A DNA stretch of 64,000 nucleotides from Eudoraea adriatica DSM 19308 (GTDB lineage: Bacteria; Bacteroidota; Bacteroidia; Flavobacteriales; Flavobacteriaceae), in the NCBI RefSeq assembly GCF_000382125.1, contig NZ_KB907547.1, positions 1-64,000 of the forward strand, given 5' to 3'. Of the stretch, positions 1-64,000 are shown piece after piece (position 1 is the stretch's first letter; each line of letters opens with the position of its first letter). The notes under the pieces were generated by a model. The model was not told where the DNA came from, searched no databases, and worked only from the letters and a program-made list of their open reading frames with translations. The position numbers were made by a program, and so were the translations under genes.

Positions 1-125
1 TACGCGTTACGCACCCGTGCGCCACTCGTCATCAAAGTGCAAGCACTTTATGTTACCGTTCGACTTGCATGTGTTAGGCCTGCCGCTAGCGTTCATCCTG
101 AGCCAGGATCAAACTCTTCATCGTT
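1..125 (-). rRNA. rrs: 16S ribosomal RNA, 5' end (partial)
   Basis: Read on the minus strand, the segment near 100-120 gives the universal 16S start (AGAGTTTGATCCTGGCTCAG), followed by the conserved stretch ending in AACACATGCAAGTCGAACGG and then variable region V1. Only about the first 120 nt lie in the window; the gene continues past its left edge. The exact mature 5' end is inferred from the usual distance to the AGAGTTTGAT motif and may be off by a few bases. Confidence 0.96.
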
Positions 126-588
126 GTATCGTAAAATACGTATTTACGCCTAGATAAACTATGAAAACCCTATCCTAACCCTTGTTTGTATTCTTATTCC
201 AAAATAATTTAATTCTTCCGCCTATCCCATCCCTAATTAAAAAGATGAAATAAACAGAAAAACGCTGTCTGTCAATATGTCAATGAACTTACCTAATCAA
301 AGAAATAAAATTCCAAGATGCTTAAACTGATATACTGCCCAGCTAAGCGGGTGCAAATATAGAGCACTTTTTTTGCTTGCACAACCCTAAATCAAAAAAA
401 AATATCGTTTAAAAATTATTAAATTATAACATGCTGAAAATGAAGCTTTCACCATAAATATTCATTGGTAAAACCCCCGGATATTTAGCTAAAAACAAAG
501 ATAGGTGCAAAAGAACCTCAGAACAAAACAGCAGATAAAAGCCAGACCTTCCATTCCAGGCCGTATTAATTTTCGGTTTATATTATAA
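122..588. other. rRNA leader and intergenic region, no gene seen
   Basis: This stretch holds the 16S leader (about 122-347, minus strand), the rRNA promoter (354-385) and some 200 AT-rich bases up to the end of the porin gene. I see no convincing coding frame, tRNA or terminator hairpin in it. Confidence 0.6.
354..385 (-). promoter_or_regulatory. rRNA operon promoter (Bacteroidota type)
   Basis: On the minus strand a GTTG (-33) box is followed by exactly 20 nt and then TATATTTG, a perfect match to the Bacteroidota -7 consensus TAnnTTTG. It lies about 230 nt upstream of the 16S 5' end, which leaves room for a processed leader. The same TTG-N20-TATATTTG arrangement recurs before the initiator tRNA and lysS. 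The box assignment is by pattern; no start site has been mapped. Confidence 0.7.
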
Positions 589-2568
589 TCAGGAAAAGAA
601 ATTCCACACCAAACCAAATCGTATTACAAAATCGCGATACGGGTAATTGGGGGAAGCATAAAAACTATTGCCGGTAAATGACGAATTAAAATGTTCTGCT
701 TTAAGATATATCCTTGCAGTTCTGACTTTTGCGTTTATAAAAAAGTCTAATAATGGAAAGCCCCCCAGTTTCTCCCTGTTCTGTGTATAAAATTCTGCTA
801 AAAGAGGATTATAAGCATCCATATTATAACTGCTAAAATATTTAAAGGTTATTCCTGTTTGTAAAAACATGGCCTTCTTAAAAACATCCTTGGAAAAATA
901 CAGCGTATTCCTTGTTACGAAAGCAGGCAGGTTTAAAACTTCATTATCCTGCGTGACGTTCTGATACATTAATGTATTGCTTAACGCCCAGTCTCCAAAC
1001 TTAAATTCCTTACTGTATTTAACTTTAAGGTAGTTTATGCTATTTGCTTCCTGAACCGGCTTTATAAAAGCATTCTCTAAATTATCCCCGGCCTGTTCAT
1101 CATTTGCAAGAGAAGTAAAATAAGTATAATTGTCTGTTGTCGTATATTTTGCGCTTATATTTCCCCATACCTGCGATTCCAGGCTAAATTGCAAACTGCT
1201 CAGGCGTTCCTTATCAAAGCTTTCAATGTTATACCAATTGTAATTTTCATAATCGGACTGATATAATAAGAAATTAAAATCAGGCAGTCTGGATGAAGAA
1301 TGTATGCTTGCACTAATTTTATTCTTTTCATTTATTTGGAAACTTGCCGATGCATCCATTATATTTCCTGTTAACTTCCCGGAGATATTGTAGGCTATAC
1401 CACCTTGAAGCATAAACCCTCCTATTTGTTTTTTATATTTTGCCCCCAAAGCTACTTCTTCCCCCCTTAACTTATTTGGTATAAAGCCTTCGCCTGTAGT
1501 AATTGTACTATTAAAAAAATAGTTGTAGCTGTACAAATTAACAGATGCTTTTAAAACACCAAGGGTTCTGTTGGAAAACTCTGCATTGATCTCATTATAC
1601 ATGGTCTTTAAGCTAGCCGCGTCATCAATTGGGCTCACCAAAGCATCTCCAAAGTATTCGTTTTCTGTATCCTGCTGAAATTGATAATTCTTGGTTTCAT
1701 ATGTAAAAACATGTCCAAACCCCAGGTAATTTGATTTGGAGCGAACAGAGTCCGTTTCACTTTTAAGTAATCTGTATTGGTGCTCCAGAAAATATCTTTT
1801 ACCAATCAGGAAATTCTGGGCATCGGTAAAAAAAACATCTATTCTGGACCTGTCTCTAAAATCCGGGTCGTTAGATTCAAACTGAAGTTCTTTTTTGGAA
1901 ATCCCTCCGTTTTCCTCTGCTTCCATTTCCTGCGACGTCCAGTGTGCCCTTAATCTGTAACGGCCATTCTCGGTTACATAATTGACCGTAGACCTGAAAT
2001 TTCCCGATTTAACCTGGCTCCAGCTGTACTTTCCTAATGACCTAAAGCCCTTATAAGCTATTGAGATATTAAATCTTCTGGATGTATTAAAAGTAAGCAT
2101 TGCATCCAACAGCTGACCCTGCTCGAAAGTAGTTTTAAAAAAAAGGTCCGTCATAGGGGTGGCCACATTGTAATAGGATATATCCTCCACTTCCATATAA
2201 TTAAAATGTCTGGCTTTGGATCCAAGAGAGGGGTACAGGGTATTGCGCTCCAGGATTAGACCAAGGTGATTGTATGGCTGACCTACATTGGCAAAAGGCA
2301 TTAATTCAAAATCATCCCTGCGCAAATAGTTATACCTATATTCTTTTTGAATGCTCAGGGTAGTATCCAGATAAGTGGTATCTCTGGAGTGGGAAACAAT
2401 TTTATAATCCCTGATTGTAATTCCAAGGGAGTCCTTCTTTTTATCCTTTTTATTTTTTTTTGCGCTAAACTTCACAGTATCCTGCGCTTTAGAAGGCACG
2501 AGGGAATCATTCTGGGAAAAGAGTGAATGGCTAATAAAAACCAAAAGCAACAAAAGTAAATGTCTCAT
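589..2568 (-). CDS. Putative outer-membrane porin (Porin_10-like)
   Basis: A 659-residue protein with a signal peptide (MRHLLLLLLVFISHSLFSQ), a short lysine-rich linker (residues 36-46) and then a long region of alternating amphipathic strands rich in Tyr, Phe and Asn. It ends in an aromatic residue (NFFS), as expected of an outer-membrane beta barrel. Size and layout fit the putative porin family common in Flavobacteriia (Porin_10), which is usually a single gene of unknown substrate. It stands alone between the rRNA leader and a divergent secreted-protein gene. Family placement is from recall of its N-terminal pattern, not a search; outer-membrane location is more certain than porin activity. 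Confidence 0.75.
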   Translation of the reverse strand: MRHLLLLLLVFISHSLFSQNDSLVPSKAQDTVKFSAKKNKKDKKKDSLGITIRDYKIVSHSRDTTYLDTTLSIQKEYRYNYLRRDDFELMPFANVGQPYNHLGLILERNTLYPSLGSKARHFNYMEVEDISYYNVATPMTDLFFKTTFEQGQLLDAMLTFNTSRRFNISIAYKGFRSLGKYSWSQVKSGNFRSTVNYVTENGRYRLRAHWTSQEMEAEENGGISKKELQFESNDPDFRDRSRIDVFFTDAQNFLIGKRYFLEHQYRLLKSETDSVRSKSNYLGFGHVFTYETKNYQFQQDTENEYFGDALVSPIDDAASLKTMYNEINAEFSNRTLGVLKASVNLYSYNYFFNSTITTGEGFIPNKLRGEEVALGAKYKKQIGGFMLQGGIAYNISGKLTGNIMDASASFQINEKNKISASIHSSSRLPDFNFLLYQSDYENYNWYNIESFDKERLSSLQFSLESQVWGNISAKYTTTDNYTYFTSLANDEQAGDNLENAFIKPVQEANSINYLKVKYSKEFKFGDWALSNTLMYQNVTQDNEVLNLPAFVTRNTLYFSKDVFKKAMFLQTGITFKYFSSYNMDAYNPLLAEFYTQNREKLGGFPLLDFFINAKVRTARIYLKAEHFNSSFTGNSFYASPNYPYRDFVIRFGLVWNFFS

Positions 2569-2877
2569 TGAAAAATTTTGGTTACTGTTTTTGAAATGCC
2601 TGATTCTTATACAACCTCTTAAAATTATAATGTAACAACTAATAAATGGATTAATCTGGGCTGGCCAAAAATAAAATTATGCTTCCGTAAAATCATACCT
2701 CTGTCAGCAAAGTTAATTTTTTTGTTCCTAACGAAATGTGAAAGTTTTATGTTGCTTAAGCCCTTCAAAAATTCAATAGACAGTAAACCAGAGATTTATC
2801 AAATCACAAATAAGTGTGGTTTAGCAGAAAAAATTGAATATTCTTACTTTTTTCAGCATATTTACAAAAAAAATTAC

Positions 2878-5800
2878 ATGTTAAGGAAATTGGTGGTTCT
2901 CCTCCTGCTGGCAGGAAGCTTTTCATATGGGCAGTTTAATGAAGGTGCGCCATGGATGAAAGATTTAAAAAAATCAAAGTCTTTAAATACTGCAGCTAAA
3001 ACTGTAAATTCCACGTCAGACAACTATACCATTTATGAAATATCCAAAGCCTTCCATACCTATTGGGAAGGCAAGGATGAAGATAAAAAAGGTAGTGGCT
3101 ATAAACCCTATATGCGATGGGAAAACTACTGGATGAACTTTGTAGACAGCCAGGGCAATCTGCCTTCCTCTGAACAATTGTGGGCCGCGTACAAGGCGAA
3201 AGAGGCAAATACTATTGGTTTGGCTATTAATCCGGTGAGCAACTGGTCGTCCATTGGCCCTTTCACGCATGGAACAAATTCAGGAAGCCTCCCGGGGCAG
3301 GGAAGGATAAATGCCGTTGCCGTAGACCCCAATGATGCCGATGTATGGTATGTAGGCGCTCCTGCCGGAGGGTTATGGAAAACTACAGACGCAGGTGGTA
3401 GCTGGACTAACCTGTTTGATAATTTTCTTCAAATAGGGGTTTCAGGGATAGCCATTGATGCCAACAATTCCAATATTGTTTACATTTCTACAGGCGATGA
3501 CGATGCAGCAGATTCCTACAGTATTGGCGTTTTTAAATCAACCGATGGAGGTATAACCTGGCAGGAAACCGGGCTCAACACATCTACAGACCCCAATATT
3601 AATCTATTGACGAATGAAATTGTAATAGACCCCACGAATTCCGATATAATTTGGGTAGGTTCAAATCGCGGGCTCTGGAAATCAACAGATGCCGGGGCCA
3701 CCTTTGAAGTAAAACGACCTGGTAATATTGCAGATTTTAAACTGAAACCCGGAGATCCCAATACAGTATATGCCGTTTCAGTCTCCTCATACTACAGATC
3801 CACAGATGGTGAAAATTTTACCAGAATTGATGCTGGCTTACCTGATGATTCAGGCAGGTTGGTACTTGGCGTTAGCCCTGCAGATCCGGACGTTGTATAT
3901 ATCTTAAGCGCAAATACCCAGAGCAGCAATTTTAGTTACCAGGGATTATACAGATCAGATGATAGTGGCCTAACATTTACTAAAACTGCAAATACTACAG
4001 ATATCCTTGAGTCTAACCAGGCGTGGTTTGATCTTGCCATTGAAGTATCTCCAACAAATGCCGACGAAGTATATGCAGGTTGCTTGAATATCTGGAAGAG
4101 CACAGACGGCGGGGATAGTTTTGACCAGTTAAATCAATGGTTCAGAAACACTGCTGCGTATACCCATGCCGATATTCATACCCTAAAATTCTTCAACAAC
4201 AAATTGTATTGCGGCAGCGATGGGGGCATTTATGTATCTGAAGACGGTGGGATATCTTTCGAGGATTATACTATAAATGGGATTGCTGTGGGACAGTTTT
4301 ATCGTATCTCAGTAGCAAAAGACGACTCTGCCAAAATGGTGGGCGGATTACAGGATAATTCTGGTTTTGTCAGAAATAATGATGTCTGGAATGTATATAC
4401 CGGTGGCGATGGAATGGATTACGAGGTAGACCCCAGCAATAATAATATTGTGTATGGTTTTGTCCAATTTGGAACTACTTTGTTTGTCTCCACAAACTCA
4501 GGGCAGACCGTGGGCATAGTCGATTCTCCTGCAGGCAGGGGAAATTGGATAACTCCCCTGGCATTGAGTAGCGAAGGAGACGTATATGCCGGATATGATG
4601 CCGTTTACAGATTAAATGGGAATTCCTGGGACAGGCTCTCCGATGATCTTGGAAATACGCCAATAGACGATTTGGAGGTAGACCCTAACAATCCGCTGGT
4701 TTTATATGCTGCCGAAGGAAACACGGTCTTCAGAAGTGCTGACGGTGGCACAACCTTTACGGAATTCCATATATTTGAATCTGGCATTTCAGATATTGCA
4801 ATCAACACTACAGACGGGTCTTTTATTTATGTAACCACCTCCAATAGAGTTGGGTTCGCACAAAACCAACAACAAGATTTAAGAGGTGTTTTTAAAGTAC
4901 CAGTAGAAGTAAACGGGTCTGCCGGGACAGTAGTAGACATCACGCTAAATCTGCCAACAGACCAGGCATACTTTGCCATAGCACATCAGGGCAGGAATGT
5001 AGACAATCCTATTTATGTTGCAACCAGCCTGGGGGTCTATAGATTGGATGACACCTTAACCGAATGGGAAGATTATTTCACAGGCTTACCCAGCGTTGCC
5101 GTAAGTGATCTGGATATAAATCTGGTTGATGGAATATTAACCGCTTCCACCTATGGAAGGGGTGTATGGCAGTCCCCTATCCCCCTCAAAATTCCCGATG
5201 ATGACATTGAGCTTATATCCGTTACCCCTATTCCCGGTACGGTTCTATGCGGGGAATTTGCACCTGAAATAGTAGTCAAAAATAAAGGTATTAACAACAT
5301 TACTTCAATTGATATGGTTTACAGCCTAAATGATGGTGGAGACCAAACTTTTCAGTGGACAGGCAGTTTGGCCAGCGATGCTGAAACCACCATAACATTG
5401 CCCTCACAAAACTTAAATATCCTTGGTTCGGTTACCTTAAATGCAGAAGTTACCATTGAAAATGATGCGTTTGCAGATAACAATACTATTAAAAGCACTT
5501 TTTACATCAATCCGTTTGGTCTGGGGGGCTTGGTAAACACCTTCGAAACACCGGAAGACGCACTCCTGACTTTTAACGACAGAACAGATGAAATCCTTTG
5601 GGAAAGAGGAGTTCCAACCGGCACAAAACTGGGTGCAGCAGCATCAGGAACGCAAGTATACGGAACCACGCTTAGCGGCAATCACCCGGACAATACAAAA
5701 GGGTTTTTAGTCAGCAATTGCTATGAGCTTTCAAACATAGTAGCCCCGGTACTTAGATTTAAAATGGCGTACGATCTTGAGCTTAATTTTGACATTGTTT

Positions 5801-7176
5801 ATGTTGAATATTCTACAGATTCCGGGGTTAACTGGAGTGTATTGGGGAACATCAACAGTGAACCCAATTGGTACAATAGCGATAGAACTAATGATTCTTC
5901 AGGGACTGATGACGATTGTCAGAATTGTCCCGGTGCACAATGGACCGGGGAAATTCCTGATGGGCAGATAGGCGAATTTCAGGAATATGCCTATGATTTT
6001 GTGGCCAATGCGGCTCTGGGCGAGACTGATTTGACAGCTGAAAGTAATGTTATTTTCCGCCTTGTATTCCAGTCTGACCCCGCAGTTACAAGAGAAGGAG
6101 TAATAATAGATGATTTTGTAGTGGATGGTTTCCAGGATGACGAAGATGATGACAACGATGGCATTTTGGATGTCGATGATAACTGCTCCTTGATATCCAA
6201 TTCTAACCAACTCGACACCGATGGAGATGGTGAAGGGGATGTTTGTGACACTGATGATGACGGGGATGGAATTTTGGACAGTAATGATAATTGTCCGCTT
6301 ATAGCCAATGCTGATCAGGCAGATATAGACAACGATGGTATTGGGGATGTCTGTGATGATGACAATGACAATGATGGGGTCCCGGATGCTATAGATGCCT
6401 GTCCGAATACGCAGGCAGACGCCGTTGTAGATGTTACCGGTTGTGCTGTATTTTCTTTACCCGGTTCAAATTTCAGGGTATTGACAATTGGGGAATCCTG
6501 CATTTCAAGCAATAACGGAAGTGTAGCGATTGAGGCAGAAACTATCTTAAATTATACGGCCACTCTTACCGGCTCTGGAATAGACACTTCCAATAATTTC
6601 TCTGATGCTACAGTCTTTGAAAATCTGTCTGCTGGCAGTTATACGGTTTGCCTGACTGTGGAAGGACAAGCCGGTTATGAAAACTGTTTCGATATCACCA
6701 TATCCGAACCGGAACCGCTTTCCGTTTCTTCAAAAATTAGTTCCCTTAACAATGAGGTGGTTCTAAATTTCAGCGGTGGCAAAAACTATTTTATTACGCT
6801 TAATGGCAGTAGGTATGAGACTTCCGAAAATTCTATTACCCTTCCTCTTTCGGGTGTTGAGAATAAATTATCGGTAACAACAGATAAGGATTGCCAGGGC
6901 GTCTATGAAGAAACCATTGTCTTAACAACCGAGCTGTTTATTTATCCAAATCCGGTGTCAGGTGGGAATATAAATGTCTATTTGGGCAATTCCCGCGGGA
7001 CAAAGCAGGTAGAATTGGCCTTATTTACCATTGATGGCCTTAAAGTGTTCAGCAAGTCTTTTAACGTAATTGATAATGAAGTAAGCTTTAATGTAGATGC
7101 GTTAGCCAAAGGCATTTATTTACTCAATGTAAAAACAGAAAATACATTATTGAATTATAAGATCATAAGAAAATGA
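2878..7176 (+). CDS. T9SS-exported BNR-repeat / thrombospondin type 3 protein
   Basis: About 1432 residues from the ATG at 2878, chosen because it begins a clean signal peptide (MLRKLVVLLLLAGSFSYGQ); an in-frame ATG at 2722 would add 52 residues with no signal. Residues about 150-765 carry repeated sortilin/BNR Asp-box motifs (S-T-D-G-G-x-T/S-W/F), predicting a beta propeller. About 775-875 resembles a CARDB/Ig-like domain. About 1085-1180 has calcium-binding thrombospondin type 3 repeats (DDDNDGILDVDDNC). The last 80 residues form a type IX secretion sorting domain (YPNPVSGG ... KGIYLLNVKT ... KIIRK). The protein is therefore expected outside the outer membrane, possibly as an adhesin or surface hydrolase. 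No catalytic site is evident. Its stop overlaps the next start (ATGA). Confidence 0.88.
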   Translation: MLRKLVVLLLLAGSFSYGQFNEGAPWMKDLKKSKSLNTAAKTVNSTSDNYTIYEISKAFHTYWEGKDEDKKGSGYKPYMRWENYWMNFVDSQGNLPSSEQLWAAYKAKEANTIGLAINPVSNWSSIGPFTHGTNSGSLPGQGRINAVAVDPNDADVWYVGAPAGGLWKTTDAGGSWTNLFDNFLQIGVSGIAIDANNSNIVYISTGDDDAADSYSIGVFKSTDGGITWQETGLNTSTDPNINLLTNEIVIDPTNSDIIWVGSNRGLWKSTDAGATFEVKRPGNIADFKLKPGDPNTVYAVSVSSYYRSTDGENFTRIDAGLPDDSGRLVLGVSPADPDVVYILSANTQSSNFSYQGLYRSDDSGLTFTKTANTTDILESNQAWFDLAIEVSPTNADEVYAGCLNIWKSTDGGDSFDQLNQWFRNTAAYTHADIHTLKFFNNKLYCGSDGGIYVSEDGGISFEDYTINGIAVGQFYRISVAKDDSAKMVGGLQDNSGFVRNNDVWNVYTGGDGMDYEVDPSNNNIVYGFVQFGTTLFVSTNSGQTVGIVDSPAGRGNWITPLALSSEGDVYAGYDAVYRLNGNSWDRLSDDLGNTPIDDLEVDPNNPLVLYAAEGNTVFRSADGGTTFTEFHIFESGISDIAINTTDGSFIYVTTSNRVGFAQNQQQDLRGVFKVPVEVNGSAGTVVDITLNLPTDQAYFAIAHQGRNVDNPIYVATSLGVYRLDDTLTEWEDYFTGLPSVAVSDLDINLVDGILTASTYGRGVWQSPIPLKIPDDDIELISVTPIPGTVLCGEFAPEIVVKNKGINNITSIDMVYSLNDGGDQTFQWTGSLASDAETTITLPSQNLNILGSVTLNAEVTIENDAFADNNTIKSTFYINPFGLGGLVNTFETPEDALLTFNDRTDEILWERGVPTGTKLGAAASGTQVYGTTLSGNHPDNTKGFLVSNCYELSNIVAPVLRFKMAYDLELNFDIVYVEYSTDSGVNWSVLGNINSEPNWYNSDRTNDSSGTDDDCQNCPGAQWTGEIPDGQIGEFQEYAYDFVANAALGETDLTAESNVIFRLVFQSDPAVTREGVIIDDFVVDGFQDDEDDDNDGILDVDDNCSLISNSNQLDTDGDGEGDVCDTDDDGDGILDSNDNCPLIANADQADIDNDGIGDVCDDDNDNDGVPDAIDACPNTQADAVVDVTGCAVFSLPGSNFRVLTIGESCISSNNGSVAIEAETILNYTATLTGSGIDTSNNFSDATVFENLSAGSYTVCLTVEGQAGYENCFDITISEPEPLSVSSKISSLNNEVVLNFSGGKNYFITLNGSRYETSENSITLPLSGVENKLSVTTDKDCQGVYEETIVLTTELFIYPNPVSGGNINVYLGNSRGTKQVELALFTIDGLKVFSKSFNVIDNEVSFNVDALAKGIYLLNVKTENTLLNYKIIRK

Positions 7177-7886
7177 AAATAACAAGCAGAGTTTTTTCAG
7201 TACTAACATTAATTCTACTGGCTGCATGTGGTGGCAATTCATCCGGCGAAGATACCCCGCCACCTTTGGTTGTAGCCGCACCTTCGGCAACCACTTTGGT
7301 TTTTCCGGAGGATAATACTGAATGTAATGAGGGGGTAATTTCCGAAACTGATGAAACGAAAAGCGCCGTTACCTTTCAGTGGAATGCTTCGGAAAACACA
7401 GATACCTACGAGGTTAACCTAAGAAATATAAATACTAATACTACTACAAAAACCAATTCTTCCTCTGAAGATGCCACCATAACAATAGACAGGGGCACGC
7501 CCTACGAATGGTTTGTGATTTCAAAGGCAAATGGAACGAATGAAACTGCTTCAAGTGCAAAGGCAAAATTTTACAATCAGGGACCGGGAATCGAGAACTA
7601 CGCACCATTTCCAGCGGAAGCCGTTAACCCGGCAAGAGGATCTACTATCCCTTCTGCTACCACGGTAAATTTACAATGGACCACCAGTGATATTGATGAT
7701 GATATCGTTGGATACGCTGTTTTCTTTGGTACAGAGACTGACCCAACAACAGAAATAGGATCCACGGAAGAAAGCAATCTAGATGCTGCTATAGCTTCCG
7801 GAGAAACTTATTACTGGCGAGTTGTAACTACAGATAGTCAAAATAATACGTCCACCTCTGAAATTTTTGAATTTGGAGTAGAATAA
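7173..7886 (+). CDS. Surface or periplasmic lipoprotein with fibronectin III-like folds
   Basis: A 237-residue protein with a lipoprotein signal whose lipobox is LLAAC (Cys19), followed by Gly/Ser-rich linker. Two domains follow, roughly 45-130 and 140-237, each with the alternating strands and W-x-A/T-S-x-D pattern of fibronectin type III or SusE-like Ig folds, including a YYWRVVTTD strand near the end. The start overlaps the stop of the preceding BNR protein by 4 nt, so the two are very likely co-translated and may act together at the cell surface. Function is unknown; the domain name is inferred from strand pattern only. Confidence 0.75.
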   Translation: MKITSRVFSVLTLILLAACGGNSSGEDTPPPLVVAAPSATTLVFPEDNTECNEGVISETDETKSAVTFQWNASENTDTYEVNLRNINTNTTTKTNSSSEDATITIDRGTPYEWFVISKANGTNETASSAKAKFYNQGPGIENYAPFPAEAVNPARGSTIPSATTVNLQWTTSDIDDDIVGYAVFFGTETDPTTEIGSTEESNLDAAIASGETYYWRVVTTDSQNNTSTSEIFEFGVE

Positions 7887-8261
7887 CTTCTGGTCAAAAT
7901 TAGTAAGGTAAAGGTTAGAATTCCGGGCAATCTAAACTGCCGCGGTTATTTGAGCCTTAACCTCAATAGATCTCAATCGCAATTGCTCCGTGCGGCATTT
8001 AAACTGCAATGCATACATGTCTACCATCTGATATATATTAATATTACCAATATGTATTTAACAGCTGGGTTAAGATGACTTCTTTTATGATCCTAAGGAT
8101 TAGCTTCAATAAATAATATTCTGACAGCAGACTTAATGCTAAAGGAGTAAAACACTATTCATAACCGTTATTCACAAAAGCTTAGCGGGTGTTTACCAGA
8201 TACCAGCTCAAATCTTAAATGTATTTGATAAAAAATACGTTTATATGGAAGGAATAAAAAA
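7887..8261. other. Intergenic region, no gene seen
   Basis: This stretch separates two convergent transcription units. I found no open frame with a believable start, no tRNA and no strong repeat. The only clear element is the terminator hairpin at its right edge. Confidence 0.5.
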
Positions 8262-8285
8262 GGGTCGCCATTTGCATGGCGACCC
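8249..8285 (-). terminator. Terminator of the SusCD operon
   Basis: On the minus strand a perfect 10-bp stem (GGGTCGCCAT / ATGGCGACCC) with a 4-nt loop is followed by a run of T (the complement of AAAAAA just left of 8262). It lies 30 nt past the stop of the last gene of the SusCD operon. Confidence 0.85.
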
Positions 8286-8314
8286 TCATAATTCATTAAA
8301 TTAATTACGAATAT

Positions 8315-8836
8315 CTAGTCAATATCCAGGATATTAACCGTGGTAGATCTCAATAAATCTGTACCACCACGACCTACTTCCAAAGCTCCCTCGGCATTGG
8401 AAGCTGTATCTAGTGTAACTATTAATGTCTTATCTCCATCGGCAACATCATCAGGCAAAAGTTCCACAATGATGTCCTCGTTAATAGGTCTTCCGTCAAC
8501 AGCAGGTTCTGTTGGCAAATTGATTTCCAAAGTTCCGCCTGCACTTGTTGCCCCATCTACAATGAAGTCCGTCCCAAAGACAGCCGTACCACTGAAAGAG
8601 TAGGTTACAGTTACCGTAGATAAAGTTCCCGTAGGCACCTCAACGTTTAACTCTAAAGTACCTTCATCTTCCGTTACATCAACTGGACCTGGATTTACAT
8701 TTGTACCGGGTGAATCAAAAGCCACATATCCGGGCAATTCTTCAACCGAAAGTCCTCGGTCATCAAGCTCATATTCTTCGGTACATCCAGTTAAAACAAG
8801 TACCAACGCGGATGCTATATATACTATTTTTTTCAT
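8315..8836 (-). CDS. Small lipoprotein with Calx-beta-like domain
   Basis: About 173 residues from the ATG at 8836 (MKKIVYIASALVLVLTGC), chosen over an upstream in-frame ATG at 8923 that lies inside the susD gene and hides the signal peptide. The lipobox is VLTGC. The rest (about 35-170) is strand-rich and Asp/Thr/Gly-rich with Calx-beta-like features: TYSFSGTAVFGTDF and a conserved acidic pattern ending DKTLIVTLDTAS. It is the third gene of the SusC-SusD operon, 16 nt after susD, so it is probably an accessory surface lipoprotein for the same substrate. Confidence 0.75.
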   Translation of the reverse strand: MKKIVYIASALVLVLTGCTEEYELDDRGLSVEELPGYVAFDSPGTNVNPGPVDVTEDEGTLELNVEVPTGTLSTVTVTYSFSGTAVFGTDFIVDGATSAGGTLEINLPTEPAVDGRPINEDIIVELLPDDVADGDKTLIVTLDTASNAEGALEVGRGGTDLLRSTTVNILDID

Positions 8837-8852
8837 CTTTTTTACGTTTTTA

Positions 8853-10271
8853 TTAGTTTTCAAACCACATTGGTGTTTCCGTAGGCAAATTAGCCGGTGT
8901 ATTTGGATTACTGGTAACTTCATCCGGAGGATAGTTAAATCTTCTCAATGTAGTACCGATTGTAGATGCAGGTGGTGCATCTAACACGGGGATCTGATTT
9001 CTTCTTACATGCGTCCATGCCATTACCGGCTGCAAGAATGCAGAAAGATATTGTTGATTGTAAACATCCTCAATAGTAGGAGCTGCTAGACTACTAACGT
9101 AGCCAGTAATATCAGCTTCTGAAAGAGTTGCCAATACGCCCGGTATATCCTGTCCCCACCATCTGAGTGAGTTTGTGACACCTGCTCTGTAATTTGCATC
9201 TGCAGATCCTGCAGCGGCAAATCCTTCAAGAGCTAATTCCGCCTTATAAAGATCAATTTCTGATGGCAACATTAACATATCAGGCAGATCAAATCTAATG
9301 ATATTGTTGCTTAATACAGAAGTAGAATTATCCGGAAAGAATGCAAGTTCTGGTGCAGGCAAGTCATTTCTTGCTACCCAAAGGTCGTATCGCGGATCAC
9401 CGGAATCTCTTAAAAGATTATCAATTGGTGGTCCGGGTCCAAATACATTCTGACTTTCATTGTCCGGCCCGAAGAATGCTGTAATAATGGTCTTCATTGC
9501 ATTTTGAGCTCCCGGTGCGCCGGTATATATCAAATATGCCGCTTCATCATTACTAGACATTAAGGGCTGTGCTAAAGTAGCGTTGATCTGAGAATCTACA
9601 CTGGCTCCTCCATTACGCAACAACATTAAAGCACGCAATTTCAAGGAATTTGCCAAAATTCTCCATTTATCCATATCACCTCCATAGAACTGATCGGCAG
9701 TTGTTTGTATCGCAAACTCACCATCAAGCTGTCTACTATCTATTAGAGCTATGGCCTCATCATACAAGCCAACCACAGCGTTAAGCACGTCTTCCTGCTT
9801 GTCAAAATTCGGTGCAGGAAAATCCTGTCCGTTAAGTGCTTCAGAATAAGGAACGTCTTCCCAAATACTGGTAAGCTCAAAATAAATATGAGCACTAAGA
9901 ATAGTCGCTATTGCATTAACGTTGTTACTGGTAGGACCAGCCGCCGTAGCGTCAGCTTTAACCAAAGAAAGGTTACCCAATATCTGATTATACATCATGC
10001 CCCATGTATTTCCGGTAAGGAAAATACTGGTGCTTCCGTTTTTAGGACTGTTGAATGTGTTTGATATATATTGTGATACATCGCATATCCTTGTTCCCAG
10101 TTCTGTTACTTTTCTTGAAGAATACTGAACAAAAACAAAGGGTAGCACAGCATTTGGATCAGCACTAGTGGCTACCAAAGGATCTGTATTTATATCTAAT
10201 TTGTCATCACAGGATGAAAACGTACCCGATATAAACACAAAACATAGTAGTATTAATTTTAGTTTTTTCAT
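8853..10271 (-). CDS. SusD/RagB-family surface lipoprotein (SusD-like_2 type)
   Basis: A 472-residue lipoprotein (lipobox FSSC near residue 20) with the SusD layout: early TDP motif, TPR-like helical core (SVLTEL-like segments, KWRILANSLKLRALMLLR) and a C-terminal part ending in a tryptophan-containing motif (TPMWFEN). This composition fits the SusD-like_2 subgroup. SusD proteins sit on the outer surface and act as lids of SusC transporters, delivering oligosaccharides or peptides. It lies 18 nt downstream of the susC gene. No glycosidase, protease or regulator is encoded nearby, so the substrate cannot be told. Confidence 0.9.
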   Translation of the reverse strand: MKKLKLILLCFVFISGTFSSCDDKLDINTDPLVATSADPNAVLPFVFVQYSSRKVTELGTRICDVSQYISNTFNSPKNGSTSIFLTGNTWGMMYNQILGNLSLVKADATAAGPTSNNVNAIATILSAHIYFELTSIWEDVPYSEALNGQDFPAPNFDKQEDVLNAVVGLYDEAIALIDSRQLDGEFAIQTTADQFYGGDMDKWRILANSLKLRALMLLRNGGASVDSQINATLAQPLMSSNDEAAYLIYTGAPGAQNAMKTIITAFFGPDNESQNVFGPGPPIDNLLRDSGDPRYDLWVARNDLPAPELAFFPDNSTSVLSNNIIRFDLPDMLMLPSEIDLYKAELALEGFAAAGSADANYRAGVTNSLRWWGQDIPGVLATLSEADITGYVSSLAAPTIEDVYNQQYLSAFLQPVMAWTHVRRNQIPVLDAPPASTIGTTLRRFNYPPDEVTSNPNTPANLPTETPMWFEN

Positions 10272-10289
10272 GTCTTATATTTTTTTTTA

Positions 10290-13200
10290 TTAGAATGTCA
10301 ACCTTATGTTAAACCCTACACTTCTTGTAGATGGAACACTGGATCTTTCGATTCCAAAACCATCCGCGCCAGAACCAAACAATGTGGCTTCTGGGTCTAT
10401 GTGAGGAACTTTTGAATAAAGAAGGGCAAGGTTTCTTCCCTCAAGTCCAAGTGTCAGGCTTTTAATAAAACTATCTCCAAGTAATTTAGAAGAAAAGGTA
10501 TATGATATACCAACTTCCCTTAATTTAACATAAGTTGCATCGTAGATATACGGTTCAGCAACACTGTTATCATTTAAGGAAGTCCAAAAATCCTGGGCAT
10601 TCAACAAAGGAACATCGTTATCCCTCCTGTCAAAAGTGCCGTCACCATTATCTGTTACGATGATACCTTCTGTGTCAATAAAAGTTCCTTCCCTGTTTTG
10701 CAGGGTTTCTGTAACCAAACCACCGGTCTGTAAAGACTCAACAGTTGAGGATTTCATAACACCACCCCATCTTACATCTACGGTAGCGTTTAAACTAAAG
10801 CCTTTATAACTAAAGTTATTTATCCAGCCACCTGTCCAGTCCGGAAGCACTGAACCTAAAGTTGTAGCTTCTCCGGCTTGTCTTCTACCAGTGTTAGGGT
10901 CTATTATTGGTCTGCCTGTTTCTTCATCCTTCAGGTGAGGAATCGCAAACAATTGGAATTCTTCTCCGGGAACCGCAACAACCTGAACACTATTAAAGCC
11001 AGAAGCAATAACAACACGTTCAAGCCCGTCAGTCAACGAAACAACTTCCGAATCTACCTTAGAATAGTTGATTGCAGTATTCCATGCAAAATCTCCATTT
11101 TTACTTTGAACAGCAAGGGCATCAAGAGATATTTCAAATCCCTTCTGATCTACCCTACCTACATTTGTTGTTCTGAAAGCAAAACCCGTAGATTCCGGAA
11201 TTGGAATATTCAGGATTTGGTTCTCATTTTTATTATTAAAGTAAGCCGCATCCAGATTTAACCTTCCGTTAAAGAATTTAAGATCCAATCCAAATTCATA
11301 AGAAGTTTGTTCCTCCGGAACCAAGTTACTTGGAGGAATTGTGTTTGATGCAGAATAAGCCAAAGCCCCGTTAAATGGAAAATTGTTATTCAGACTATAC
11401 TGTCCTGTTGCCGTTGTTACGGGATTAAAGTTAAAGTTCAGTTGATATGCCGCAGTGTCATTACCTACCTTGGCCCAACTTGCTCTCAGTTTACCAAAGC
11501 TCAGGATATCGTTTGAGATACCAAAGGCATCCGTAAATACAAATGCTAAACTGGCAGACGGGTAAAAATAAGAGTTGTTATCCTCAGGCAAGGTAGAAGA
11601 ATAATCATTTCTTGCTGTTAAGGTTAAGGTTGCCCAATTTTTATATCCGAGTTCTGCAGAACCATAGATACCAAACAACGACCTTTTGGTGAAATCTCTC
11701 TCAGGAATCGCCTGTGCTGCATTTGCAGGGCTAAACAATTCTGGTATTAAAAGGTCAACACCTCGTATACGTTGTCTTTGGAATGTCCTTTCATTATACT
11801 GAAAACCACCAAACACTGTTAAATCCCAATCGTCTGAAAATTGGTTGGCGTAAGTAAAAATTAAATCAGTAGTAAGTTCGTTTCTTCTTATTTCGTCCGA
11901 ATCAAAGTCACCAAAAAGACGTTGTATGGTTCCTTTTCGGTTTGTAAGTAAACGTCTGTCATCCTGAAGGTCAATACCTGCCCTTCCCAAAATGCTAAAA
12001 TTCCTTAATGGTTTCCAGGTAATTTGTGCATTACCAAATACACGATCATCATCTCTGTCATTTTTGTTCTCGTTTCTTAACCATAGTGGGTTATTGGATA
12101 ATACTCCCTGGTTGTCAACAAGTTGGTTAATTTGATTGCCGGACTCATCTATCCATGGAGAAAACAGATTCTGATCAAGCGTGCTGCTAAAAGAATTCCC
12201 TAAATCAATAATGTTAGGATCATTTGCTCCTGTAGCCCCGGTACCTCTCGTCTTAGTAGTGGTATACTGAACTGAAAATCTGGATTCTAATTTTTCACTG
12301 TGTCTTACACCTGCATTCAAACCAACGGTAATCCTGTCTAAACTAGAGCCTGGCAATACCCCATTTTGGTTTAAAGAAGTAACACTTAGCCTGTAATCCA
12401 TTTTTTCATCGGCATCACCTATGGCAAAATTGTTTATCCGTGTTACCCCGGTATCAAAAAAGTCATTGATTCCATTATCCTTAACTGCTCTTAGCTGTCC
12501 CGGTGCATTTGTAACCGGTGCATTAGGAACTGTCTGACCTTCTATTCTGGGTCCCCAGTCAAATCCAACGCTACCAGAATCATATTGACCATTGGTACCC
12601 ATTGCATATTCCTGCTGATAGTCCGGAATACGGAACAAATTGTCAAACCTCGTTGAGGAATTAAAAGATACCGTAGCTCCACCATCTCCGCCTCTACCTT
12701 TTTTGGTAGTTACGATGATTGCACCTGCAGCAGCACGAGAACCATAAAGAGCTGTAGCGGCTGCACCTTTTAATACGTTGATATCTTCAACATCATCCGG
12801 GTTGATAACTGCAGCGCCATTGGAAAAATCCCTATTACCGGTAATTCTGCTTCCTGTAACTGTCTGCGAATTGTTAATTAAAACACCATCTACAACCCAA
12901 AGCGGATTGTTTGCCCCACTCAGGGAAGATACACCACGAATGATAATCTTAGATGACCCACCCAGGTTACCCCCGGTATTGGTGATCTGTACACCCGTAA
13001 CTTTTCCCTGTAAAGAGTTTACAATGTTTGTTTCCCTGGCTTTTACCAGTTCCTCCCCTTTTACGACATCTGTGCCATATCCCAGGGTTCTGGTACTCTT
13101 TTGAATACCAAGGGCAGTAACAACCACTTCTTCCAATGCCTGAGCATCTTCTTCCATTTGGATATTGATGGTAGTGGCTGCGCCAACTGTTCTGTTTACG

Positions 13201-13439
13201 GTCTTTTGTCCTATATAACTATAGCGAAGAACATCTCCTTCATTCGCCTGAATAGAATAATTACCGTCAAAATCTGTTTGTGTTCCTGTAGTTGTAGTCA
13301 CAACTACAATAGATACTCCCGGGAGCGGTAAACCGTTTTGGTCTGTCACATTACCCGAAATCGTTTTCTCCTGTCCATAAGAGAAAGTGATGAATAGCAC
13401 CAAAAGAGGTGTTAACATCCAGGTTAACTTTGATCTCAT
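10290..13439 (-). CDS. SusC/RagA-family TonB-linked outer-membrane transporter
   Basis: A 1049-residue protein with signal peptide (ending FSYGQ), a carboxypeptidase-regulatory-like domain (about 24-100, ISGNVTDQNGLPLPGVSIVV), a TonB-box-like stretch (ALEEVVVTALG, about 102-112), plug domain (about 115-245, with NPDDVEDINVLKGAAATALYG) and a long beta barrel ending in RLTF. All these are hallmarks of SusC transporters, which import substrates bound by the partner SusD using TonB energy. It is the first gene of a three-gene operon. No anti-sigma/sigma pair or SusR-type regulator lies beside it. Confidence 0.95.
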   Translation of the reverse strand: MRSKLTWMLTPLLVLFITFSYGQEKTISGNVTDQNGLPLPGVSIVVVTTTTGTQTDFDGNYSIQANEGDVLRYSYIGQKTVNRTVGAATTINIQMEEDAQALEEVVVTALGIQKSTRTLGYGTDVVKGEELVKARETNIVNSLQGKVTGVQITNTGGNLGGSSKIIIRGVSSLSGANNPLWVVDGVLINNSQTVTGSRITGNRDFSNGAAVINPDDVEDINVLKGAAATALYGSRAAAGAIIVTTKKGRGGDGGATVSFNSSTRFDNLFRIPDYQQEYAMGTNGQYDSGSVGFDWGPRIEGQTVPNAPVTNAPGQLRAVKDNGINDFFDTGVTRINNFAIGDADEKMDYRLSVTSLNQNGVLPGSSLDRITVGLNAGVRHSEKLESRFSVQYTTTKTRGTGATGANDPNIIDLGNSFSSTLDQNLFSPWIDESGNQINQLVDNQGVLSNNPLWLRNENKNDRDDDRVFGNAQITWKPLRNFSILGRAGIDLQDDRRLLTNRKGTIQRLFGDFDSDEIRRNELTTDLIFTYANQFSDDWDLTVFGGFQYNERTFQRQRIRGVDLLIPELFSPANAAQAIPERDFTKRSLFGIYGSAELGYKNWATLTLTARNDYSSTLPEDNNSYFYPSASLAFVFTDAFGISNDILSFGKLRASWAKVGNDTAAYQLNFNFNPVTTATGQYSLNNNFPFNGALAYSASNTIPPSNLVPEEQTSYEFGLDLKFFNGRLNLDAAYFNNKNENQILNIPIPESTGFAFRTTNVGRVDQKGFEISLDALAVQSKNGDFAWNTAINYSKVDSEVVSLTDGLERVVIASGFNSVQVVAVPGEEFQLFAIPHLKDEETGRPIIDPNTGRRQAGEATTLGSVLPDWTGGWINNFSYKGFSLNATVDVRWGGVMKSSTVESLQTGGLVTETLQNREGTFIDTEGIIVTDNGDGTFDRRDNDVPLLNAQDFWTSLNDNSVAEPYIYDATYVKLREVGISYTFSSKLLGDSFIKSLTLGLEGRNLALLYSKVPHIDPEATLFGSGADGFGIERSSVPSTRSVGFNIRLTF

Positions 13440-13659
13440 TTAAATAGAATTTTTGAATTAGTCAGAGCAAAAATCCTAATTATTTGTTAACTATACAAGT
13501 AATATGTAGGCTGACGCTTCTTTTTTGTTAAAATATCCTTAATTATTATGGTATTCTAATAAATATATATGAATAGTTAAATTATGTTTAATATTTAAAG
13601 TTAAAAAAAGGAATATATCTAAATTTTTCCTGAATTTTGACCCTAAATACGGTCGGTAA

Positions 13660-14256
13660 ATGTTAAAATATTACAGGAAAAATGAATTTGAAGCAGGAAC
13701 GGATGAAGCCGGAAGGGGTTGTCTGGCAGGGCCGGTTACCGCTGCTGCAGTTATATTGCCCTCCTCATTTACCGAAAAATCACTGAATGATTCCAAAAAA
13801 TTATCCGAAACAATCAGAAACAGGCTCCGTCCTTTAATTGAACTAAGGGCTTTATCTTTTAGTGTAGCACATATCCAAACAGATGTTATTGATAACATTA
13901 ATATTCTCAATGCTTCAATTCTTGCCATGCACAAAGCTATTAATACCCTCTCCAGTAAACCCAGCTTTATAATTGTAGATGGCAACAGGTTTAAACCAAT
14001 TAATGAAATTCCTTACGAGTGCATTATAAAAGGAGATTCCAAATTTCAAAGTATAGCCGCGGCATCCATATTGGCTAAAACCCATAGAGATGCTTATATG
14101 GAAAAAATACATGAAGAATTTCCGATGTACAACTGGAAACAGAACAAAGGCTATGGCACCCGGGAGCACAGAGAGGCAATTATGAAATACGGAATTACCA
14201 AATATCACAGAAGGAGCTTTAAATTAAAGCCCGATCAATTAAAGTTAAACCTATAA
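13660..14256 (+). CDS. rnhB: Ribonuclease HII
   Basis: 198 residues, the usual size of RNase HII, which cleaves the RNA strand of RNA-DNA hybrids and starts removal of misincorporated ribonucleotides. The N-terminal active site is clear: [14 protein letters not shown], with Asp15 and Glu16. The NDSKKLSE motif, the central IIVDG aspartate and the SILAKTHRD aspartate complete the catalytic set. The C-terminal GYGT-x-EHREA motif is also conserved. It is divergent from the susC gene, and followed after 132 nt by a lipoprotein gene on the same strand. Confidence 0.96.
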
Positions 14257-14388
14257 TATAGGGCCGGCAGGTTTTCCATATCCTTTAAATGCCCAATATG
14301 CCAATTCGTTTAATAACATTGCTAACTTCCCGGCTTATGGCATAGATAAGAATAGATAAAGTTTTAAATTTGCCTCAAAGCATTTTAC

Positions 14389-16851
14389 ATGAGATTAAAA
14401 TTAGTTTCCACCCTACTTCTTTTTGTCATCCTTTCCTGCCAGAAACAAAAAGATTTCACAACGCCGCTTCTTCAATTTTTACCCCAAAATGCTTCGGTCA
14501 TCATTAAAATAAATAATCTGACAAAACTAAAAAGCGAACTAAAGAACAACGACTTTTTAAAGCCTTTGGCTTCAACCACAAATTATGACCATGTCCTGGG
14601 AAGGCTAAAATCATTAGAGTATATTCAAAGTGATACCACCGGTATACTTGCTTTTACAGAAATTGATTCTCTAAAATCAGAATTTATTTATACATCTCTT
14701 AAACCCCTTAGTTTTATTAATAGTACCGAGGAAAAAAGTACTACGGTGGAGGCTGTCACTTTTCAAGGCAGGACCTATAACAGATATGAAATAGAGCAAA
14801 GTACTTTTTTTAGTATTGAGCTGGATGAGCATATTATTCTGGGGTCATCACTAAACCTAATTGATTCTACTATCAATAATAGTAGCCAAACGGAAATAGA
14901 TCCTATTCTCAATTCACTTTTTCAAACTTCGAATATTGATAAAGCTGCCTCGGTTTATGTAAACCTCGAACAGAGCAATTGGATGGATGATTACATTCTT
15001 AAAAAAGATGCAACCATCCAATTTTCAGGTTTTGCAGATTGGGTCACCTTTGACATAGAACCTTCTCAGGACTACCTGCAATTGAATGGGATATCCATCA
15101 CTGATGATTTTACCAAAAACTTTCTAAGCCTGTTTAAGAATACAAGGCCATCACCAGGCGATTTAAGCATGAAAATGCCCGCAAATACAGATGCTTTTAT
15201 TTCTTTTTCTTTTGATAATTATGATGTTTTTTCACAGAATCAGAAAGAATATTTAGAGGCGGCATTTAAACGAGACAGCGTTTTCAATACGGTTGAAGAA
15301 ATTGGCGTTCTGTTCATTGAAAATAAAAAGGCTGTTATTTTAGGCACCTATGGCGCGGAGAATATTACGCGGTTTCTGGAGGATAAGAGCAGCAACAATT
15401 CCATCTACATGGGTCGGGAAACTTTTGAACTTAGCAGCAATAATTTTCTTTACGATTACTTTAATCCAATGCTTAAGGATTTTAAAGCCAGGTATTATAC
15501 AATACTCGACAATACCTTTATTTTTTCCGAAGAGCCTGAGGTCATACAAGGAATAATTCAGGCCAATAGTAGTGGTACAACATTCGACAAAAGCATGTTG
15601 TATGAGACCTCACGGAACGTTCTGGCAGATGAATCCAGTATTGTTTTCATGGCCAATAAAAAGGGAATGGAAGAAATTCTGAAAATGCATTGCACCAGGG
15701 AGCTATTTACTGATTTTAATAAAACTACGGCCTCTGATTACATTTTTGCCGGACAGATTGTTGCCGATGCAAACTTTTATCACACCAATATAATCATTCA
15801 AAAAAAGTACAGGGAAAAAGTCAGGAATTCAATTTCTGCTCTTTTTCGTGTAGAATTAGACAGTGATTTAGCAACTAATCCTCAATTTGTAAAGAATCAC
15901 AGGACCAACAAAAAAGAAATTGTAGTACAGGACCAGGAAAACAATTTGTATTTAATATCTACCAAAGGTAAAATACTTTGGAAAAAGCAGTTAAGCGGAA
16001 AAATACAAGGTAAGATAAGTCAGGTAGACCTTTACAAGAATGGACGATTACAGTTAGCTTTTACTACGGGAAATGAATTCCTGATTTTAGATAGAAATGG
16101 TAAAGAAGTACCGCCTTTTACCATGAATTTCGCCGGTGGAAACTTAAACGAACTGGCCGTTTTTGATTATGAAGGCAAAAAAAATTACAGGTTTGTGGTT
16201 ACCCAGGGATCGAAGGTTTTTATGTATAATTCAAAAGGTAAAATCGTAAGAGGGTTTAAATATACCGAAACAGACAGTCCGGTACTTTTTGCCCCCAAAC
16301 ATATTAAAATTGCCAATAAAGATTATTTGGTTTTTATGCTCGAGAATGGGGACCTTAAAATAATGAATCGTGTTGGCAGGTCCAGAGTTCAGGTAAATGA
16401 GAAAATAGATTTTTCCTCGAACAAACCATATTTATATAATAACAACTTTATCGTAACAGATAAAACGGGGACTCTTTATTCCATTGACACCAAAGGCAAA
16501 ATTTCGAAGACAAAACTCAATTATTCTGAAGACCACGGGCTAGATGCAACAATCAAAACCCTCGTAACCACCAATGAAAATATTCTGAGCATTAAAGGAA
16601 AAAATGTAACACTGGATCTAGGCGTTTACACCCACCCTGATATATTTTATGTTCATGATAAAATATACATTAGCGTAACGGACATTCAAAGTCAGAAGGT
16701 GTATCTGTTTGACAGTAATGCCCAGCCTATTGAAAACTTCCCCGTATTTGGGTATTCCAGGATAGACCTGGATGACATTGACAATGACCGTAAGATTGAA
16801 TTTATATGCAAGGATGAGGAAAATGCACTTGTTCTTTACAAAATAAACTAA
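14389..16851 (+). CDS. Large lipoprotein with C-terminal propeller-like repeats, function unknown
   Basis: An 820-residue protein with a lipoprotein signal (lipobox VILSC, Cys17). The first half (about 20-480) is a mixed region with repeated phrases of the type FLPQNASVIIKINN and MPANTDAFISFSF, suggesting two related domains. The second half (about 490-820) has repeated short strands ending in K-G-K-I/E-V (TKGKILWKKQL, NSKGKIVRGF, DTKGKISKTKL), like a PQQ/Kelch-type beta propeller. It finishes with an FG-GAP-like segment, IDLDDIDNDRKIEFICKD. It is probably a periplasmic or outer-membrane lipoprotein. I do not recognise a named family. Confidence 0.7.
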   Translation: MRLKLVSTLLLFVILSCQKQKDFTTPLLQFLPQNASVIIKINNLTKLKSELKNNDFLKPLASTTNYDHVLGRLKSLEYIQSDTTGILAFTEIDSLKSEFIYTSLKPLSFINSTEEKSTTVEAVTFQGRTYNRYEIEQSTFFSIELDEHIILGSSLNLIDSTINNSSQTEIDPILNSLFQTSNIDKAASVYVNLEQSNWMDDYILKKDATIQFSGFADWVTFDIEPSQDYLQLNGISITDDFTKNFLSLFKNTRPSPGDLSMKMPANTDAFISFSFDNYDVFSQNQKEYLEAAFKRDSVFNTVEEIGVLFIENKKAVILGTYGAENITRFLEDKSSNNSIYMGRETFELSSNNFLYDYFNPMLKDFKARYYTILDNTFIFSEEPEVIQGIIQANSSGTTFDKSMLYETSRNVLADESSIVFMANKKGMEEILKMHCTRELFTDFNKTTASDYIFAGQIVADANFYHTNIIIQKKYREKVRNSISALFRVELDSDLATNPQFVKNHRTNKKEIVVQDQENNLYLISTKGKILWKKQLSGKIQGKISQVDLYKNGRLQLAFTTGNEFLILDRNGKEVPPFTMNFAGGNLNELAVFDYEGKKNYRFVVTQGSKVFMYNSKGKIVRGFKYTETDSPVLFAPKHIKIANKDYLVFMLENGDLKIMNRVGRSRVQVNEKIDFSSNKPYLYNNNFIVTDKTGTLYSIDTKGKISKTKLNYSEDHGLDATIKTLVTTNENILSIKGKNVTLDLGVYTHPDIFYVHDKIYISVTDIQSQKVYLFDSNAQPIENFPVFGYSRIDLDDIDNDRKIEFICKDEENALVLYKIN

Positions 16852-17056
16852 GCCTTCTCCGAAAACCATTTACACAATAAATTGATCAGTTCGTACAATT
16901 GTTTCGGGAACTAACTCATTTTTATTTAATTTTCTTTACAAAGTGCCAATAATTATGTCTTTCAACCTCTTTGTTGATAAAAAAAAGACTGGTTAAACCA
17001 CTTCAAATTTGCCTTAAATATCGTATTTTTAAAATTGGTCAAAGATTACTTAAATC
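16852..17056. other. Intergenic region, no gene seen
   Basis: AT-rich spacer between the 820-residue lipoprotein and a short remnant frame. I see no hairpin with a T-tract and no plausible coding frame. Confidence 0.4.
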
Positions 17057-17161
17057 ATGAAAGCACTGCCTCAATTTCGCACAATGCCTTTTCTCCTTTT
17101 AGCAATCTTTGCAGTTCCTGATACAAGCTCTCAATTATTAAAAAAATCGGGAAGCGGCTAA
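17057..17161 (+). pseudogene. Short exported-protein remnant (34 codons)
   Basis: An ATG at 17057 opens a signal-peptide-like frame (PFLLLAIFAVPDTSSQLLKK) that stops after 34 codons. The QLLKK start just after the signal resembles the beginning of longer flavobacterial secreted proteins with a charged mature part, and the bases after the stop (to about 17215) still read as a Lys/Arg/Glu-rich sequence in broken frames. I infer the 5' end of a decayed gene. It could instead be a chance frame or a genuine micropeptide. Confidence 0.35.
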
Positions 17162-17230
17162 AAGGGAAAACGGAAATCTCCCGATGGTAAAACACGAAAC
17201 TGAAGAGCAGAATTTATAAAAATCTAAATA

Positions 17231-17920
17231 ATGAAACTAAAACTTATTTTTATTGGAATGCTCCTTTTATTGGCATTGCCTGTAACAGGACAAAATTGCA
17301 GCAAATACTACCCTATGCAGGAGGGCACTACTTTAGAGTACACTTCCTATAACGGAAAGGGTAAAACTCAAGGAACGATCAGTTATACAGTTTCCAACGT
17401 AGTAAATGAAGGAAGTACGTCTTCAGCTACGATGGATATGAAATATATGGATGATAAAGGGAAGGAAGCCTTTAGTTCAGAATTCACCTATTCCTGTACA
17501 GGGAATAAGGTAACCATAGACTATGAATCCTTAATGTCTAATCAGATGCTGGAGCAATTCAGTGATATGGAGATGGAAGTTTCCGGGACGGATATTGAAC
17601 TGCCTAATGACCTGGAGGTGGGTATGGAATTACCGGATGCCAATGTTATCATGAAAATGAGCATGAGCGGCATCAATATGAATTCTCAGGTAGATATGAT
17701 TAACAGAAAAGTAGAAAAACAGGAAACGATTGCGACTCCTGCAGGCACTTTTGATTGCTTCGTTATTTATAGTGAAAACCAGTCTAAAATGATGATGGCA
17801 AGTCAAAATTTCCCATCGCGCCTATGGCTGGCTGAAGATGTAGGAATGGTCAAGCAGGAAACCTATAATAATAACGGAAAATTAATGTCCAGTATGGAAC
17901 TTACCAACCTGAGCAAATAG
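17231..17920 (+). CDS. Secreted protein, TapB/DUF3108-like
   Basis: 229 residues with a signal peptide (MKLKLIFIGMLLLLALPVTGQ). The mature part starts NCSKYYPMQEGTTLEYTSYN, a pattern typical of small flavobacterial beta-rich proteins in which the first strand reads YYPxxxGxxxxY. It ends with WLAEDVGMVKQETYNNNGKLMSS, a strand pair also seen in DUF3108-like lipocalin-fold proteins. Two cysteines (C23 and one near residue 99) could form a disulfide. Function is unknown; family placement is tentative. The gene ends just before a strong bidirectional terminator shared with lipB. Confidence 0.65.
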   Translation: MKLKLIFIGMLLLLALPVTGQNCSKYYPMQEGTTLEYTSYNGKGKTQGTISYTVSNVVNEGSTSSATMDMKYMDDKGKEAFSSEFTYSCTGNKVTIDYESLMSNQMLEQFSDMEMEVSGTDIELPNDLEVGMELPDANVIMKMSMSGINMNSQVDMINRKVEKQETIATPAGTFDCFVIYSENQSKMMMASQNFPSRLWLAEDVGMVKQETYNNNGKLMSSMELTNLSK

Positions 17921-17933
17921 TTTTTAAAAATTT

Positions 17934-17962
17934 AAAACCGGGGTTTAGACCCCGGTTTTTTC
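17934..17962. terminator. Bidirectional terminator between a secreted-protein gene and lipB
   Basis: A stem AACCGGGGT / ACCCCGGTT with a short loop (TTAG region) is flanked by A-rich bases on the left and TTTTTT on the right, so it can end transcripts arriving from both sides. It overlaps the very end of the convergent lipB gene. Confidence 0.85.
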
Positions 17963-18661
17963 TTTAGTAATTTGTGCATGAAATAATTCAGCAAAATGTT
18001 TTAGCAGTTTTTGTTTTACCTCTCCGATAGGTACTTCTTTTTGACCCAATTCCACATTCAATGAAGTTACCGACTTACCTTTAATGCCACAGGGAATCAT
18101 CAAATCAAAATAACCCAAATCGGCATTTACATTTAAGGCAAAGCCGTGCATAGTGACCCATCGGCTCGCCCTTACTCCCATGGCACAGATTTTTCTCGCG
18201 AAGGGTGTGCCAACATCCAGCCATACACCAGTCTCTCCCTTTGAACGCTCTGCATTCAATCCGTATTCCTGCAGGGTAAGGATTACCATTTCCTCCAGTA
18301 AACGAAGGTATTTATGAATGTCGGTAAAGAAATTGTCGAGGTCCAGGATGGGATAGCCTACAATCTGACCGGGCCCGTGATAGGTTATATCCCCGCCCCT
18401 GTTTATCTTATAGAATTTTGCACCCCTCTCCGAAAGCTGTTCTTCATTGACCAACAGGTTCGACACATCTCCGCTTTTCCCCAAAGTATATACATGGGGG
18501 TGCTCAACAAACAGGAAGTGATTTGGTGTTTCCAAAATGCTTTCCTCCCGCCTGTTTTTGATTTTAAGATCAACCGTTTGCTGAAACAAGAGTTCCTGGT
18601 AGTCCCAGGTTTCTTTGTAATCCTTTAAGCCTAAATCCTGAATAGCAACTTTCTTATTCAT
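17945..18661 (-). CDS. lipB: Lipoyl(octanoyl) transferase
   Basis: About 238 residues from the ATG at 18661 (MNKKVAIQDLG); an in-frame ATG at 18670 adds three residues. LipB moves octanoyl groups from acyl carrier protein to lipoyl domains of 2-oxoacid dehydrogenases. The signature RGGDITYHGPGQIVGYPILD is complete, as are the catalytic Lys region (ARKICAMGVR) and the catalytic Cys region (MIPCGIKGKSVTSL). It follows a YqaE/Pmp3 gene by about 20 nt and shares its strand, so they may be co-transcribed. The C-terminal end overlaps the shared terminator. Confidence 0.96.
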   Translation of the reverse strand: MNKKVAIQDLGLKDYKETWDYQELLFQQTVDLKIKNRREESILETPNHFLFVEHPHVYTLGKSGDVSNLLVNEEQLSERGAKFYKINRGGDITYHGPGQIVGYPILDLDNFFTDIHKYLRLLEEMVILTLQEYGLNAERSKGETGVWLDVGTPFARKICAMGVRASRWVTMHGFALNVNADLGYFDLMIPCGIKGKSVTSLNVELGQKEVPIGEVKQKLLKHFAELFHAQITKEKTGV

Positions 18662-18681
18662 CACAGGCAAAGATACAACCT

Positions 18682-18837
18682 TCAGCTCGGATTATTAAGG
18701 ATTACGAGGGCTGCTATTACCCCGGGGACCCAACCGCAAAAAGTCAATAGCAGAACAATAAGAAAAGACCCGCAACCTTTACCAATGACGGATAAGGGCG
18801 GAAATATTATGGCCAGCAAAACTCTCCAAAAGCTCAT
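18682..18837 (-). CDS. YqaE/Pmp3-family small membrane protein
   Basis: A 51-residue protein that begins MSFWRVLLAIIFPPLSVIGK and ends VIAALVILNNPS. It has two hydrophobic helices, the first with the IFPPLSV motif and the second with the WVPGVIAAL motif, which together define the YqaE/Pmp3 (UPF0057) family. These are tiny inner-membrane proteins linked to membrane potential and salt or cold stress in other organisms. It lies immediately upstream of lipB on the same strand. The frame was read directly from the minus strand. Confidence 0.93.
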   Translation of the reverse strand: MSFWRVLLAIIFPPLSVIGKGCGSFLIVLLLTFCGWVPGVIAALVILNNPS

Positions 18838-18954
18838 AGTATAGGTTTTACAATCCCCCGCTCTATTGCGTGGGCTGTGTAATTATTGGACGAAATTTAT
18901 CGCCGATTGTTACAATCCGGGTTCAATTAATTTGAAAATTCCAAGGTATAAATC

Positions 18955-18976
18955 AGGCCCTGCGTCAACAGGGCCT
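18955..18976 (-). terminator. Possible terminator hairpin after the tandem-domain secreted protein
   Basis: A perfect 8-bp stem (AGGCCCTG / CAGGGCCT) with a 6-nt loop lies 45 nt past the stop of the minus-strand gene at 19022. There is no strong T-run after it on the minus strand, so this is a weaker candidate than others in the window. Confidence 0.5.
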
Positions 18977-19021
18977 TAAAAGCTAATGAATCACTAACAA
19001 TTAAATTAAATGACTCAGTGA

Positions 19022-19936
19022 TTACAAAGATTCTTTATCAGCCTCAGATAATTCACAAAGTCCTTTCAAAGCATCTTCTATATCACCTGGTGTACTCATG
19101 ATTTTCATAAAAGTACCCATTGACAAATCCGGCCAATGCAATGCCAAACGGTATTTACCGTGAAGCATAGTTGCGGTTTTGTCCTGCAGGATAATCTCAT
19201 AGGGCATAGCCGCAATATGGTCTTCTCCAATAGTTGGTAAGAAATAGGCCTCACCTTCTTCCTGGTTTCCCAAACCAACCCCAAATACCGCTACTTTTTC
19301 ATTATTGTAGAGAATTTTATATACCAGTACTGTTTCACCCTTTTTAGCTTTGAGGTTGCTTTCAATTACTTCTAGTCCTTCCTGAAATGAGGAAAATTCA
19401 TTCAGGGTAACAGGATCTGTGAAATACGGCATCATTATTTTGTAGTGATATTTTTTTAATCTGTCCGCTTCTACTCCACCACCAAAGGGGGTGAAGTCCA
19501 TACCTACAATTTCAAAAGTAGTTCTTAAGTCCTTGGTGAAATTATCAAATGTAGATTTATATTGCCCATAACTATCCCGCAAATATGCCCTAAAAAAATA
19601 ATCCGGATTTGTATATGAAATAGTTACTACATCATTTTTCTGAACCAAACCAACCTTGAATGCCGCAGCCAAAGCCCCTCTGTCGGCAACTTTTACCACT
19701 GCATTCTCTATATCAGGCCTTGTAAAAACTATTACCTTTAAGGATTTCTTGTTTGCAGGATTGTAGGATCCCAGAATAGTATATGAATTTTCATTTAATA
19801 CCGAAAGTATGTCATCAGATACCTGTTCAATATTTTTATTGGATTTGCCAATTTCAATGTAGGGAGCAATTTCCTGACTACCTATGTGCCAGGAGAAAGC
19901 AACCAATGCTACAATACTCAATACGATTTTTTTCAT
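19022..19936 (-). CDS. Secreted protein with DUF302-like domains
   Basis: 304 residues with a signal peptide (MKKIVLSIVALVAFSWHIGSQ). Two alpha/beta halves are visible: about 28-150 (VSDDILSVLNENSYTILGSYN ... KVIVFTRP) and about 165-300 (SSFQEGLEVIESNLKAKKGE ... PYEIILQDKTATML). The helix followed by a G-Y-T/E-x-L-G strand resembles DUF302 domains. The MPYEIILQD and HGKYRLALHWPDLSMGTF segments fit that family's style of C-terminus. Periplasmic location is likely; activity is unknown. It is monocistronic between lipB and lysS. Confidence 0.6.
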   Translation of the reverse strand: MKKIVLSIVALVAFSWHIGSQEIAPYIEIGKSNKNIEQVSDDILSVLNENSYTILGSYNPANKKSLKVIVFTRPDIENAVVKVADRGALAAAFKVGLVQKNDVVTISYTNPDYFFRAYLRDSYGQYKSTFDNFTKDLRTTFEIVGMDFTPFGGGVEADRLKKYHYKIMMPYFTDPVTLNEFSSFQEGLEVIESNLKAKKGETVLVYKILYNNEKVAVFGVGLGNQEEGEAYFLPTIGEDHIAAMPYEIILQDKTATMLHGKYRLALHWPDLSMGTFMKIMSTPGDIEDALKGLCELSEADKESL

Positions 19937-20155
19937 TTTTTAAAGACTTTTGTTTTTACTGGATTTTATGTAATTGTTTTTTTCTCAAAGCATTAAAGAA
20001 TCCCAAAATTCAAGATGATTTCTCCAATAAAGCATAACAATAGAAATCAGGGACAAAGGAAGAAAAGATTAGATATGGAATCTATGATTTTTATCATGAT
20101 TGTAAATTAGATTATACAAGGAAAACCAATTTCACAACAGATTGAAAATATTGGA

Positions 20156-20186
20156 TTGATAGATTAGCTCATTGTACCTATATTTG
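20156..20186 (+). promoter_or_regulatory. lysS promoter (Bacteroidota type)
   Basis: ATTG (-33) followed by 20 nt and a perfect TATATTTG (-7) puts the expected start about 13 nt before the lysS ATG at 20206. Spacing and boxes are identical to those before the rRNA operon and the initiator tRNA. Confidence 0.75.
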
Positions 20187-20205
20187 CAGCTTTAACGACC
20201 AATTT

Positions 20206-21897
20206 ATGCAACTGTCTGAGCAAGAAATCGTACGAAGAGAAAAACTGAATAAGCTCCGGGAAATGGGGATTAACCCTTACCCGGCTGCCTTGTTTCCCGC
20301 AGATACGACATCTGTGAATATTTCTACAAACTTCTTAGAGGGAAAAAAAGTTACCATTGCCGGCAGGTTGATGTCCAGAAGGATTCAGGGTAAAGCTTCG
20401 TTTGCGGAATTGCAGGATAGTGAGGGGCGTATACAGGTTTATTTCAACCGCGATGAAATTTGTCCGGGTGAGGATAAAACCAAATACAATGAAGTCTATA
20501 AAAAACTGTTGGATATAGGGGATATCATAGGAATAGAAGGAGAACTTTTTACTACCCAGGTAGGTGAGAAAACCGTAATGGTCAAAGATTTCACGATCCT
20601 AAGTAAAGCCATCAGGCCTTTACCTCTTCCCAAAAAAGATGCAGAAGGCAATGTCTATGACGAATTTAACGATCCGGAGCAACGCTATCGCCAGCGCTAT
20701 GTAGATCTTGCTGTGAATCCTGCTGTAAAGGATACTTTTATCAAGCGCACTAAAATAACCAACAGTATCCGTGAGTTTTTAAATGACAAAGGCTATCTGG
20801 AAGTAGAAACTCCCGTTTTGCAACCCATACCCGGCGGGGCAGCCGCAAGGCCCTTTATTACACACCATAATGCACTGGATATCCCCCTATACCTCAGGAT
20901 TGCCAATGAGTTATATCTCAAGAGATTGATTGTGGGTGGTTTCGATGGTGTATATGAATTTTCCAAGGATTTTAGAAATGAAGGGATGGACCGCACCCAC
21001 AATCCGGAATTCACCATTATGGAACTCTATGTGGCGTACAAGGATTACAACTGGATGATGGATCTAACGGAACAGTTGCTTGAAAAAGTAGCCATAGATG
21101 CCAATGGCTCAACTAAAGTTACCATGGGTGATAAGGAAATCGATTTTAAGGCTCCCTTTCCACGCATTCCAATCCTGGAGGCCATAAAGAAACATACAGG
21201 TTATGAAGTTTCGGGGATGGATGAAGAGGCTTTGAGGGATGTAGCCAGAAAACTGGAACTGGAAGTAGACGAAAGTATGGGGGTTGGCAAGCTTATTGAT
21301 GAGATTTTTGGCGAAAAATGCGAGGATCACTACATTCAACCCACTTTCATTATAGATTACCCGAAAGAAATGAGCCCCCTTACCAAGGAGCACAGATCTA
21401 ACCCAGCCTTGACAGAGCGGTTTGAACTTATTATTAACGGCAAGGAAATTGCGAATGCATACTCGGAGCTAAACGACCCCATTGATCAGCGGGAAAGATT
21501 TGAAGAACAGTTGAAGCTTTCTGAAAAAGGCGATGATGAAGCCATGTTTATCGATCAGGATTTTATCAGGGCCCTCGAATATGGAATGCCACCCACAGCA
21601 GGGATTGGTATTGGCATTGACCGACTGGTTATGTTACTGACAAATAATGCCTCTATTCAGGAAGTGCTGTTCTTTCCTCAAATGAGACCTGAAAAAAAAC
21701 CACTGGAACTAGGCGAAAATGAAAAAGCGATTTTTAACATTTTAAAAAATCAAAAATCCATGCCTTTAGCCAAATTGAAAGAAGCCGCCGGTTTAAGTAA
21801 TAAGGCCTGGGATAAAGGTCTTAAAAGTCTTAACAAATTGGGGTTAACAAAAGTGGTAAAAGAAGAGGACACCCTGCTTTGCCAGATAAATGAGTAA
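20206..21897 (+). CDS. lysS: Lysine--tRNA ligase (class II)
   Basis: 563 residues. It has an N-terminal OB-fold anticodon-binding domain (about 45-165, [11 protein letters not shown] ... [12 protein letters not shown]) and a class II catalytic core. Motif 2 is [18 protein letters not shown] and motif 3 is [12 protein letters not shown]. Beyond the usual end (about residue 500) there is a 60-residue tail with a winged-helix look ([19 protein letters not shown]), which I recall as common in Bacteroidota LysRS. It charges tRNA-Lys. Its own promoter lies just upstream. Confidence 0.97.
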
Positions 21898-22030
21898 AAA
21901 ACACCTTCTTTTTTCATTCCATTCATTATCAGTATTTTAAGGGCTTTGTATTTCATCGAATGAGTGTTAAATTTTGAAATAAAAAGGCCGGTACTTTCGT
22001 TCTATAAAATAGAATCCCAAATCTGTTTTT

Positions 22031-23437
22031 ATGCCGAAAATCTACTTTCTGATCATTTTAGCTGCATTTTTGACTTCCTGTTCTAAGGATACATCGCCTT
22101 CAGAGCCGGATAATCCTGATCCCAGCTCAAAATTAGAGGCTTGTTTTGAAGTAAGCAAAGAGATCCTTTTAGTGGGCGAAAACCTTCAAATAAACAACTG
22201 TTCTGTGGGGGCAAGCACATACTCCTATAATCTTGGCAACGGGGAAACCCGAACGGAAGAAAACCCAACTGTAGTCTATGGAAAGTCTGGAGATTATACC
22301 ATAGCCCTGACCGTTACCAATAAAGCTAACGAGACAAAAACATTTTCCCGGCAAGTTCTGGTAAACGATGCTATTGTAGAAGACTTTTTTATTTTCCCCG
22401 AAGTGGCAGAAGGATTTAACGGAATTCCACTGGAAACCGGCATAAACCCGGTAAATGGTTCAATTTATTCTATTGAACTTTTGGAAGACCTTATAGGAAC
22501 CGGAGGCTCAAAATTTTACTACGTAGAATTAAATGAAAGCTATGAATCCTCGGCTATATATTTGGCAGACAAACCTTATAATTCAAATAGTGCTTTTGTT
22601 AACTTCTACCCAAGCGGGAATATGAATTTTGTGTTCTCAAGAACATTGGATGGTCTTTATGGCACTCAGGAAGTAACCTATAATAATGCGTTTAACTTTC
22701 TTAATGGAATTAATTCATCTTCCAAGCACAGTTATGGTTACCTGACCGAAGGCACCAATTTCCTTTACTTTGGAACAGAGGAGGAAAATGGTATCTATAA
22801 GACAGCTGTGGAAACAAGGAATTCCTCTGGTGATGCTTTTACTGTAGTCCTCAATTCTTTTGGTGATGCAGATTCCATGATTGGGGATATGATTAAAGTT
22901 GATGGCGGTTACATTGCATTCGGGGCAGTTTTCAGCAAAAATCTTACAAATCCGAAAATAACAAACTATAAACCTTTATTAATATTCTTTGACTCCGGTC
23001 TGAATGTATCTACTCATGTTATTTTTGAGGATTCTGTATTGGACTCTAAAATCACCTCTTCCAACGACCTGAATGGAAGTTATCATCTGGAACAACTTAA
23101 TAACGGCAATATTGCGATGTATGCCCATGGAGAATTAATAATTGCTAATGCAAACGGCACACGGATTTCATCGTCTTATTTTGAAGGCACAAAGAACAAC
23201 CAGGCTATGCTGTCCTTAGGAGATTCCTTTGTAATATCGACTGATACTAATTTAAGAAAATTTGATGCAAATGGCAGTCAAATTAAAGAACTTAACTATC
23301 CGGGAAATTATTTGCCTGAAATTCTAAACTTAAATGGCAATCTATTTTTTATAGCCGGCTATGATATGGGTGGAGAGGTTAAATTGCTATATGGATCAAC
23401 CGATACAGACCTGAATCCAATTAATTTAAATGACTAG
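22031..23437 (+). CDS. PKD-domain lipoprotein
   Basis: 468 residues with a lipoprotein signal (lipobox FLTSC, Cys17). A PKD domain spans about 35-115, with the usual core YNLGNGETRTEENPTVVYGKSGDYTIALTV. The remaining 350 residues are strand-rich, with repeated N-G-N/S turns, and look like an irregular beta propeller. No catalytic motif is visible. It is probably a surface or periplasmic lipoprotein. It is monocistronic and ends at a good terminator. Confidence 0.78.
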   Translation: MPKIYFLIILAAFLTSCSKDTSPSEPDNPDPSSKLEACFEVSKEILLVGENLQINNCSVGASTYSYNLGNGETRTEENPTVVYGKSGDYTIALTVTNKANETKTFSRQVLVNDAIVEDFFIFPEVAEGFNGIPLETGINPVNGSIYSIELLEDLIGTGGSKFYYVELNESYESSAIYLADKPYNSNSAFVNFYPSGNMNFVFSRTLDGLYGTQEVTYNNAFNFLNGINSSSKHSYGYLTEGTNFLYFGTEEENGIYKTAVETRNSSGDAFTVVLNSFGDADSMIGDMIKVDGGYIAFGAVFSKNLTNPKITNYKPLLIFFDSGLNVSTHVIFEDSVLDSKITSSNDLNGSYHLEQLNNGNIAMYAHGELIIANANGTRISSSYFEGTKNNQAMLSLGDSFVISTDTNLRKFDANGSQIKELNYPGNYLPEILNLNGNLFFIAGYDMGGEVKLLYGSTDTDLNPINLND

Positions 23438-23454
23438 TTCTTTACTGATAATTG

Positions 23455-23490
23455 AAAAGGGAGGAAGCTAACTCCCTTTTATTTTTATAA
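23455..23490 (+). terminator. Terminator of the PKD lipoprotein gene
   Basis: Stem AAAAGGGAG / CTCCCTTTT with an 8-nt loop is followed by ATTTTTAT. It sits 17 nt after the stop of the lipoprotein gene and before the SLC13 transporter gene. Confidence 0.8.
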
Positions 23491-23530
23491 CTAAAGTAAA
23501 AGGTATAGCTTAGGGCCTAAAATATTCTAA

Positions 23531-24964
23531 ATGGGTCTTAACAAGAAACTCGGACTTATTTCCGGTCCGCTTCTTTTCTTCATTTTTACAAATTTACCAA
23601 ACCTCATTCCGGAAAATGAAAATGCCAATGGTGTTATTGCCGTTGCTTTATGGATGGTGATTTGGTGGATTACCGAAGCTGTTTCCATTTCTGTTACCGC
23701 TCTTTTACCGTTGTTGCTGTTCCCGGTTTTGAATATTATGTCCATAACAGATGTAGGGGCGAACTATGGAAGTCCAATTATTTTCTTGTTTTTCGGAGGC
23801 TTTGTTTTGGCATTGGCTCTGGAAAAGGTAAACCTGCATAAGCGAATTGCCCTTAACATCATTAAAATTACGGGGACTACTCCAAATAAAGTGGTCCTGG
23901 GTTTTATGATAGCTACCGCATCACTGAGCATGTGGATAAGTAATACTGCCAGCACGGTGGTAATGTTGCCAATAGCTATGTCTGTAATTGGATTACTAAT
24001 TAATGATGAAGACGGTTATACCAAAGATGACCAGAATTTTGCCCTCAGTGTTATGCTGGGGATAGCTTTTTCTGCAAATGCCGGAGGTATTGCCACCGTC
24101 ATTGGAACTCCGCCCAACTCTGTGATGATTGGTCTGCTGGAAAATGAATATAATATTGAGATCTCTTTTCTAAAGTGGATGACCCTGGGTCTTCCTTTTT
24201 CTATACTACTTTTGATAATAGCATATCTTGTTTTGGTAAAGTGGATGTATCCAAACAAACAACTTCAATTCAAGGCATCCAAGGATGTGATAAACGCAGA
24301 ACTAAAAAAATTAGGACCTGTATCGGGTAAAGAGAAAATGGTGTTGGTCATTTTCGGGATTACCGTATTTCTATGGATTTTCAGAACGGTCATAAACAAA
24401 CTATTCCCTGGATTAGGCCTTTCAGACACCATAATCAGCATGTTGGCCGCAATTTCTCTTTTTTCTGTGCCCTATAATATCCGGAAGGGAGATTTTATCA
24501 TAAAATGGAATGATACTCAAAAATTGGCCTGGGGAATTCTTATTCTGTTTGGTGGTGGACTGGCCCTTGCTAAAGGTATGTCTGTAAGCGGCATTGTGGC
24601 CATAGTCTCCAACGCCATTGCTACCAGTGAAATCAGTATTTTGTTTACGGCTTCACTTCTTATACTACTTATGTTATTTATGACGGAGTTAATGAGTAAT
24701 GTAGCCCTGGTGGCGGTTCTGGCTCCTGTAGTCGCAGGTATTGCAATTGGCCTGGAGATACCAATAGTCTATCTTTTAATTCCGGTGACAATAGCCAGTA
24801 GTTGCGCATTTATGTTACCCATGGCTACCCCTCCAAACGCAATTGTTTTTGCCAGTGGCTATATTAAGGTTCATCAGATGGCAAAAGTTGGAATCATTTT
24901 AAATCTGATTGCTGTTTTATTATTGATCCTGGTTTTCCAGTATGTAATCCCCATGATATTTTAA
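23531..24964 (+). CDS. SLC13/DASS-family sodium:carboxylate symporter
   Basis: 477 residues with about 11-12 hydrophobic helices. The two hairpin signatures of the divalent anion:Na+ symporter family are present: SNTASTVVMLPIAMSV (about 140-155) and MATPPNAIVFASGY (about 436-449). Such proteins import di- or tricarboxylates such as succinate or malate, and some carry sulfate; the substrate cannot be fixed here. A short Lys-rich cytoplasmic loop lies near residue 240-270. It is monocistronic, flanked by terminators on both sides. Confidence 0.92.
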   Translation: MGLNKKLGLISGPLLFFIFTNLPNLIPENENANGVIAVALWMVIWWITEAVSISVTALLPLLLFPVLNIMSITDVGANYGSPIIFLFFGGFVLALALEKVNLHKRIALNIIKITGTTPNKVVLGFMIATASLSMWISNTASTVVMLPIAMSVIGLLINDEDGYTKDDQNFALSVMLGIAFSANAGGIATVIGTPPNSVMIGLLENEYNIEISFLKWMTLGLPFSILLLIIAYLVLVKWMYPNKQLQFKASKDVINAELKKLGPVSGKEKMVLVIFGITVFLWIFRTVINKLFPGLGLSDTIISMLAAISLFSVPYNIRKGDFIIKWNDTQKLAWGILILFGGGLALAKGMSVSGIVAIVSNAIATSEISILFTASLLILLMLFMTELMSNVALVAVLAPVVAGIAIGLEIPIVYLLIPVTIASSCAFMLPMATPPNAIVFASGYIKVHQMAKVGIILNLIAVLLLILVFQYVIPMIF

Positions 24965-24992
24965 AAAAAAGCCCCGATACAATGATCAGGGC
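24963..24992 (-). terminator. Terminator of the 140-residue repeat protein gene
   Basis: On the minus strand a GC-rich stem (GGCCCTGAT / ATCGGGGC with one mismatch, 24971-24992) is followed by eight T residues. The polarity fits the minus-strand gene ending at 25020; it may also slow transcripts from the SLC13 gene. Confidence 0.75.
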
Positions 24993-25019
24993 CTGTTTAT
25001 TGATGTGTTATACCAATTA

Positions 25020-25442
25020 CTATATAGAAATATTGTCTGATTCTGATGTCCTTGAATACGGATTAAAGTCAGCAGGTAAATAATCTGCTGTTTCCAATTC
25101 TAATTGAATGTCATCCATAGGATCAATATAACTTACATTTCGAAAATCCGTCGGATTTCCATACACATTAAAATCTCTTGGTAAATTCTTTTCAGAATCA
25201 ATATAAACATAAATGTCCTCCACGTAAGAAATAGCATTCAAATCCAAATAATGGTTATATGGATCAAAATCTTCAGGAAGGTATTCTGATGTATTAAAAC
25301 CAAGATCAAAATTCTCTTCTTCTATATATTCTATGCTGCTGAAATCAAATTGGTTTTCATCACAATTTGGATCCTGAGCATTTAAGCCATTAATAGCTAC
25401 TGCTATCATAAAGCTACTTACTATTGTTTTTAAATTTTTCAT
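25020..25442 (-). CDS. Secreted acidic repeat protein (short paralogue)
   Basis: 140 residues with a signal peptide ending in GLNAQ. The mature part is strongly acidic and carries about three copies of a unit of roughly 35-40 residues. The core is F/L-x-T-x-x-Y-L-P-x-D/E-F-D/N-P-Y followed by L-D/N-x-I-x-Y-V/I-E/D. The middle copy is degenerate (NLPRDFNVYGNP). It is clearly paralogous to the next minus-strand gene at 25799. I do not recognise a functional family. Each gene has its own terminator. Confidence 0.72.
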   Translation of the reverse strand: MKNLKTIVSSFMIAVAINGLNAQDPNCDENQFDFSSIEYIEEENFDLGFNTSEYLPEDFDPYNHYLDLNAISYVEDIYVYIDSEKNLPRDFNVYGNPTDFRNVSYIDPMDDIQLELETADYLPADFNPYSRTSESDNISI

Positions 25443-25467
25443 AACGCTATTAGGTTAAATATTTGTA

Positions 25468-25475
25468 CAAAAATA
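25468..25475 (-). promoter_or_regulatory. Candidate -7 element for the 140-residue repeat protein gene
   Basis: On the minus strand TATTTTTG matches TAnnTTTG and lies 26 nt upstream of the start codon at 25442. No clear -33 TTG is seen at the expected spacing, so support is partial. Confidence 0.4.
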
Positions 25476-25720
25476 CAACTCGTAAATGCACTTCTTATTG
25501 CTCTTGATATAGTATTAACAATTGCCCAAATTCAGTTGAAAAACGATTTTCTTAGTCTCTATAGACAAAACTTATGGACTTTTCATAAAAGCTAAACAAA
25601 ATCTATCAAGATATGGGTATCTATGCCTGGTTGTTAACAATTTGAGAATCCTGTTTTTTAAGTTAAATTTTTGTTAAGTACCTTTTATTCATTATGTATG
25701 CCTGCGATTTGGCACTAAAA
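25476..25720. other. AT-rich intergenic region, no gene seen
   Basis: Spacer between the two repeat-protein genes. Apart from the -7 candidate at its left and the terminator at its right I see no gene, RNA or repeat. Confidence 0.4.
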
Positions 25721-25745
25721 AAGCCCTTGCAGAGCAAAGGCTTTA
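25715..25745 (-). terminator. Terminator of the 209-residue repeat protein gene
   Basis: On the minus strand AGCCTTTGC, a short loop, then GCAAGGGCT with one mismatch, is followed by TTTTTT. It lies about 55 nt past the stop of the gene at 25799. Confidence 0.82.
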
Positions 25746-25798
25746 TGGCGACTAACCCAATAATTCGATAGAAACAAGATCTATTTTCTATACCCTTA

Positions 25799-26428
25799 TT
25801 ATCTTGATAGAGGATTAAATCCAACCGGTAAATAATCCGCTGTGCTAAAATTAAAATCTAAATCATCTTCGTCTTCTATATACTCTACAGAATCCAGATC
25901 CAAATAGAATTCATGTGGATCAAAACCTTCTGGCAAATATTTTGCAGTATCAAAACCCAGGTCAATTGCTTCTTCTTCTATATAGTTAATAGCATCCAAA
26001 GTGCCGGGATTGGCATATGCGTTAAAATTTTCAGGCAAATACGCCGCGGTATCAAATCCCAGCTCTGTAACTTCATCATCAATGAATTCAACAGAATTAA
26101 TATCAAAATAGACATCATAAGGATCAAAACCTTCAGGCAAATAATCTACTGTATCAAATCCTAAATCAATGGAAGTTTCTTCTTCGATATAAACTATTTC
26201 GGATACCTTAATATCTTCAGGTGCATTTACTAATGTCCTGCTTACAAGTTTTGGCGCTTTCCATTCAGTTTCAATTTGCATTGCAAGTACTTCAGGATTA
26301 TTTACATCATCAATACTTACATGAGTACTATCTTCTGTTAAAGTACAATTTGTCGTTAATTTATTTTCTTGCGGCGTGGTGGTTGTGCCCAGCAGTACTA
26401 ATCCACATAATAATAATAACTTGTTCAT
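25799..26428 (-). CDS. Secreted acidic repeat protein (long paralogue)
   Basis: 209 residues with a signal peptide (MNKLLLLCGLVLLGTTTTPQ; a Cys at residue 8 is not in a lipobox). Residues about 75-209 hold four near-identical units with the core DLGFDTAxYLPEGFDPYxxYxD followed by a linker of the type LDSVEYIEDE. The last unit ends DFNFSTADYLPVGFNPLSR. The same unit makes up the neighbouring 140-residue protein, so the two arose by duplication. The repeat suggests a short strand-turn-strand acidic solenoid, possibly metal binding. This is inference from composition alone. Confidence 0.75.
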   Translation of the reverse strand: MNKLLLLCGLVLLGTTTTPQENKLTTNCTLTEDSTHVSIDDVNNPEVLAMQIETEWKAPKLVSRTLVNAPEDIKVSEIVYIEEETSIDLGFDTVDYLPEGFDPYDVYFDINSVEFIDDEVTELGFDTAAYLPENFNAYANPGTLDAINYIEEEAIDLGFDTAKYLPEGFDPHEFYLDLDSVEYIEDEDDLDFNFSTADYLPVGFNPLSR

Positions 26429-27022
26429 TTTATAATTGTTTTTTGTTGATCGTTGTTTGCATATAAGACGGCCGAAAAATTAAATTGTTACACTATTGGC
26501 TTTTGTTTAACAGATAATTTTAGCCCTAAAAGCATATCCCAATGAATTATCATTATCTTATATCTTATTGTTAATCAGTATATTAATTAATTAGCCATAT
26601 AGAGGTTAAAAAATATTATTCTTAGGATTAAATTAACAATAGGCCGGATTAATTTTATGGTTTTTTATACAGTAACAAGCAAAAATCTGTACTATTTAAT
26701 AGCTCACAATTTTTTCCAAATACATTTACCGGTATTAAATGTTTTAGGGTTACAAAAAATTGTTGGTAGGTATATCTTTAAAATTAAAACGCCTAAAACA
26801 GTGGTCAAAGAAGAAATATCAAGATCACAGAAAGATTAAGGCTCGTTGAAATACCTTATTTGAGGTACTAAATGCAAGGCGCTTTTAACCAAAAACCCGG
26901 CAAAAACGGGGCAGACCACAAATAATGCCTTTTTAACCATAAAAAAAGCAACATTCACAACAATCATTCCATTTGGCTCGTTATTGGTTATACCTTAGTA
27001 AGGAACAAAAACCCCCATAACT
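26429..27022. other. Intergenic region of about 590 bp, no convincing gene
   Basis: Very AT-rich. A 60-codon frame at 26657-26839 (plus) has no homology I recognise, no clear start context and a composition like its surroundings, so I do not call it. No tRNA, riboswitch or terminator is apparent. Confidence 0.45.
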
Positions 27023-27202
27023 ATGTCTTATAAAGCGAAAAGTCTTCTTTATTTTGTTTGTTTTGTGTTATCTGCCTTTACCTACTATGAACTGGACAGT
27101 TATGAGAACAATGAACAGAAGTTTTCTGCGGTAGCGGTCGTAGAAGTTTCCAATGACTATTTAGCACCTGCGTTCTTCATTGAGCTAGAAGATCTGAATT
27201 AG
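27023..27202 (+). CDS. Small exported or membrane-anchored protein, function unknown
   Basis: A 59-codon frame (starts MSYKAKSLLYFVCFVLSAFT, ends APAFFIELEDLN) with one N-terminal hydrophobic helix and an acidic, hydrophobic C-terminus. The frame is followed 30 nt later by a good terminator, which supports it as a real short transcript. I do not recognise a family. Confidence 0.6.
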   Translation: MSYKAKSLLYFVCFVLSAFTYYELDSYENNEQKFSAVAVVEVSNDYLAPAFFIELEDLN

Positions 27203-27232
27203 TAAAGCAAATCCATATATAAATTCCTATAT

Positions 27233-27266
27233 AAAGGGCCCGGTATAAACCGTGCCCTTTTTGTTT
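27233..27266 (+). terminator. Terminator after the 59-residue protein gene
   Basis: AAAGGGC and GCCCTTT flank a loop that itself holds the pair CCGGT / ACCG, and are followed by TTTGTTTG. It lies about 30 nt after the stop codon. Confidence 0.8.
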
Positions 27267-27403
27267 GTAATAAAGATTTAAATAATACAACTGCAGACTT
27301 ACCTGCCATGCCCGCTAAGTGTTAAAATTATTATAAACTCAGGACATGGTTTAAACCTAATCACGAATTAACAATCCAATACATATAACAAAAACATAAA
27401 CAC

Positions 27404-27862
27404 ATGAAAAAAGTATTGGTTACAACCGTATTATTAATTGGATTGATGGGTTTTTCTCAAAGAGGGGGCCATTTTGATTCTGAACAAGGTGGGATGAAAG
27501 ATATGTCTCCGGAACAAATAGCAATCCTCAAGACAAAAAAAATGAATTTGGCCCTGGATTTAAGTGCCGCTCAACAAAAAGAAATCCAAAAGCTCAATTT
27601 GGAAAATGCTAAAGAACGACAAGCTTTAATGTTGGAAAGGAAGTCAGTAAAGGAAGAAGAAGGCAGGATCAGGCCCGATGCAGATGAACGATTTGAGTTT
27701 CAAAAAGACAAATTGGACAGGATGATTGCTCAAAAAGGAAAAATAAAACAAATTCTTTCAGAAGAGCAATTCAAAAAATGGGAACGTATTCATCATCATC
27801 GCAGGAATCATCTAAAAGAAGGCAAGAGGGGCCATGATTCCCATAGGGAACATGGTAAATAG
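27404..27862 (+). CDS. Spy/CpxP-like periplasmic protein
   Basis: 152 residues with a signal peptide ending in GFSQ. The mature protein is helical and charged, with two segments of the kind found in CpxP/Spy/DUF4890-type proteins: MNLALDLSAAQQKEIQKLN (about 46-64) and KIKQILSEEQFKKWERI (about 112-128). The classic LTxxQ motif appears as LSAAQ and LSEEQ. The tail is rich in His and Lys (HHHRRNH), which could bind metal. In other bacteria such proteins chaperone envelope proteins or sense metals. No two-component system is adjacent. Confidence 0.72.
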   Translation: MKKVLVTTVLLIGLMGFSQRGGHFDSEQGGMKDMSPEQIAILKTKKMNLALDLSAAQQKEIQKLNLENAKERQALMLERKSVKEEEGRIRPDADERFEFQKDKLDRMIAQKGKIKQILSEEQFKKWERIHHHRRNHLKEGKRGHDSHREHGK

Positions 27863-27943
27863 GTCTTAAGTATTAGGAAAAGCGGAATATAGAACAACAA
27901 CTAATTTGTACTGTATTCCGTTTCTAATTAAAACAACTTCTAT

Positions 27944-29233
27944 TTAAACCAAACTGGGCGCAATTTTCTTTAAGACTTCAATGGTATAGTCCAAATCTTC
28001 ATAACTAATTGCATCATTGAGGAAATAGCTTTCAAATGCACTCGGTGGAAGATATATTCCTTCCTTTAACATTCCATGAAAATACTTGCGGAAGAATTCA
28101 TTGTTCCCCTTAGCCGAGCTGTTAAAATCTATTACCGGGTTCTCGGTAAAATGAACAGATATCATTGAACCAAAACGGTTAATTTGATATGGGATTCCTT
28201 GTTCTTCCAATACAGAAGACAGACCATTATGAAGATAAATGGTTTTTTTATTGAGGCTTTCAAAAATTTGAGGCCTATTATTCAACTCTGTAAGCATGGC
28301 AAGTCCGGCACTCATAGCCAAAGGATTGCCACTAAGGGTCCCGGCCTGGTAGACAGGTCCTTCCGGAGCCAAATAAGCCATAATTTCATCTCTTGAAGCG
28401 AATGCGCCAACAGGAAGCCCTCCACCAATCACTTTTCCAAAAGCAACTATATCGGCATCTATTCCAAGGGCCTCCTGTGCCCCACCACGGCCCAAGCGGA
28501 ATCCTGTCATTACTTCATCAAAAACCAAAAGAATATTTTCCTCTGTACAGATTTTTCTAAGTCCTTTTATAAAAGAATCTGAAGGAACTATACAACCCAT
28601 ATTACCGGCAACCGGCTCTATGATTACAGCGGCTATCTCTCCTTTATTAGCCGCAATCAATGTACGCACGCTATCCAGGTTATTGTATTGTGCAAGCAGG
28701 GTATCCTTTGCAGTCCCCTTAGTTACTCCGGGGCTATTCGGACTTCCAAAGGTTACCGCGCCACTACCTGCCTGAATTAGAAAGGAATCTGAATGGCCGT
28801 GATAGCATCCGGCAAACTTTATAATCTTTTCCTTAGCTGTAAAGCCGCGGGCCAGACGGATAGCACTCATGCAAGCTTCTGTTCCGCTATTCACAAATCT
28901 AATCTTATCAATATTGGGAACCATTGAAACTGCCAATTGCGCTAAATCGGTTTCTATTTCAGTAGGCATTCCAAATGAAGTTCCAAGCCTGGCTTTATCA
29001 ATAACCGCATTGATCACAGGTTCATGGGCATGCCCCAATATGAGTGGGCCCCAGGAAGAAATATAATCAATTAGTTTATTTCCGTCCACATCGTATAAAT
29101 AGGCTCCTTTGGCTCGTTCAACAAAAACAGGATCACCTCCAACGGCTTTAAAAGCACGGACAGGAGAATTTACACCGCCTGGAATATATTTCTTGGCCTC
29201 CACAAATAAGGCACTGCTTCTCTGATAAATCAT
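27944..29233 (-). CDS. hemL: Glutamate-1-semialdehyde 2,1-aminomutase
   Basis: 429 residues, the normal size of HemL, which uses PLP to convert glutamate-1-semialdehyde to 5-aminolevulinate, the entry to heme synthesis by the C5 route. Diagnostic motifs: [16 protein letters not shown] at the N-terminus, [39 protein letters not shown], and the PLP-lysine motif [15 protein letters not shown]. It lies 6 nt downstream of a glucosaminidase gene and is probably the last gene of a four-gene minus-strand operon. Confidence 0.97.
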
Positions 29234-29239
29234 ACTAGA

Positions 29240-30061
29240 TTATTTTACGCGTTCCGATTTAATAGTCAACTCCTGTCCAATAGACAAATTACTGGAGTTC
29301 ATGTCGTTGAGTTTCATTAACTCATCGACGGAAATAAAATAAGTTCGGGATATGGAATACAAGGTATCCCCTTTCTGGACAATGTATTTTTTATAATCAT
29401 ATTCTTTAGGTTCTGCCTGAACCAGATATCCCTCGGATATAACTTCTTTATCGTATTTGTAAAGTTCATACCTTTCAATAAAGGAAATCAGTTTTTGAGG
29501 ATAACTTTTATCCGTGGCATAGCCGGCTTTCTTCAGGCCTTTTGCCCAAGCCTTGTAATCATCGCGCCTTAATTCAAAAAGGGAGGCATAACGTGCTCTG
29601 GATGACAGAAAAATACTATGGTCACGAAACGAATACATTGGATGATTGTATTTTCTGAAACATTCCCCTTTTTCATCATCATCGTGATATTCAAACTCAC
29701 CATTCCATCCATCATGACATTTTATCCCAAAATGATTATTTGTCTTCATAGTTAGAGTACCTGTACCATAGCCACTTTCCAAAATTCCCTGAGCCAAAGT
29801 AATGCTCGCCGGTATGCCATAGGCTTTCATTTCAAACTGGGCTATTTGCGAAAAGGTATCCAAATACTCTTCAATGGTGGAAGTAGAGATGTATGTAAAC
29901 TTTTTGGCATCCTCCGGGAATGGAAACTTTGTATAATCTTTATTGGCTTTGTCGGACTTTACAACCTCAGAGGATGCATTCTTAGAATAGGTAGTTCTTT
30001 TTTTAGTTCCGCAACTCAGAAGTAAAAAAGCGAAAACAACTACCAGCGTAGCATGTTTCAT
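29240..30061 (-). CDS. Lipoprotein glucosaminidase with LysM domain
   Basis: 273 residues with a lipoprotein signal (lipobox LLLSC, Cys17). An N-acetylglucosaminidase domain of the FlgJ/LytG type spans about 75-205 (PASITLAQGILESGYGTGTL with the catalytic Glu in QGILESG; NNHFGIKCHDGW). A LysM peptidoglycan-binding domain covers about 222-268 (YIVQKGDTLYSISRTYF). It should cut glycan strands of peptidoglycan from the envelope side. The start overlaps the stop of the upstream gene by 4 nt, so it is translated within the operon. Confidence 0.9.
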   Translation of the reverse strand: MKHATLVVVFAFLLLSCGTKKRTTYSKNASSEVVKSDKANKDYTKFPFPEDAKKFTYISTSTIEEYLDTFSQIAQFEMKAYGIPASITLAQGILESGYGTGTLTMKTNNHFGIKCHDGWNGEFEYHDDDEKGECFRKYNHPMYSFRDHSIFLSSRARYASLFELRRDDYKAWAKGLKKAGYATDKSYPQKLISFIERYELYKYDKEVISEGYLVQAEPKEYDYKKYIVQKGDTLYSISRTYFISVDELMKLNDMNSSNLSIGQELTIKSERVK

Positions 30062-30987
30062 ATATCGATTATGGGTAAATTTTTACTTTTCAAATATAAA
30101 TTTATTCCAGCAATTCCTTGCAATCCACCGGTATGTATAGCTAATATTTTTATCCCGGGATCAAAAAAATCCCCGGCAACCAGGTCCAGGACGCCAAAAA
30201 TCATTTTTCCTGTATACACAGGATCCAAAGGGATTCCGGTGTTTTGATACATCTCATTTATAAAAGATATTAATGATTCATCCACCCTGGCATATCCCCC
30301 AAAATGGTAATCTTCACATAATTTCCAGTTCCCATTTTCAACAAATTTACAAATATCTTTTTTTAAAAAGTGGCCTTTAAGGGCAGGAAAACCGATGACC
30401 TGTTGGCTGGGAGTAGCACTATTAATTATTCCCGCCAAAGTGCCTCCGGTTCCAACGGAGCAACAAATTATATCAAATTCAGCGTCTTTTGGAGTAAGAA
30501 TCTCTTCACAACCCCTTACCGCCAGATTGTTAGTACCACCTTCCGGAACCACATAGAATTCACCGAATTCCATTTTTAATTTATTTATAAATGCGGTAGA
30601 TTCTTTTTTCCTGTAGTCTGTTCTGGAGACAAATTTAAACTTCATCCCCTGCTGATGTGCAGCCGATAAAGTTGGATTATCAGACCATCTCTCAGCTATT
30701 TCCTCTCCTCTGATTACTCCTATAGTTTGCATTTTATTCACCTTTCCGGCGTAGGCCGTTGCGGCAATATGATTTGAGTATGCCCCTCCGAAAGTCAGCA
30801 GGGTATCATATTTCAATTCCTTAGCCCTGAGGAGATTATACTTCAGTTTTCGAAATTTATTGCCTGAAATTTCAGGATGAATCAGATCTTCACGCTTCAG
30901 ATGAAGTTCTACTTTCTTCTTCTCTAAGAGAGGATGGGATATCTTTTGATTGCTGACCAACACACCTTCAGGGCTTAATGGCTCCAA
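30058..30987 (-). CDS. PLP-dependent ACC deaminase / D-cysteine desulfhydrase family
   Basis: 309 residues. The N-terminal KREDLIHPEISGNKFRKLKYNL contains the PLP lysine in the SGNKFRKL motif, which is diagnostic for the ACC deaminase / D-cysteine desulfhydrase group of fold-type II enzymes. Further motifs are TFGGAYSNHIAATAY and the phosphate-binding glycine loop CSVGTGGTLAGI. Either D-cysteine breakdown or cyclopropane ring opening is possible; the former is more common in bacteria with no plant contact. It overlaps both operon neighbours. Confidence 0.88.
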   Translation of the reverse strand: MEPLSPEGVLVSNQKISHPLLEKKKVELHLKREDLIHPEISGNKFRKLKYNLLRAKELKYDTLLTFGGAYSNHIAATAYAGKVNKMQTIGVIRGEEIAERWSDNPTLSAAHQQGMKFKFVSRTDYRKKESTAFINKLKMEFGEFYVVPEGGTNNLAVRGCEEILTPKDAEFDIICCSVGTGGTLAGIINSATPSQQVIGFPALKGHFLKKDICKFVENGNWKLCEDYHFGGYARVDESLISFINEMYQNTGIPLDPVYTGKMIFGVLDLVAGDFFDPGIKILAIHTGGLQGIAGINLYLKSKNLPIIDI

Positions 30988-31307
30988 AGATATTTAATAA
31001 AACTAAACCGTTTTCTTTCTGAAAGGTATTCCATATTTAGTTCATTTTGATAGGCTTCTCGCTCAAAACTAATGTTTTGATATGCTTTGTAGCTGTCAAA
31101 ATAAAGCAATGCTCTTAACAACCATTCTGTGATATATAAAAAATAAAAAGGAAGAATAAGGAGTTCCTGCTGTTGCCGTAAATGAATCCTTTCGTGATTA
31201 ATTAAAACCTCATCCTGTTTCAAATAAACATTCTTGAGGATAATAAACGGCCATAGCGAAAGGCCAACATAATTACTGTAAAAAAAATGTCTAATTATCA
31301 CAATCAT
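30975..31307 (-). CDS. Small membrane protein with HExxH motif
   Basis: About 110 residues from the ATG at 31307 (MIVIIRHFFYSNYVG). An upstream ATG at 31334 is possible but would overlap the predicted promoter. The protein contains NHERIHLRQQQELLILPFY, with an HExxH zinc motif at the start of a helix, then hydrophobic helix LLILPFYFLYITEWLLRALL and a later REAYQNE. This is like the core of BlaR1/M56-type membrane peptidases but much shorter. It overlaps the next gene by 13 nt and starts the hemL operon. Protease activity is an inference. Confidence 0.7.
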   Translation of the reverse strand: MIVIIRHFFYSNYVGLSLWPFIILKNVYLKQDEVLINHERIHLRQQQELLILPFYFLYITEWLLRALLYFDSYKAYQNISFEREAYQNELNMEYLSERKRFSFIKYLWSH

Positions 31308-31331
31308 AGGCAATTGTATAAAAAGCTGTAT

Positions 31332-31339
31332 CAAATATA
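31332..31339 (-). promoter_or_regulatory. -7 element for the hemL operon
   Basis: Minus-strand TATATTTG is a perfect -7 box 25 nt upstream of the ATG at 31307. It would put the transcript start inside the longer alternative frame, which is why I prefer the shorter start. No good -33 TTG is visible at the usual spacing. Confidence 0.5.
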
Positions 31340-31459
31340 ATTGTTAATTTTATTTTTGCCTATAAATGACGAAAGCTTACCAACATAATCGTTGAGTTGC
31401 CAAACTCAGGTTCTTAGTCAGTTTATCGGGTTTTGAACTGATGAGTACTACTTTATTAA

Positions 31460-31642
<183 letters not shown>

Positions 31643-31721
31643 TTTAACTACCTATTTGGCATGATAATTGTGCCATTATTCTTATCCAAAGATGGTTGAC
31701 GAACCTAAAATATTTTCTGGT

Positions 31722-32303
31722 ATGAAAAAGATAAAAATAGTTGTAGTTCCGGTGCTTTTCATTCTCTTCCTGACTTCTTGTGCTTCGGTAAATGTATTGT
31801 CAGATTATGACAGACAAACCGACTTTACGGCATATAAAAGCTATGCGTTTTATAAAACGGGAATAGACAGGGCGCAGATTTCCGATCTGGACAAGAAAAG
31901 AATCCTGAGGGCTATTGAAACGGAAATGGATTCTCTGGGTTTTGTTAAATCCGAAGAACCCGACCTGCTTGTTAGTATTTTTACCAATGAAAGAGTAGAA
32001 GTAGATGTTTATGGCCCGGCCTGGGGTTATGGCTGGGGCTGGGGATGGGGATGGGGATGGCCCGGATATTACAATCCTTACTTTTGGGGGCCCGGCTATT
32101 ACGGCAATAACGTAAGCACCAGAACGGAAGGATCTTTGTATATTGATTTGATAGATGCAGAGAAAAAAGAATTAGTATGGCAGGGCAGAGGCGTTGGCAC
32201 CCTGAATAATGTGAAAAATATAGAAAAAAAGGAGAAACGTATTCGAGAGTTCGTTTCACAGATAATGCGACAGTTTCCCCCGGAGGCCATGGCCGAAAAT
32301 TAA
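31722..32303 (+). CDS. DUF4136-family lipoprotein
   Basis: 193 residues from the ATG at 31722 (MKKIKIVVVPVLFILFLTSC), chosen because it starts the lipoprotein signal (Cys20); a frame from 31668 would add 18 residues. The mature part matches the DUF4136 layout: DFTAYKSYAFYKTG near the start, RILRAIETEMDSLGF, and the end VSQIMRQFPPEA. A Gly/Trp/Tyr-rich low-complexity insert (GWGWGWGWGWPGYYNPYFWG) lies in the middle. Probably an envelope lipoprotein; function unknown. Confidence 0.87.
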   Translation: MKKIKIVVVPVLFILFLTSCASVNVLSDYDRQTDFTAYKSYAFYKTGIDRAQISDLDKKRILRAIETEMDSLGFVKSEEPDLLVSIFTNERVEVDVYGPAWGYGWGWGWGWGWPGYYNPYFWGPGYYGNNVSTRTEGSLYIDLIDAEKKELVWQGRGVGTLNNVKNIEKKEKRIREFVSQIMRQFPPEAMAEN

Positions 32304-32310
32304 ACCTGTG

Positions 32311-32337
32311 ACCGCCCGCTTTGGGCGGTTTTTTTGT
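32311..32337 (+). terminator. Terminator of the DUF4136 lipoprotein gene
   Basis: ACCGCCC / GGGCGGT with a 4-nt loop followed by seven T residues, 8 nt after the stop codon. Confidence 0.9.
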
Positions 32338-32364
32338 ATCTTTATAAGGCATCAATAAATTGTT

Positions 32365-34116
32365 ATGTCTTTTGAAAGCAATCCTATTTTAGATAAATTA
32401 CCCTCACATCTTAAACAGTATATAAAACCTCAGAACTATGAAGATTATTCAGCCATAGACCAGGCTGTATGGCGTTATGTTATGCGAAAAAATGTGGACT
32501 ATCTGAGCACTGTAGCCCATAAATCATACGTGGAGGGACTTAAAAAAACTGGCATATCTGTAGATCACATTCCCAATATGTATGGGATGAATCGCATTTT
32601 AAAGGAAATAGGATGGGCCGCTGTAGCCGTTGACGGGTTTATCCCTCCGGCTGCCTTTATGGAATTCCAGGCCTATAATGTCCTGGTTATTGCTTCAGAC
32701 ATAAGACAACTTGAACATATTGAATACACACCTGCACCCGATATTATTCATGAAGGAGCCGGTCATGCGCCAATCATAGCAAATCCCGAATATGCAGAAT
32801 ATTTGAGAAGGTTTGGCGAAATTGGCTCTAAGGCCATTTCCAGCGCGAAGGATTATGAACTTTATGAGGCTGTCCGGTATCTCTCCATAATAAAAGAAGC
32901 TCCCGGTATCCCCCCGGCCGATATTGACAAAGCCGAGAAACATATCGAAGAATTGCAGCAGAATATGGGTGAACCCAGTGAGATGGCCCTTATAAGAAAT
33001 TTGCACTGGTGGACCGTGGAGTACGGGCTTATCGGTACTGTTGAAGAACCAAAGATTTATGGAGCGGGACTTTTATCCTCCATAGGTGAAAGTGCCTGGT
33101 GCATGACTGACAAGGTTAAAAAAATACCCTATAGTATTGAAGCTGCGCATATTTCTTTTGATATTACCAAACCACAGCCACAACTATTTGTTACTCCGGA
33201 TTTTGCCTTTCTGAGTCAGGTACTTGAAGAATTTGCCAATGGCATGTCTTTGAGAAAAGGTGGCCTCATGGGGGTGACAAAATTGATTAATGCTAATGAA
33301 CTGGGTACTATAGAGCTTAGCACAGGTTTGCAGATATCCGGAATATTTACTGATGTGATTGCCCATGAAAACAAGCCGGTATATGTACAAACAACCGGAG
33401 AAACTGCTTTGTCTTACAGAGAAAAGGAACTGGTTGGGCATAGCAGGAAAGAACATGGCAGTGGCTTTGGATCGCCGATTGGTAAACTAAAAGGGATAAA
33501 TCTGGCCATAGAAGATATGAGCCCCCGAGATCTGAAAGCATATAACATCTATGAAGGTGAAACCATTATACTGGAATTCGAGGGGGATATTACAGTAAAG
33601 GGTGAGATTATAACAGGCACCAGAAACCTTATGGGAAAAATTATTCTGATCACCTTAAGGAACTGTACGGTAACACATGGAAAAAATGTACTTTTTAAAC
33701 CTGAATACGGCTTGTATAATATGGCTGTGGGAGAACGTGTAATATCGGCGTTTAATGGCCCTGCAGACCTCAGCAGTTTTGATTTAGTAACTCATGAAAT
33801 ATCTTCAGTAACAATTAAACCGGCAAAGTCTGAAGCTCGCAAAAAACTGGAACGGTATTATGAGCAGATAAGGCACTTTCGCGAGGGTAGCAATACAACA
33901 ATATCTAGAAATAAGGTGTTTAGAGAAATACGTGAAAAATACCCCAATGACTGGCTTTTGTCAGTTGAACTCTACGAACTGGCTAAAAATAATAGTGATG
34001 ATGGCTTCGCACAAGAAATTCGAGCCCACCTGGAGACGGTCAAACTTAATAATCCAAACGTGGGCCATTTAATAGATGACGGCTTAGCCTTAGTTGATGG
34101 TCATCTGGTCAGTTAA
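32365..34116 (+). CDS. Aromatic amino acid hydroxylase (phenylalanine 4-monooxygenase-like)
   Basis: 583 residues, the long form seen in Bacteroidota. The catalytic domain is about 90-330: the iron-binding motif DIIHEGAGHAPII supplies two His ligands and the WTVEYGLIG motif supplies the Glu. The pterin-dependent enzyme would hydroxylate Phe to Tyr using O2. Residues about 340-583 are an extra C-terminal region not found in the compact bacterial PhhA. The gene is followed 9 nt later by a carbohydrate esterase gene, an unexpected pairing. Confidence 0.88.
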   Translation: MSFESNPILDKLPSHLKQYIKPQNYEDYSAIDQAVWRYVMRKNVDYLSTVAHKSYVEGLKKTGISVDHIPNMYGMNRILKEIGWAAVAVDGFIPPAAFMEFQAYNVLVIASDIRQLEHIEYTPAPDIIHEGAGHAPIIANPEYAEYLRRFGEIGSKAISSAKDYELYEAVRYLSIIKEAPGIPPADIDKAEKHIEELQQNMGEPSEMALIRNLHWWTVEYGLIGTVEEPKIYGAGLLSSIGESAWCMTDKVKKIPYSIEAAHISFDITKPQPQLFVTPDFAFLSQVLEEFANGMSLRKGGLMGVTKLINANELGTIELSTGLQISGIFTDVIAHENKPVYVQTTGETALSYREKELVGHSRKEHGSGFGSPIGKLKGINLAIEDMSPRDLKAYNIYEGETIILEFEGDITVKGEIITGTRNLMGKIILITLRNCTVTHGKNVLFKPEYGLYNMAVGERVISAFNGPADLSSFDLVTHEISSVTIKPAKSEARKKLERYYEQIRHFREGSNTTISRNKVFREIREKYPNDWLLSVELYELAKNNSDDGFAQEIRAHLETVKLNNPNVGHLIDDGLALVDGHLVS

Positions 34117-34125
34117 TAAAAAATT

Positions 34126-35391
34126 ATGAAAACGTATGTCTTATCCGCCTGTTTACTTTTTGCCCTCCAAACTATGAATGCTCAAAATATTGCTAATTAC
34201 GATGAATCCAAGGTCCCGGAATTTGACCTGCCCGATCCTCTGACGACCTTTTCCAATGATAAAATTCGGACAAGTGCCTCCTGGAAAGAACAAAGAAGAC
34301 CGGAATTGATTGATTTTTTTGAATCTCAGGTTTATGGCAAAGTACCGGGAACGGCAGATGCAATTGCTTTTGAAGTTGTTGAAGAAAGCAATACGGCACT
34401 AAATGGGCTTGCCAGGCGCAGGCAAGTAAAGGTAACGGTAAGAAAAAATGAAAGAACATTAAGCTACCTGATACTCTTGTACCTGCCAAAAAATATTGCC
34501 AAAGCCCCAATTTTTTTAGGTTATAATTTTCATGGAAATCATACCGTAATTAATGATCCGGCTATAATAATTTCCGAGGCCTGGTCCCTTAATAATGAAT
34601 CAATAGGTATTACCAACCATATGCTTACTGAGGAAAGCAGGGGAATGCGATCCAGCAGATGGGCTGTAAATAAAATTATCGAAGCCGGCTATGGCCTTGC
34701 CACCATTTATTATGGAGAGATAGACCCTGATAAAAATGATTTTACAGACGGTCTCCATTCACTGTTCTACACGGGCGACCAGAAAAGACCTGCCCGGGAT
34801 GAATGGGGTGCCATTGGAGCCTGGGCCTGGGCTTTAAGCAGAGCTATGGATTATCTGGAAAAGAGCGCGGAGGTTGATCGGTCGAAAGTTATTGTTTTCG
34901 GACATTCAAGATTGGGTAAGGCTGCATTATGGGCCGGTGCAATGGATGAAAGGTTTGCGGGGGTAATTTCCAATGATTCGGGCTGTGGAGGAGCTGCCTT
35001 ATCTAAACGCAAGTTTGGAGAAACAGTGGCTCAAATAAATAAAAACTTTCCTTATTGGTTTTCTGAAAACTTCAAAAAATATAACAATGCGGAGGAAGAT
35101 TTAATAGTAGATCAGCACGAATTACTGGCTTTAATTGCTCCTAGGCCTTTATATGTTGCCAGCGCAAAGGAAGATGAATGGGCAGACCCCAGAGGAGAAT
35201 TCCTTTCCGCCTATTACGCCACTTCTGTCTATTCTTTATTTGGCAAAAAAGGCATCCCTTCAAATGAAATGCCTCCTGTGAATTCTCCAATCCAAAATAC
35301 CGTAGCCTACCATATTCGGACCGGCAAGCACGATGTTACCGAATACGACTGGGAACAGTATATTAAATGGGCTGTTGAACAATTCAATTAA
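34126..35391 (+). CDS. Secreted CE15-like glucuronoyl esterase
   Basis: 421 residues with a signal peptide ending in NAQ. It is an alpha/beta hydrolase with nucleophile motif GHSRLGKAALWAGA (Ser about residue 261), oxyanion Arg next to it, and catalytic His in TGKHDVTEYDW (about residue 404). The SNDSGCGGAALSKRKFGETV and LIAPRPLYVASA segments are typical of bacterial CE15 glucuronoyl esterases, which cut ester bonds between lignin alcohols or methanol and glucuronate in xylan. Specificity within the family is uncertain. No other polysaccharide-degrading gene lies near. Confidence 0.82.
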   Translation: MKTYVLSACLLFALQTMNAQNIANYDESKVPEFDLPDPLTTFSNDKIRTSASWKEQRRPELIDFFESQVYGKVPGTADAIAFEVVEESNTALNGLARRRQVKVTVRKNERTLSYLILLYLPKNIAKAPIFLGYNFHGNHTVINDPAIIISEAWSLNNESIGITNHMLTEESRGMRSSRWAVNKIIEAGYGLATIYYGEIDPDKNDFTDGLHSLFYTGDQKRPARDEWGAIGAWAWALSRAMDYLEKSAEVDRSKVIVFGHSRLGKAALWAGAMDERFAGVISNDSGCGGAALSKRKFGETVAQINKNFPYWFSENFKKYNNAEEDLIVDQHELLALIAPRPLYVASAKEDEWADPRGEFLSAYYATSVYSLFGKKGIPSNEMPPVNSPIQNTVAYHIRTGKHDVTEYDWEQYIKWAVEQFN

Positions 35392-35416
35392 AAGTAATCT
35401 TCAGGCACCCATGGGA

Positions 35417-36031
35417 TCAGTTGGATGGAAATAATTCAATAGCACCTTCTTTAATGATTTCATTGTTATATTCCAGGGTCCAGCCTAATGAATTGGTCAG
35501 AATATAAAATTTGGAGAGTTCACTTATTAGTCTGTTCTCTGCATTTTTTAGAAGTGAAGAACCCTTTACTTTTTTTAGCAGTGAAGCCTGCACATTTTCC
35601 TTAATCTTATTATAATCTTCTGCGCTAAACGGGTTAAAATAATCTGCGCTTACATCATAATATTCAAAATCCGGAGAGATTTTTATTTCCGGTTCCGGGA
35701 TATGCAATATCCTTAAGGTTTTGGTGGCTTCATCTACCTCAAAATTGATCTCATTCAGATCATATGCCACGCTAACTTCTGCGTTGACAACCACCAATGC
35801 CTTCTTATCCGCTGTAAAATAAGGGCCAAATAATTGTTGAGAATCTTTATAACTATATACCTCAGAAAAGTGACCTTCGGTTACTATTAGCTTAGCTACA
35901 TTTTCTATCTGTTGCCGGATAAGCATACTATTTTCTTTTAAAATAGATTTTTCCACCTTGCCTTTGTTCCACGATTGATAAATTAAAATCATGGCCATTG
36001 CGATTACAATTCCTATTAAAATTCGCTTCAT
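35417..36031 (-). CDS. DUF4230-family membrane-anchored protein
   Basis: 204 residues with one N-terminal membrane segment (ILIGIVIAMAMILIY) and an outside domain of two strand-helix halves: LVVVNAEVSVAYDLNEINFEVD, then a C-terminal part ending SLGWTLEYN. These are marks of DUF4230 proteins (unknown function). The start codon overlaps the stop of the GSCFA gene by 4 nt, so the two are co-translated. Confidence 0.88.
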   Translation of the reverse strand: MKRILIGIVIAMAMILIYQSWNKGKVEKSILKENSMLIRQQIENVAKLIVTEGHFSEVYSYKDSQQLFGPYFTADKKALVVVNAEVSVAYDLNEINFEVDEATKTLRILHIPEPEIKISPDFEYYDVSADYFNPFSAEDYNKIKENVQASLLKKVKGSSLLKNAENRLISELSKFYILTNSLGWTLEYNNEIIKEGAIELFPSN

Positions 36032-36999
36032 GGTTTGAAATTCATAAATGGGAACTCCTTTTGCAGCACTAAAATTTTCTCATTCAGTGATTTTAAAAAA
36101 AGTTGATGCTGCTCAGAATCCTCGTTAAAAGGCTTATGGGACAATCCTTTCCGAATTTCCTCAACGGCTTTCATTACACTTCCCGTTTTCTCAGAAATCC
36201 AGACATTTTTAAACCTTTCCCAAATGTATTCTATTGCCAGATTATTTGGATGCACCATATCTTCCGCATAAAATCTGTAGTCTCTTAGCTCATCCAGCAT
36301 AATTTCAAACGCCGGAAAATAGTGGAGGTTTTTAAATTGTTCGGTGGCTTCCATAATTTTCCCCACAGCCAAAATTAAATTTGCCTTACTGCGTTGATTT
36401 TCAACAAATCCATCCTTTAAATGCCTTACAGGCGAAATTGTGAAAATCACCGAAGCGCTTTCATTTATCTTTCTGATGTTTGCAATTATACGCTTAAGGC
36501 TTTCTTCAATCTCTTCTTCAGCCAGTAACTCTTTGGTAAAGTTCTTTTGGGGCAGCTTATGGCAATTGGCAACCGGCTTCTGGGTTTCAATACTTCTGTA
36601 TACCCATGCAGTACCCAGGGTAATTATGATATGCGTGGCATTTTCAAGTTGATCTCTTGTTTTTATAAGTGCGCTATTTAAATTGCCAAGCAGCAACTCT
36701 TTAGTTGGATCACTCAGGTCTGAATGTGCATCAAAACAGTGCCATCGTTCGTTGAAATAAAAAACATCAGCAGCTTTATATGTCTTCTGCTCAATAGACT
36801 TCCCTATAAAGTTTTCTATGGCTAAGGGGTGAAACAAAATTCCAATCGGGTTTTGCAGGGTTTGAAATTGATAGTATTGAAGTTTCTTTCCAATATTTTG
36901 AACAAAACAAGAGCCCAGGAGAAATATTGAGCTTTGATAATCAATCTCTTCTTCCTCAGGTTGTAAAGGCACTATTGTTTGAAGTTTCATCCTGTCCAT
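36028..36999 (-). CDS. GSCFA-domain protein
   Basis: 323 residues. The name-giving motif is present near the N-terminus (FLLGSCFVQNIGKKL). Further family marks are the NPIGILFHP and FYFNERWHCFDAHSDLS segments, a central IIITLGTAWVY, FTISPVRHLKDG and DMVHPNNLAIEYIWERF. GSCFA proteins are predicted SGNH-hydrolase-like enzymes, with Ser in GSCF and Asp-x-x-His in DMVHP; the substrate is not known. It sits in the alaS-DUF6090-GSCFA-DUF4230 minus-strand run. Confidence 0.92.
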   Translation of the reverse strand: MDRMKLQTIVPLQPEEEEIDYQSSIFLLGSCFVQNIGKKLQYYQFQTLQNPIGILFHPLAIENFIGKSIEQKTYKAADVFYFNERWHCFDAHSDLSDPTKELLLGNLNSALIKTRDQLENATHIIITLGTAWVYRSIETQKPVANCHKLPQKNFTKELLAEEEIEESLKRIIANIRKINESASVIFTISPVRHLKDGFVENQRSKANLILAVGKIMEATEQFKNLHYFPAFEIMLDELRDYRFYAEDMVHPNNLAIEYIWERFKNVWISEKTGSVMKAVEEIRKGLSHKPFNEDSEQHQLFLKSLNEKILVLQKEFPFMNFKP

Positions 37000-37008
37000 T
37001 TTACATGG

Positions 37009-37668
37009 TTACAAGCACTCGGAGATATTCTCCAGCATTGAATTATAATCCGCCTCCAATTTGGCATCAAACTGATTTATAAATCCGAGAATGCGAAGAA
37101 GACGAGCTATTTCCTGAGTTTGTAAAGCCTCTGCCGCCTTGCTAACTTCATTTTGGACCAGACGCTGAACGTTGTACATACTTTCCAGACCATAAAGACA
37201 TTCATAGCCAAACGCATTAGTTATCCCCATATTCCTGGATGTTTCCCAGGCAATTTCTGATAATTCGGGGAGTTCAAGATTTATTTTGGTATCTCCAGAG
37301 TAGCTGTATATAGAATCATTTATTCTCAAAGAATCATTTATTAGCAAAAATCCGGGAAAACTTTTCTGAAATAGTTGCATTTCGGAGATACTAGAAATCA
37401 CCTGCCCATCTGTTTTAGAGCGCATTTCTTTATATGCCTCTATGGCTTCCGGAATTTTAATATTTATATTCCGCGCAGCCACTAATTCCCTTAAATTATT
37501 TTGAATCTCTTCTTCTATTTTATCGATGGCAACCCTTTTATTCTCATCTATTTGATTCGAGGCATTCCAATTATTAAACCAAATAGCCAGGCTAATGCCA
37601 ATAAATATCAAAAAGATTTCACCCAGAATATATTTCCAATTTACCATATTCGGCTTAAAAAGTCGCAT
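37009..37668 (-). CDS. DUF6090-family membrane protein
   Basis: 219 residues. The N-terminal segment NWKYILGEIFLIFIGISLAI forms one membrane helix followed by WFNNWN, the signature of DUF6090 proteins, which are numerous in Flavobacteriaceae. The rest is mostly helical with a coiled-coil-like start (about 38-75) and an external location is likely. It is 5 nt downstream of alaS on the same strand. Function unknown. Confidence 0.85.
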   Translation of the reverse strand: MRLFKPNMVNWKYILGEIFLIFIGISLAIWFNNWNASNQIDENKRVAIDKIEEEIQNNLRELVAARNINIKIPEAIEAYKEMRSKTDGQVISSISEMQLFQKSFPGFLLINDSLRINDSIYSYSGDTKINLELPELSEIAWETSRNMGITNAFGYECLYGLESMYNVQRLVQNEVSKAAEALQTQEIARLLRILGFINQFDAKLEADYNSMLENISECL

Positions 37669-37673
37669 ATTTC

Positions 37674-40289
37674 TTATTTCAGATATTCTTTAGCTTTATC
37701 AAATGCCAGCGCAATTCCTTCGGGATTTTTACCCCCTGCAGTAGCGAAGAACGGTTGTCCTCCTCCCCCACCATCAATAAACTTTCCTAATTCACGCACA
37801 ATTTGTCCTGCATTAAGGTTTTTCGATGCCACCAGTTCTTTTGAAATATAACAGGATAACATCACCTTGCCCTCCTGTACTGTAGCCAGCAGAAGAAATA
37901 AATTAGTACGACCCTTACCCAATTCAAAAGAAAGATCTTTGATCCCGGAAGCATTTAAATCTACTTTGTCTGCAAGGAATTCTACTTCATTTACGTTCTC
38001 AATCTTCTGGATTAAGGATGTTTGTAGGTTTTTAGCCTTTAACCGCATAAGGCCTTCCACCTCCTTTTTCAGTCTTGTGTTCTCTTCCTGCAATGTTATC
38101 AGCGCCTTTAAAGGGTCTTTTATCCCTTTTAATTGATCGCGTATTTCCCGTAATACTTTATCATTCTTTTCATAAGACTTTTTTACGGCATCTCCGGTAA
38201 TAGCTTCAATCCTTCTTATTCCGGCAGCAATAGCACCTTCGGAAACTATTTTAAAATGCCATATAGAGCTCGTATTTTTAACATGCGTTCCTCCGCAAAG
38301 TTCAATAGAATTACCAAAGCGCACAGTCCTTACGGTATCTCCGTACTTCTCACCAAAAAGAGCCATTGCACCTTCATCCATTGCGCTTTTTAGCGGTACA
38401 TTGCGTTTTTCTTCCAGTGGAATCTGAGCAGAAATTCTTGAATTTACAAAATCCTCAACCTCGGCAAGTTGTTCTTCCGTCATTTTGGTGAAATGGGAAA
38501 AATCAAATCTCAAATAATTAGCAAGCACCGCAGAGCCCTTTTGCTCCACATGATCGCCTAATATTTGTCTTAAGCCCTGGTGTAGCAAATGAGTTGCAGA
38601 ATGATTGTTTGATATTCTTTCCCGATAAAGGCTATCCACTACGGCAATCATAGTCTCGTCGGGGTGTATAGGCAGGTTTTTAGAAAAATGTATAATTTCA
38701 TTATTCTCCTTTTTAGTGTCAAGGATATAAACGACATCGCCATTAGGAACCTCCAAATACCCTTTATCCCCGGCTTGTCCCCCTCCTTCCGGATAAAATG
38801 GGGTTAGGTTGAATACCATTTGAAAAAGAGTTCCTTCTTTTTTAGATATTACTTTTCGATATTTAACTAATTTCACCTGGGTTTCAAGAACATCGTAGCC
38901 CACAAACTCTTGTACTACGTCATCCATGAGAATTGTCCAGTCTTCTTTAGATATTTCTGAGGCTGCTTTTGAACGGTCTTTCTGTTCCTTCATAGCCTTC
39001 TCAAAACCTGCCTTATCTAATTCAAAACCTTTTTCACTAAGAATCAATTCTGTCAGGTCTATAGGAAAGCCAAAAGTGTCGTAAAGCTCAAAAGCTTTTC
39101 TGCCATCAATTACCTTTCCCTTTGCATTCTCCAGAACATTATCTAATAAAAATAAACCCTGCTCCAGGGTTTTTAGAAAAGAAGACTCCTCTTCGCGAAT
39201 TACATTTTCGATACCATTTCGCCTGTCTACCAACTCTGTATATGTATCTCCGAGGATAGATCCTAATGACCCTATCAAACGAAACATAAAAGGTTTCTTT
39301 GTATCCAAAAAGGTAAATCCATAACGAACTGCTCGCCTCAAAATTCTGCGAATCACATAACCGGCCCCCGTATTACTTGGTAATTGTCCGTCGGCTATAG
39401 AGAAGGCTACCGCCCTCACATGATCTGCAATAACCCTTATAGCGATATCTGTTTCTTCATCCTTTCCGTAGGTAGTATTTGTAATTGTTTCTATTTCCCG
39501 GATTAGGGGTGTAAAAATATCGGTGTCATAATTAGATTGCACCCCCTGCAAAACCATACAAAGGCGTTCAAAACCCATACCTGTATCCACATGCTTTTGA
39601 GGAAGCGGTTCCAGCTCACCATTCGCTTTTCGGTTATATTGAATAAAAACCAGGTTCCAGATCTCCACTACCTGCGGGTGATCCTTATTTACCAAAGTTG
39701 CACCATCCACCTTTTCCTTTTCTTCATCAGATCTTATATCTACATGTATTTCAGAAGAGGGGCCACAGGGTCCCTGCTCTCCCATTTCCCAAAAATTATC
39801 CTTTTTATTGCCCTTAATAATTCTATCCTCGGGCACAATGCCCTTCCACAAATTGAAGGCTTCCAAATCCATTTCCAGTTTATCTGAATCCGAACTCCCT
39901 TCAAATACGGATACATACAGGCTGTTCTTATCAATTTTACATACCCTGGTCAGGAATTCCCACGCCCAGTTTATGGCTTCCGCTTTGAAATAATCCCCGA
40001 AGCTCCAATTGCCAAGCATTTCAAACATTGTATGGTGGTAGGTGTCTTTACCCACCTCTTCCAGATCATTGTGCTTACCACTCACCCGAAGGCACTTTTG
40101 CGTATCCGCCACTCTTGGGTGCTTTATGGGCGAATTGCCCAAAAAGTACTCCTTAAACTGATTCATACCTGCATTGGTAAACATTAAAGTAGGGTCATCT
40201 TTTATGACCATAGGCGCAGAAGGCACAATTTTGTGGTTCTTTTCCTTAAAAAAATTCAAAAAATTTGCTCTTATTTCCCTGGAAGTCAT
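37674..40289 (-). CDS. alaS: Alanine--tRNA ligase
   Basis: 871 residues, full length. The class II core is at the N-terminus ([38 protein letters not shown]). The editing domain carries the zinc motifs [14 protein letters not shown] and ELCGGTHV. The C-Ala domain ends with the glycine-rich stretch [17 protein letters not shown]. It charges tRNA-Ala and clears Ser/Gly mischarging. It is divergent from an M23 peptidase gene and probably heads the four-gene run down to 35417. Confidence 0.98.
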
Positions 40290-40339
40290 CTAAAATGGCA
40301 AGGTTTTATTAAATTTAATGGTTTGTGCAAAACAATTTT

Positions 40340-40347
40340 TATATTTG
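40340..40347 (+). promoter_or_regulatory. -7 element for the M23 peptidase operon
   Basis: TATATTTG lies 46 nt upstream of the ATG at 40394. A TTTG is present upstream but only 14 nt away, so the -33 box is not convincing. Confidence 0.45.
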
Positions 40348-40393
40348 TTTGTTTTGATAAGACGAAAGCACAAAAATAGGATAAAATCCATTC

Positions 40394-41371
40394 ATGTCTA
40401 AAGTAAAATACTATTACGATCCGGACACCCTTTCATATCGAAAGATAGAGCCAAAGAAATCCCGGCGTTACAGGAATATTTTCCTTTTTACCCTGGGTTC
40501 AATAATCTCAGGTCTGCTGGGTTTAATTCTTTTGCTCAATACCAACGTTTTAAATACTCCCAGAGAACTTTCACTGCAAAGGGAGGCCAGGAATTATGAA
40601 TTGCGCTTTGAGCTGCTTAATAAAAAGATGGCGCAAATGGAGCAGGTTCTGGCCAATATCGAAGATAGGGATAACAATATTTACCGACTTTATTTTGAGG
40701 CCAATCCTATACCAGAAGAACAGCGAAAAGCCGGATTTGGCGGGGTAAACAGGTACAAATCCCTGGAAGGATTCAATAATTCGGAGATGATAATTTCTAC
40801 TACGACACGCCTGGATATTATACAAAAACAGATGGTAATTCAGTCTAAATCTCTGGACGAAATTACCAAACTGGCAGAGGAAAAAGAAAAGCTTTTGGCG
40901 GCTATCCCCGCCATACAGCCCGTAAATAACGAAGAACTAACGCGAATGGCATCCGGATTCGGATGGCGGTCAGACCCTTTTACGAAGGCAAGAAAGATGC
41001 ATCGAGGTATGGATTTTACGGCACCTAAAGGCACACCTGTTTATGCTTCCGGAGATGGTGTGGTACAACGTGCAGATAATAGTGCCTCTGGTTATGGAAA
41101 GCATATTCGGATAGATCATGGATATGGGTATATGACATTGTATGCGCATTTAAGCAAATACAACGTAAACAGGCGTCAAAAAGTGAAACGTGGAGATCTT
41201 ATAGGCTTTGTAGGTAGTACCGGCAGATCTGAAGCACCCCATGTTCACTATGAAGTGTGGAAGGATGGTCAGCGTATAAATCCTATAAATTTCTACTATG
41301 GAAGTTTATCTGCCGAGGAATTTGAAAACATGTTGAAATTTGCAACACAGGAAAATCAATCACTGGATTAA
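40394..41371 (+). CDS. M23-family peptidoglycan endopeptidase
   Basis: 325 residues. One membrane segment near the N-terminus (IFLFTLGSIISGLLGLILLL, about 29-48) is followed by a coiled-coil region (about 60-180) and an M23/LytM domain (about 190-310). Zinc ligands are in KMHRGMDFTAP (His and Asp) and APHVHYEVW (His). The LYAHLSKYNV segment is also conserved. It should cut peptide cross-links in the periplasm, likely in cell division or elongation. Its stop overlaps the next start by 1 nt. Confidence 0.93.
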   Translation: MSKVKYYYDPDTLSYRKIEPKKSRRYRNIFLFTLGSIISGLLGLILLLNTNVLNTPRELSLQREARNYELRFELLNKKMAQMEQVLANIEDRDNNIYRLYFEANPIPEEQRKAGFGGVNRYKSLEGFNNSEMIISTTTRLDIIQKQMVIQSKSLDEITKLAEEKEKLLAAIPAIQPVNNEELTRMASGFGWRSDPFTKARKMHRGMDFTAPKGTPVYASGDGVVQRADNSASGYGKHIRIDHGYGYMTLYAHLSKYNVNRRQKVKRGDLIGFVGSTGRSEAPHVHYEVWKDGQRINPINFYYGSLSAEEFENMLKFATQENQSLD

Positions 41372-41700
41372 TGCATATAGAATTACCCGAAAAATGTTAT
41401 TATGGAATTGGCGAAGTTGCCAGGGCATTCGACGTTAATACGTCCCTCATTCGATTCTGGGAGAAGGAATTTGATGTTATCCAACCCAAAAAAAACGCAA
41501 AAGGCAATCGGAAATTCACTCCTAAAGACATCCAGAATCTTCAACTGATATATCATTTGGTCAAAGAGCGCGGATTTACGCTTGAAGGGGCCAAAACACA
41601 TTTGCGTGAAGAAAGACAAAAGACATTATCTAATTTTGAAATCATTCAAAAGCTCGAGGGAATCAAAGCAGAACTGATCAAAATTAAAAGTCAACTTTAA
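41371..41700 (+). CDS. MerR-family transcriptional regulator
   Basis: 109 residues. An N-terminal winged helix-turn-helix of MerR type (YYGIGEVARAFDVNTSLIRF, then WEKEFDVIQPKKNAKGNRKF) is followed by a helix and a short Lys/Ile-rich C-terminus. It lacks a ligand-binding domain, as is usual for this small flavobacterial type found next to M23 and LemA genes. It is translationally coupled to the M23 gene and precedes lemA by 28 nt. Confidence 0.9.
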   Translation: MHIELPEKCYYGIGEVARAFDVNTSLIRFWEKEFDVIQPKKNAKGNRKFTPKDIQNLQLIYHLVKERGFTLEGAKTHLREERQKTLSNFEIIQKLEGIKAELIKIKSQL

Positions 41701-41728
41701 ACCTATACATTAAATTAATTATACGATT

Positions 41729-42328
41729 ATGAAAAAATGGTTAATTCCCGTAATTATCCTCCTGGTCCTTGCATTTGCTATTTATAATTGGGCTGTTGGA
41801 TTCAACAATACATCCGTAGAATATGAAGCCAATGCTAAAACGGCCTGGTCTAATGTGGAAAGTTCCTATCAAAGAAGAAATGATCTGATTGGAAATTTGG
41901 TAAAAACAGTACAGGGTGCTGCAGATTTTGAAAGAGGTACGCTTACCGATGTCATTGAAGCTCGTGCAAAGGCTACTTCTACAACTATAGACGTAGACGA
42001 CCTGAGCCCCGAAAAAATGGCAGCCTTCCAGGAAGCACAGACAGGGTTATCCTCGGCCCTCTCGCGTTTATTGGTTACCGTGGAAAGATATCCGGATTTA
42101 AAGGCAAATCAAAATTTCCTTGAATTGCAATCTCAGCTCGAGGGCACAGAAAACCGAATTAATGTGGCCAGAGACAGGTACAACGAACAGGTCAATATCT
42201 ATGATATCTACACCTCAAAATTCCCCAACAAAATATTAGCCGGTTGGTTTGGCTTTGAGGAAATGGCTAGGTACCAGGCAAATCCAGGCTCTGAAAATGC
42301 CCCCGATGTGAATTTTGAATTTAACTAA
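41729..42328 (+). CDS. lemA: LemA-family protein
   Basis: 199 residues. An N-terminal membrane helix (IPVIILLVLAFAIYNWAVGF) is followed by the conserved helical LemA domain: NAKTAWSNVESSYQRRNDLI, LIGNLVKTVQGAADFE, and LEGTENRINVARDRYNEQV. Function is unclear, though LemA proteins are linked to envelope homeostasis. It forms an operon with the two TPM-domain genes that follow, the usual flavobacterial arrangement. Confidence 0.95.
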   Translation: MKKWLIPVIILLVLAFAIYNWAVGFNNTSVEYEANAKTAWSNVESSYQRRNDLIGNLVKTVQGAADFERGTLTDVIEARAKATSTTIDVDDLSPEKMAAFQEAQTGLSSALSRLLVTVERYPDLKANQNFLELQSQLEGTENRINVARDRYNEQVNIYDIYTSKFPNKILAGWFGFEEMARYQANPGSENAPDVNFEFN

Positions 42329-42338
42329 TTCAGCTCCC

Positions 42339-42776
42339 ATGTCAAAAGTAGAAGATTTCTTAACTGCTGATGAAGAACAGGAAATTGTTAATGCCATTCT
42401 TGATTCAGAAAAGAATACTTCCGGAGAAATACGTGTGCACATAGAAACTTCAACTTCCGGAGATCATTATCTGAGGGCGCAGGAAGTCTTTCATTTATTG
42501 AAAATGGATAATACCAGGGAAAGTAATGGGGTTTTAATATATGTTGCCGTGGATGACAAGAAATTTGTAATCTGCGGAGATAAAGGAATTAACGAGGTGG
42601 TTCCAAAAGGCTTCTGGGATACCACGAAAGATGTCATCCAGAACAAATTCAAAGAAGGAAAATTTAAAGAAGGAATTATAAACGGAATCCTCATGGCCGG
42701 TAATGAATTGCAGGCCCACTTTCCATGGAAACCCAACGACACAAATGAATTGAGCAATGAGGTATCTAAAACTTAG
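42339..42776 (+). CDS. TPM-domain protein (cytosolic or peripheral)
   Basis: 145 residues from the ATG at 42339 (MSKVEDFLTADEEQEIVNAI); the in-frame ATG at 42315 overlaps lemA and adds 8 residues of no evident use. It is a single TPM domain: SGEIRVHIETS, then VLIYVAVDDKKFVICGDKGI, then WDTTKDVIQNKFKEGKFKEG. No signal peptide or membrane segment. The 3' end overlaps the following TPM gene by 20 nt. Confidence 0.88.
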   Translation: MSKVEDFLTADEEQEIVNAILDSEKNTSGEIRVHIETSTSGDHYLRAQEVFHLLKMDNTRESNGVLIYVAVDDKKFVICGDKGINEVVPKGFWDTTKDVIQNKFKEGKFKEGIINGILMAGNELQAHFPWKPNDTNELSNEVSKT

Positions 42777-43539
42777 TCTTCTTCTCTTATTATTTTCCGG
42801 GAGCACTGCTTTAGCTCAATTCACAATTCCTGATAAACCAAAACTCCAAACCAGTGTTTACGATTATTACGGTTTATTATCCGATACTGACAAGAATGCT
42901 CTGGAACAGAAGCTGATAAGATACTCTGACAGTACCTCCACTCAAATAGTAGTTGCCATCATAGCATCAACAGAAGGTGAAAACATTAACTACCTGGGCG
43001 CCCAGTGGGGACAGGCATGGGGCATAGGGCAGGCAAATGAGGACAACGGAATACTAATCCTCCTGGCGCGGGAAGACCGCAGGATTGCCATTAACACGGG
43101 TTATGGCGTAGAAGCCTTACTCACCGATGCATTATCCAAAAGAATAATAGAGAATGTGATTATTCCCGAATTTAAGGAAGATAATTACTATGCCGGACTA
43201 GACAAAGGATCAGACGCCATCTTTAGTGTTTTAACAGGTGAATTTAAAGCGGAAAGCGATCCGGGAGGAAACGGGGAATTCCCCTTTGGGGCATTTCTGC
43301 CAATTATCATTTTTATTGTTATTATAATTATTCTCAGCAGCCGTAATAAAAGAGGCGGCGGCAAAGGAAGGGGTCGTAAAAGGGGCATAGACCTTTGGGA
43401 TATAATCATCCTCAGCAATATGGGCCGCGGAGGATATGGAGGATCATCATCTTCCGGAGGAGGATTTGGAAGCGGTGGTTTTGGCGGTGGCTTCGGTGGA
43501 GGCGGTTTTGGGGGTGGTGGTGCGTCCGGAGGCTGGTAG
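42757..43539 (+). CDS. TPM-domain membrane protein with glycine-rich tail
   Basis: 260 residues. Signal peptide ending in ALAQ, TPM domain about 30-165 (YDYYGLLSDTDKNALEQKL ... QIVVAIIAST ... RIAINTGYGVEALLTD), one membrane helix (LPIIIFIVIIIILSS, about 182-196) and a Gly/Ser-rich C-terminus with repeated GGGFGG that ends GASGGW. This is the classic YgcG-type layout. The domain sits outside the inner membrane and is thought to help fold or repair membrane proteins. It is the third gene of the lemA operon. Confidence 0.92.
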   Translation: MRYLKLSLLLLLFSGSTALAQFTIPDKPKLQTSVYDYYGLLSDTDKNALEQKLIRYSDSTSTQIVVAIIASTEGENINYLGAQWGQAWGIGQANEDNGILILLAREDRRIAINTGYGVEALLTDALSKRIIENVIIPEFKEDNYYAGLDKGSDAIFSVLTGEFKAESDPGGNGEFPFGAFLPIIIFIVIIIILSSRNKRGGGKGRGRKRGIDLWDIIILSNMGRGGYGGSSSSGGGFGSGGFGGGFGGGGFGGGGASGGW

Positions 43540-43544
43540 GCGTC

Positions 43545-44474
43545 CTAAAATTGAATTGGATAACCACTTTTGGCAAGAAATTCTTTTGGATCGGTAATGG
43601 CAAGAATATCCTGAATAGCAACCTCTTTATCTTCGGCATTTTCGTAGTAGGCTTTAATGATCTTATAGCCCACGGCATACCCCAATAAAATAGGACGATC
43701 TTTTTGATCTAATGATTCCCACAACCAATAACTGCTATCCTGTTTATTTAAGTCTTTCTCGAACTTATCCCGTAACGCCTTTTCGTCATCTTCAAAATAT
43801 TTTAACTGGCTGTAGTCTCCCTCATTATCGCGAATTAGATAGTAATTTATAAATTGGGCGCCACCCTCTCTCAATATCAAATCGAGCATGTTATTTGGTT
43901 TGCTGTAGGTCCCAACATACGTTTGGAAACCAAGGGACCTTGCCTGCTGAAAATGTGCAAGTTCATGGATAATTACATTAATCAATCGGTCTGGTCTTTT
44001 AAGGCTCCTAACAACGGTTATCAGCTGGCCTTGTGGTGAAGCCTGCGCTATTCCCCTATTCGCACCAATTAACAAATAAGTTGGCGGGTACATTGCATCC
44101 GGGATTTTTTGGCCAAACTTTACAAACTCTTTTAGCACTTGTTCATTAAACTCTGACAAAGAATCCAAAAAATAGGGAATCTCTGCATACGCCTCAGGAG
44201 CATTTCTAATGGCGCTACTTAAATTTTCCGGGGTTAATCCGTGCCTGTTACAATATTCTTTTAGTCCCGAAGATCCTTTATCAAAATAATATTCCCGTAG
44301 TATAGCCAAAGAATCCGATTCCGGGTTCAATAATTTATAGGCTTCTATAAAATTAACTATATCCGTACTTATAATAGATGCATCGGCTGGTGTTAAAGGG
44401 TATGCAGGCTGCCCCAGAGCTTTAAAACTTAGTATCCCGAAACAAATTATGGTAAAGTAAAATTTTGATATCAT
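43545..44474 (-). CDS. Predicted Zn-dependent protease, DUF2268/GldB-like
   Basis: 309 residues with a signal peptide ending in ALGQ. The motif INVIIHELAHFQQA contains HExxH, and a downstream glutamate occurs in LILREGGAQFIN. This arrangement, and the preceding PTYLLIGANRGIA segment, fits the DUF2268/GldB-related putative metallopeptidases. The C-terminal part, PILLGYAVGYKIIKAYYENA, is also typical of that family. The protein is secreted and not lipidated. It is convergent with the lemA operon, 5 nt away. Confidence 0.75.
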   Translation of the reverse strand: MISKFYFTIICFGILSFKALGQPAYPLTPADASIISTDIVNFIEAYKLLNPESDSLAILREYYFDKGSSGLKEYCNRHGLTPENLSSAIRNAPEAYAEIPYFLDSLSEFNEQVLKEFVKFGQKIPDAMYPPTYLLIGANRGIAQASPQGQLITVVRSLKRPDRLINVIIHELAHFQQARSLGFQTYVGTYSKPNNMLDLILREGGAQFINYYLIRDNEGDYSQLKYFEDDEKALRDKFEKDLNKQDSSYWLWESLDQKDRPILLGYAVGYKIIKAYYENAEDKEVAIQDILAITDPKEFLAKSGYPIQF

Positions 44475-44552
44475 GAGTCAGTGTGGATTGGTTCATCTTT
44501 GCTAAAGAATAACAAAATGCAAAATTGTTACAAAAGAACCAAAATCTTAAGG

Positions 44553-45854
44553 CTATTTTTTTCTCATAAAGATGGTTACGGGCACGCCCGTAAATTCAAA
44601 ATTCTCACGCAGTTTATTCTCCAGAAATCGTTTATAGGGTTCCCGGACATACTGGGGAAGGTTGCAGAAGAACGCAAATTGCGGATAAGGAGTGGGGAGT
44701 TGGGTAATATATTTAATTTTTACATATTTTCCCTTATAGGCCGGAGGCGGGGTATGCTCAATTATAGGGAGCAAAACATCATTCAGTTTGCGGGTCGCTA
44801 TTCGTTTAGAACGGTTCTTATAAACCTCAACAGCCGTTTCTATGGCTTTAAAGATTCGCTGCTTGGTCAGAACTGATATAAAAAGGATAGGCACGTCCGT
44901 AAACGGTTCAATGGCCTGCTTTATTCTTTGGGTGTATAGCTTAACAGCGTGGGTATCCTTCTCTACCAGATCCCATTTATTAACAAGGATAACTATTCCT
45001 TTGTGGTTGCGCTGTGCAAGCCAGAAAATGTTTGCTACCTGTCCGTCAAATCCACGGGTAGCATCGAATAAAAGCAAACAAACATCACAATGCTCTATGG
45101 CTCTCACCGAGCGCATAACGGAATAAAATTCAAGATCCTCTTTTACCTTTGCTTTGCGTCGAATCCCTGCGGTATCTACCAAATTAAACTCAAAGCCAAA
45201 GCGGTTGTATTTTGTGTCTATACTATCTCGTGTAGTCCCTGCGATATCGGTAACAATATACCTTTCTTCACCTATCAATGCATTGATAAAAGAAGACTTC
45301 CCTGCATTGGGCCTTCCTACGACTGCAAACCTTGGAAGCTCATCGTCTGCTTCTTCGCTTTCAGGCAATATTTCAACAAGGGCATCCAGTAATTCACCTG
45401 TGCCGCTGCCATTAATGCTGGAAAGGTTGTAATAATCTCCTAATCCGAGTGAATAAAATTCTACAGCATCCTCTGCCCGTTTTGCATTATCAACCTTATT
45501 TACTGCCAAAAAAACAGGTTTTTTAGCACGGCGCAATAAATTGGCTACATCCTCATCCATACCAGTGACTCCGGTTTCTACATCTACCATAAAAATTATG
45601 GCATCTGCCTCATCAATAGCCAGTTCTACCTGCTTGTCTATTTCCTGTTCAAAGATATCATCACTGCCAAGGACATAGCCTCCGGTATCTATTAACGAAA
45701 ATTCCTTCCCATTCCAGTCACTCTTTCCATAGTGCCTGTCCCGGGTTACTCCGCTTACCGCATCTACGATGGCTTCACGTCTTTGTATTAATCGATTAAA
45801 GAATGTAGATTTTCCAACATTCGGCCTCCCTACTATGGCTACTATGGCGCCCAT
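44553..45854 (-). CDS. der: Ribosome biogenesis GTPase Der (EngA)
   Basis: 433 residues. It has two tandem GTPase domains with GRPNVGKS / DTGG / NKVD in the first and GRPNAGKS / DTAG / NKWD in the second, plus a C-terminal KH-like domain (from about 350). The double GTPase layout is unique to Der, which acts in 50S subunit maturation. It lies 2.3 kb from era, with an acyltransferase gene and a small membrane-protein gene in between. Confidence 0.98.
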
Positions 45855-45871
45855 ACTTGCAAATTAGGGTG

Positions 45872-45879
45872 CAAAGGTA
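45872..45879 (-). promoter_or_regulatory. -7 element for der
   Basis: Minus-strand TACCTTTG matches TAnnTTTG 17 nt upstream of the start codon. No TTG at the expected -33 distance, so support is partial. Confidence 0.4.
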
Positions 45880-45946
45880 GTACTAATCCAGGGAATAATT
45901 GAATTTCTTTATAAGGCAAAATTTAATGTTCAAAAAACAATAATGC

Positions 45947-46678
45947 TTATTTAACGCGAAATATTTGATTATAATGGGTCGATGAAATTGCAGACTTTAA
46001 CGTTTTTCTATTAAGTGATAAGTAAGATTCTCCAATAGATCTATTTCTGATAATCTTAGATGGTGAGCCATAAGACAATAAATGGCTTCCAAGATTATTT
46101 AACACTAAAGCCCCAGCACCCACAACAGTATGTTCCCCTATTTTAATATTCTCTATAATTTGAGCCCCTAAACAAATAGCTGAATAACCGCCTAATTCAA
46201 AATTTCCTCCTGTACATACTCCAGGGGCCAAACTGGAAAATTCATGCATATTACCATCATGATCTAGAGAAGACAATGTATTTAAAATACAATGATTTCC
46301 TATTGTTGAATTTGAATTTATTATTACTCCCGGCATAATAACAACTCCTGAACCAATAGTCACATTATTACCAATCACAGTATTAGGGTGAATTGATGAA
46401 ATGAAGTTAAAATCTGGTACAATTTTAGTAATCTTTTTGACTAGGATACTTCTTGACCAATTATCCCCAACAGCGACTATGCCCTCTCTAAGATTATACT
46501 TATTGATCAAAAAAGGAAGTTCATATTCAGAGCCCAAAATTGGGTATCCATTGTGCTTACTGCCTTTTTTCTTAAACGAATCTAAGAATCCCGCAACCTT
46601 ATATTTACCTTCTTTTTCAATACAATCTAAAACAGAGCTACCATGACCTGATGCACCAAAAATTATTATATCTTTCAT
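45947..46678 (-). CDS. NeuD/PglD-family sugar O-acyltransferase
   Basis: 243 residues from the ATG at 46678 (MKDIIIFGASGHGSSVLDCI); an upstream ATG at 46690 is also in frame. The first 90 residues form a Rossmann-like domain typical of PglD/NeuD. The rest is a left-handed beta helix of hexapeptide repeats (IGNNVTIGSGVVIMPGVII, IGNHCIL, IGEHTVVGAGALVL). The His in DHDGNMHEF is the likely general base. Such enzymes acetylate amino-sugars in surface glycans. The gene stands alone, without glycan synthesis genes, and is more AT-rich than der and era on either side. Confidence 0.9.
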   Translation of the reverse strand: MKDIIIFGASGHGSSVLDCIEKEGKYKVAGFLDSFKKKGSKHNGYPILGSEYELPFLINKYNLREGIVAVGDNWSRSILVKKITKIVPDFNFISSIHPNTVIGNNVTIGSGVVIMPGVIINSNSTIGNHCILNTLSSLDHDGNMHEFSSLAPGVCTGGNFELGGYSAICLGAQIIENIKIGEHTVVGAGALVLNNLGSHLLSYGSPSKIIRNRSIGESYLSLNRKTLKSAISSTHYNQIFRVK

Positions 46679-46814
46679 CTTAAGAATCAATTTTGGTAAT
46701 TTATCGATTAAACCGTACCGTTCATCGATATTTCAAATATACTAATATATATTGTAATGGTATTATTCAATGCTTTAGAAAAGAATATTATTTAGAATTT
46801 TCAATTAACTGCTT

Positions 46815-47309
46815 ATGAAAAAACTGCCTAACGATATTGTTCTAAGGCCAAGGTTTCAGCTGGAGCTCTCACAACCAAAGGAAAGTGCCCTGGTATCTTT
46901 TGAGAAAAAAAATAAGGAACCCTTTCTGATTAACAGGGTAGATGATCATGTCTTTATAAAATTCCAAAAGAAAGAGGTTCATTTCTGGTCGCCACAATTG
47001 CATTTGGAAATTAATGAAATAGATACTGAAAACTGCAAAGTATATGGGCTTTTTGGCCCTAACCCCACGCTCTGGACATTTTTTATGTTTTTACATTTTG
47101 GGGTGGGAACATTTTTTATAATCTTCGGTATCTGGGCGTATTCCAGTGCTTCTTTAGATAAATCCTATGGATTACAACTGGGCGCCATGATATTTATGGT
47201 TGTCCTGTGGTTTGTTTTATATGCTTTTGGCAGGGCAGGCAGGAGAAAAGGCAAACCGCAAATGAACCAGTTGTTCCATTTCATGCGGGAGGTTTTAAAA
47301 TTACATTAA
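46815..47309 (+). CDS. Small membrane protein, function unknown
   Basis: 164 residues. The N-terminal 80 residues are cytosolic and strand-rich (HVFIKFQKKEVHFWSPQLHL), followed by two membrane helices: LWTFFMFLHFGVGTFFIIF (about 86-104) and LGAMIFMVVLWFVLYAFG (about 120-137). The C-terminus is basic, including GRRKGKPQMNQL. I do not recognise a family, though it looks like a protein conserved beside era in Flavobacteriaceae. It is convergent with era, with 1 nt between stops. Confidence 0.7.
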   Translation: MKKLPNDIVLRPRFQLELSQPKESALVSFEKKNKEPFLINRVDDHVFIKFQKKEVHFWSPQLHLEINEIDTENCKVYGLFGPNPTLWTFFMFLHFGVGTFFIIFGIWAYSSASLDKSYGLQLGAMIFMVVLWFVLYAFGRAGRRKGKPQMNQLFHFMREVLKLH

Positions 47310-47310
47310 T

Positions 47311-48195
47311 TTACTTTTGATCGTACCCAAACCTTCGAAGTTGTCTCGGGTCGCTTCGCCAGTTTTTGTTCACTTTTACATATAGTTCAATATGGACCTG
47401 TTTGTCAAAGAATTTTTCCAGATCCTTTCTGGCAGCGATTCCTACCCGTTTTAGGGCAGCACCTTTATGCCCGATTATTATTCCTTTTTGAGAATCGCGC
47501 TCTACCATAATTACGGATCTTATCCGGATTATCTTTTCATCCTCCAAAAATTCTTCTGTTTCGATCTCAACAGAATAGGGAATCTCCTTTTTATAATATT
47601 CCAGAATTTTTTCACGTATAATTTCGTTAACAAAAAAACGTTCCGGTTTATCCGTTAACTGATCCTTTGGAAAATAAGGAGGAGCTTCCGGCAATAATTC
47701 CAAAATACGTTCAAATACTTCTTTTACATTGAAGTTTCGCAGGGCAGAAATTGGATGTATCTCTGCAGAAGGAAGTTGTTCCTGCCAGTACCTTATTTGC
47801 TCTTCAAGTGTGTGTTGATCCGAAGCATCAATTTTATTAAGCAAAAGCAGCACCGGAATCTTAGTATTTTTTAGCTTTTCAAGAAAAGAAGTGTCCTTTA
47901 ATCCTTTTTCACCAATCTCGACCATGTAAATCAGAATATCCGCGTCTTCAAAGGCCGATTTTACAAATTTCATCATTGAATCCTGCAATTCATAGGCAGG
48001 TTTAATAATGCCGGGCGTATCCGAAAGTATCACCTGGAAATCCTCACCGTTCACAATTCCCAGGATGCGATGCCTGGTGGTCTGGGCTTTAGCAGTGATA
48101 ATAGACAGCTTTTCCCCTATAAAAGCATTCATAAGGGTAGATTTCCCCACATTGGGATTCCCGATAATATTTACAAAACCTGCTTTGTGGGCCAT
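47311..48195 (-). CDS. era: GTPase Era
   Basis: 294 residues. GTPase domain with GNPNVGKS, DTPG and NKID motifs (about 1-165), and a type II KH domain (about 205-285) with the GHKGAALKRVG loop. Era binds 16S rRNA and helps 30S maturation. It overlaps the AGCS symporter gene by 1 nt (TAATG), so both are probably one transcript from the minus strand. Confidence 0.97.
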   Translation of the reverse strand: MAHKAGFVNIIGNPNVGKSTLMNAFIGEKLSIITAKAQTTRHRILGIVNGEDFQVILSDTPGIIKPAYELQDSMMKFVKSAFEDADILIYMVEIGEKGLKDTSFLEKLKNTKIPVLLLLNKIDASDQHTLEEQIRYWQEQLPSAEIHPISALRNFNVKEVFERILELLPEAPPYFPKDQLTDKPERFFVNEIIREKILEYYKKEIPYSVEIETEEFLEDEKIIRIRSVIMVERDSQKGIIIGHKGAALKRVGIAARKDLEKFFDKQVHIELYVKVNKNWRSDPRQLRRFGYDQK

Positions 48196-49553
48196 TATAC
48201 GTTGATTTTAGAAAAATAAGTTTTCATAGCTATATTAACTCTTGGCGACAAATAGAGCACCGCAATCATATTAGGGATTACCATAAGTGCAAAAGACAGG
48301 TCAATTAAATTCACCACAAGATCTACAGAAGCCACCGCTGCAAAAGTAATACTACCCACGTAAATATAATTATACAGTTTCCCCACTTTAACATTGGTTA
48401 AAAACGATAGGCATTTGGTGCCATAGTAAGAATATGTAAAGAGTGTTGACAATGCAAAGGCAGAGACAATAACCATTAATAGCACATCCCCATAACCAAA
48501 GAGCGATTTCTTAAACGCAATCAGGGTCATAACAATCCCATTGCTCTCCGCATCCAAATAGGCGCCACTTAAAATAATAACCACTGCTGTTAAGGTGCAC
48601 ACAACTATAGTATCTATAAAGGGTCCTAACATGGCAACCAACCCTTCCTGAACAGGCTCCGTAGTTTTGGATTGCCCGTGGTACATTGGTGCGTTACCCA
48701 CTCCGGATTCATTGGAAAAAACGGCCCGTCTTATCCCAATGATTATGAGACCCCATAAACCTCCCTGAACAGCTGTTTTGAAATTAAATGCTTCTGCAAG
48801 AATTAGCTTTAAAGAGGGCCAGATTTCCCCCGCATTCATAGCCATAATTACTATAACAGCGAACAAATACAAAAGGACCATAAAAGGAACAATTGCCGTA
48901 GCTACTTTTGCAATTTTCTTTAAGCCACCGAAAATAACAAAAGAGGTTATGATACTCAACACAATACCAATGCCAAATTTCCAATTGAATTCACCAAAAA
49001 CCGCAATAGTTTCGTTGGGGTTAATGACCCCCATCAGGGTTTGTGTAAACTGGTTTGTGGTAAAAGCAGGCAGCACTCCAAAAAGTCCTGCAATACAAAA
49101 GAAGACTGCCAAAGGCCTTGCTTTTTTGCCCATTCCCATCGTTATATAATACATGGGGCCGCCCTGCAAATTTCCGGCACTATCCTTATCCCGGTACATT
49201 ATTGCAAGGCTGCAGGAATAGAATTTGATGCACATCCCTACCAGTGCTGTCATCCAGATCCAGAATACAACACCCGGACCACCCAGATAGATGGCAATAG
49301 CCACCCCTGAAATATTCCCCAACCCTACGGTAGCCGCAACTGCTGAAGACAGTGCCTGGAGATGACTTACCTCACCCGGATCATCGGGATTATCGTATTT
49401 CCCTGAGGTTATTAAAATTGCGTGTTTAAAATAGCGATATGGGAGCAATTTGGAGTAGGCAACCAGGTAAAGCCCTCCGCCGACTATTAAAAAGAGCATT
49501 ACCCATTCCGTATAGGGAAGCACGGCTGCTAAAAAGTCATTGAATATCTTCAT
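48195..49553 (-). CDS. Sodium:alanine/glycine symporter (AGCS family)
   Basis: 452 residues with about ten membrane helices. Family signatures are present: HLQALSSAVAATVGLGNISG, GGPGVVFWIWMTALVGM and the cytoplasmic RAVFSNESGVGNAPMYHG. It imports alanine or glycine with Na+ or H+. It lies upstream of era with 1-nt overlap and downstream of the initiator tRNA region. Confidence 0.94.
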   Translation of the reverse strand: MKIFNDFLAAVLPYTEWVMLFLIVGGGLYLVAYSKLLPYRYFKHAILITSGKYDNPDDPGEVSHLQALSSAVAATVGLGNISGVAIAIYLGGPGVVFWIWMTALVGMCIKFYSCSLAIMYRDKDSAGNLQGGPMYYITMGMGKKARPLAVFFCIAGLFGVLPAFTTNQFTQTLMGVINPNETIAVFGEFNWKFGIGIVLSIITSFVIFGGLKKIAKVATAIVPFMVLLYLFAVIVIMAMNAGEIWPSLKLILAEAFNFKTAVQGGLWGLIIIGIRRAVFSNESGVGNAPMYHGQSKTTEPVQEGLVAMLGPFIDTIVVCTLTAVVIILSGAYLDAESNGIVMTLIAFKKSLFGYGDVLLMVIVSAFALSTLFTYSYYGTKCLSFLTNVKVGKLYNYIYVGSITFAAVASVDLVVNLIDLSFALMVIPNMIAVLYLSPRVNIAMKTYFSKINV

Positions 49554-49630
49554 AAATAAACTTAAGCCCCGAAGTTATACAATTTAAGCTTTTGGGATGT
49601 GTCCTGGGATAAATAATTCCGGCATGAAGT

Positions 49631-49662
49631 TTTGATATAACTAAAAAAGCATCGTATATTTG
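49631..49662 (+). promoter_or_regulatory. Initiator tRNA promoter (Bacteroidota type)
   Basis: TTTG (-33), 20 nt, then a perfect TATATTTG (-7). The expected start is at about 49668, exactly where the first 103-bp tandem unit begins. The promoter is therefore 210 nt from the functional tRNA, with two repeat units in between. Confidence 0.75.
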
Positions 49663-49672
49663 CCGTCCACAT

Positions 49673-49878
49673 CGCGGGGTAGAGCAGTATCCTTCGATTC
49701 CTCAGGACAGGGTACCTACTCGACCTTGGGAAAAGAATAAAAAACACTGCCAGTAAAAATATTGAAAGTTCACATCGCGGGGTAGAGCAGTATCCTTCGA
49801 TTCCTCAGGACAGGGTACCTACTCGACCTTGGGAAAAGAATAAAAAACACTGCCAGTAAAAATATTGAAAGTTCACAT
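49673..49878 (+). repeat. Two perfect 103-bp tandem units carrying the tRNA-fMet 5' end
   Basis: Units run 49673-49775 and 49776-49878 and are identical. Each begins with the first 17 nt of the downstream tRNA (CGCGGGGTAGAGCAGTA) and then diverges into a unique 86-nt sequence that holds no tRNA body. The third occurrence of the 17 nt is the true tRNA start at 49879. The spacing between the three starts is exactly 103 nt. They look like truncated tRNA copies within the tRNA transcript. Confidence 0.9.
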
Positions 49879-49951
<73 letters not shown>

Positions 49952-49956
49952 CAAAG

Positions 49957-49988
49957 AAAACCAGATATGAAAGTATCTGGTTTTTTTA
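49957..49988 (+). terminator. Terminator of the initiator tRNA
   Basis: AAACCAGATA / TATCTGGTTT with a short loop, followed by a run of T. It begins 5 nt past the tRNA end. Confidence 0.9.
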
Positions 49989-50331
49989 TGGAACAAACGG
50001 CCAAGCTTGCTTGAGTCGTTTTGTGAAATAAAAAAATAGATAGCGCCTTGCGCTATTGGTTTTCTTTGTAAAGCCACTCCCCAGGCCGCTTCCGATCCGC
50101 TTAAGTTTTAACGAAAGTGGAGAGGAAGCAATCCAGTCCTTTATTGAAATTCAAATCTCAATAGTTGTGCTGAATATCTATCACTTTCTTTGCGAAAAAC
50201 CAAGTTTACTTGAGCTTTTGAACGAAGGAAAAGAAACAGCATCGGTTTAGCGAGGTTGGTAGCTTTCTTTGTAAAGCCACCCCCAAGGCCCATTTCATGC
50301 GAAGCCATGAAATGAATCCAGTCCCCGCTAC
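49989..50331. repeat. Degenerate repeats ending in tRNA 3'-end copies
   Basis: Two imperfect units are visible. Each contains a CCAAG(C/T)TT(G/A)CTTGAG motif (50010, 50200 regions) and a TTTCTTTGTAAAGCCAC motif (50059 and 50265 regions). Each unit ends with ATCCAGTCC. The last (50317-50331) is an exact 15-nt copy of the tRNA 3' end, TCCAGTCCCCGCTAC, also found at 49938-49952. A TTG-initiated 64-codon frame at 50056 falls within this region, but I do not count it as a gene. Confidence 0.65.
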
Positions 50332-50338
50332 TAATATT

Positions 50339-50378
50339 AAAGTCAATTATTTGATAAACAAATAATTGACTTTTTTTC
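50339..50378 (+). terminator. Long perfect hairpin with T-tract
   Basis: A perfect 15-bp stem (AAAGTCAATTATTTG / CAAATAATTGACTTT) with a 5-nt loop runs straight into more T residues. It comes 8 nt after the tRNA 3'-end copy, in the same relative place as the terminator after the true tRNA. No gene visibly needs it, apart from the degenerate repeat unit. Confidence 0.8.
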
Positions 50379-50495
50379 TTCCCGAATATTGTCCGAATAG
50401 TCTTAAAAGTAGCATTTTTCGTAGAGTCGATAGTTTTGTGATATCATAAGTTTTTAATTAGCCTGGTGCTTCTTTTACAAACTAAAATTATTAAA

Positions 50496-52148
50496 TTAAA
50501 TGGTTTTAGATTTATTTAAAAATTTCTCCTTTATATATCTCTCACTATAACCTACTCTTTTAGAAATGTCTTTAATAGAAAGGCCATTTTGATACATTTC
50601 AATAGCTGTTTCTTTTTTGCAATCTATTAGGACCTCCAAAGTTGTTTTTCCCTTCTTTGAAAGTTTTCTATTTAATTGAACTCTTGAAATCTTGATGTGA
50701 TTAGACAGTTGCTCTACTGAGAGAATATTATTTTCTTTAATTATTGTTTTAAGATTCTCAATCGAAATTTCATTTTGTCTAAATAAATTATTTGGTTCCT
50801 GTTTGGCATAATATTTTTGTCTAAAAAGTATTATAGATGTCATTATAACCAATAAAATCAAAATTCCATATATGTATGGGTTAAGCCCATTTTGATTTTT
50901 CTTGTAATCAACTATTTGCAAATTATAATGGTTATTTAACCAAGCTTCTAAAGAATTAGCAGAGATTACATACAGCCCATTTATTGACCCTGCGTACAAT
51001 AGCTCTTTATCATAATTCAAAGCATGTCTATTAAATTCCGTTTTAGAGACAATTGGAATTTTTAAGGAATTAACCCATGCATACAGACCTTGGAAGTTGG
51101 AGAAAATTAAATTTCCTTTAAAATCAAGCAGTTCATAAAATTCAGTTGAATTGCTAATTTGCTTGACCTCATCTTCTGAAAGTATAAACAATCCTGATTT
51201 ACCTCCAATTAAAATATCATCATTTACAATTTCAATATCTTCAAAGGAATAATTGGTTTGAATTTTCTTTATATTTAATTGATTTGATATTCGATAAATG
51301 GCTCCTGTTCTAGATATTGTAATCAATTCTGAATCTATACTAATGGCTCTAGTTATTTCATCCTCGATTAGAAATGTAGAGGCCTCTTTTGTCTCCAGGT
51401 TAAATATGGCTACGCCATTATGAAAAATTATAAAAATATTGTCTCCGAATTCTATAAGTTGTATAATCTCATTTGACAGCGGAAATATCTTAAAAATATC
51501 TAATTTGTTAGTAGCCCTATCATATTTGAACAATTGATTGTCACGACAGAGAAAATAGTTCGATCCCACCCTTACAAATTCACCATTGGAATAGGCCCCA
51601 ATCTTTTTCCCGTCGAATTTATCATGGGCGATCAACTCTCCCCCAAAAACGCCAGAATATGTTGAAATGATGCGTAAACCATCATCAGAATATATATGAC
51701 GTACGGATTTGCCTTTATATTTTAAATTGGTCAGCATATTAATATGATACTCTAAAACATTTCCGTTGTAACATAAGTAGAGAGTATTATCAATTCTCGC
51801 TTTAGTTATTAAGGCATTGTATCGTCCAGGCAGTATGTCTCTGACTAGAGTTTCAGAAACGCGATATTCATCTAAGATCTGCATACCATGACTCCAAAAA
51901 AAACCATTCCCAACATAATTTTTATTAATAATTGAAAACCTTAATGCTCCTGGCTCTAAATAATTCAATCTTCCATTTCGATAATCATAGATTGAATCAC
52001 CAATTCTTAGAAATAGATTATTGCCATCAGTTGATATGTTATTTACGTACTGGCCAAAATTATGTGACTGCCTAAATATAGTATCTTGAGCGTAAGTACT
52101 TAAAACAATTGAAAAATATATAAATGCTGTTATTTTTGAAAAGTTCAT
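50496..52148 (-). CDS. Membrane-bound AraC-type regulator with propeller sensor
   Basis: 550 residues. Signal peptide (ends TYAQ), a periplasmic strand-repeat region about 22-400 like the sensor half of hybrid two-component proteins, one membrane helix (YGILILLVIMTSIILF, about 427-442), then a cytosolic AraC-family double helix-turn-helix (about 455-547; SVEQLSNHIKISRVQLNRKL, SIKDISKRVGYSERYIKEKF). No kinase or receiver is present, so it must signal directly across the membrane as a one-component regulator. It is divergent from the PII-amt genes, its most likely targets. The target and ligand are inference. Confidence 0.8.
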   Translation of the reverse strand: MNFSKITAFIYFSIVLSTYAQDTIFRQSHNFGQYVNNISTDGNNLFLRIGDSIYDYRNGRLNYLEPGALRFSIINKNYVGNGFFWSHGMQILDEYRVSETLVRDILPGRYNALITKARIDNTLYLCYNGNVLEYHINMLTNLKYKGKSVRHIYSDDGLRIISTYSGVFGGELIAHDKFDGKKIGAYSNGEFVRVGSNYFLCRDNQLFKYDRATNKLDIFKIFPLSNEIIQLIEFGDNIFIIFHNGVAIFNLETKEASTFLIEDEITRAISIDSELITISRTGAIYRISNQLNIKKIQTNYSFEDIEIVNDDILIGGKSGLFILSEDEVKQISNSTEFYELLDFKGNLIFSNFQGLYAWVNSLKIPIVSKTEFNRHALNYDKELLYAGSINGLYVISANSLEAWLNNHYNLQIVDYKKNQNGLNPYIYGILILLVIMTSIILFRQKYYAKQEPNNLFRQNEISIENLKTIIKENNILSVEQLSNHIKISRVQLNRKLSKKGKTTLEVLIDCKKETAIEMYQNGLSIKDISKRVGYSERYIKEKFLNKSKTI

Positions 52149-52157
52149 TCTTCATTT

Positions 52158-52178
52158 ATTACACAATATGCGTGTAAT
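52158..52178. promoter_or_regulatory. Inverted repeat upstream of the AraC-type regulator gene
   Basis: ATTACAC, 7 nt, GTGTAAT: a perfect 7-bp inverted repeat 10-30 nt before the regulator's start codon on the minus strand. Its position fits autoregulation or an mRNA hairpin. Confidence 0.45.
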
Positions 52179-52247
52179 GTAACAAATATTGCTTTAAATG
52201 ATAATTATTTGTTAAAAAAAAAGCATCTATAATAATAAAATAAACGC

Positions 52248-52281
52248 AAACCATTATGAAGGTTGCAATTTATAATGGTTT
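52248..52281. promoter_or_regulatory. Inverted repeat upstream of the PII-amt genes
   Basis: AAACCATTAT and ATAATGGTTT form a perfect 10-bp inverted repeat separated by 14 nt, ending 42 nt before the PII start codon. A TATTTTG, close to the -7 consensus, overlaps its right end. It could be an operator or an mRNA hairpin; there is no T-tract, so it is not a terminator. Confidence 0.5.
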
Positions 52282-52323
52282 ATTTTGCGGTATACATTTA
52301 TTTAACTAATAAAAATTAGCAAT

Positions 52324-52668
52324 ATGATAAAAATTGAAGCTAAAATTAGGAAATCTAAATTCAAAGAGGTAAAACGAACTTTAATTAAGGAAGGATTTGA
52401 ATCATTTAATTATCATCTAACTAGGTGTATAAGTAAAAAATCTGAAAAAAGGTTTTATCGTGGTGTTGAATTTGATACAATCTCTTCAGAAAGAATTGAT
52501 TTTTCAATTTACATTAATGATAAGGATGTTAAGAATGTTTTAGATATTATAGTGAATACTGGCACGACTGGAGATGCAGATGATTCCCTTATAGGTGTAT
52601 TTAAGTTAACACAAGCTTTTATGGTTAAAAATAGTGATGGTAGTGATAAATTAATTGAGAAAATATAA
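52324..52668 (+). CDS. Divergent PII signal-transduction protein
   Basis: 114 residues with a PII fold order: MIKIEAKIRKSKFKEVKRTL, a T-loop with RFYRGVEF that keeps the usual Tyr-Arg-Gly, then TGTTGDADDSLIGVFKL in the B-loop position. It lies 5 nt before the amt gene, the classic GlnK-AmtB arrangement, in which PII blocks the ammonium channel when nitrogen is plentiful. The B-loop departs from the usual TGxxGDGKIF, and the normal GFGRQ segment is absent, so ATP/2-oxoglutarate binding may be altered. Confidence 0.82.
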   Translation: MIKIEAKIRKSKFKEVKRTLIKEGFESFNYHLTRCISKKSEKRFYRGVEFDTISSERIDFSIYINDKDVKNVLDIIVNTGTTGDADDSLIGVFKLTQAFMVKNSDGSDKLIEKI

Positions 52669-52673
52669 GCGAA

Positions 52674-53885
52674 ATGGAAAATGTAGGTATAGATACAATT
52701 TGGGTATTAGTAGCATCTGCTATGGTCATGTTAATGCAAGCTGGTTTTGCTCTTGTTGAGATCGGTTTAACAAGAGCAAAAAATTCTATTAATATTTTGA
52801 TGAAGAATTTTGTAGATTTTTCAACTGGATCAATAATATTTTGGATTTTTGGATTTTCACTTATGTTTGGTGAAGATATGGCTGGATTTATGGGGATGGT
52901 AGATTTTATGAGCAATAGTAATGAAATCGATGGAATACCGTTCAAAGCAAGTCTGATCTTTCAAACAGTTTTTGCAGCCACTGCGGCAACTATTGTTTCT
53001 GGAGCTATTGCTGAACGCACGAAGTTTTCTGCATATTTAATTTTTTCAGTAATAATAACGGCTTTTATTTATCCGATTTCAGGTCATTGGATATGGGGTG
53101 GTGGCTGGTTATCAGAAATGGGCTTTCATGACTTTGCGGGATCCACAGTAGTGCACTCCGTTGGTGCTTGGGTAGGTTTAGCCGGTGCTATGATAGTTGG
53201 GCCACGTCTAGGTAAATATGGTGCTAATGGGAAATCGAGAGCGATACCTGGTCACAATCTTGCTTTCGGTGCACTTGGTGTTTTTATTTTATGGTTTGGA
53301 TGGTTTGGTTTTAATGCAGGTTCACAATTAGCTGCTTCTGGACAAGACAATGCCACAGCAATAGCACATATTTTTTTAACAACTAATCTTTCTGCTGTTT
53401 CTGGTGCCATGTTATCCTTAATAGTATCCTGGTTTAGATATAAAAAACCAGCTTTGAGTATTACAATGAATGGTGCATTAGCAGGACTGGTTGGTATTAC
53501 AGCGGGCTGTGATATCGTATCGCCAGGAGGTGCCATTCTAATTGGTATGATTTCCGGCACAGTACTTGTATTTGCAGTTGAATTCGTCGATAAGGTACTA
53601 AAGGTCGACGATCCGGTTGGTGCAGTTTCTGTTCACGGCGTTTGCGGTGCTCTGGGTACAATTTTAGTAGGTGTTTTTGCCATAGATGGAGGTCTATTGA
53701 ATGGTGGGGGCACCGATTTATTGTTAACTCAATTACTTGGAGTTGGAGCGGTCTTCGTATGGGCCTTTGGCTTAGGGTATTTATTATTTAGATTAATAAA
53801 AGCAACAATAGGTGTGAGAGTTAGTGTTGAGCAAGAGGAAAAAGGGCTCGATATTACAGAACATGGTGAAGAAATTTATAATTAA
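52674..53885 (+). CDS. amt: Ammonium transporter (Amt family)
   Basis: 403 residues with 11 membrane helices. The twin pore histidines are present in GSTVVHSVGAWVGLAGAM and DDPVGAVSVHGVCGALGT. Other family marks are the DFSTGSIIFWIFG, NPxxxFR-like TIVSGAIAERTKF and FGWFGFNAGS segments. The C-terminus is short (EEKGLDITEHGEEIYN), and is the part that usually contacts PII. The 3' end is duplicated about 630 bp downstream. Confidence 0.95.
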   Translation: MENVGIDTIWVLVASAMVMLMQAGFALVEIGLTRAKNSINILMKNFVDFSTGSIIFWIFGFSLMFGEDMAGFMGMVDFMSNSNEIDGIPFKASLIFQTVFAATAATIVSGAIAERTKFSAYLIFSVIITAFIYPISGHWIWGGGWLSEMGFHDFAGSTVVHSVGAWVGLAGAMIVGPRLGKYGANGKSRAIPGHNLAFGALGVFILWFGWFGFNAGSQLAASGQDNATAIAHIFLTTNLSAVSGAMLSLIVSWFRYKKPALSITMNGALAGLVGITAGCDIVSPGGAILIGMISGTVLVFAVEFVDKVLKVDDPVGAVSVHGVCGALGTILVGVFAIDGGLLNGGGTDLLLTQLLGVGAVFVWAFGLGYLLFRLIKATIGVRVSVEQEEKGLDITEHGEEIYN

Positions 53886-54118
53886 CTGAAATATAGAACA
53901 ATATAAATTATTTCAAATTTGATTACACCAGGTTAGATTGATATAAACCGGTTGCTAGCATTAGAGGCAAAACTAAAGTCAATCATATGCAATCTTTTGA
54001 TGGTTATGGAGCAAAATTGCCAATTTAAAAGGAAATTTTGTTACTCTTCCGGAGGGAAATATAAAATGTCAATCCTTTAAAAGGAATTAAATAAACATAA
54101 TTTTTTAAACTAATAATC

Positions 54119-54481
54119 ATGAAAAAAACAAATTTAAAAAACTACCTATTTGGAGTAATGGCTATTTTCTTTTTAAGTGCCTTTAATTCCAATACCGAAT
54201 CATTAGTAGATCAAAAACATGAAATTACGATTCTTACTTCTTCTGATAATCTTGATCAATTCACAAGTAGTGAAGAGTTAACATTAAAGTTTACCTATGG
54301 ATTAAATTTTGCCGGAAAGAAAAAGATTAAAAATATGGCCTTAGATAAATTTAAGGAACTTACTGAAAATAAAGGGTTTACTCATTTACTTATTAACGAG
54401 GAAGCTTCTTATAATCGTCAAAATGAAACAGGAAAAAGAAACTTTTCGGTTTTGTTGGTTGGTAAGGCGTTTAAACGATAA
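54119..54481 (+). CDS. Small exported protein, function unknown
   Basis: 120 residues with an N-terminal hydrophobic helix (YLFGVMAIFFLSAFNS), probably a signal peptide. The mature part is a small alpha/beta domain, with ELTLKFTYGLNFAGKKKIKN, LDKFKELTENKGFTHLLINE and NFSVLLVGKAFKR. I do not recognise it. It lies between amt and a duplicated fragment of the amt 3' end, so it may have been inserted or captured by a duplication. Confidence 0.62.
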   Translation: MKKTNLKNYLFGVMAIFFLSAFNSNTESLVDQKHEITILTSSDNLDQFTSSEELTLKFTYGLNFAGKKKIKNMALDKFKELTENKGFTHLLINEEASYNRQNETGKRNFSVLLVGKAFKR

Positions 54482-54516
54482 ATTATTAAAATTTAGTATC
54501 AAGTATCTTTGCCATA

Positions 54517-54570
54517 ATTGAGGAAAAAGGGCATGATATTACAGAACACGGTGAAGAAATTTATAATTAA
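54517..54570 (+). pseudogene. Duplicated 3' end of amt
   Basis: The bases encode IEEKGHDITEHGEEIYN and a stop, against EEKGLDITEHGEEIYN at the end of amt (53837-53885). The nucleotide match continues through TAATTAACT past the stop. Just upstream, TTTAGTA ... TTTGCCATA resembles the sequence around 53657-53684 of amt, so the fragment may be an internally deleted second copy. Confidence 0.8.
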
Positions 54571-54589
54571 CTATAATATAATAAAAATG

Positions 54590-54621
54590 AGTTCGGCATT
54601 AACAGCTGTTAATGCCGAACT
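54590..54621 (+). terminator. Perfect 32-bp palindrome after the amt remnant
   Basis: AGTTCGGCATTAACAG and its exact complement CTGTTAATGCCGAACT abut without a spacer, so the hairpin must leave a small loop. Only TTTAT follows it, so termination would be weak. As a DNA site it could also bind a dimeric protein. It lies 70 nt before the start of the receptor gene. Confidence 0.6.
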
Positions 54622-54691
54622 TTATACCATCCAAAATCAATCTGCTTGCTACAACAAAACCCAGAATTATGTTTGATTTTGAACATCAATT

Positions 54692-57600
54692 ATGATTAAT
54701 ACCATTTTCAATATAATAAGTTCCGTAAATTACAGATTCTTTATTCTTCTTTTATTACTAGTACTTTTTCCTGTCAATACATTTTCGCAGACCAGCTCAC
54801 TGCAATTTACTGAAGAGGAGAAATCGTGGATTGAAGCAAACCCAGAAATAAATGTTGGGAATGATCAATACTGGCCTCCAATGGATTTTTATTCTGAAGG
54901 TCAAGCTATGGGATATAGTATCGACCTGATGAATCTAATAGCCAAGGAAATAGGAATAAAAATAAATTATGTTTCTGGTTTATCTTGGTCAGAGCTGTTA
55001 GAAGCCTTGAAAAGTGGAGAAATTACTGTTTTACCCGCTATTAGTAAGACAGATGAAAGAGAAACCTATATTAGATTCTCAGAACCTTATATAAAACTTC
55101 CTTATGTAAAAGTTATTCATAGTTCGAGTGACAATGACACTATTAGCAGTCTTGAAGGAAAAAATATAGCAGTTTTCAAGGGAACAAACATTGAAAATGC
55201 CCTGGCATCTAATGTCCCTAACGCTAATCTCGTATATATAAATTCTATTGAAGAAGCTCTCCAAAACGTTTCAACAGGAGAGGTAGATGTTTTGATTGAG
55301 GACCTGGCGGTCATAAATTATTATTTAGGTCAAAGTTACTTTCCAAATATCACATTGAATTCAGACGACTTAGAGTTTTTAGGTTCATCTGAGGTTTTTA
55401 TAGGGGTTTTAAAAGAGAATCGAGTTCTTGGTGACTTAATTGACAAGGGATTTGATGCGGTACCTAAAGAGGAACTGGATAGAATTCGTGCAAAATGGCT
55501 TGGAACAATTGAATATCCTACTGAAAAAGATGATTCCATCTCCTCCTATGAACTGTTGGAAATTCTAATATACAGTCTATTAGGGTTAATAATTTTAACT
55601 TTAGTAATTAGATTCGGCCTAAAGAAATTTTCAAATGAAAAAATATCCTTAGAATTTGGTTCCAGAAGATTTAGGATATTATCCGTTTTAGGAATGTTTA
55701 TTATCGTTCTTATTATATCCTTAATCGGATGGTGGGCGTTGGATTATAATAAAAAAAGAATACTTTCAAATCTTGAAATCAGTCTTGAAACAACTTTAAG
55801 TAATACACATGAGAGGTTAAATAGTTGGGCGGATCAGTACAGGATTCTTATTGAGCAACTTGGAAGAGATCCTGACCTGTTGAGTGAAACAGAAAAAATA
55901 CTAAAACTTCAAAATGATGATATCTTATCATCCCAGGCTTTGGCCGAATTGAAGTCTTTTTATGATAAACAATCGGGCAAACTTCAAAGCGTCGGGTTTT
56001 ATATTATAGACAAAAAATTTAATAATGTTGCTTCTTCAAGAAATAGCGACATTGGCATTGAGAATCTTATATATATCCAAAAACCGAATCTGATTAATAA
56101 GGTCTTCAATGGAAATACAGTTTTTATTCCACCTATTAAATCTGATGTAGTTTTAGACTCAACAAAGGTTGGCAACTCTTCGTCTAAGCCGCCAACTATG
56201 TTTTTTGTTACTCCAATAAAAAATAATTCAGAAGAAGTGTTGGCAGCATTAGCTATCAGGATTGATCCGGCGGCGGGGTTTTCTAGAGTACTGCAATTGT
56301 CGAGAATTGGTAAAACAGGTGAGTGTTATGCTTTTGATATTAGTGGAAGGCTTTTATCAGAGAGTAGATTTGACGATGATTTACGGAAGATTGGCTTAAT
56401 TCCAAAAGATGGAGAAGGTATCTTAAATATAGAAATTAGAGATCCTGGAGGCAACATGGTTACAGGATATCAGTCAAATATTCCCAGGGATCAACAACCT
56501 CTTACTCATATGGCTAAATCTGCAACCAAAGGTGGGTCGGAAACAAACATGAGCGGTTATAGAGATTACAGGGGTGTGTCTGTATATGGGGCTTGGTTAT
56601 GGGACGAAAAATTGGGATTAGGAATTACAGTTGAAATTGATGTTGAAGAAGGCTTGTCTACTTATAACACCATGTTTTATACCATATCCGGAGTTATAGG
56701 CATAGCTTTATTGCTTATGATATTTGCCATTTTGTTTACCCTCAATTTGGGTGAGTCGGCTAATAAAGCCCTTGTAAAAGCAAAAGATCAGTTAGAAGAT
56801 AAGGTGGATGAAAGAACCAAAGAGCTTTCTACTGCAAATAAACAAACCCAAGCTATTGTTGACAGTCTGGCCGATGCTTTGATCATCATCAATGAACTTG
56901 GAATTATTGTGTCATTTAGCCCATCAGCGGAAAAGATGTTTCAATACAAAAAAGAAGAAATAATAGGGCGAAATATCCAGGATTTAATGCCCTCACCTCA
57001 TAAGGAGGCCCACGATGGCTATTTAGAAAATTATAAAAGAACGGGCATAAGAAAAATAATAGGATTCGAGCGAGAAGTTAATGGTCTCCGAAAAGATGGC
57101 AGTATGTTTCCAGCCAGCCTCAAGGTTAGCGAAGTTCTCACTGAAAAGAATAGCCTTTATGTAGGGTTAATGAGTGATTTAACTGACCAAAAAAAATCAG
57201 AGTTAAGACTTAAATCACAATCAGCCGCTCTTAAATCGGCGGCAAACGGAGTTGTTATTACGAACATAACCGGTGAAATTGTATGGGTCAACCCTGCATT
57301 TTCCGAGTTAACCGGATATTCATGGAGAGAATTAGTTGGTAAAACACCGCGAATTATAAATTCTGGCAAACAGGACAAATCTTTTTTTAAGAATATGTGG
57401 GATACTATTATGGCAGGAGATACTTGGCAGGGTGAAATTATAAATAAGAAAAAAAATGGAAGCCTTTTTTACGAAGAGATGACAATCACACCAATAATTA
57501 ATGATAAAGGGGAAATCGATCAGTTTGTCGCTATTAAAAATGACATATCCGAACGCAAAAAAATGGAGGAAATTCTGATCAAAGCGAACGAACGAATGAG

Positions 57601-58768
57601 TGGAGAGCTAAATATTGCCAAAGAAATTCAAATGAGCATGTTGCCGTTAATATTCCCGGCCTTCCCTAAACGTAGTGAAATTGATATTTATGCCAATTTG
57701 ATTCCCGCCAGGGAAGTTGGGGGTGATTTTTATGATTTCCAATTCTTGGATGATAATCATATTTATTTCGTTGTTGGAGATGTATCGGGTAAAGGAGTCC
57801 CTGCTGCTTTAATGATGGCCGTCACAAAAACATTGTTGAAGTCCACTGCCGGCAATGATAAATCTACAGCAAGTATTTTGACACATGTCAATAATGAAAT
57901 TGCAAAAGACAATGATGCCTATATGTTTATCACCATATTCATTGCAATATTAAATACATCAACAGGAGAAATGGTGTATTCCAATGCAGGTCATAACCCC
58001 TCTTTTATCGTTAAGTCCGACAAAGAAATCATTAAGTTAGGAGAATTACATGGTCCGGTAGTTGGAGCTATGGAAGATATGACCTACACCGAAACAAAAG
58101 TAACTATTGACAAAAACGATATGGTTTTCGCCTATACAGATGGTGTTACTGAGGCTCAGAACCTAAAGGAAGAATTGTATTCCGATCCACGCTTAATTGA
58201 TTTGTTGAAAAACGGTGAATACAAAGACCCCACAACTTTGATTAATCTTGTTGAAGATAGCGTTTTTGAATTTCAAGGTAAAGCTGAGCAATTTGATGAC
58301 ATAACCGCACTATCTTTACAATATTTGGGTGATAAGGAATACGTGATGAAAAACTCTTTTTCAGCAACAATCAAAAATCAATTGAACCAAATGCCTCAGG
58401 TTATTGAGGCATTTGAAGTGTTTGGAGAGAAGAATGAATTGTCGTTTGGTATAATTCAAAAGTTCAATATTGCCTTAGATGAATTACTGAACAATATAAT
58501 AAGTTACGGTTTTCAGGATGATTCGGAGCATGAAATCCTAGTTGACGTGGAATTAAGGAATGAACGACTGATTATTACATTTACAGATGATGGCGTTCCT
58601 TTTAACCCTTTTAGAAATGACCCCCCCGATACAAAACTTTCAATTGATGAACGCAATATTGGCGGACTGGGAATACATATAGTCAAAAATTTAGTTGATG
58701 AATATGCTTATAGGCGTCATGCCGATAAAAATATCATCACCTTAGTGAAGTATAACATAAACAAATAG
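54692..58768 (+). CDS. Giant membrane receptor: solute-binding, Cache-like, PAS-PAS, PP2C and GHKL domains
   Basis: 1358 residues. Signal peptide or first helix (about 12-32); periplasmic solute-binding domain of the SBP_bac_3 type (about 35-270, from EEKSWIEANPEINVGNDQYW); helix (about 288-306); helix (about 330-350); extracytoplasmic Cache-like sensor (about 355-655); helix (about 664-688); coiled coil; two PAS domains (about 720-830 and 845-955); SpoIIE/RsbU-type PP2C phosphatase (about 975-1215; VGGDFYDF, GDVSGKGVPAAL, YTDGVTEA, DDITALS all intact); and a GHKL kinase domain (about 1225-1355; DELLNNII, DDGVPFNP, GGLGIHIVKNL). It is both phosphatase and kinase for STAS proteins. The next gene encodes such a protein 4 nt away. 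Confidence 0.9.
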   Translation: MINTIFNIISSVNYRFFILLLLLVLFPVNTFSQTSSLQFTEEEKSWIEANPEINVGNDQYWPPMDFYSEGQAMGYSIDLMNLIAKEIGIKINYVSGLSWSELLEALKSGEITVLPAISKTDERETYIRFSEPYIKLPYVKVIHSSSDNDTISSLEGKNIAVFKGTNIENALASNVPNANLVYINSIEEALQNVSTGEVDVLIEDLAVINYYLGQSYFPNITLNSDDLEFLGSSEVFIGVLKENRVLGDLIDKGFDAVPKEELDRIRAKWLGTIEYPTEKDDSISSYELLEILIYSLLGLIILTLVIRFGLKKFSNEKISLEFGSRRFRILSVLGMFIIVLIISLIGWWALDYNKKRILSNLEISLETTLSNTHERLNSWADQYRILIEQLGRDPDLLSETEKILKLQNDDILSSQALAELKSFYDKQSGKLQSVGFYIIDKKFNNVASSRNSDIGIENLIYIQKPNLINKVFNGNTVFIPPIKSDVVLDSTKVGNSSSKPPTMFFVTPIKNNSEEVLAALAIRIDPAAGFSRVLQLSRIGKTGECYAFDISGRLLSESRFDDDLRKIGLIPKDGEGILNIEIRDPGGNMVTGYQSNIPRDQQPLTHMAKSATKGGSETNMSGYRDYRGVSVYGAWLWDEKLGLGITVEIDVEEGLSTYNTMFYTISGVIGIALLLMIFAILFTLNLGESANKALVKAKDQLEDKVDERTKELSTANKQTQAIVDSLADALIIINELGIIVSFSPSAEKMFQYKKEEIIGRNIQDLMPSPHKEAHDGYLENYKRTGIRKIIGFEREVNGLRKDGSMFPASLKVSEVLTEKNSLYVGLMSDLTDQKKSELRLKSQSAALKSAANGVVITNITGEIVWVNPAFSELTGYSWRELVGKTPRIINSGKQDKSFFKNMWDTIMAGDTWQGEIINKKKNGSLFYEEMTITPIINDKGEIDQFVAIKNDISERKKMEEILIKANERMSGELNIAKEIQMSMLPLIFPAFPKRSEIDIYANLIPAREVGGDFYDFQFLDDNHIYFVVGDVSGKGVPAALMMAVTKTLLKSTAGNDKSTASILTHVNNEIAKDNDAYMFITIFIAILNTSTGEMVYSNAGHNPSFIVKSDKEIIKLGELHGPVVGAMEDMTYTETKVTIDKNDMVFAYTDGVTEAQNLKEELYSDPRLIDLLKNGEYKDPTTLINLVEDSVFEFQGKAEQFDDITALSLQYLGDKEYVMKNSFSATIKNQLNQMPQVIEAFEVFGEKNELSFGIIQKFNIALDELLNNIISYGFQDDSEHEILVDVELRNERLIITFTDDGVPFNPFRNDPPDTKLSIDERNIGGLGIHIVKNLVDEYAYRRHADKNIITLVKYNINK

Positions 58769-58772
58769 AATT

Positions 58773-59111
58773 ATGGCATTAGAAGTACTATCAAAAGAGA
58801 TCAATGACGTGATTGTTGTCGATTTAAAAGGAAATCTCGATACGAATACAGCTCCGGATGCTGAGACTTGTATAAACGATTATTTGGAGTCAGGAACAAA
58901 AAAAATCATCATTAATCTTGGGCAAACGCAATATGTCAGTAGTGCCGGGTTAAGGGTTTTCCTCGCTACAGCGAAGAAATTAACGGCTAGTGGAGGGGCC
59001 TTGAAACTATGTGGCGCCAATGAGGTTGTACAGGAAATACTGGACATATCAGGTTTCAGTACCATATTGGATATAAAAGAAACAGAGGAAGAGGCCTTAA
59101 GTGCTTTATAA
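58773..59111 (+). CDS. STAS-domain anti-anti-sigma factor-like protein (RsbV type)
   Basis: 112 residues, one STAS domain. The phosphorylation loop reads YVSSAGLRVF with Ser57 in the phosphoacceptor position. The early GNLDTNTAP motif is also typical of RsbV/SpoIIAA. In Bacillus such a protein, when unphosphorylated, binds and disarms an anti-sigma kinase. Its partner here may be the GHKL domain of the receptor just upstream or the one in the gene at 61459. No sigma factor is seen in the window. Confidence 0.9.
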   Translation: MALEVLSKEINDVIVVDLKGNLDTNTAPDAETCINDYLESGTKKIIINLGQTQYVSSAGLRVFLATAKKLTASGGALKLCGANEVVQEILDISGFSTILDIKETEEEALSAL

Positions 59112-59227
59112 AAAAGTACTTTGAGAAATAAATACTTAATTGAGATCTGAACTTGAAACTAAAGGTCATGAGGTTACTATATATTTCGAAGTAATAAGAA
59201 GTAAGGGAAAAACTTAAATAGGAAATA

Positions 59228-60103
59228 ATGAAAAAAAGTATATCGGAAATTAAAGAACTTTATGGGGTGACTGATAAGGATGTTGCTCCTCTTTTGAAAA
59301 TGAAAGAACCTGCTAAAAAGCAGATGGATAAAATTGTTGACAAATGGTATGAGTGGCTAAAAAAGCATCCTGAATTTGAAGAGTTTTTTGATGATGAAGA
59401 CAATTGGAAACGAGTTATAGCTCTGCAAAAGAAATTTTGGCATCGCTTTTTTGAAGCAAGATTTGATGATGACTATTTAAGCGAAAGAGTAAGGGTTGGA
59501 CAAGTTCATGCTCGAATTGGCCTCCCACAAGATATCTATTTAGCCGGGGTTGATAAATTCCTGGAATTATTTGTTGGAATGCTGGATGGCATGAAACTTA
59601 ATCAGAAAGATTACAGGGACTGTAGAAGAGCTTTAAATAAAATGGCCCACATGGACATGATGATCATTGTTCAGAGCTATGAAGAAATTATAAACTCTAA
59701 GATTGCTGCACAGACAAAGTCTCTCATGGAGATGTCCACTCCAGTAACGCAACTTTGGACAGGTTTGCTTTTTCTACCTGTTGTTGGTTTGATAGATTCA
59801 AAGCGAGCCCAGGATATCATGAATAATTCATTGCACAAAATTTCTGATACCAATTCACAATGTTTTATTTTGGATATTTCGGGCGTAAGCGTTGTAGATA
59901 CAGCCGTTGCGAATCACTTAATAAAAATCACCAAAGCGACCCGTTTAATGGGTTGCGAATCAATTATTTCTGGAGTTTCTCCATCTATCGCTCAAACAAT
60001 TGTTGAATTGGGAATTGACATAGGTGATATTAGGACCACTTCTGATATGAAAGGGGCATTAGAGAGTGCATTTAGAATTATTGGTATGGATATCTCTGGT
60101 TAA
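59228..60103 (+). CDS. Globin-coupled RsbR-like stressosome sensor
   Basis: 291 residues. Residues about 5-160 form a protoglobin-type domain with GQVHARIGLPQDIYLAG, giving a proximal heme ligand at His94, and W40/Y41 near the distal side. Residues about 170-288 are a STAS domain of RsbR type. It keeps both threonines phosphorylated by RsbT in Bacillus RsbR: Thr225 in SVVDTAVAN and Thr257 in SIAQTIVELG. RsbR proteins with heme globin domains act as oxygen or redox sensors in Vibrio-type stressosomes. It is followed 12 nt later by rsbS. Heme binding is inferred from the motif. Confidence 0.9.
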   Translation: MKKSISEIKELYGVTDKDVAPLLKMKEPAKKQMDKIVDKWYEWLKKHPEFEEFFDDEDNWKRVIALQKKFWHRFFEARFDDDYLSERVRVGQVHARIGLPQDIYLAGVDKFLELFVGMLDGMKLNQKDYRDCRRALNKMAHMDMMIIVQSYEEIINSKIAAQTKSLMEMSTPVTQLWTGLLFLPVVGLIDSKRAQDIMNNSLHKISDTNSQCFILDISGVSVVDTAVANHLIKITKATRLMGCESIISGVSPSIAQTIVELGIDIGDIRTTSDMKGALESAFRIIGMDISG

Positions 60104-60115
60104 TCTCATAGAATT

Positions 60116-60481
60116 TTGCAGACAGAGGGAGTAGTAATACAAATACAAAGCGATTGCGTGCTAGCTAGCGTCCAAATGGATTTGGATAGTCAGTTTTTGG
60201 ACAATCTCAAAAGGGATCTGCTTAATTTTTGCTTTAATAATAAATCTATAAGGGGTGTTATTCTCGATTTATCGGGGGTTAGAATAATCGATGCTGATGA
60301 TTTTGAAGGGATTAAAAAAATAATTTACTCAATTAAACTAATGGGCTATCCCTGTGTTTTGTCTGGATTGGGAGCGCCAATTGTTTCATCTTTGGCAATA
60401 TTAGGAACTAATTTTAAGGGGATAAAGGCGTATAATAGTCTGGATCAAGCACTTGCATCATTCGAATCAATATACAAATGA
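60116..60481 (+). CDS. RsbS-like STAS stressosome scaffold protein
   Basis: 121 residues, single STAS domain, in the fixed rsbR-rsbS-rsbT order. The start is a TTG at 60116, as no in-frame ATG lies before codon 21. The loop that holds the phosphorylated Ser in Bacillus RsbS reads IIDADDFEG here, so Ala60 replaces that Ser. The second helix is normal (LMGYPCVLSGLGAPIVSSLA). RsbS forms the stressosome core and holds RsbT. The missing Ser would change how RsbT is released. The stop overlaps rsbT (ATGA). Confidence 0.85.
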   Translation: MQTEGVVIQIQSDCVLASVQMDLDSQFLDNLKRDLLNFCFNNKSIRGVILDLSGVRIIDADDFEGIKKIIYSIKLMGYPCVLSGLGAPIVSSLAILGTNFKGIKAYNSLDQALASFESIYK

Positions 60482-60876
60482 GTCGGTTAAGGCATTTAAT
60501 TACGAACGAATTAGATATCCATTTCATGAAAAGTGAAGTGGATGAACTTTTTAATTCTTATAATTTGACCGATTCCTATCGAATGAAGGTTAATACTGTG
60601 TTATCAGAATTAGCTTATAATCAGCTCAAATACGCCAAAAAAGGTAGTATAGAAACGAGTTTCTTTAAACAGGCAAGTCAATTGGGAATTAAAATAAAGG
60701 CTGCTGATAAAGGACCAGGTATACCGGATATTGATCTTGCACTTAGAGATAATTATTCTACAAGTGGTACATTAGGGTTAGGATTGCCGGGAGTCAAAAG
60801 ATTGGTGGATGAATTTGTAATTAAATCAGTAGTAAATCAAGGAACAACCTTGGAGGTTATTATTTGGATAAAATGA
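60478..60876 (+). CDS. RsbT-like serine/threonine kinase
   Basis: 132 residues, GHKL-type ATP-binding fold. The N box has SELAYNQLKYA (Asn48), the G1 box ADKGPGIPD and the G2 box GTLGLGLPGVKRLVDEF, all as in RsbT. It would phosphorylate RsbR and RsbS and then switch to activate a phosphatase with a PP2C domain, such as those at 54692 or 61459. It overlaps both neighbours by 4 nt, so the three proteins are co-translated. Confidence 0.92.
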   Translation: MSRLRHLITNELDIHFMKSEVDELFNSYNLTDSYRMKVNTVLSELAYNQLKYAKKGSIETSFFKQASQLGIKIKAADKGPGIPDIDLALRDNYSTSGTLGLGLPGVKRLVDEFVIKSVVNQGTTLEVIIWIK

Positions 60877-61457
60877 ACGAAATAGAAAAATCCCAATTTA
60901 ACAGGCCGTTTCTTGGTGAGAGAGTTTCAGGGGACCTCCCCTTTTTTCACGATGACGATTCTTTTAGTTATGCCGTGTTAATAGACGGTATAGGACACGG
61001 AGATTCGGCACATTTGATGGCAGAGTCCATTGGTCAAGAACTTATACACTATTGGTCTCCCAATCCTTCTAGAATGATAACCTATTTAAATGATCGTCTT
61101 TCAAAAAACATAGGTGCAGCAATAGGAGTACTTGTAATTAATAAAAATACTATGAAGTTTTTCTACTCGGGACTTGGAAATATACGCTGTAAAATTATTG
61201 GTAATGAAAGTACTACAAACTTAACCTCCACCGATGGAATTTTAGGAATGAGGTATCGCTCCACTAAAAATCACGAGGGTATATTAAGACCTGGAGATCT
61301 GGTAGTATTGTGCTCAGATGGAATCAGTAAATTGGATGAAATCGAAAATTGGAATAGGTTTAAAGCATTGAAAAGTTCTACTATAGCTAGACGAATTGTG
61401 AATAAGTACGGTACGGACTTAGATGATTCATCGTGCATAGCAATCAAGATAAATTAA
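60873..61457 (+). CDS. RsbX-like PP2C phosphatase
   Basis: 194 residues from the ATG at 60873, which overlaps the rsbT stop; an earlier TTG at 60864 is possible. A compact PP2C domain with metal-binding aspartates in AVLIDGIGHGDSA, VLCSDGISKLDE and LDDSSCIAIK. RsbX resets the stressosome by removing phosphates from RsbR and RsbS. With RsbS lacking its Ser, RsbR may be the only substrate. It ends 1 nt before the next gene. Confidence 0.88.
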   Translation: MNEIEKSQFNRPFLGERVSGDLPFFHDDDSFSYAVLIDGIGHGDSAHLMAESIGQELIHYWSPNPSRMITYLNDRLSKNIGAAIGVLVINKNTMKFFYSGLGNIRCKIIGNESTTNLTSTDGILGMRYRSTKNHEGILRPGDLVVLCSDGISKLDEIENWNRFKALKSSTIARRIVNKYGTDLDDSSCIAIKIN

Positions 61458-61458
61458 A

Positions 61459-63075
61459 GTGATAATACTTTTTAAAAAAATATTGTCTACCGAGAAGGAT
61501 ATTACTTCATTAAGAAACAAGTTAAATGATGCTTTAATTATTTTAACGGACGATGAAATGTTTTCGACTCAAAAAGCAAGTACCTTATCGAGTGCACTGA
61601 AAAGAAGACTTAACGCTCATGCAGAGATATTATGCTCTATTTCTATAGGAACGAACGACACATTTCAAAATCGCTTGGAAATCGATTCCTTTCGCATTGA
61701 GCCTGCCTCTGGATCTAATGAAAAAACCTATACTTTGATAGATAAAACATCATTTGTCCATGCATTTGCCGTCAACGAGATAGAAAGTGCAAAGAAGGTT
61801 TTTGACGTCAAAACTGTCAACGAATTATTAATTGATATTCAACTTAAAAATACTGAACTAGAGCGGTCGCTTAAAAACTTACGAATAGCAAAGGATCAGA
61901 ATGCTAGAATGGAGAGTGAATTGGAAGTAGGTCAATCCATTCAAATGAGCATGTTGCCAAAAGAAAAATACCAAAGTGACAGTATTAATCTTTATGCAAA
62001 ACTGATTCCTGCGAGAGAGGTGGGAGGAGATTTTTATGATTTCTTTGAAGTAGATTCCGGGCGTTTAGGAATGGTGATGGGAGACGTTTCTGGAAAAGGG
62101 GTTCCTGCAGCATTGATGATGGCCGTTACTAAAACCTTATTAAAATCGAGAGCCGTTAATGATAAGTCAACAGCAAGTATACTCACTCATGTGAACAATG
62201 AAATTGCAAAGGAAAATGATGCCTATATGTTCATAACGGTTTTTATGGCAATACTTGATATCAATACAGGTGAACTCACCTACTCAAATGCCGGTCATAA
62301 CCCGTCCTATATAATTAATAAAGAAAGTAGAAAGATCAAAAAGTTGAGTGATCTTCATGGTCCTGTTGTAGGGGCTATGGAAGGTATGGCCTATGGTGAA
62401 ACAAAATTATCCTTGAAAAAAAACGATATTGTATTTTCCTATACCGATGGGGTCACAGAATCACATAATAGTGATGCGGAGTTATATTCCGATCCAAGGT
62501 TGGAAGAATTACTTAAAAGCGGAGAATACGATTCCACTAAAACACTTACGGACCTTGTAATTAGCAGTGTAAAAGAATTTGAGGGCGATGCAGATCAATT
62601 CGATGATATTACTGTTATGTCTATTGAGTATTGTCAAAGCCCCACTCTCACTTCAAGTATAGTATCATCTATAAATATTACAAACGACCTAAAGCAGATT
62701 GCGCAAGCCATAGAGTGGTATGAAGCATTCGCATTGGAAAACAAAATACCTTTCGCTGTAATTCAAAAAATCAATATAGTTCTTGATGAATTATTGAACA
62801 ATATTATTTCATACGGTTACAATGATGAAGAAGAACATGAAATTGAAATTGAAGTACAACTCATAAAAAATCGACTAATTCTTATTATAAGTGATGATGG
62901 AATACCATTTAATCCATTTAAAAATGAAGCTGTAGATGTTAGTCGTTCCATAGAGGAGAGAGAGATAGGCGGTTTGGGGGTTCATCTGGTTAAAACACTA
63001 ATGGACGATTACGAATATAATAGACTAGTAGACAAGAACATTATAACTTTAATTAAACAAGATATTTCTGCATAA
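61459..63075 (+). CDS. RsbU-like PP2C phosphatase fused to a GHKL kinase
   Basis: 538 residues from a GTG at 61459 that directly follows the rsbX stop. Residues 1-120 have no domain I recognise, about 120-160 form a coiled coil, about 160-390 a SpoIIE/RsbU PP2C domain (VGGDFYDF, GDVSGKGVPAAL, YTDGVTES, DDITVMS) and about 400-535 a GHKL kinase (DELLNNII, DDGIPFNP, GGLGVHLVKTLMDD). The catalytic half is strikingly like the end of the 1358-residue receptor (shared NDKSTASILTHVNNEIAK), so they are duplicates. RsbT may activate it through the coiled-coil part. Confidence 0.88.
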   Translation: MIILFKKILSTEKDITSLRNKLNDALIILTDDEMFSTQKASTLSSALKRRLNAHAEILCSISIGTNDTFQNRLEIDSFRIEPASGSNEKTYTLIDKTSFVHAFAVNEIESAKKVFDVKTVNELLIDIQLKNTELERSLKNLRIAKDQNARMESELEVGQSIQMSMLPKEKYQSDSINLYAKLIPAREVGGDFYDFFEVDSGRLGMVMGDVSGKGVPAALMMAVTKTLLKSRAVNDKSTASILTHVNNEIAKENDAYMFITVFMAILDINTGELTYSNAGHNPSYIINKESRKIKKLSDLHGPVVGAMEGMAYGETKLSLKKNDIVFSYTDGVTESHNSDAELYSDPRLEELLKSGEYDSTKTLTDLVISSVKEFEGDADQFDDITVMSIEYCQSPTLTSSIVSSINITNDLKQIAQAIEWYEAFALENKIPFAVIQKINIVLDELLNNIISYGYNDEEEHEIEIEVQLIKNRLILIISDDGIPFNPFKNEAVDVSRSIEEREIGGLGVHLVKTLMDDYEYNRLVDKNIITLIKQDISA

Positions 63076-63079
63076 AGGC

Positions 63080-63255
63080 AAGGGACTAGAAGTAAATATA
63101 AATCAAGTTCATGATGTGACAATCGTACATCTAGCGGAAAATCTCGATACGAACACAGTTCCAGATGCTTGAGTGCAAGAAATTTGGACATCTCTTGGTT
63201 TAGTGCCATTATTGATGTTAAGAAAACCTTAGAAGAAGCTTTAACTAATATTTGA
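63080..63255 (+). pseudogene. Decayed second RsbV-like STAS gene
   Basis: The first piece (63080-63172) reads KGLEVNINQVHDVTIVHLAE, then NLDTNTVPDA and a stop, matching the first 30 residues of the STAS protein at 58773. The second piece (63184-63255, another frame) reads LDISWFSAIIDVKKTLEEAL and ends in TNI, matching its C-terminus. The middle with the phosphorylation loop is lost, the frame is shifted and the start codon is missing. It sits right after the phosphatase-kinase gene, just as the intact copy follows the receptor gene. Confidence 0.88.
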
Positions 63256-63265
63256 AATTAAATTG

Positions 63266-64000
63266 ATGCCTATCAGCGAATTTGGAGAGTTGAGAAAACG
63301 TTGGGATATAATTATTGCCATCCTAATAGTTATAAGCTGTCTAATTATTCCATTCCAAATTGCGTTTATTCATACAGCCAATCTTGTGGGGTCAATAATT
63401 ATTTATTTAATAGATCTTCTCTTCATCTTCTCTATTTTCATAAACGCTAATACAACCTTTCGTGCCGGAGGTGAAGAGATAACGGACCAAAGGCGAATAA
63501 GGTCTCGATATTTTAAAAAGGAGTTTATTTTTGATTTCTTTGCGGCGTTTCCTCTGGAGGTTATAGTTTTATTTTTTCCAGAATCTGGATGGTACGGAAT
63601 TTCCTTCATTTTATGGTTTAGGTTATTTCGTCTTGTTAGAATTAGGCAATTATTTGTTATCATTAAAAGATGGCAAAGACATTATGCCTTTAACCCCGGT
63701 TATCTAAGAATTGTTAGGTTTCTTTCGGTAATAACCCTCTTATCTCATTTTATCGCATGTAGTTGGTATTTGACTGCATTCATCTCGAAATTTCCAAAAG
63801 AAAGTTGGGCGGCCATTTCTAATATTCAGGAAGCTGATATTTTCACGCAATACCTAAGGTCTATTTATTGGACGATAACAACCATGACAACGGTTGGCTA
63901 TGGGGATATTGTTCCACACCTCAATTATGAATATATGTTTACAATTGTGGTCATGCTTATTGGAGCTTCAACGTATGCCCTTATTATCGGTAACGTTGCT
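63266..64000 (+). CDS. Voltage/cyclic-nucleotide-gated-type K+ channel (partial)
   Basis: 245 residues visible; the gene runs past the window. Start ATG at 63266, 11 nt after the STAS remnant. Six-helix channel features: S1 (DIIIAILIVISCLIIPFQI), S2-S3, an arginine-rich S4 (WFRLFRLVRIRQLFVIIKR), S5 (VITLLSHFIACSWYLTAF), pore helix with the selectivity filter TTVGYGDIVP, and the beginning of S6. The GISFILWF-RLFRLVR layout and the S5 length are like the CNG/HCN/EAG group, which carries a C-terminal cyclic-nucleotide domain. That part is not in the window, so ligand gating is unproven. Confidence 0.88.
   Translation, partial: MPISEFGELRKRWDIIIAILIVISCLIIPFQIAFIHTANLVGSIIIYLIDLLFIFSIFINANTTFRAGGEEITDQRRIRSRYFKKEFIFDFFAAFPLEVIVLFFPESGWYGISFILWFRLFRLVRIRQLFVIIKRWQRHYAFNPGYLRIVRFLSVITLLSHFIACSWYLTAFISKFPKESWAAISNIQEADIFTQYLRSIYWTITTMTTVGYGDIVPHLNYEYMFTIVVMLIGASTYALIIGNVA

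Follow-up and report, generated by a model that had tools for sequence, protein, structure and literature searches.

The window analysed here is a stretch of 64,000 nucleotides of DNA from the bacterium Eudoraea adriatica DSM 19308. It contains five genes that are tightly packed on one strand (+). The first, rsbR (59228..60103), encodes a protoglobin sensor followed by a linker and a STAS domain (PF11563, 111.8 bits; 301 bits to V. vulnificus 7o0i_B). It is followed by rsbS (60116..60481), which encodes a STAS-only protein of 121 residues, and by rsbT (60478..60876), which overlaps rsbS by 4 bases and encodes a HATPase serine/threonine kinase with intact N, G1 and G2 motifs. The fourth gene is rsbX-like (60864..61457); its product is a single-domain PP2C phosphatase of the SpoIIE family with intact metal-binding Asp residues. 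The fifth encodes a SpoIIE-type PP2C phosphatase fused to an RsbW-like HATPase (61459..63075), the probable output. No RsbU_N-like domain was found by Pfam at the start of this last protein, and the stressosome operon has no sigB gene. The gene after rsbX is likewise a PP2C-HATPase fusion in Flammeovirga and Saprospira and in two MAGs, one from Ignavibacteria and one from Bacteroidetes.

Two further genes on the same strand lie 5' of rsbR. One encodes an RsbV-like STAS anti-sigma-factor antagonist (58773..59111), in which the motif YVSSAG keeps its Ser. The other encodes a sensor with SBP_bac_3, dCache-like and two PAS domains fused to a SpoIIE PP2C phosphatase and a HATPase (54692..58768). 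The RsbV-like gene stands between two separate PP2C-HATPase fusions (54692-63075), of which the first has a periplasmic/PAS sensor of its own and the second follows the stressosome genes. This suggests that two inputs converge on one STAS protein, the sensor fusion being a possible second input.

Judged from its genes, the locus is a globin-type rsbR-rsbS-rsbT-rsbX stressosome of the Vibrio kind. The protoglobin of RsbR carries a proximal His (His94, invariant in 82/82 globin RsbR), and the rsbX phosphatase gene lies directly 3' of rsbT. The same gene layout, with a globin RsbR, is known from Vibrio, and Heinz et al. 2022 (PMC9237108) list it for Bacteroidetes, Cyanobacteria and others. By its sequence, the window's stressosome is probably oxygen-sensing, with control by haem and O2 predicted.

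The product of rsbS has the features expected of the family: a single STAS domain, a length within the range of about 115-125 residues, and a gene placed between rsbR and rsbT. Its best matches among solved structures are the RsbS proteins of V. vulnificus, B. subtilis, Listeria and Moorella. An AF2 model, built from an alignment of 54 sequences with two plasmid rows left out, has a mean pLDDT of 95.5. The structures closest to it by Foldseek are B. subtilis and Moorella RsbS (TM 0.82-0.86 to 6jhk). The frame at 60116-60481 contains DLSGVRIIDADDFEGIKK. It is listed with a TTG start at 60116 that has no clear ribosome site, and there is no in-frame ATG upstream of codon 21 (60104-60176 region). 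The sequence GAGGGAG at about 60125-60131 stands ahead of GTA/ATA codons. The true start is therefore unsure and may be a rare start codon.

Within this frame, positions 60290-60301 encode DADD, that is, Asp59-Ala60-Asp61-Asp62. The original prediction placed Ala60, after a conserved Asp, at the position of B. subtilis Ser59, and both the translation and the alignments bear this out. The codon GCT at 60293..60295 (+) corresponds to Ser59 of B. subtilis RsbS and Ser56 of Listeria RsbS. In HMMER alignments, IIDADD aligns without a gap to IDSF of B. subtilis RsbS (6jhk), IDSF of Listeria RsbS (6qcm), IDAF of an engineered Listeria variant (9o4r) and LDGE of V. vulnificus RsbS (7o0i_a), which has Gly in the Ala60 column. 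Apart from its Ala, the 9o4r chain agrees with Listeria RsbS; it is presumably the S56A construct reported in PMC12154155. Helix 2 of the model begins at residue 60, so the place where a Bacillus-type switch has its phosphorylatable Ser, at the start of helix 2, is taken by Ala. An error of frame or alignment is ruled out by the confident model and by alignments that run without gaps against several solved RsbS. A Ser or Thr shifted within the loop can also be set aside: there is none in residues 54-71 of this protein, and residues 60-62 include one in just 17/81 RsbS of the class described below.

The acceptor residues of RsbR are present. B. subtilis Thr171 (IDT) and Thr205 (VVDT) were placed by alignment, and in the STAS domain of the window's RsbR they correspond to Ser191 (IDS) and Thr225 (VVDT). 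The claim that RsbR keeps both its Thr residues thus holds for the Thr205 equivalent; at the Thr171 position the residue is Ser, which is still phosphorylatable. The reported acceptors of V. vulnificus RsbR are Ser199 and Thr233 (Heinz et al., PMC9237108), and these match IDS and VVDT of 7o0i_B in the alignment. Thr257 of the window's RsbR is the equivalent of Listeria Thr241, a residue that faces Thr209 (PMC9237128).

A scan of genome contigs with RsbS alone as the query gave no matches because the RsbS sequence diverges too fast. Relatives were therefore sought through RsbR, and RsbS was taken from beside it at each of the 80 loci fetched. Two loci, L033 and L087, were left out because the presumed RsbS match was RsbR. 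The usable set, which includes the window and two plasmid loci, consists of 81 RsbS, each adjoining a globin-RsbR. The residues at the Ser59 position are L26, A13, R12, V6, I4, S4, P4, M2, T2, K2 and six singletons. Ser or Thr is found in 6/81. This share (7.4%) is below the 15.6% mean of variable RsbS columns, and the column's entropy of 3.14 bits exceeds the median of 2.16. The other globin-class Bacteroidota RsbS (six from Flammeovirga, two from Saprospira, one from a MAG) have I, L or A at the site. The rarity implied by the original prediction did not hold up: lack of Ser is normal for the globin class (75/81), which spans about a dozen phyla. Going by record titles, these are Bacteroidota, Ignavibacteria, Acidobacteriota, Pseudomonadota, Planctomycetota, Gemmatimonadota, Desulfobacterota, Cyanobacteria, Nitrospirota, Myxococcota, Eremiobacterota, Lentisphaerota and Deinococcota. 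The window's rsbS is an ordinary member of the class, and its Ala is not special to E. adriatica.

The partners of RsbS are conserved. Ser occupies the Ser191 position and Thr the Thr257 position in 83/83 globin RsbR. At the Thr225 position there are 77 Thr and 6 Ser among the 83, a count biased by the retrieval patterns, which included the Thr225 motif VVDTAVAN for all 80 comparison loci; Ser191 and Thr257 lie outside the patterns. The Glu, Asn, Asp and Gly motif residues of RsbT are kept in 80/80 globin modules, and the metal-site Asp of RsbX in 71-72/72. Since the RsbR acceptors, RsbT and RsbX are conserved and the RsbS site is variable, the acceptor pair is conserved in RsbR but can drift in RsbS, with kinase and phosphatase remaining constrained.

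Some modules of the class show peculiarities of their own. In Saprospira grandis DSM 2844, rsbT is cut by what looks like an insertion, with a 79-residue remainder about 1.1 kb 3' of rsbS (L089 7877-9565); in strain Lewin it is intact (L086 8230-8631). The rsbR of a Planctomycetaceae MAG (L049 6911-7882) consists of two open frames split between globin and STAS, either a real break or a sequencing error. Many globin modules have an extra protein of 600-660 residues with an RsbR-like region, encoded directly 5' of rsbR (L013 2185-4137, L019 39-1910, L024 388-2361, L026 5014-6936, L030 5495-7375, L046 4164-6125); the window has none.

Modules without a globin RsbR provide the contrast. Thirteen of them were found through RsbR and hence were not selected on RsbS: seven are from Bacteroidota and six are on plasmids (Streptomyces, Deinococcus, Alloyangia, Xanthomonas, Caballeronia and Nonomuraea). 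Their RsbS site is Ser in 12 and Thr in one. Six more from Bacteroidota, found with a Ser-type RsbS query, all have Ser, so that Ser or Thr is kept in 19/19 non-globin modules. Fisher's exact test of 6/81 against 19/19 gives 1e-15, for sequences that are related. Loss of Ser as a trait of Bacteroidota is ruled out by these non-globin Bacteroidota RsbS, and four of the genomes belong to the window's own family.

A tree was built from RsbR-STAS, RsbS and RsbT after the two trait columns had been taken out, and it has no outside root. One branch with 100% SH-aLRT support parts the globin from the non-globin class. The window lies inside the globin class, together with Vibrio and other globin modules, and is placed with Flammeovirga and MAG M3007. 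The presence of Ser thus tracks module class and not phylum. Globin-class RsbS may have lost the Ser59 switch or may never have depended on it, the tree being unrooted. In a sample of 395 genomes from the phylum, a globin-type RsbR was found in the window's genome only (E <= 1e-30), and RsbS was found in 0/59 relatives, nine of them of the same genus. With this patchy distribution, the module was possibly gained by transfer.

The closest known systems can be compared with the window in turn. Flammeovirga spp. (L011, L014-L017, L034) are nearest in the tree and share the rsbRSTX and PP2C-HATPase order, although their RsbS proteins are about 40% identical and have Ile or Leu where the window has Ala. 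Vibrio vulnificus and V. brasiliensis share the rsbRSTX order, the haem-globin RsbR, rsbX beside rsbT, the lack of sigB and an RsbS that lacks the Ser: V. vulnificus has Gly, and the site is reported as not conserved in V. brasiliensis. Identity between the RsbS proteins is, however, about 25%, and the Vibrio output is a two-component, c-di-GMP or CheY-type module instead of a PP2C-HATPase fusion. B. subtilis and Listeria have the same STAS scaffold fold, RsbT kinase motifs and RsbR acceptors at the Thr171/Thr205 positions. The Bacillus RsbS has Ser59 and a Thr at Listeria position 88, whereas the window has Ala60 and Ser94, and the Bacillus RsbR has a non-haem globin fold and acts in a sigB cascade, unlike the window's haem-type globin. 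Finally, the non-globin RST modules of Bacteroidota (L004-L010, L106-L111) come from the same phylum, some from the same family, and keep the RsbR-RsbS-RsbT order, but have Ser in 13/13 RsbS and an RsbR N-terminus without a match to the haem-globin domain.

It seems rather probable that RsbS serves here as a scaffold and a sink for RsbT instead of a phospho-switch, that release follows a conformational change in RsbR, and that RsbR is the substrate of kinase and phosphatase. RsbS would be the STAS scaffold and binding partner of RsbT. A change of haem ligand in the RsbR globin would be passed down the linker and shift the RsbR-RsbS core, and this shift alone would loosen RsbT. The kinase would phosphorylate Ser191 and Thr225 of RsbR, priming or limiting the response; RsbX would strip these phosphates; and free RsbT would act on the downstream PP2C-HATPase output. 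The scarcity of Ser and Thr at the RsbS site, below the mean of variable columns, speaks for this reading, as do the constraint on the RsbR acceptors, RsbT and RsbX and the retention of Ser/Thr in the class across the fully supported branch. On the other side, the retrieval patterns favour finding Thr225 conserved. That RsbT is released through RsbR, as originally predicted, fits the 83 globin modules, with their invariant RsbR acceptors and drifting RsbS site.

Published experiments bear on the same point. The S59A mutant of B. subtilis loses the mild ethanol response but retains about 60% of the strong one, and signalling persists in T171A+S59A (PMC3944199). Gaidenko and Price (2014) suggested that phosphorylation of Ser59 may have been added in evolution to a basic mechanism that works by conformation (PMC3944199). 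The predicted hold on RsbT until a strong signal arrives resembles this dose response, although that is the response of an engineered mutant from a different class. The haem ligand of the V. brasiliensis globin RsbR governs RsbT activity (PMC4976288). The phosphate-free route is not universal: Listeria loses its acid response with S56A (PMC8942246), and phosphorylation of S56 has been proposed to release RsbT (PMC12154155).

The main rival is that the switch has moved, with RsbT phosphorylating a different Ser or Thr of RsbS close to the same pocket, for instance Ser94 or Ser53; we regard it as unlikely, though still a serious candidate. It finds support in V. brasiliensis, where the B. subtilis phosphorylation sites of RsbS are not conserved (Jia et al. 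2016, PMC4976288). There, RsbT with Fe(II) RsbR weakly thiophosphorylates RsbS in vitro at a non-Bacillus site (PMC4976288), so that some RsbS phosphorylation may matter. Ser94 occupies the Listeria Thr88 position, which faces Ser56 and is the counterpart of RsbR Thr241, a residue seen phosphorylated in L. innocua (PMC9237128). Ser is found there in 8/8 rows of the window's clade, but the Flammeovirga rows among them are closely related, and across the class the position is Ser or Thr in just 31/81. Ser53, in the conserved DLSG, is Ser or Thr in 79/81, yet it is so also in Ser59-bearing RsbS and looks structural. The few Ser/Thr at residues 60-62 offer little room for a nearby replacement, and B. 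subtilis RsbS S59A showed no second phosphorylation site (PMC3944199).

Less likely than a moved switch, and quite improbable, is that the acidic residues after the missing Ser (Asp61, Asp62) act as a permanent partial phosphate mimic, which would keep RsbT binding weak and leave the decision to RsbR alone. Asp or Glu is found at +3 from the conserved Asp in 69/81 and at +2 in 38/81, where Ser-type RsbS has Phe and Ile/Met/Val instead, and S59D weakens RsbT binding in B. subtilis (PMC3944199, PMC8942246). However, Asp59-x-x-Asp62 forms a plain helix-capping box where helix 2 begins, which is a simpler reason for the acidic residue, and pull-downs show V. brasiliensis RsbS binding RsbT in the absence of RsbR (PMC4976288). 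Least likely of all is the earlier reading of an unusual private substitution that keeps RsbT locked to the stressosome until the signal is strong, or of a decaying module: engineered S59A and S56A do dampen or block the response in Bacillus and Listeria (PMC3944199, PMC8942246), but neither private change nor decay fits a residue lacking throughout the class and a module whose other genes and motifs are all intact.

The class-wide pattern of a missing Ser is moderately interesting and partly published already. No paper tabulating the RsbS site residue across the globin class was found in the literature searched, older RST-module papers lying outside that search.

In most stressosome models, phosphorylation of RsbS at Ser59/Ser56 is the step that frees RsbT. 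The globin class probably switches without the Ser59 phosphate. The chances are about even that in this whole phylum-spanning class RsbS is never phosphorylated at the canonical switch, the signal being carried by RsbR conformation and RsbR phosphorylation alone. If true, phosphorylation of RsbS would not be part of the basic stressosome mechanism, and the class would give natural support to the S59-independent mechanism that Gaidenko and Price inferred from B. subtilis mutants. For the genome of E. adriatica alone, the finding of Ala60 is ordinary. A large natural class in which kinase, phosphatase and RsbR acceptors persist without Ser59 is a ready-made system in which to probe the release step.
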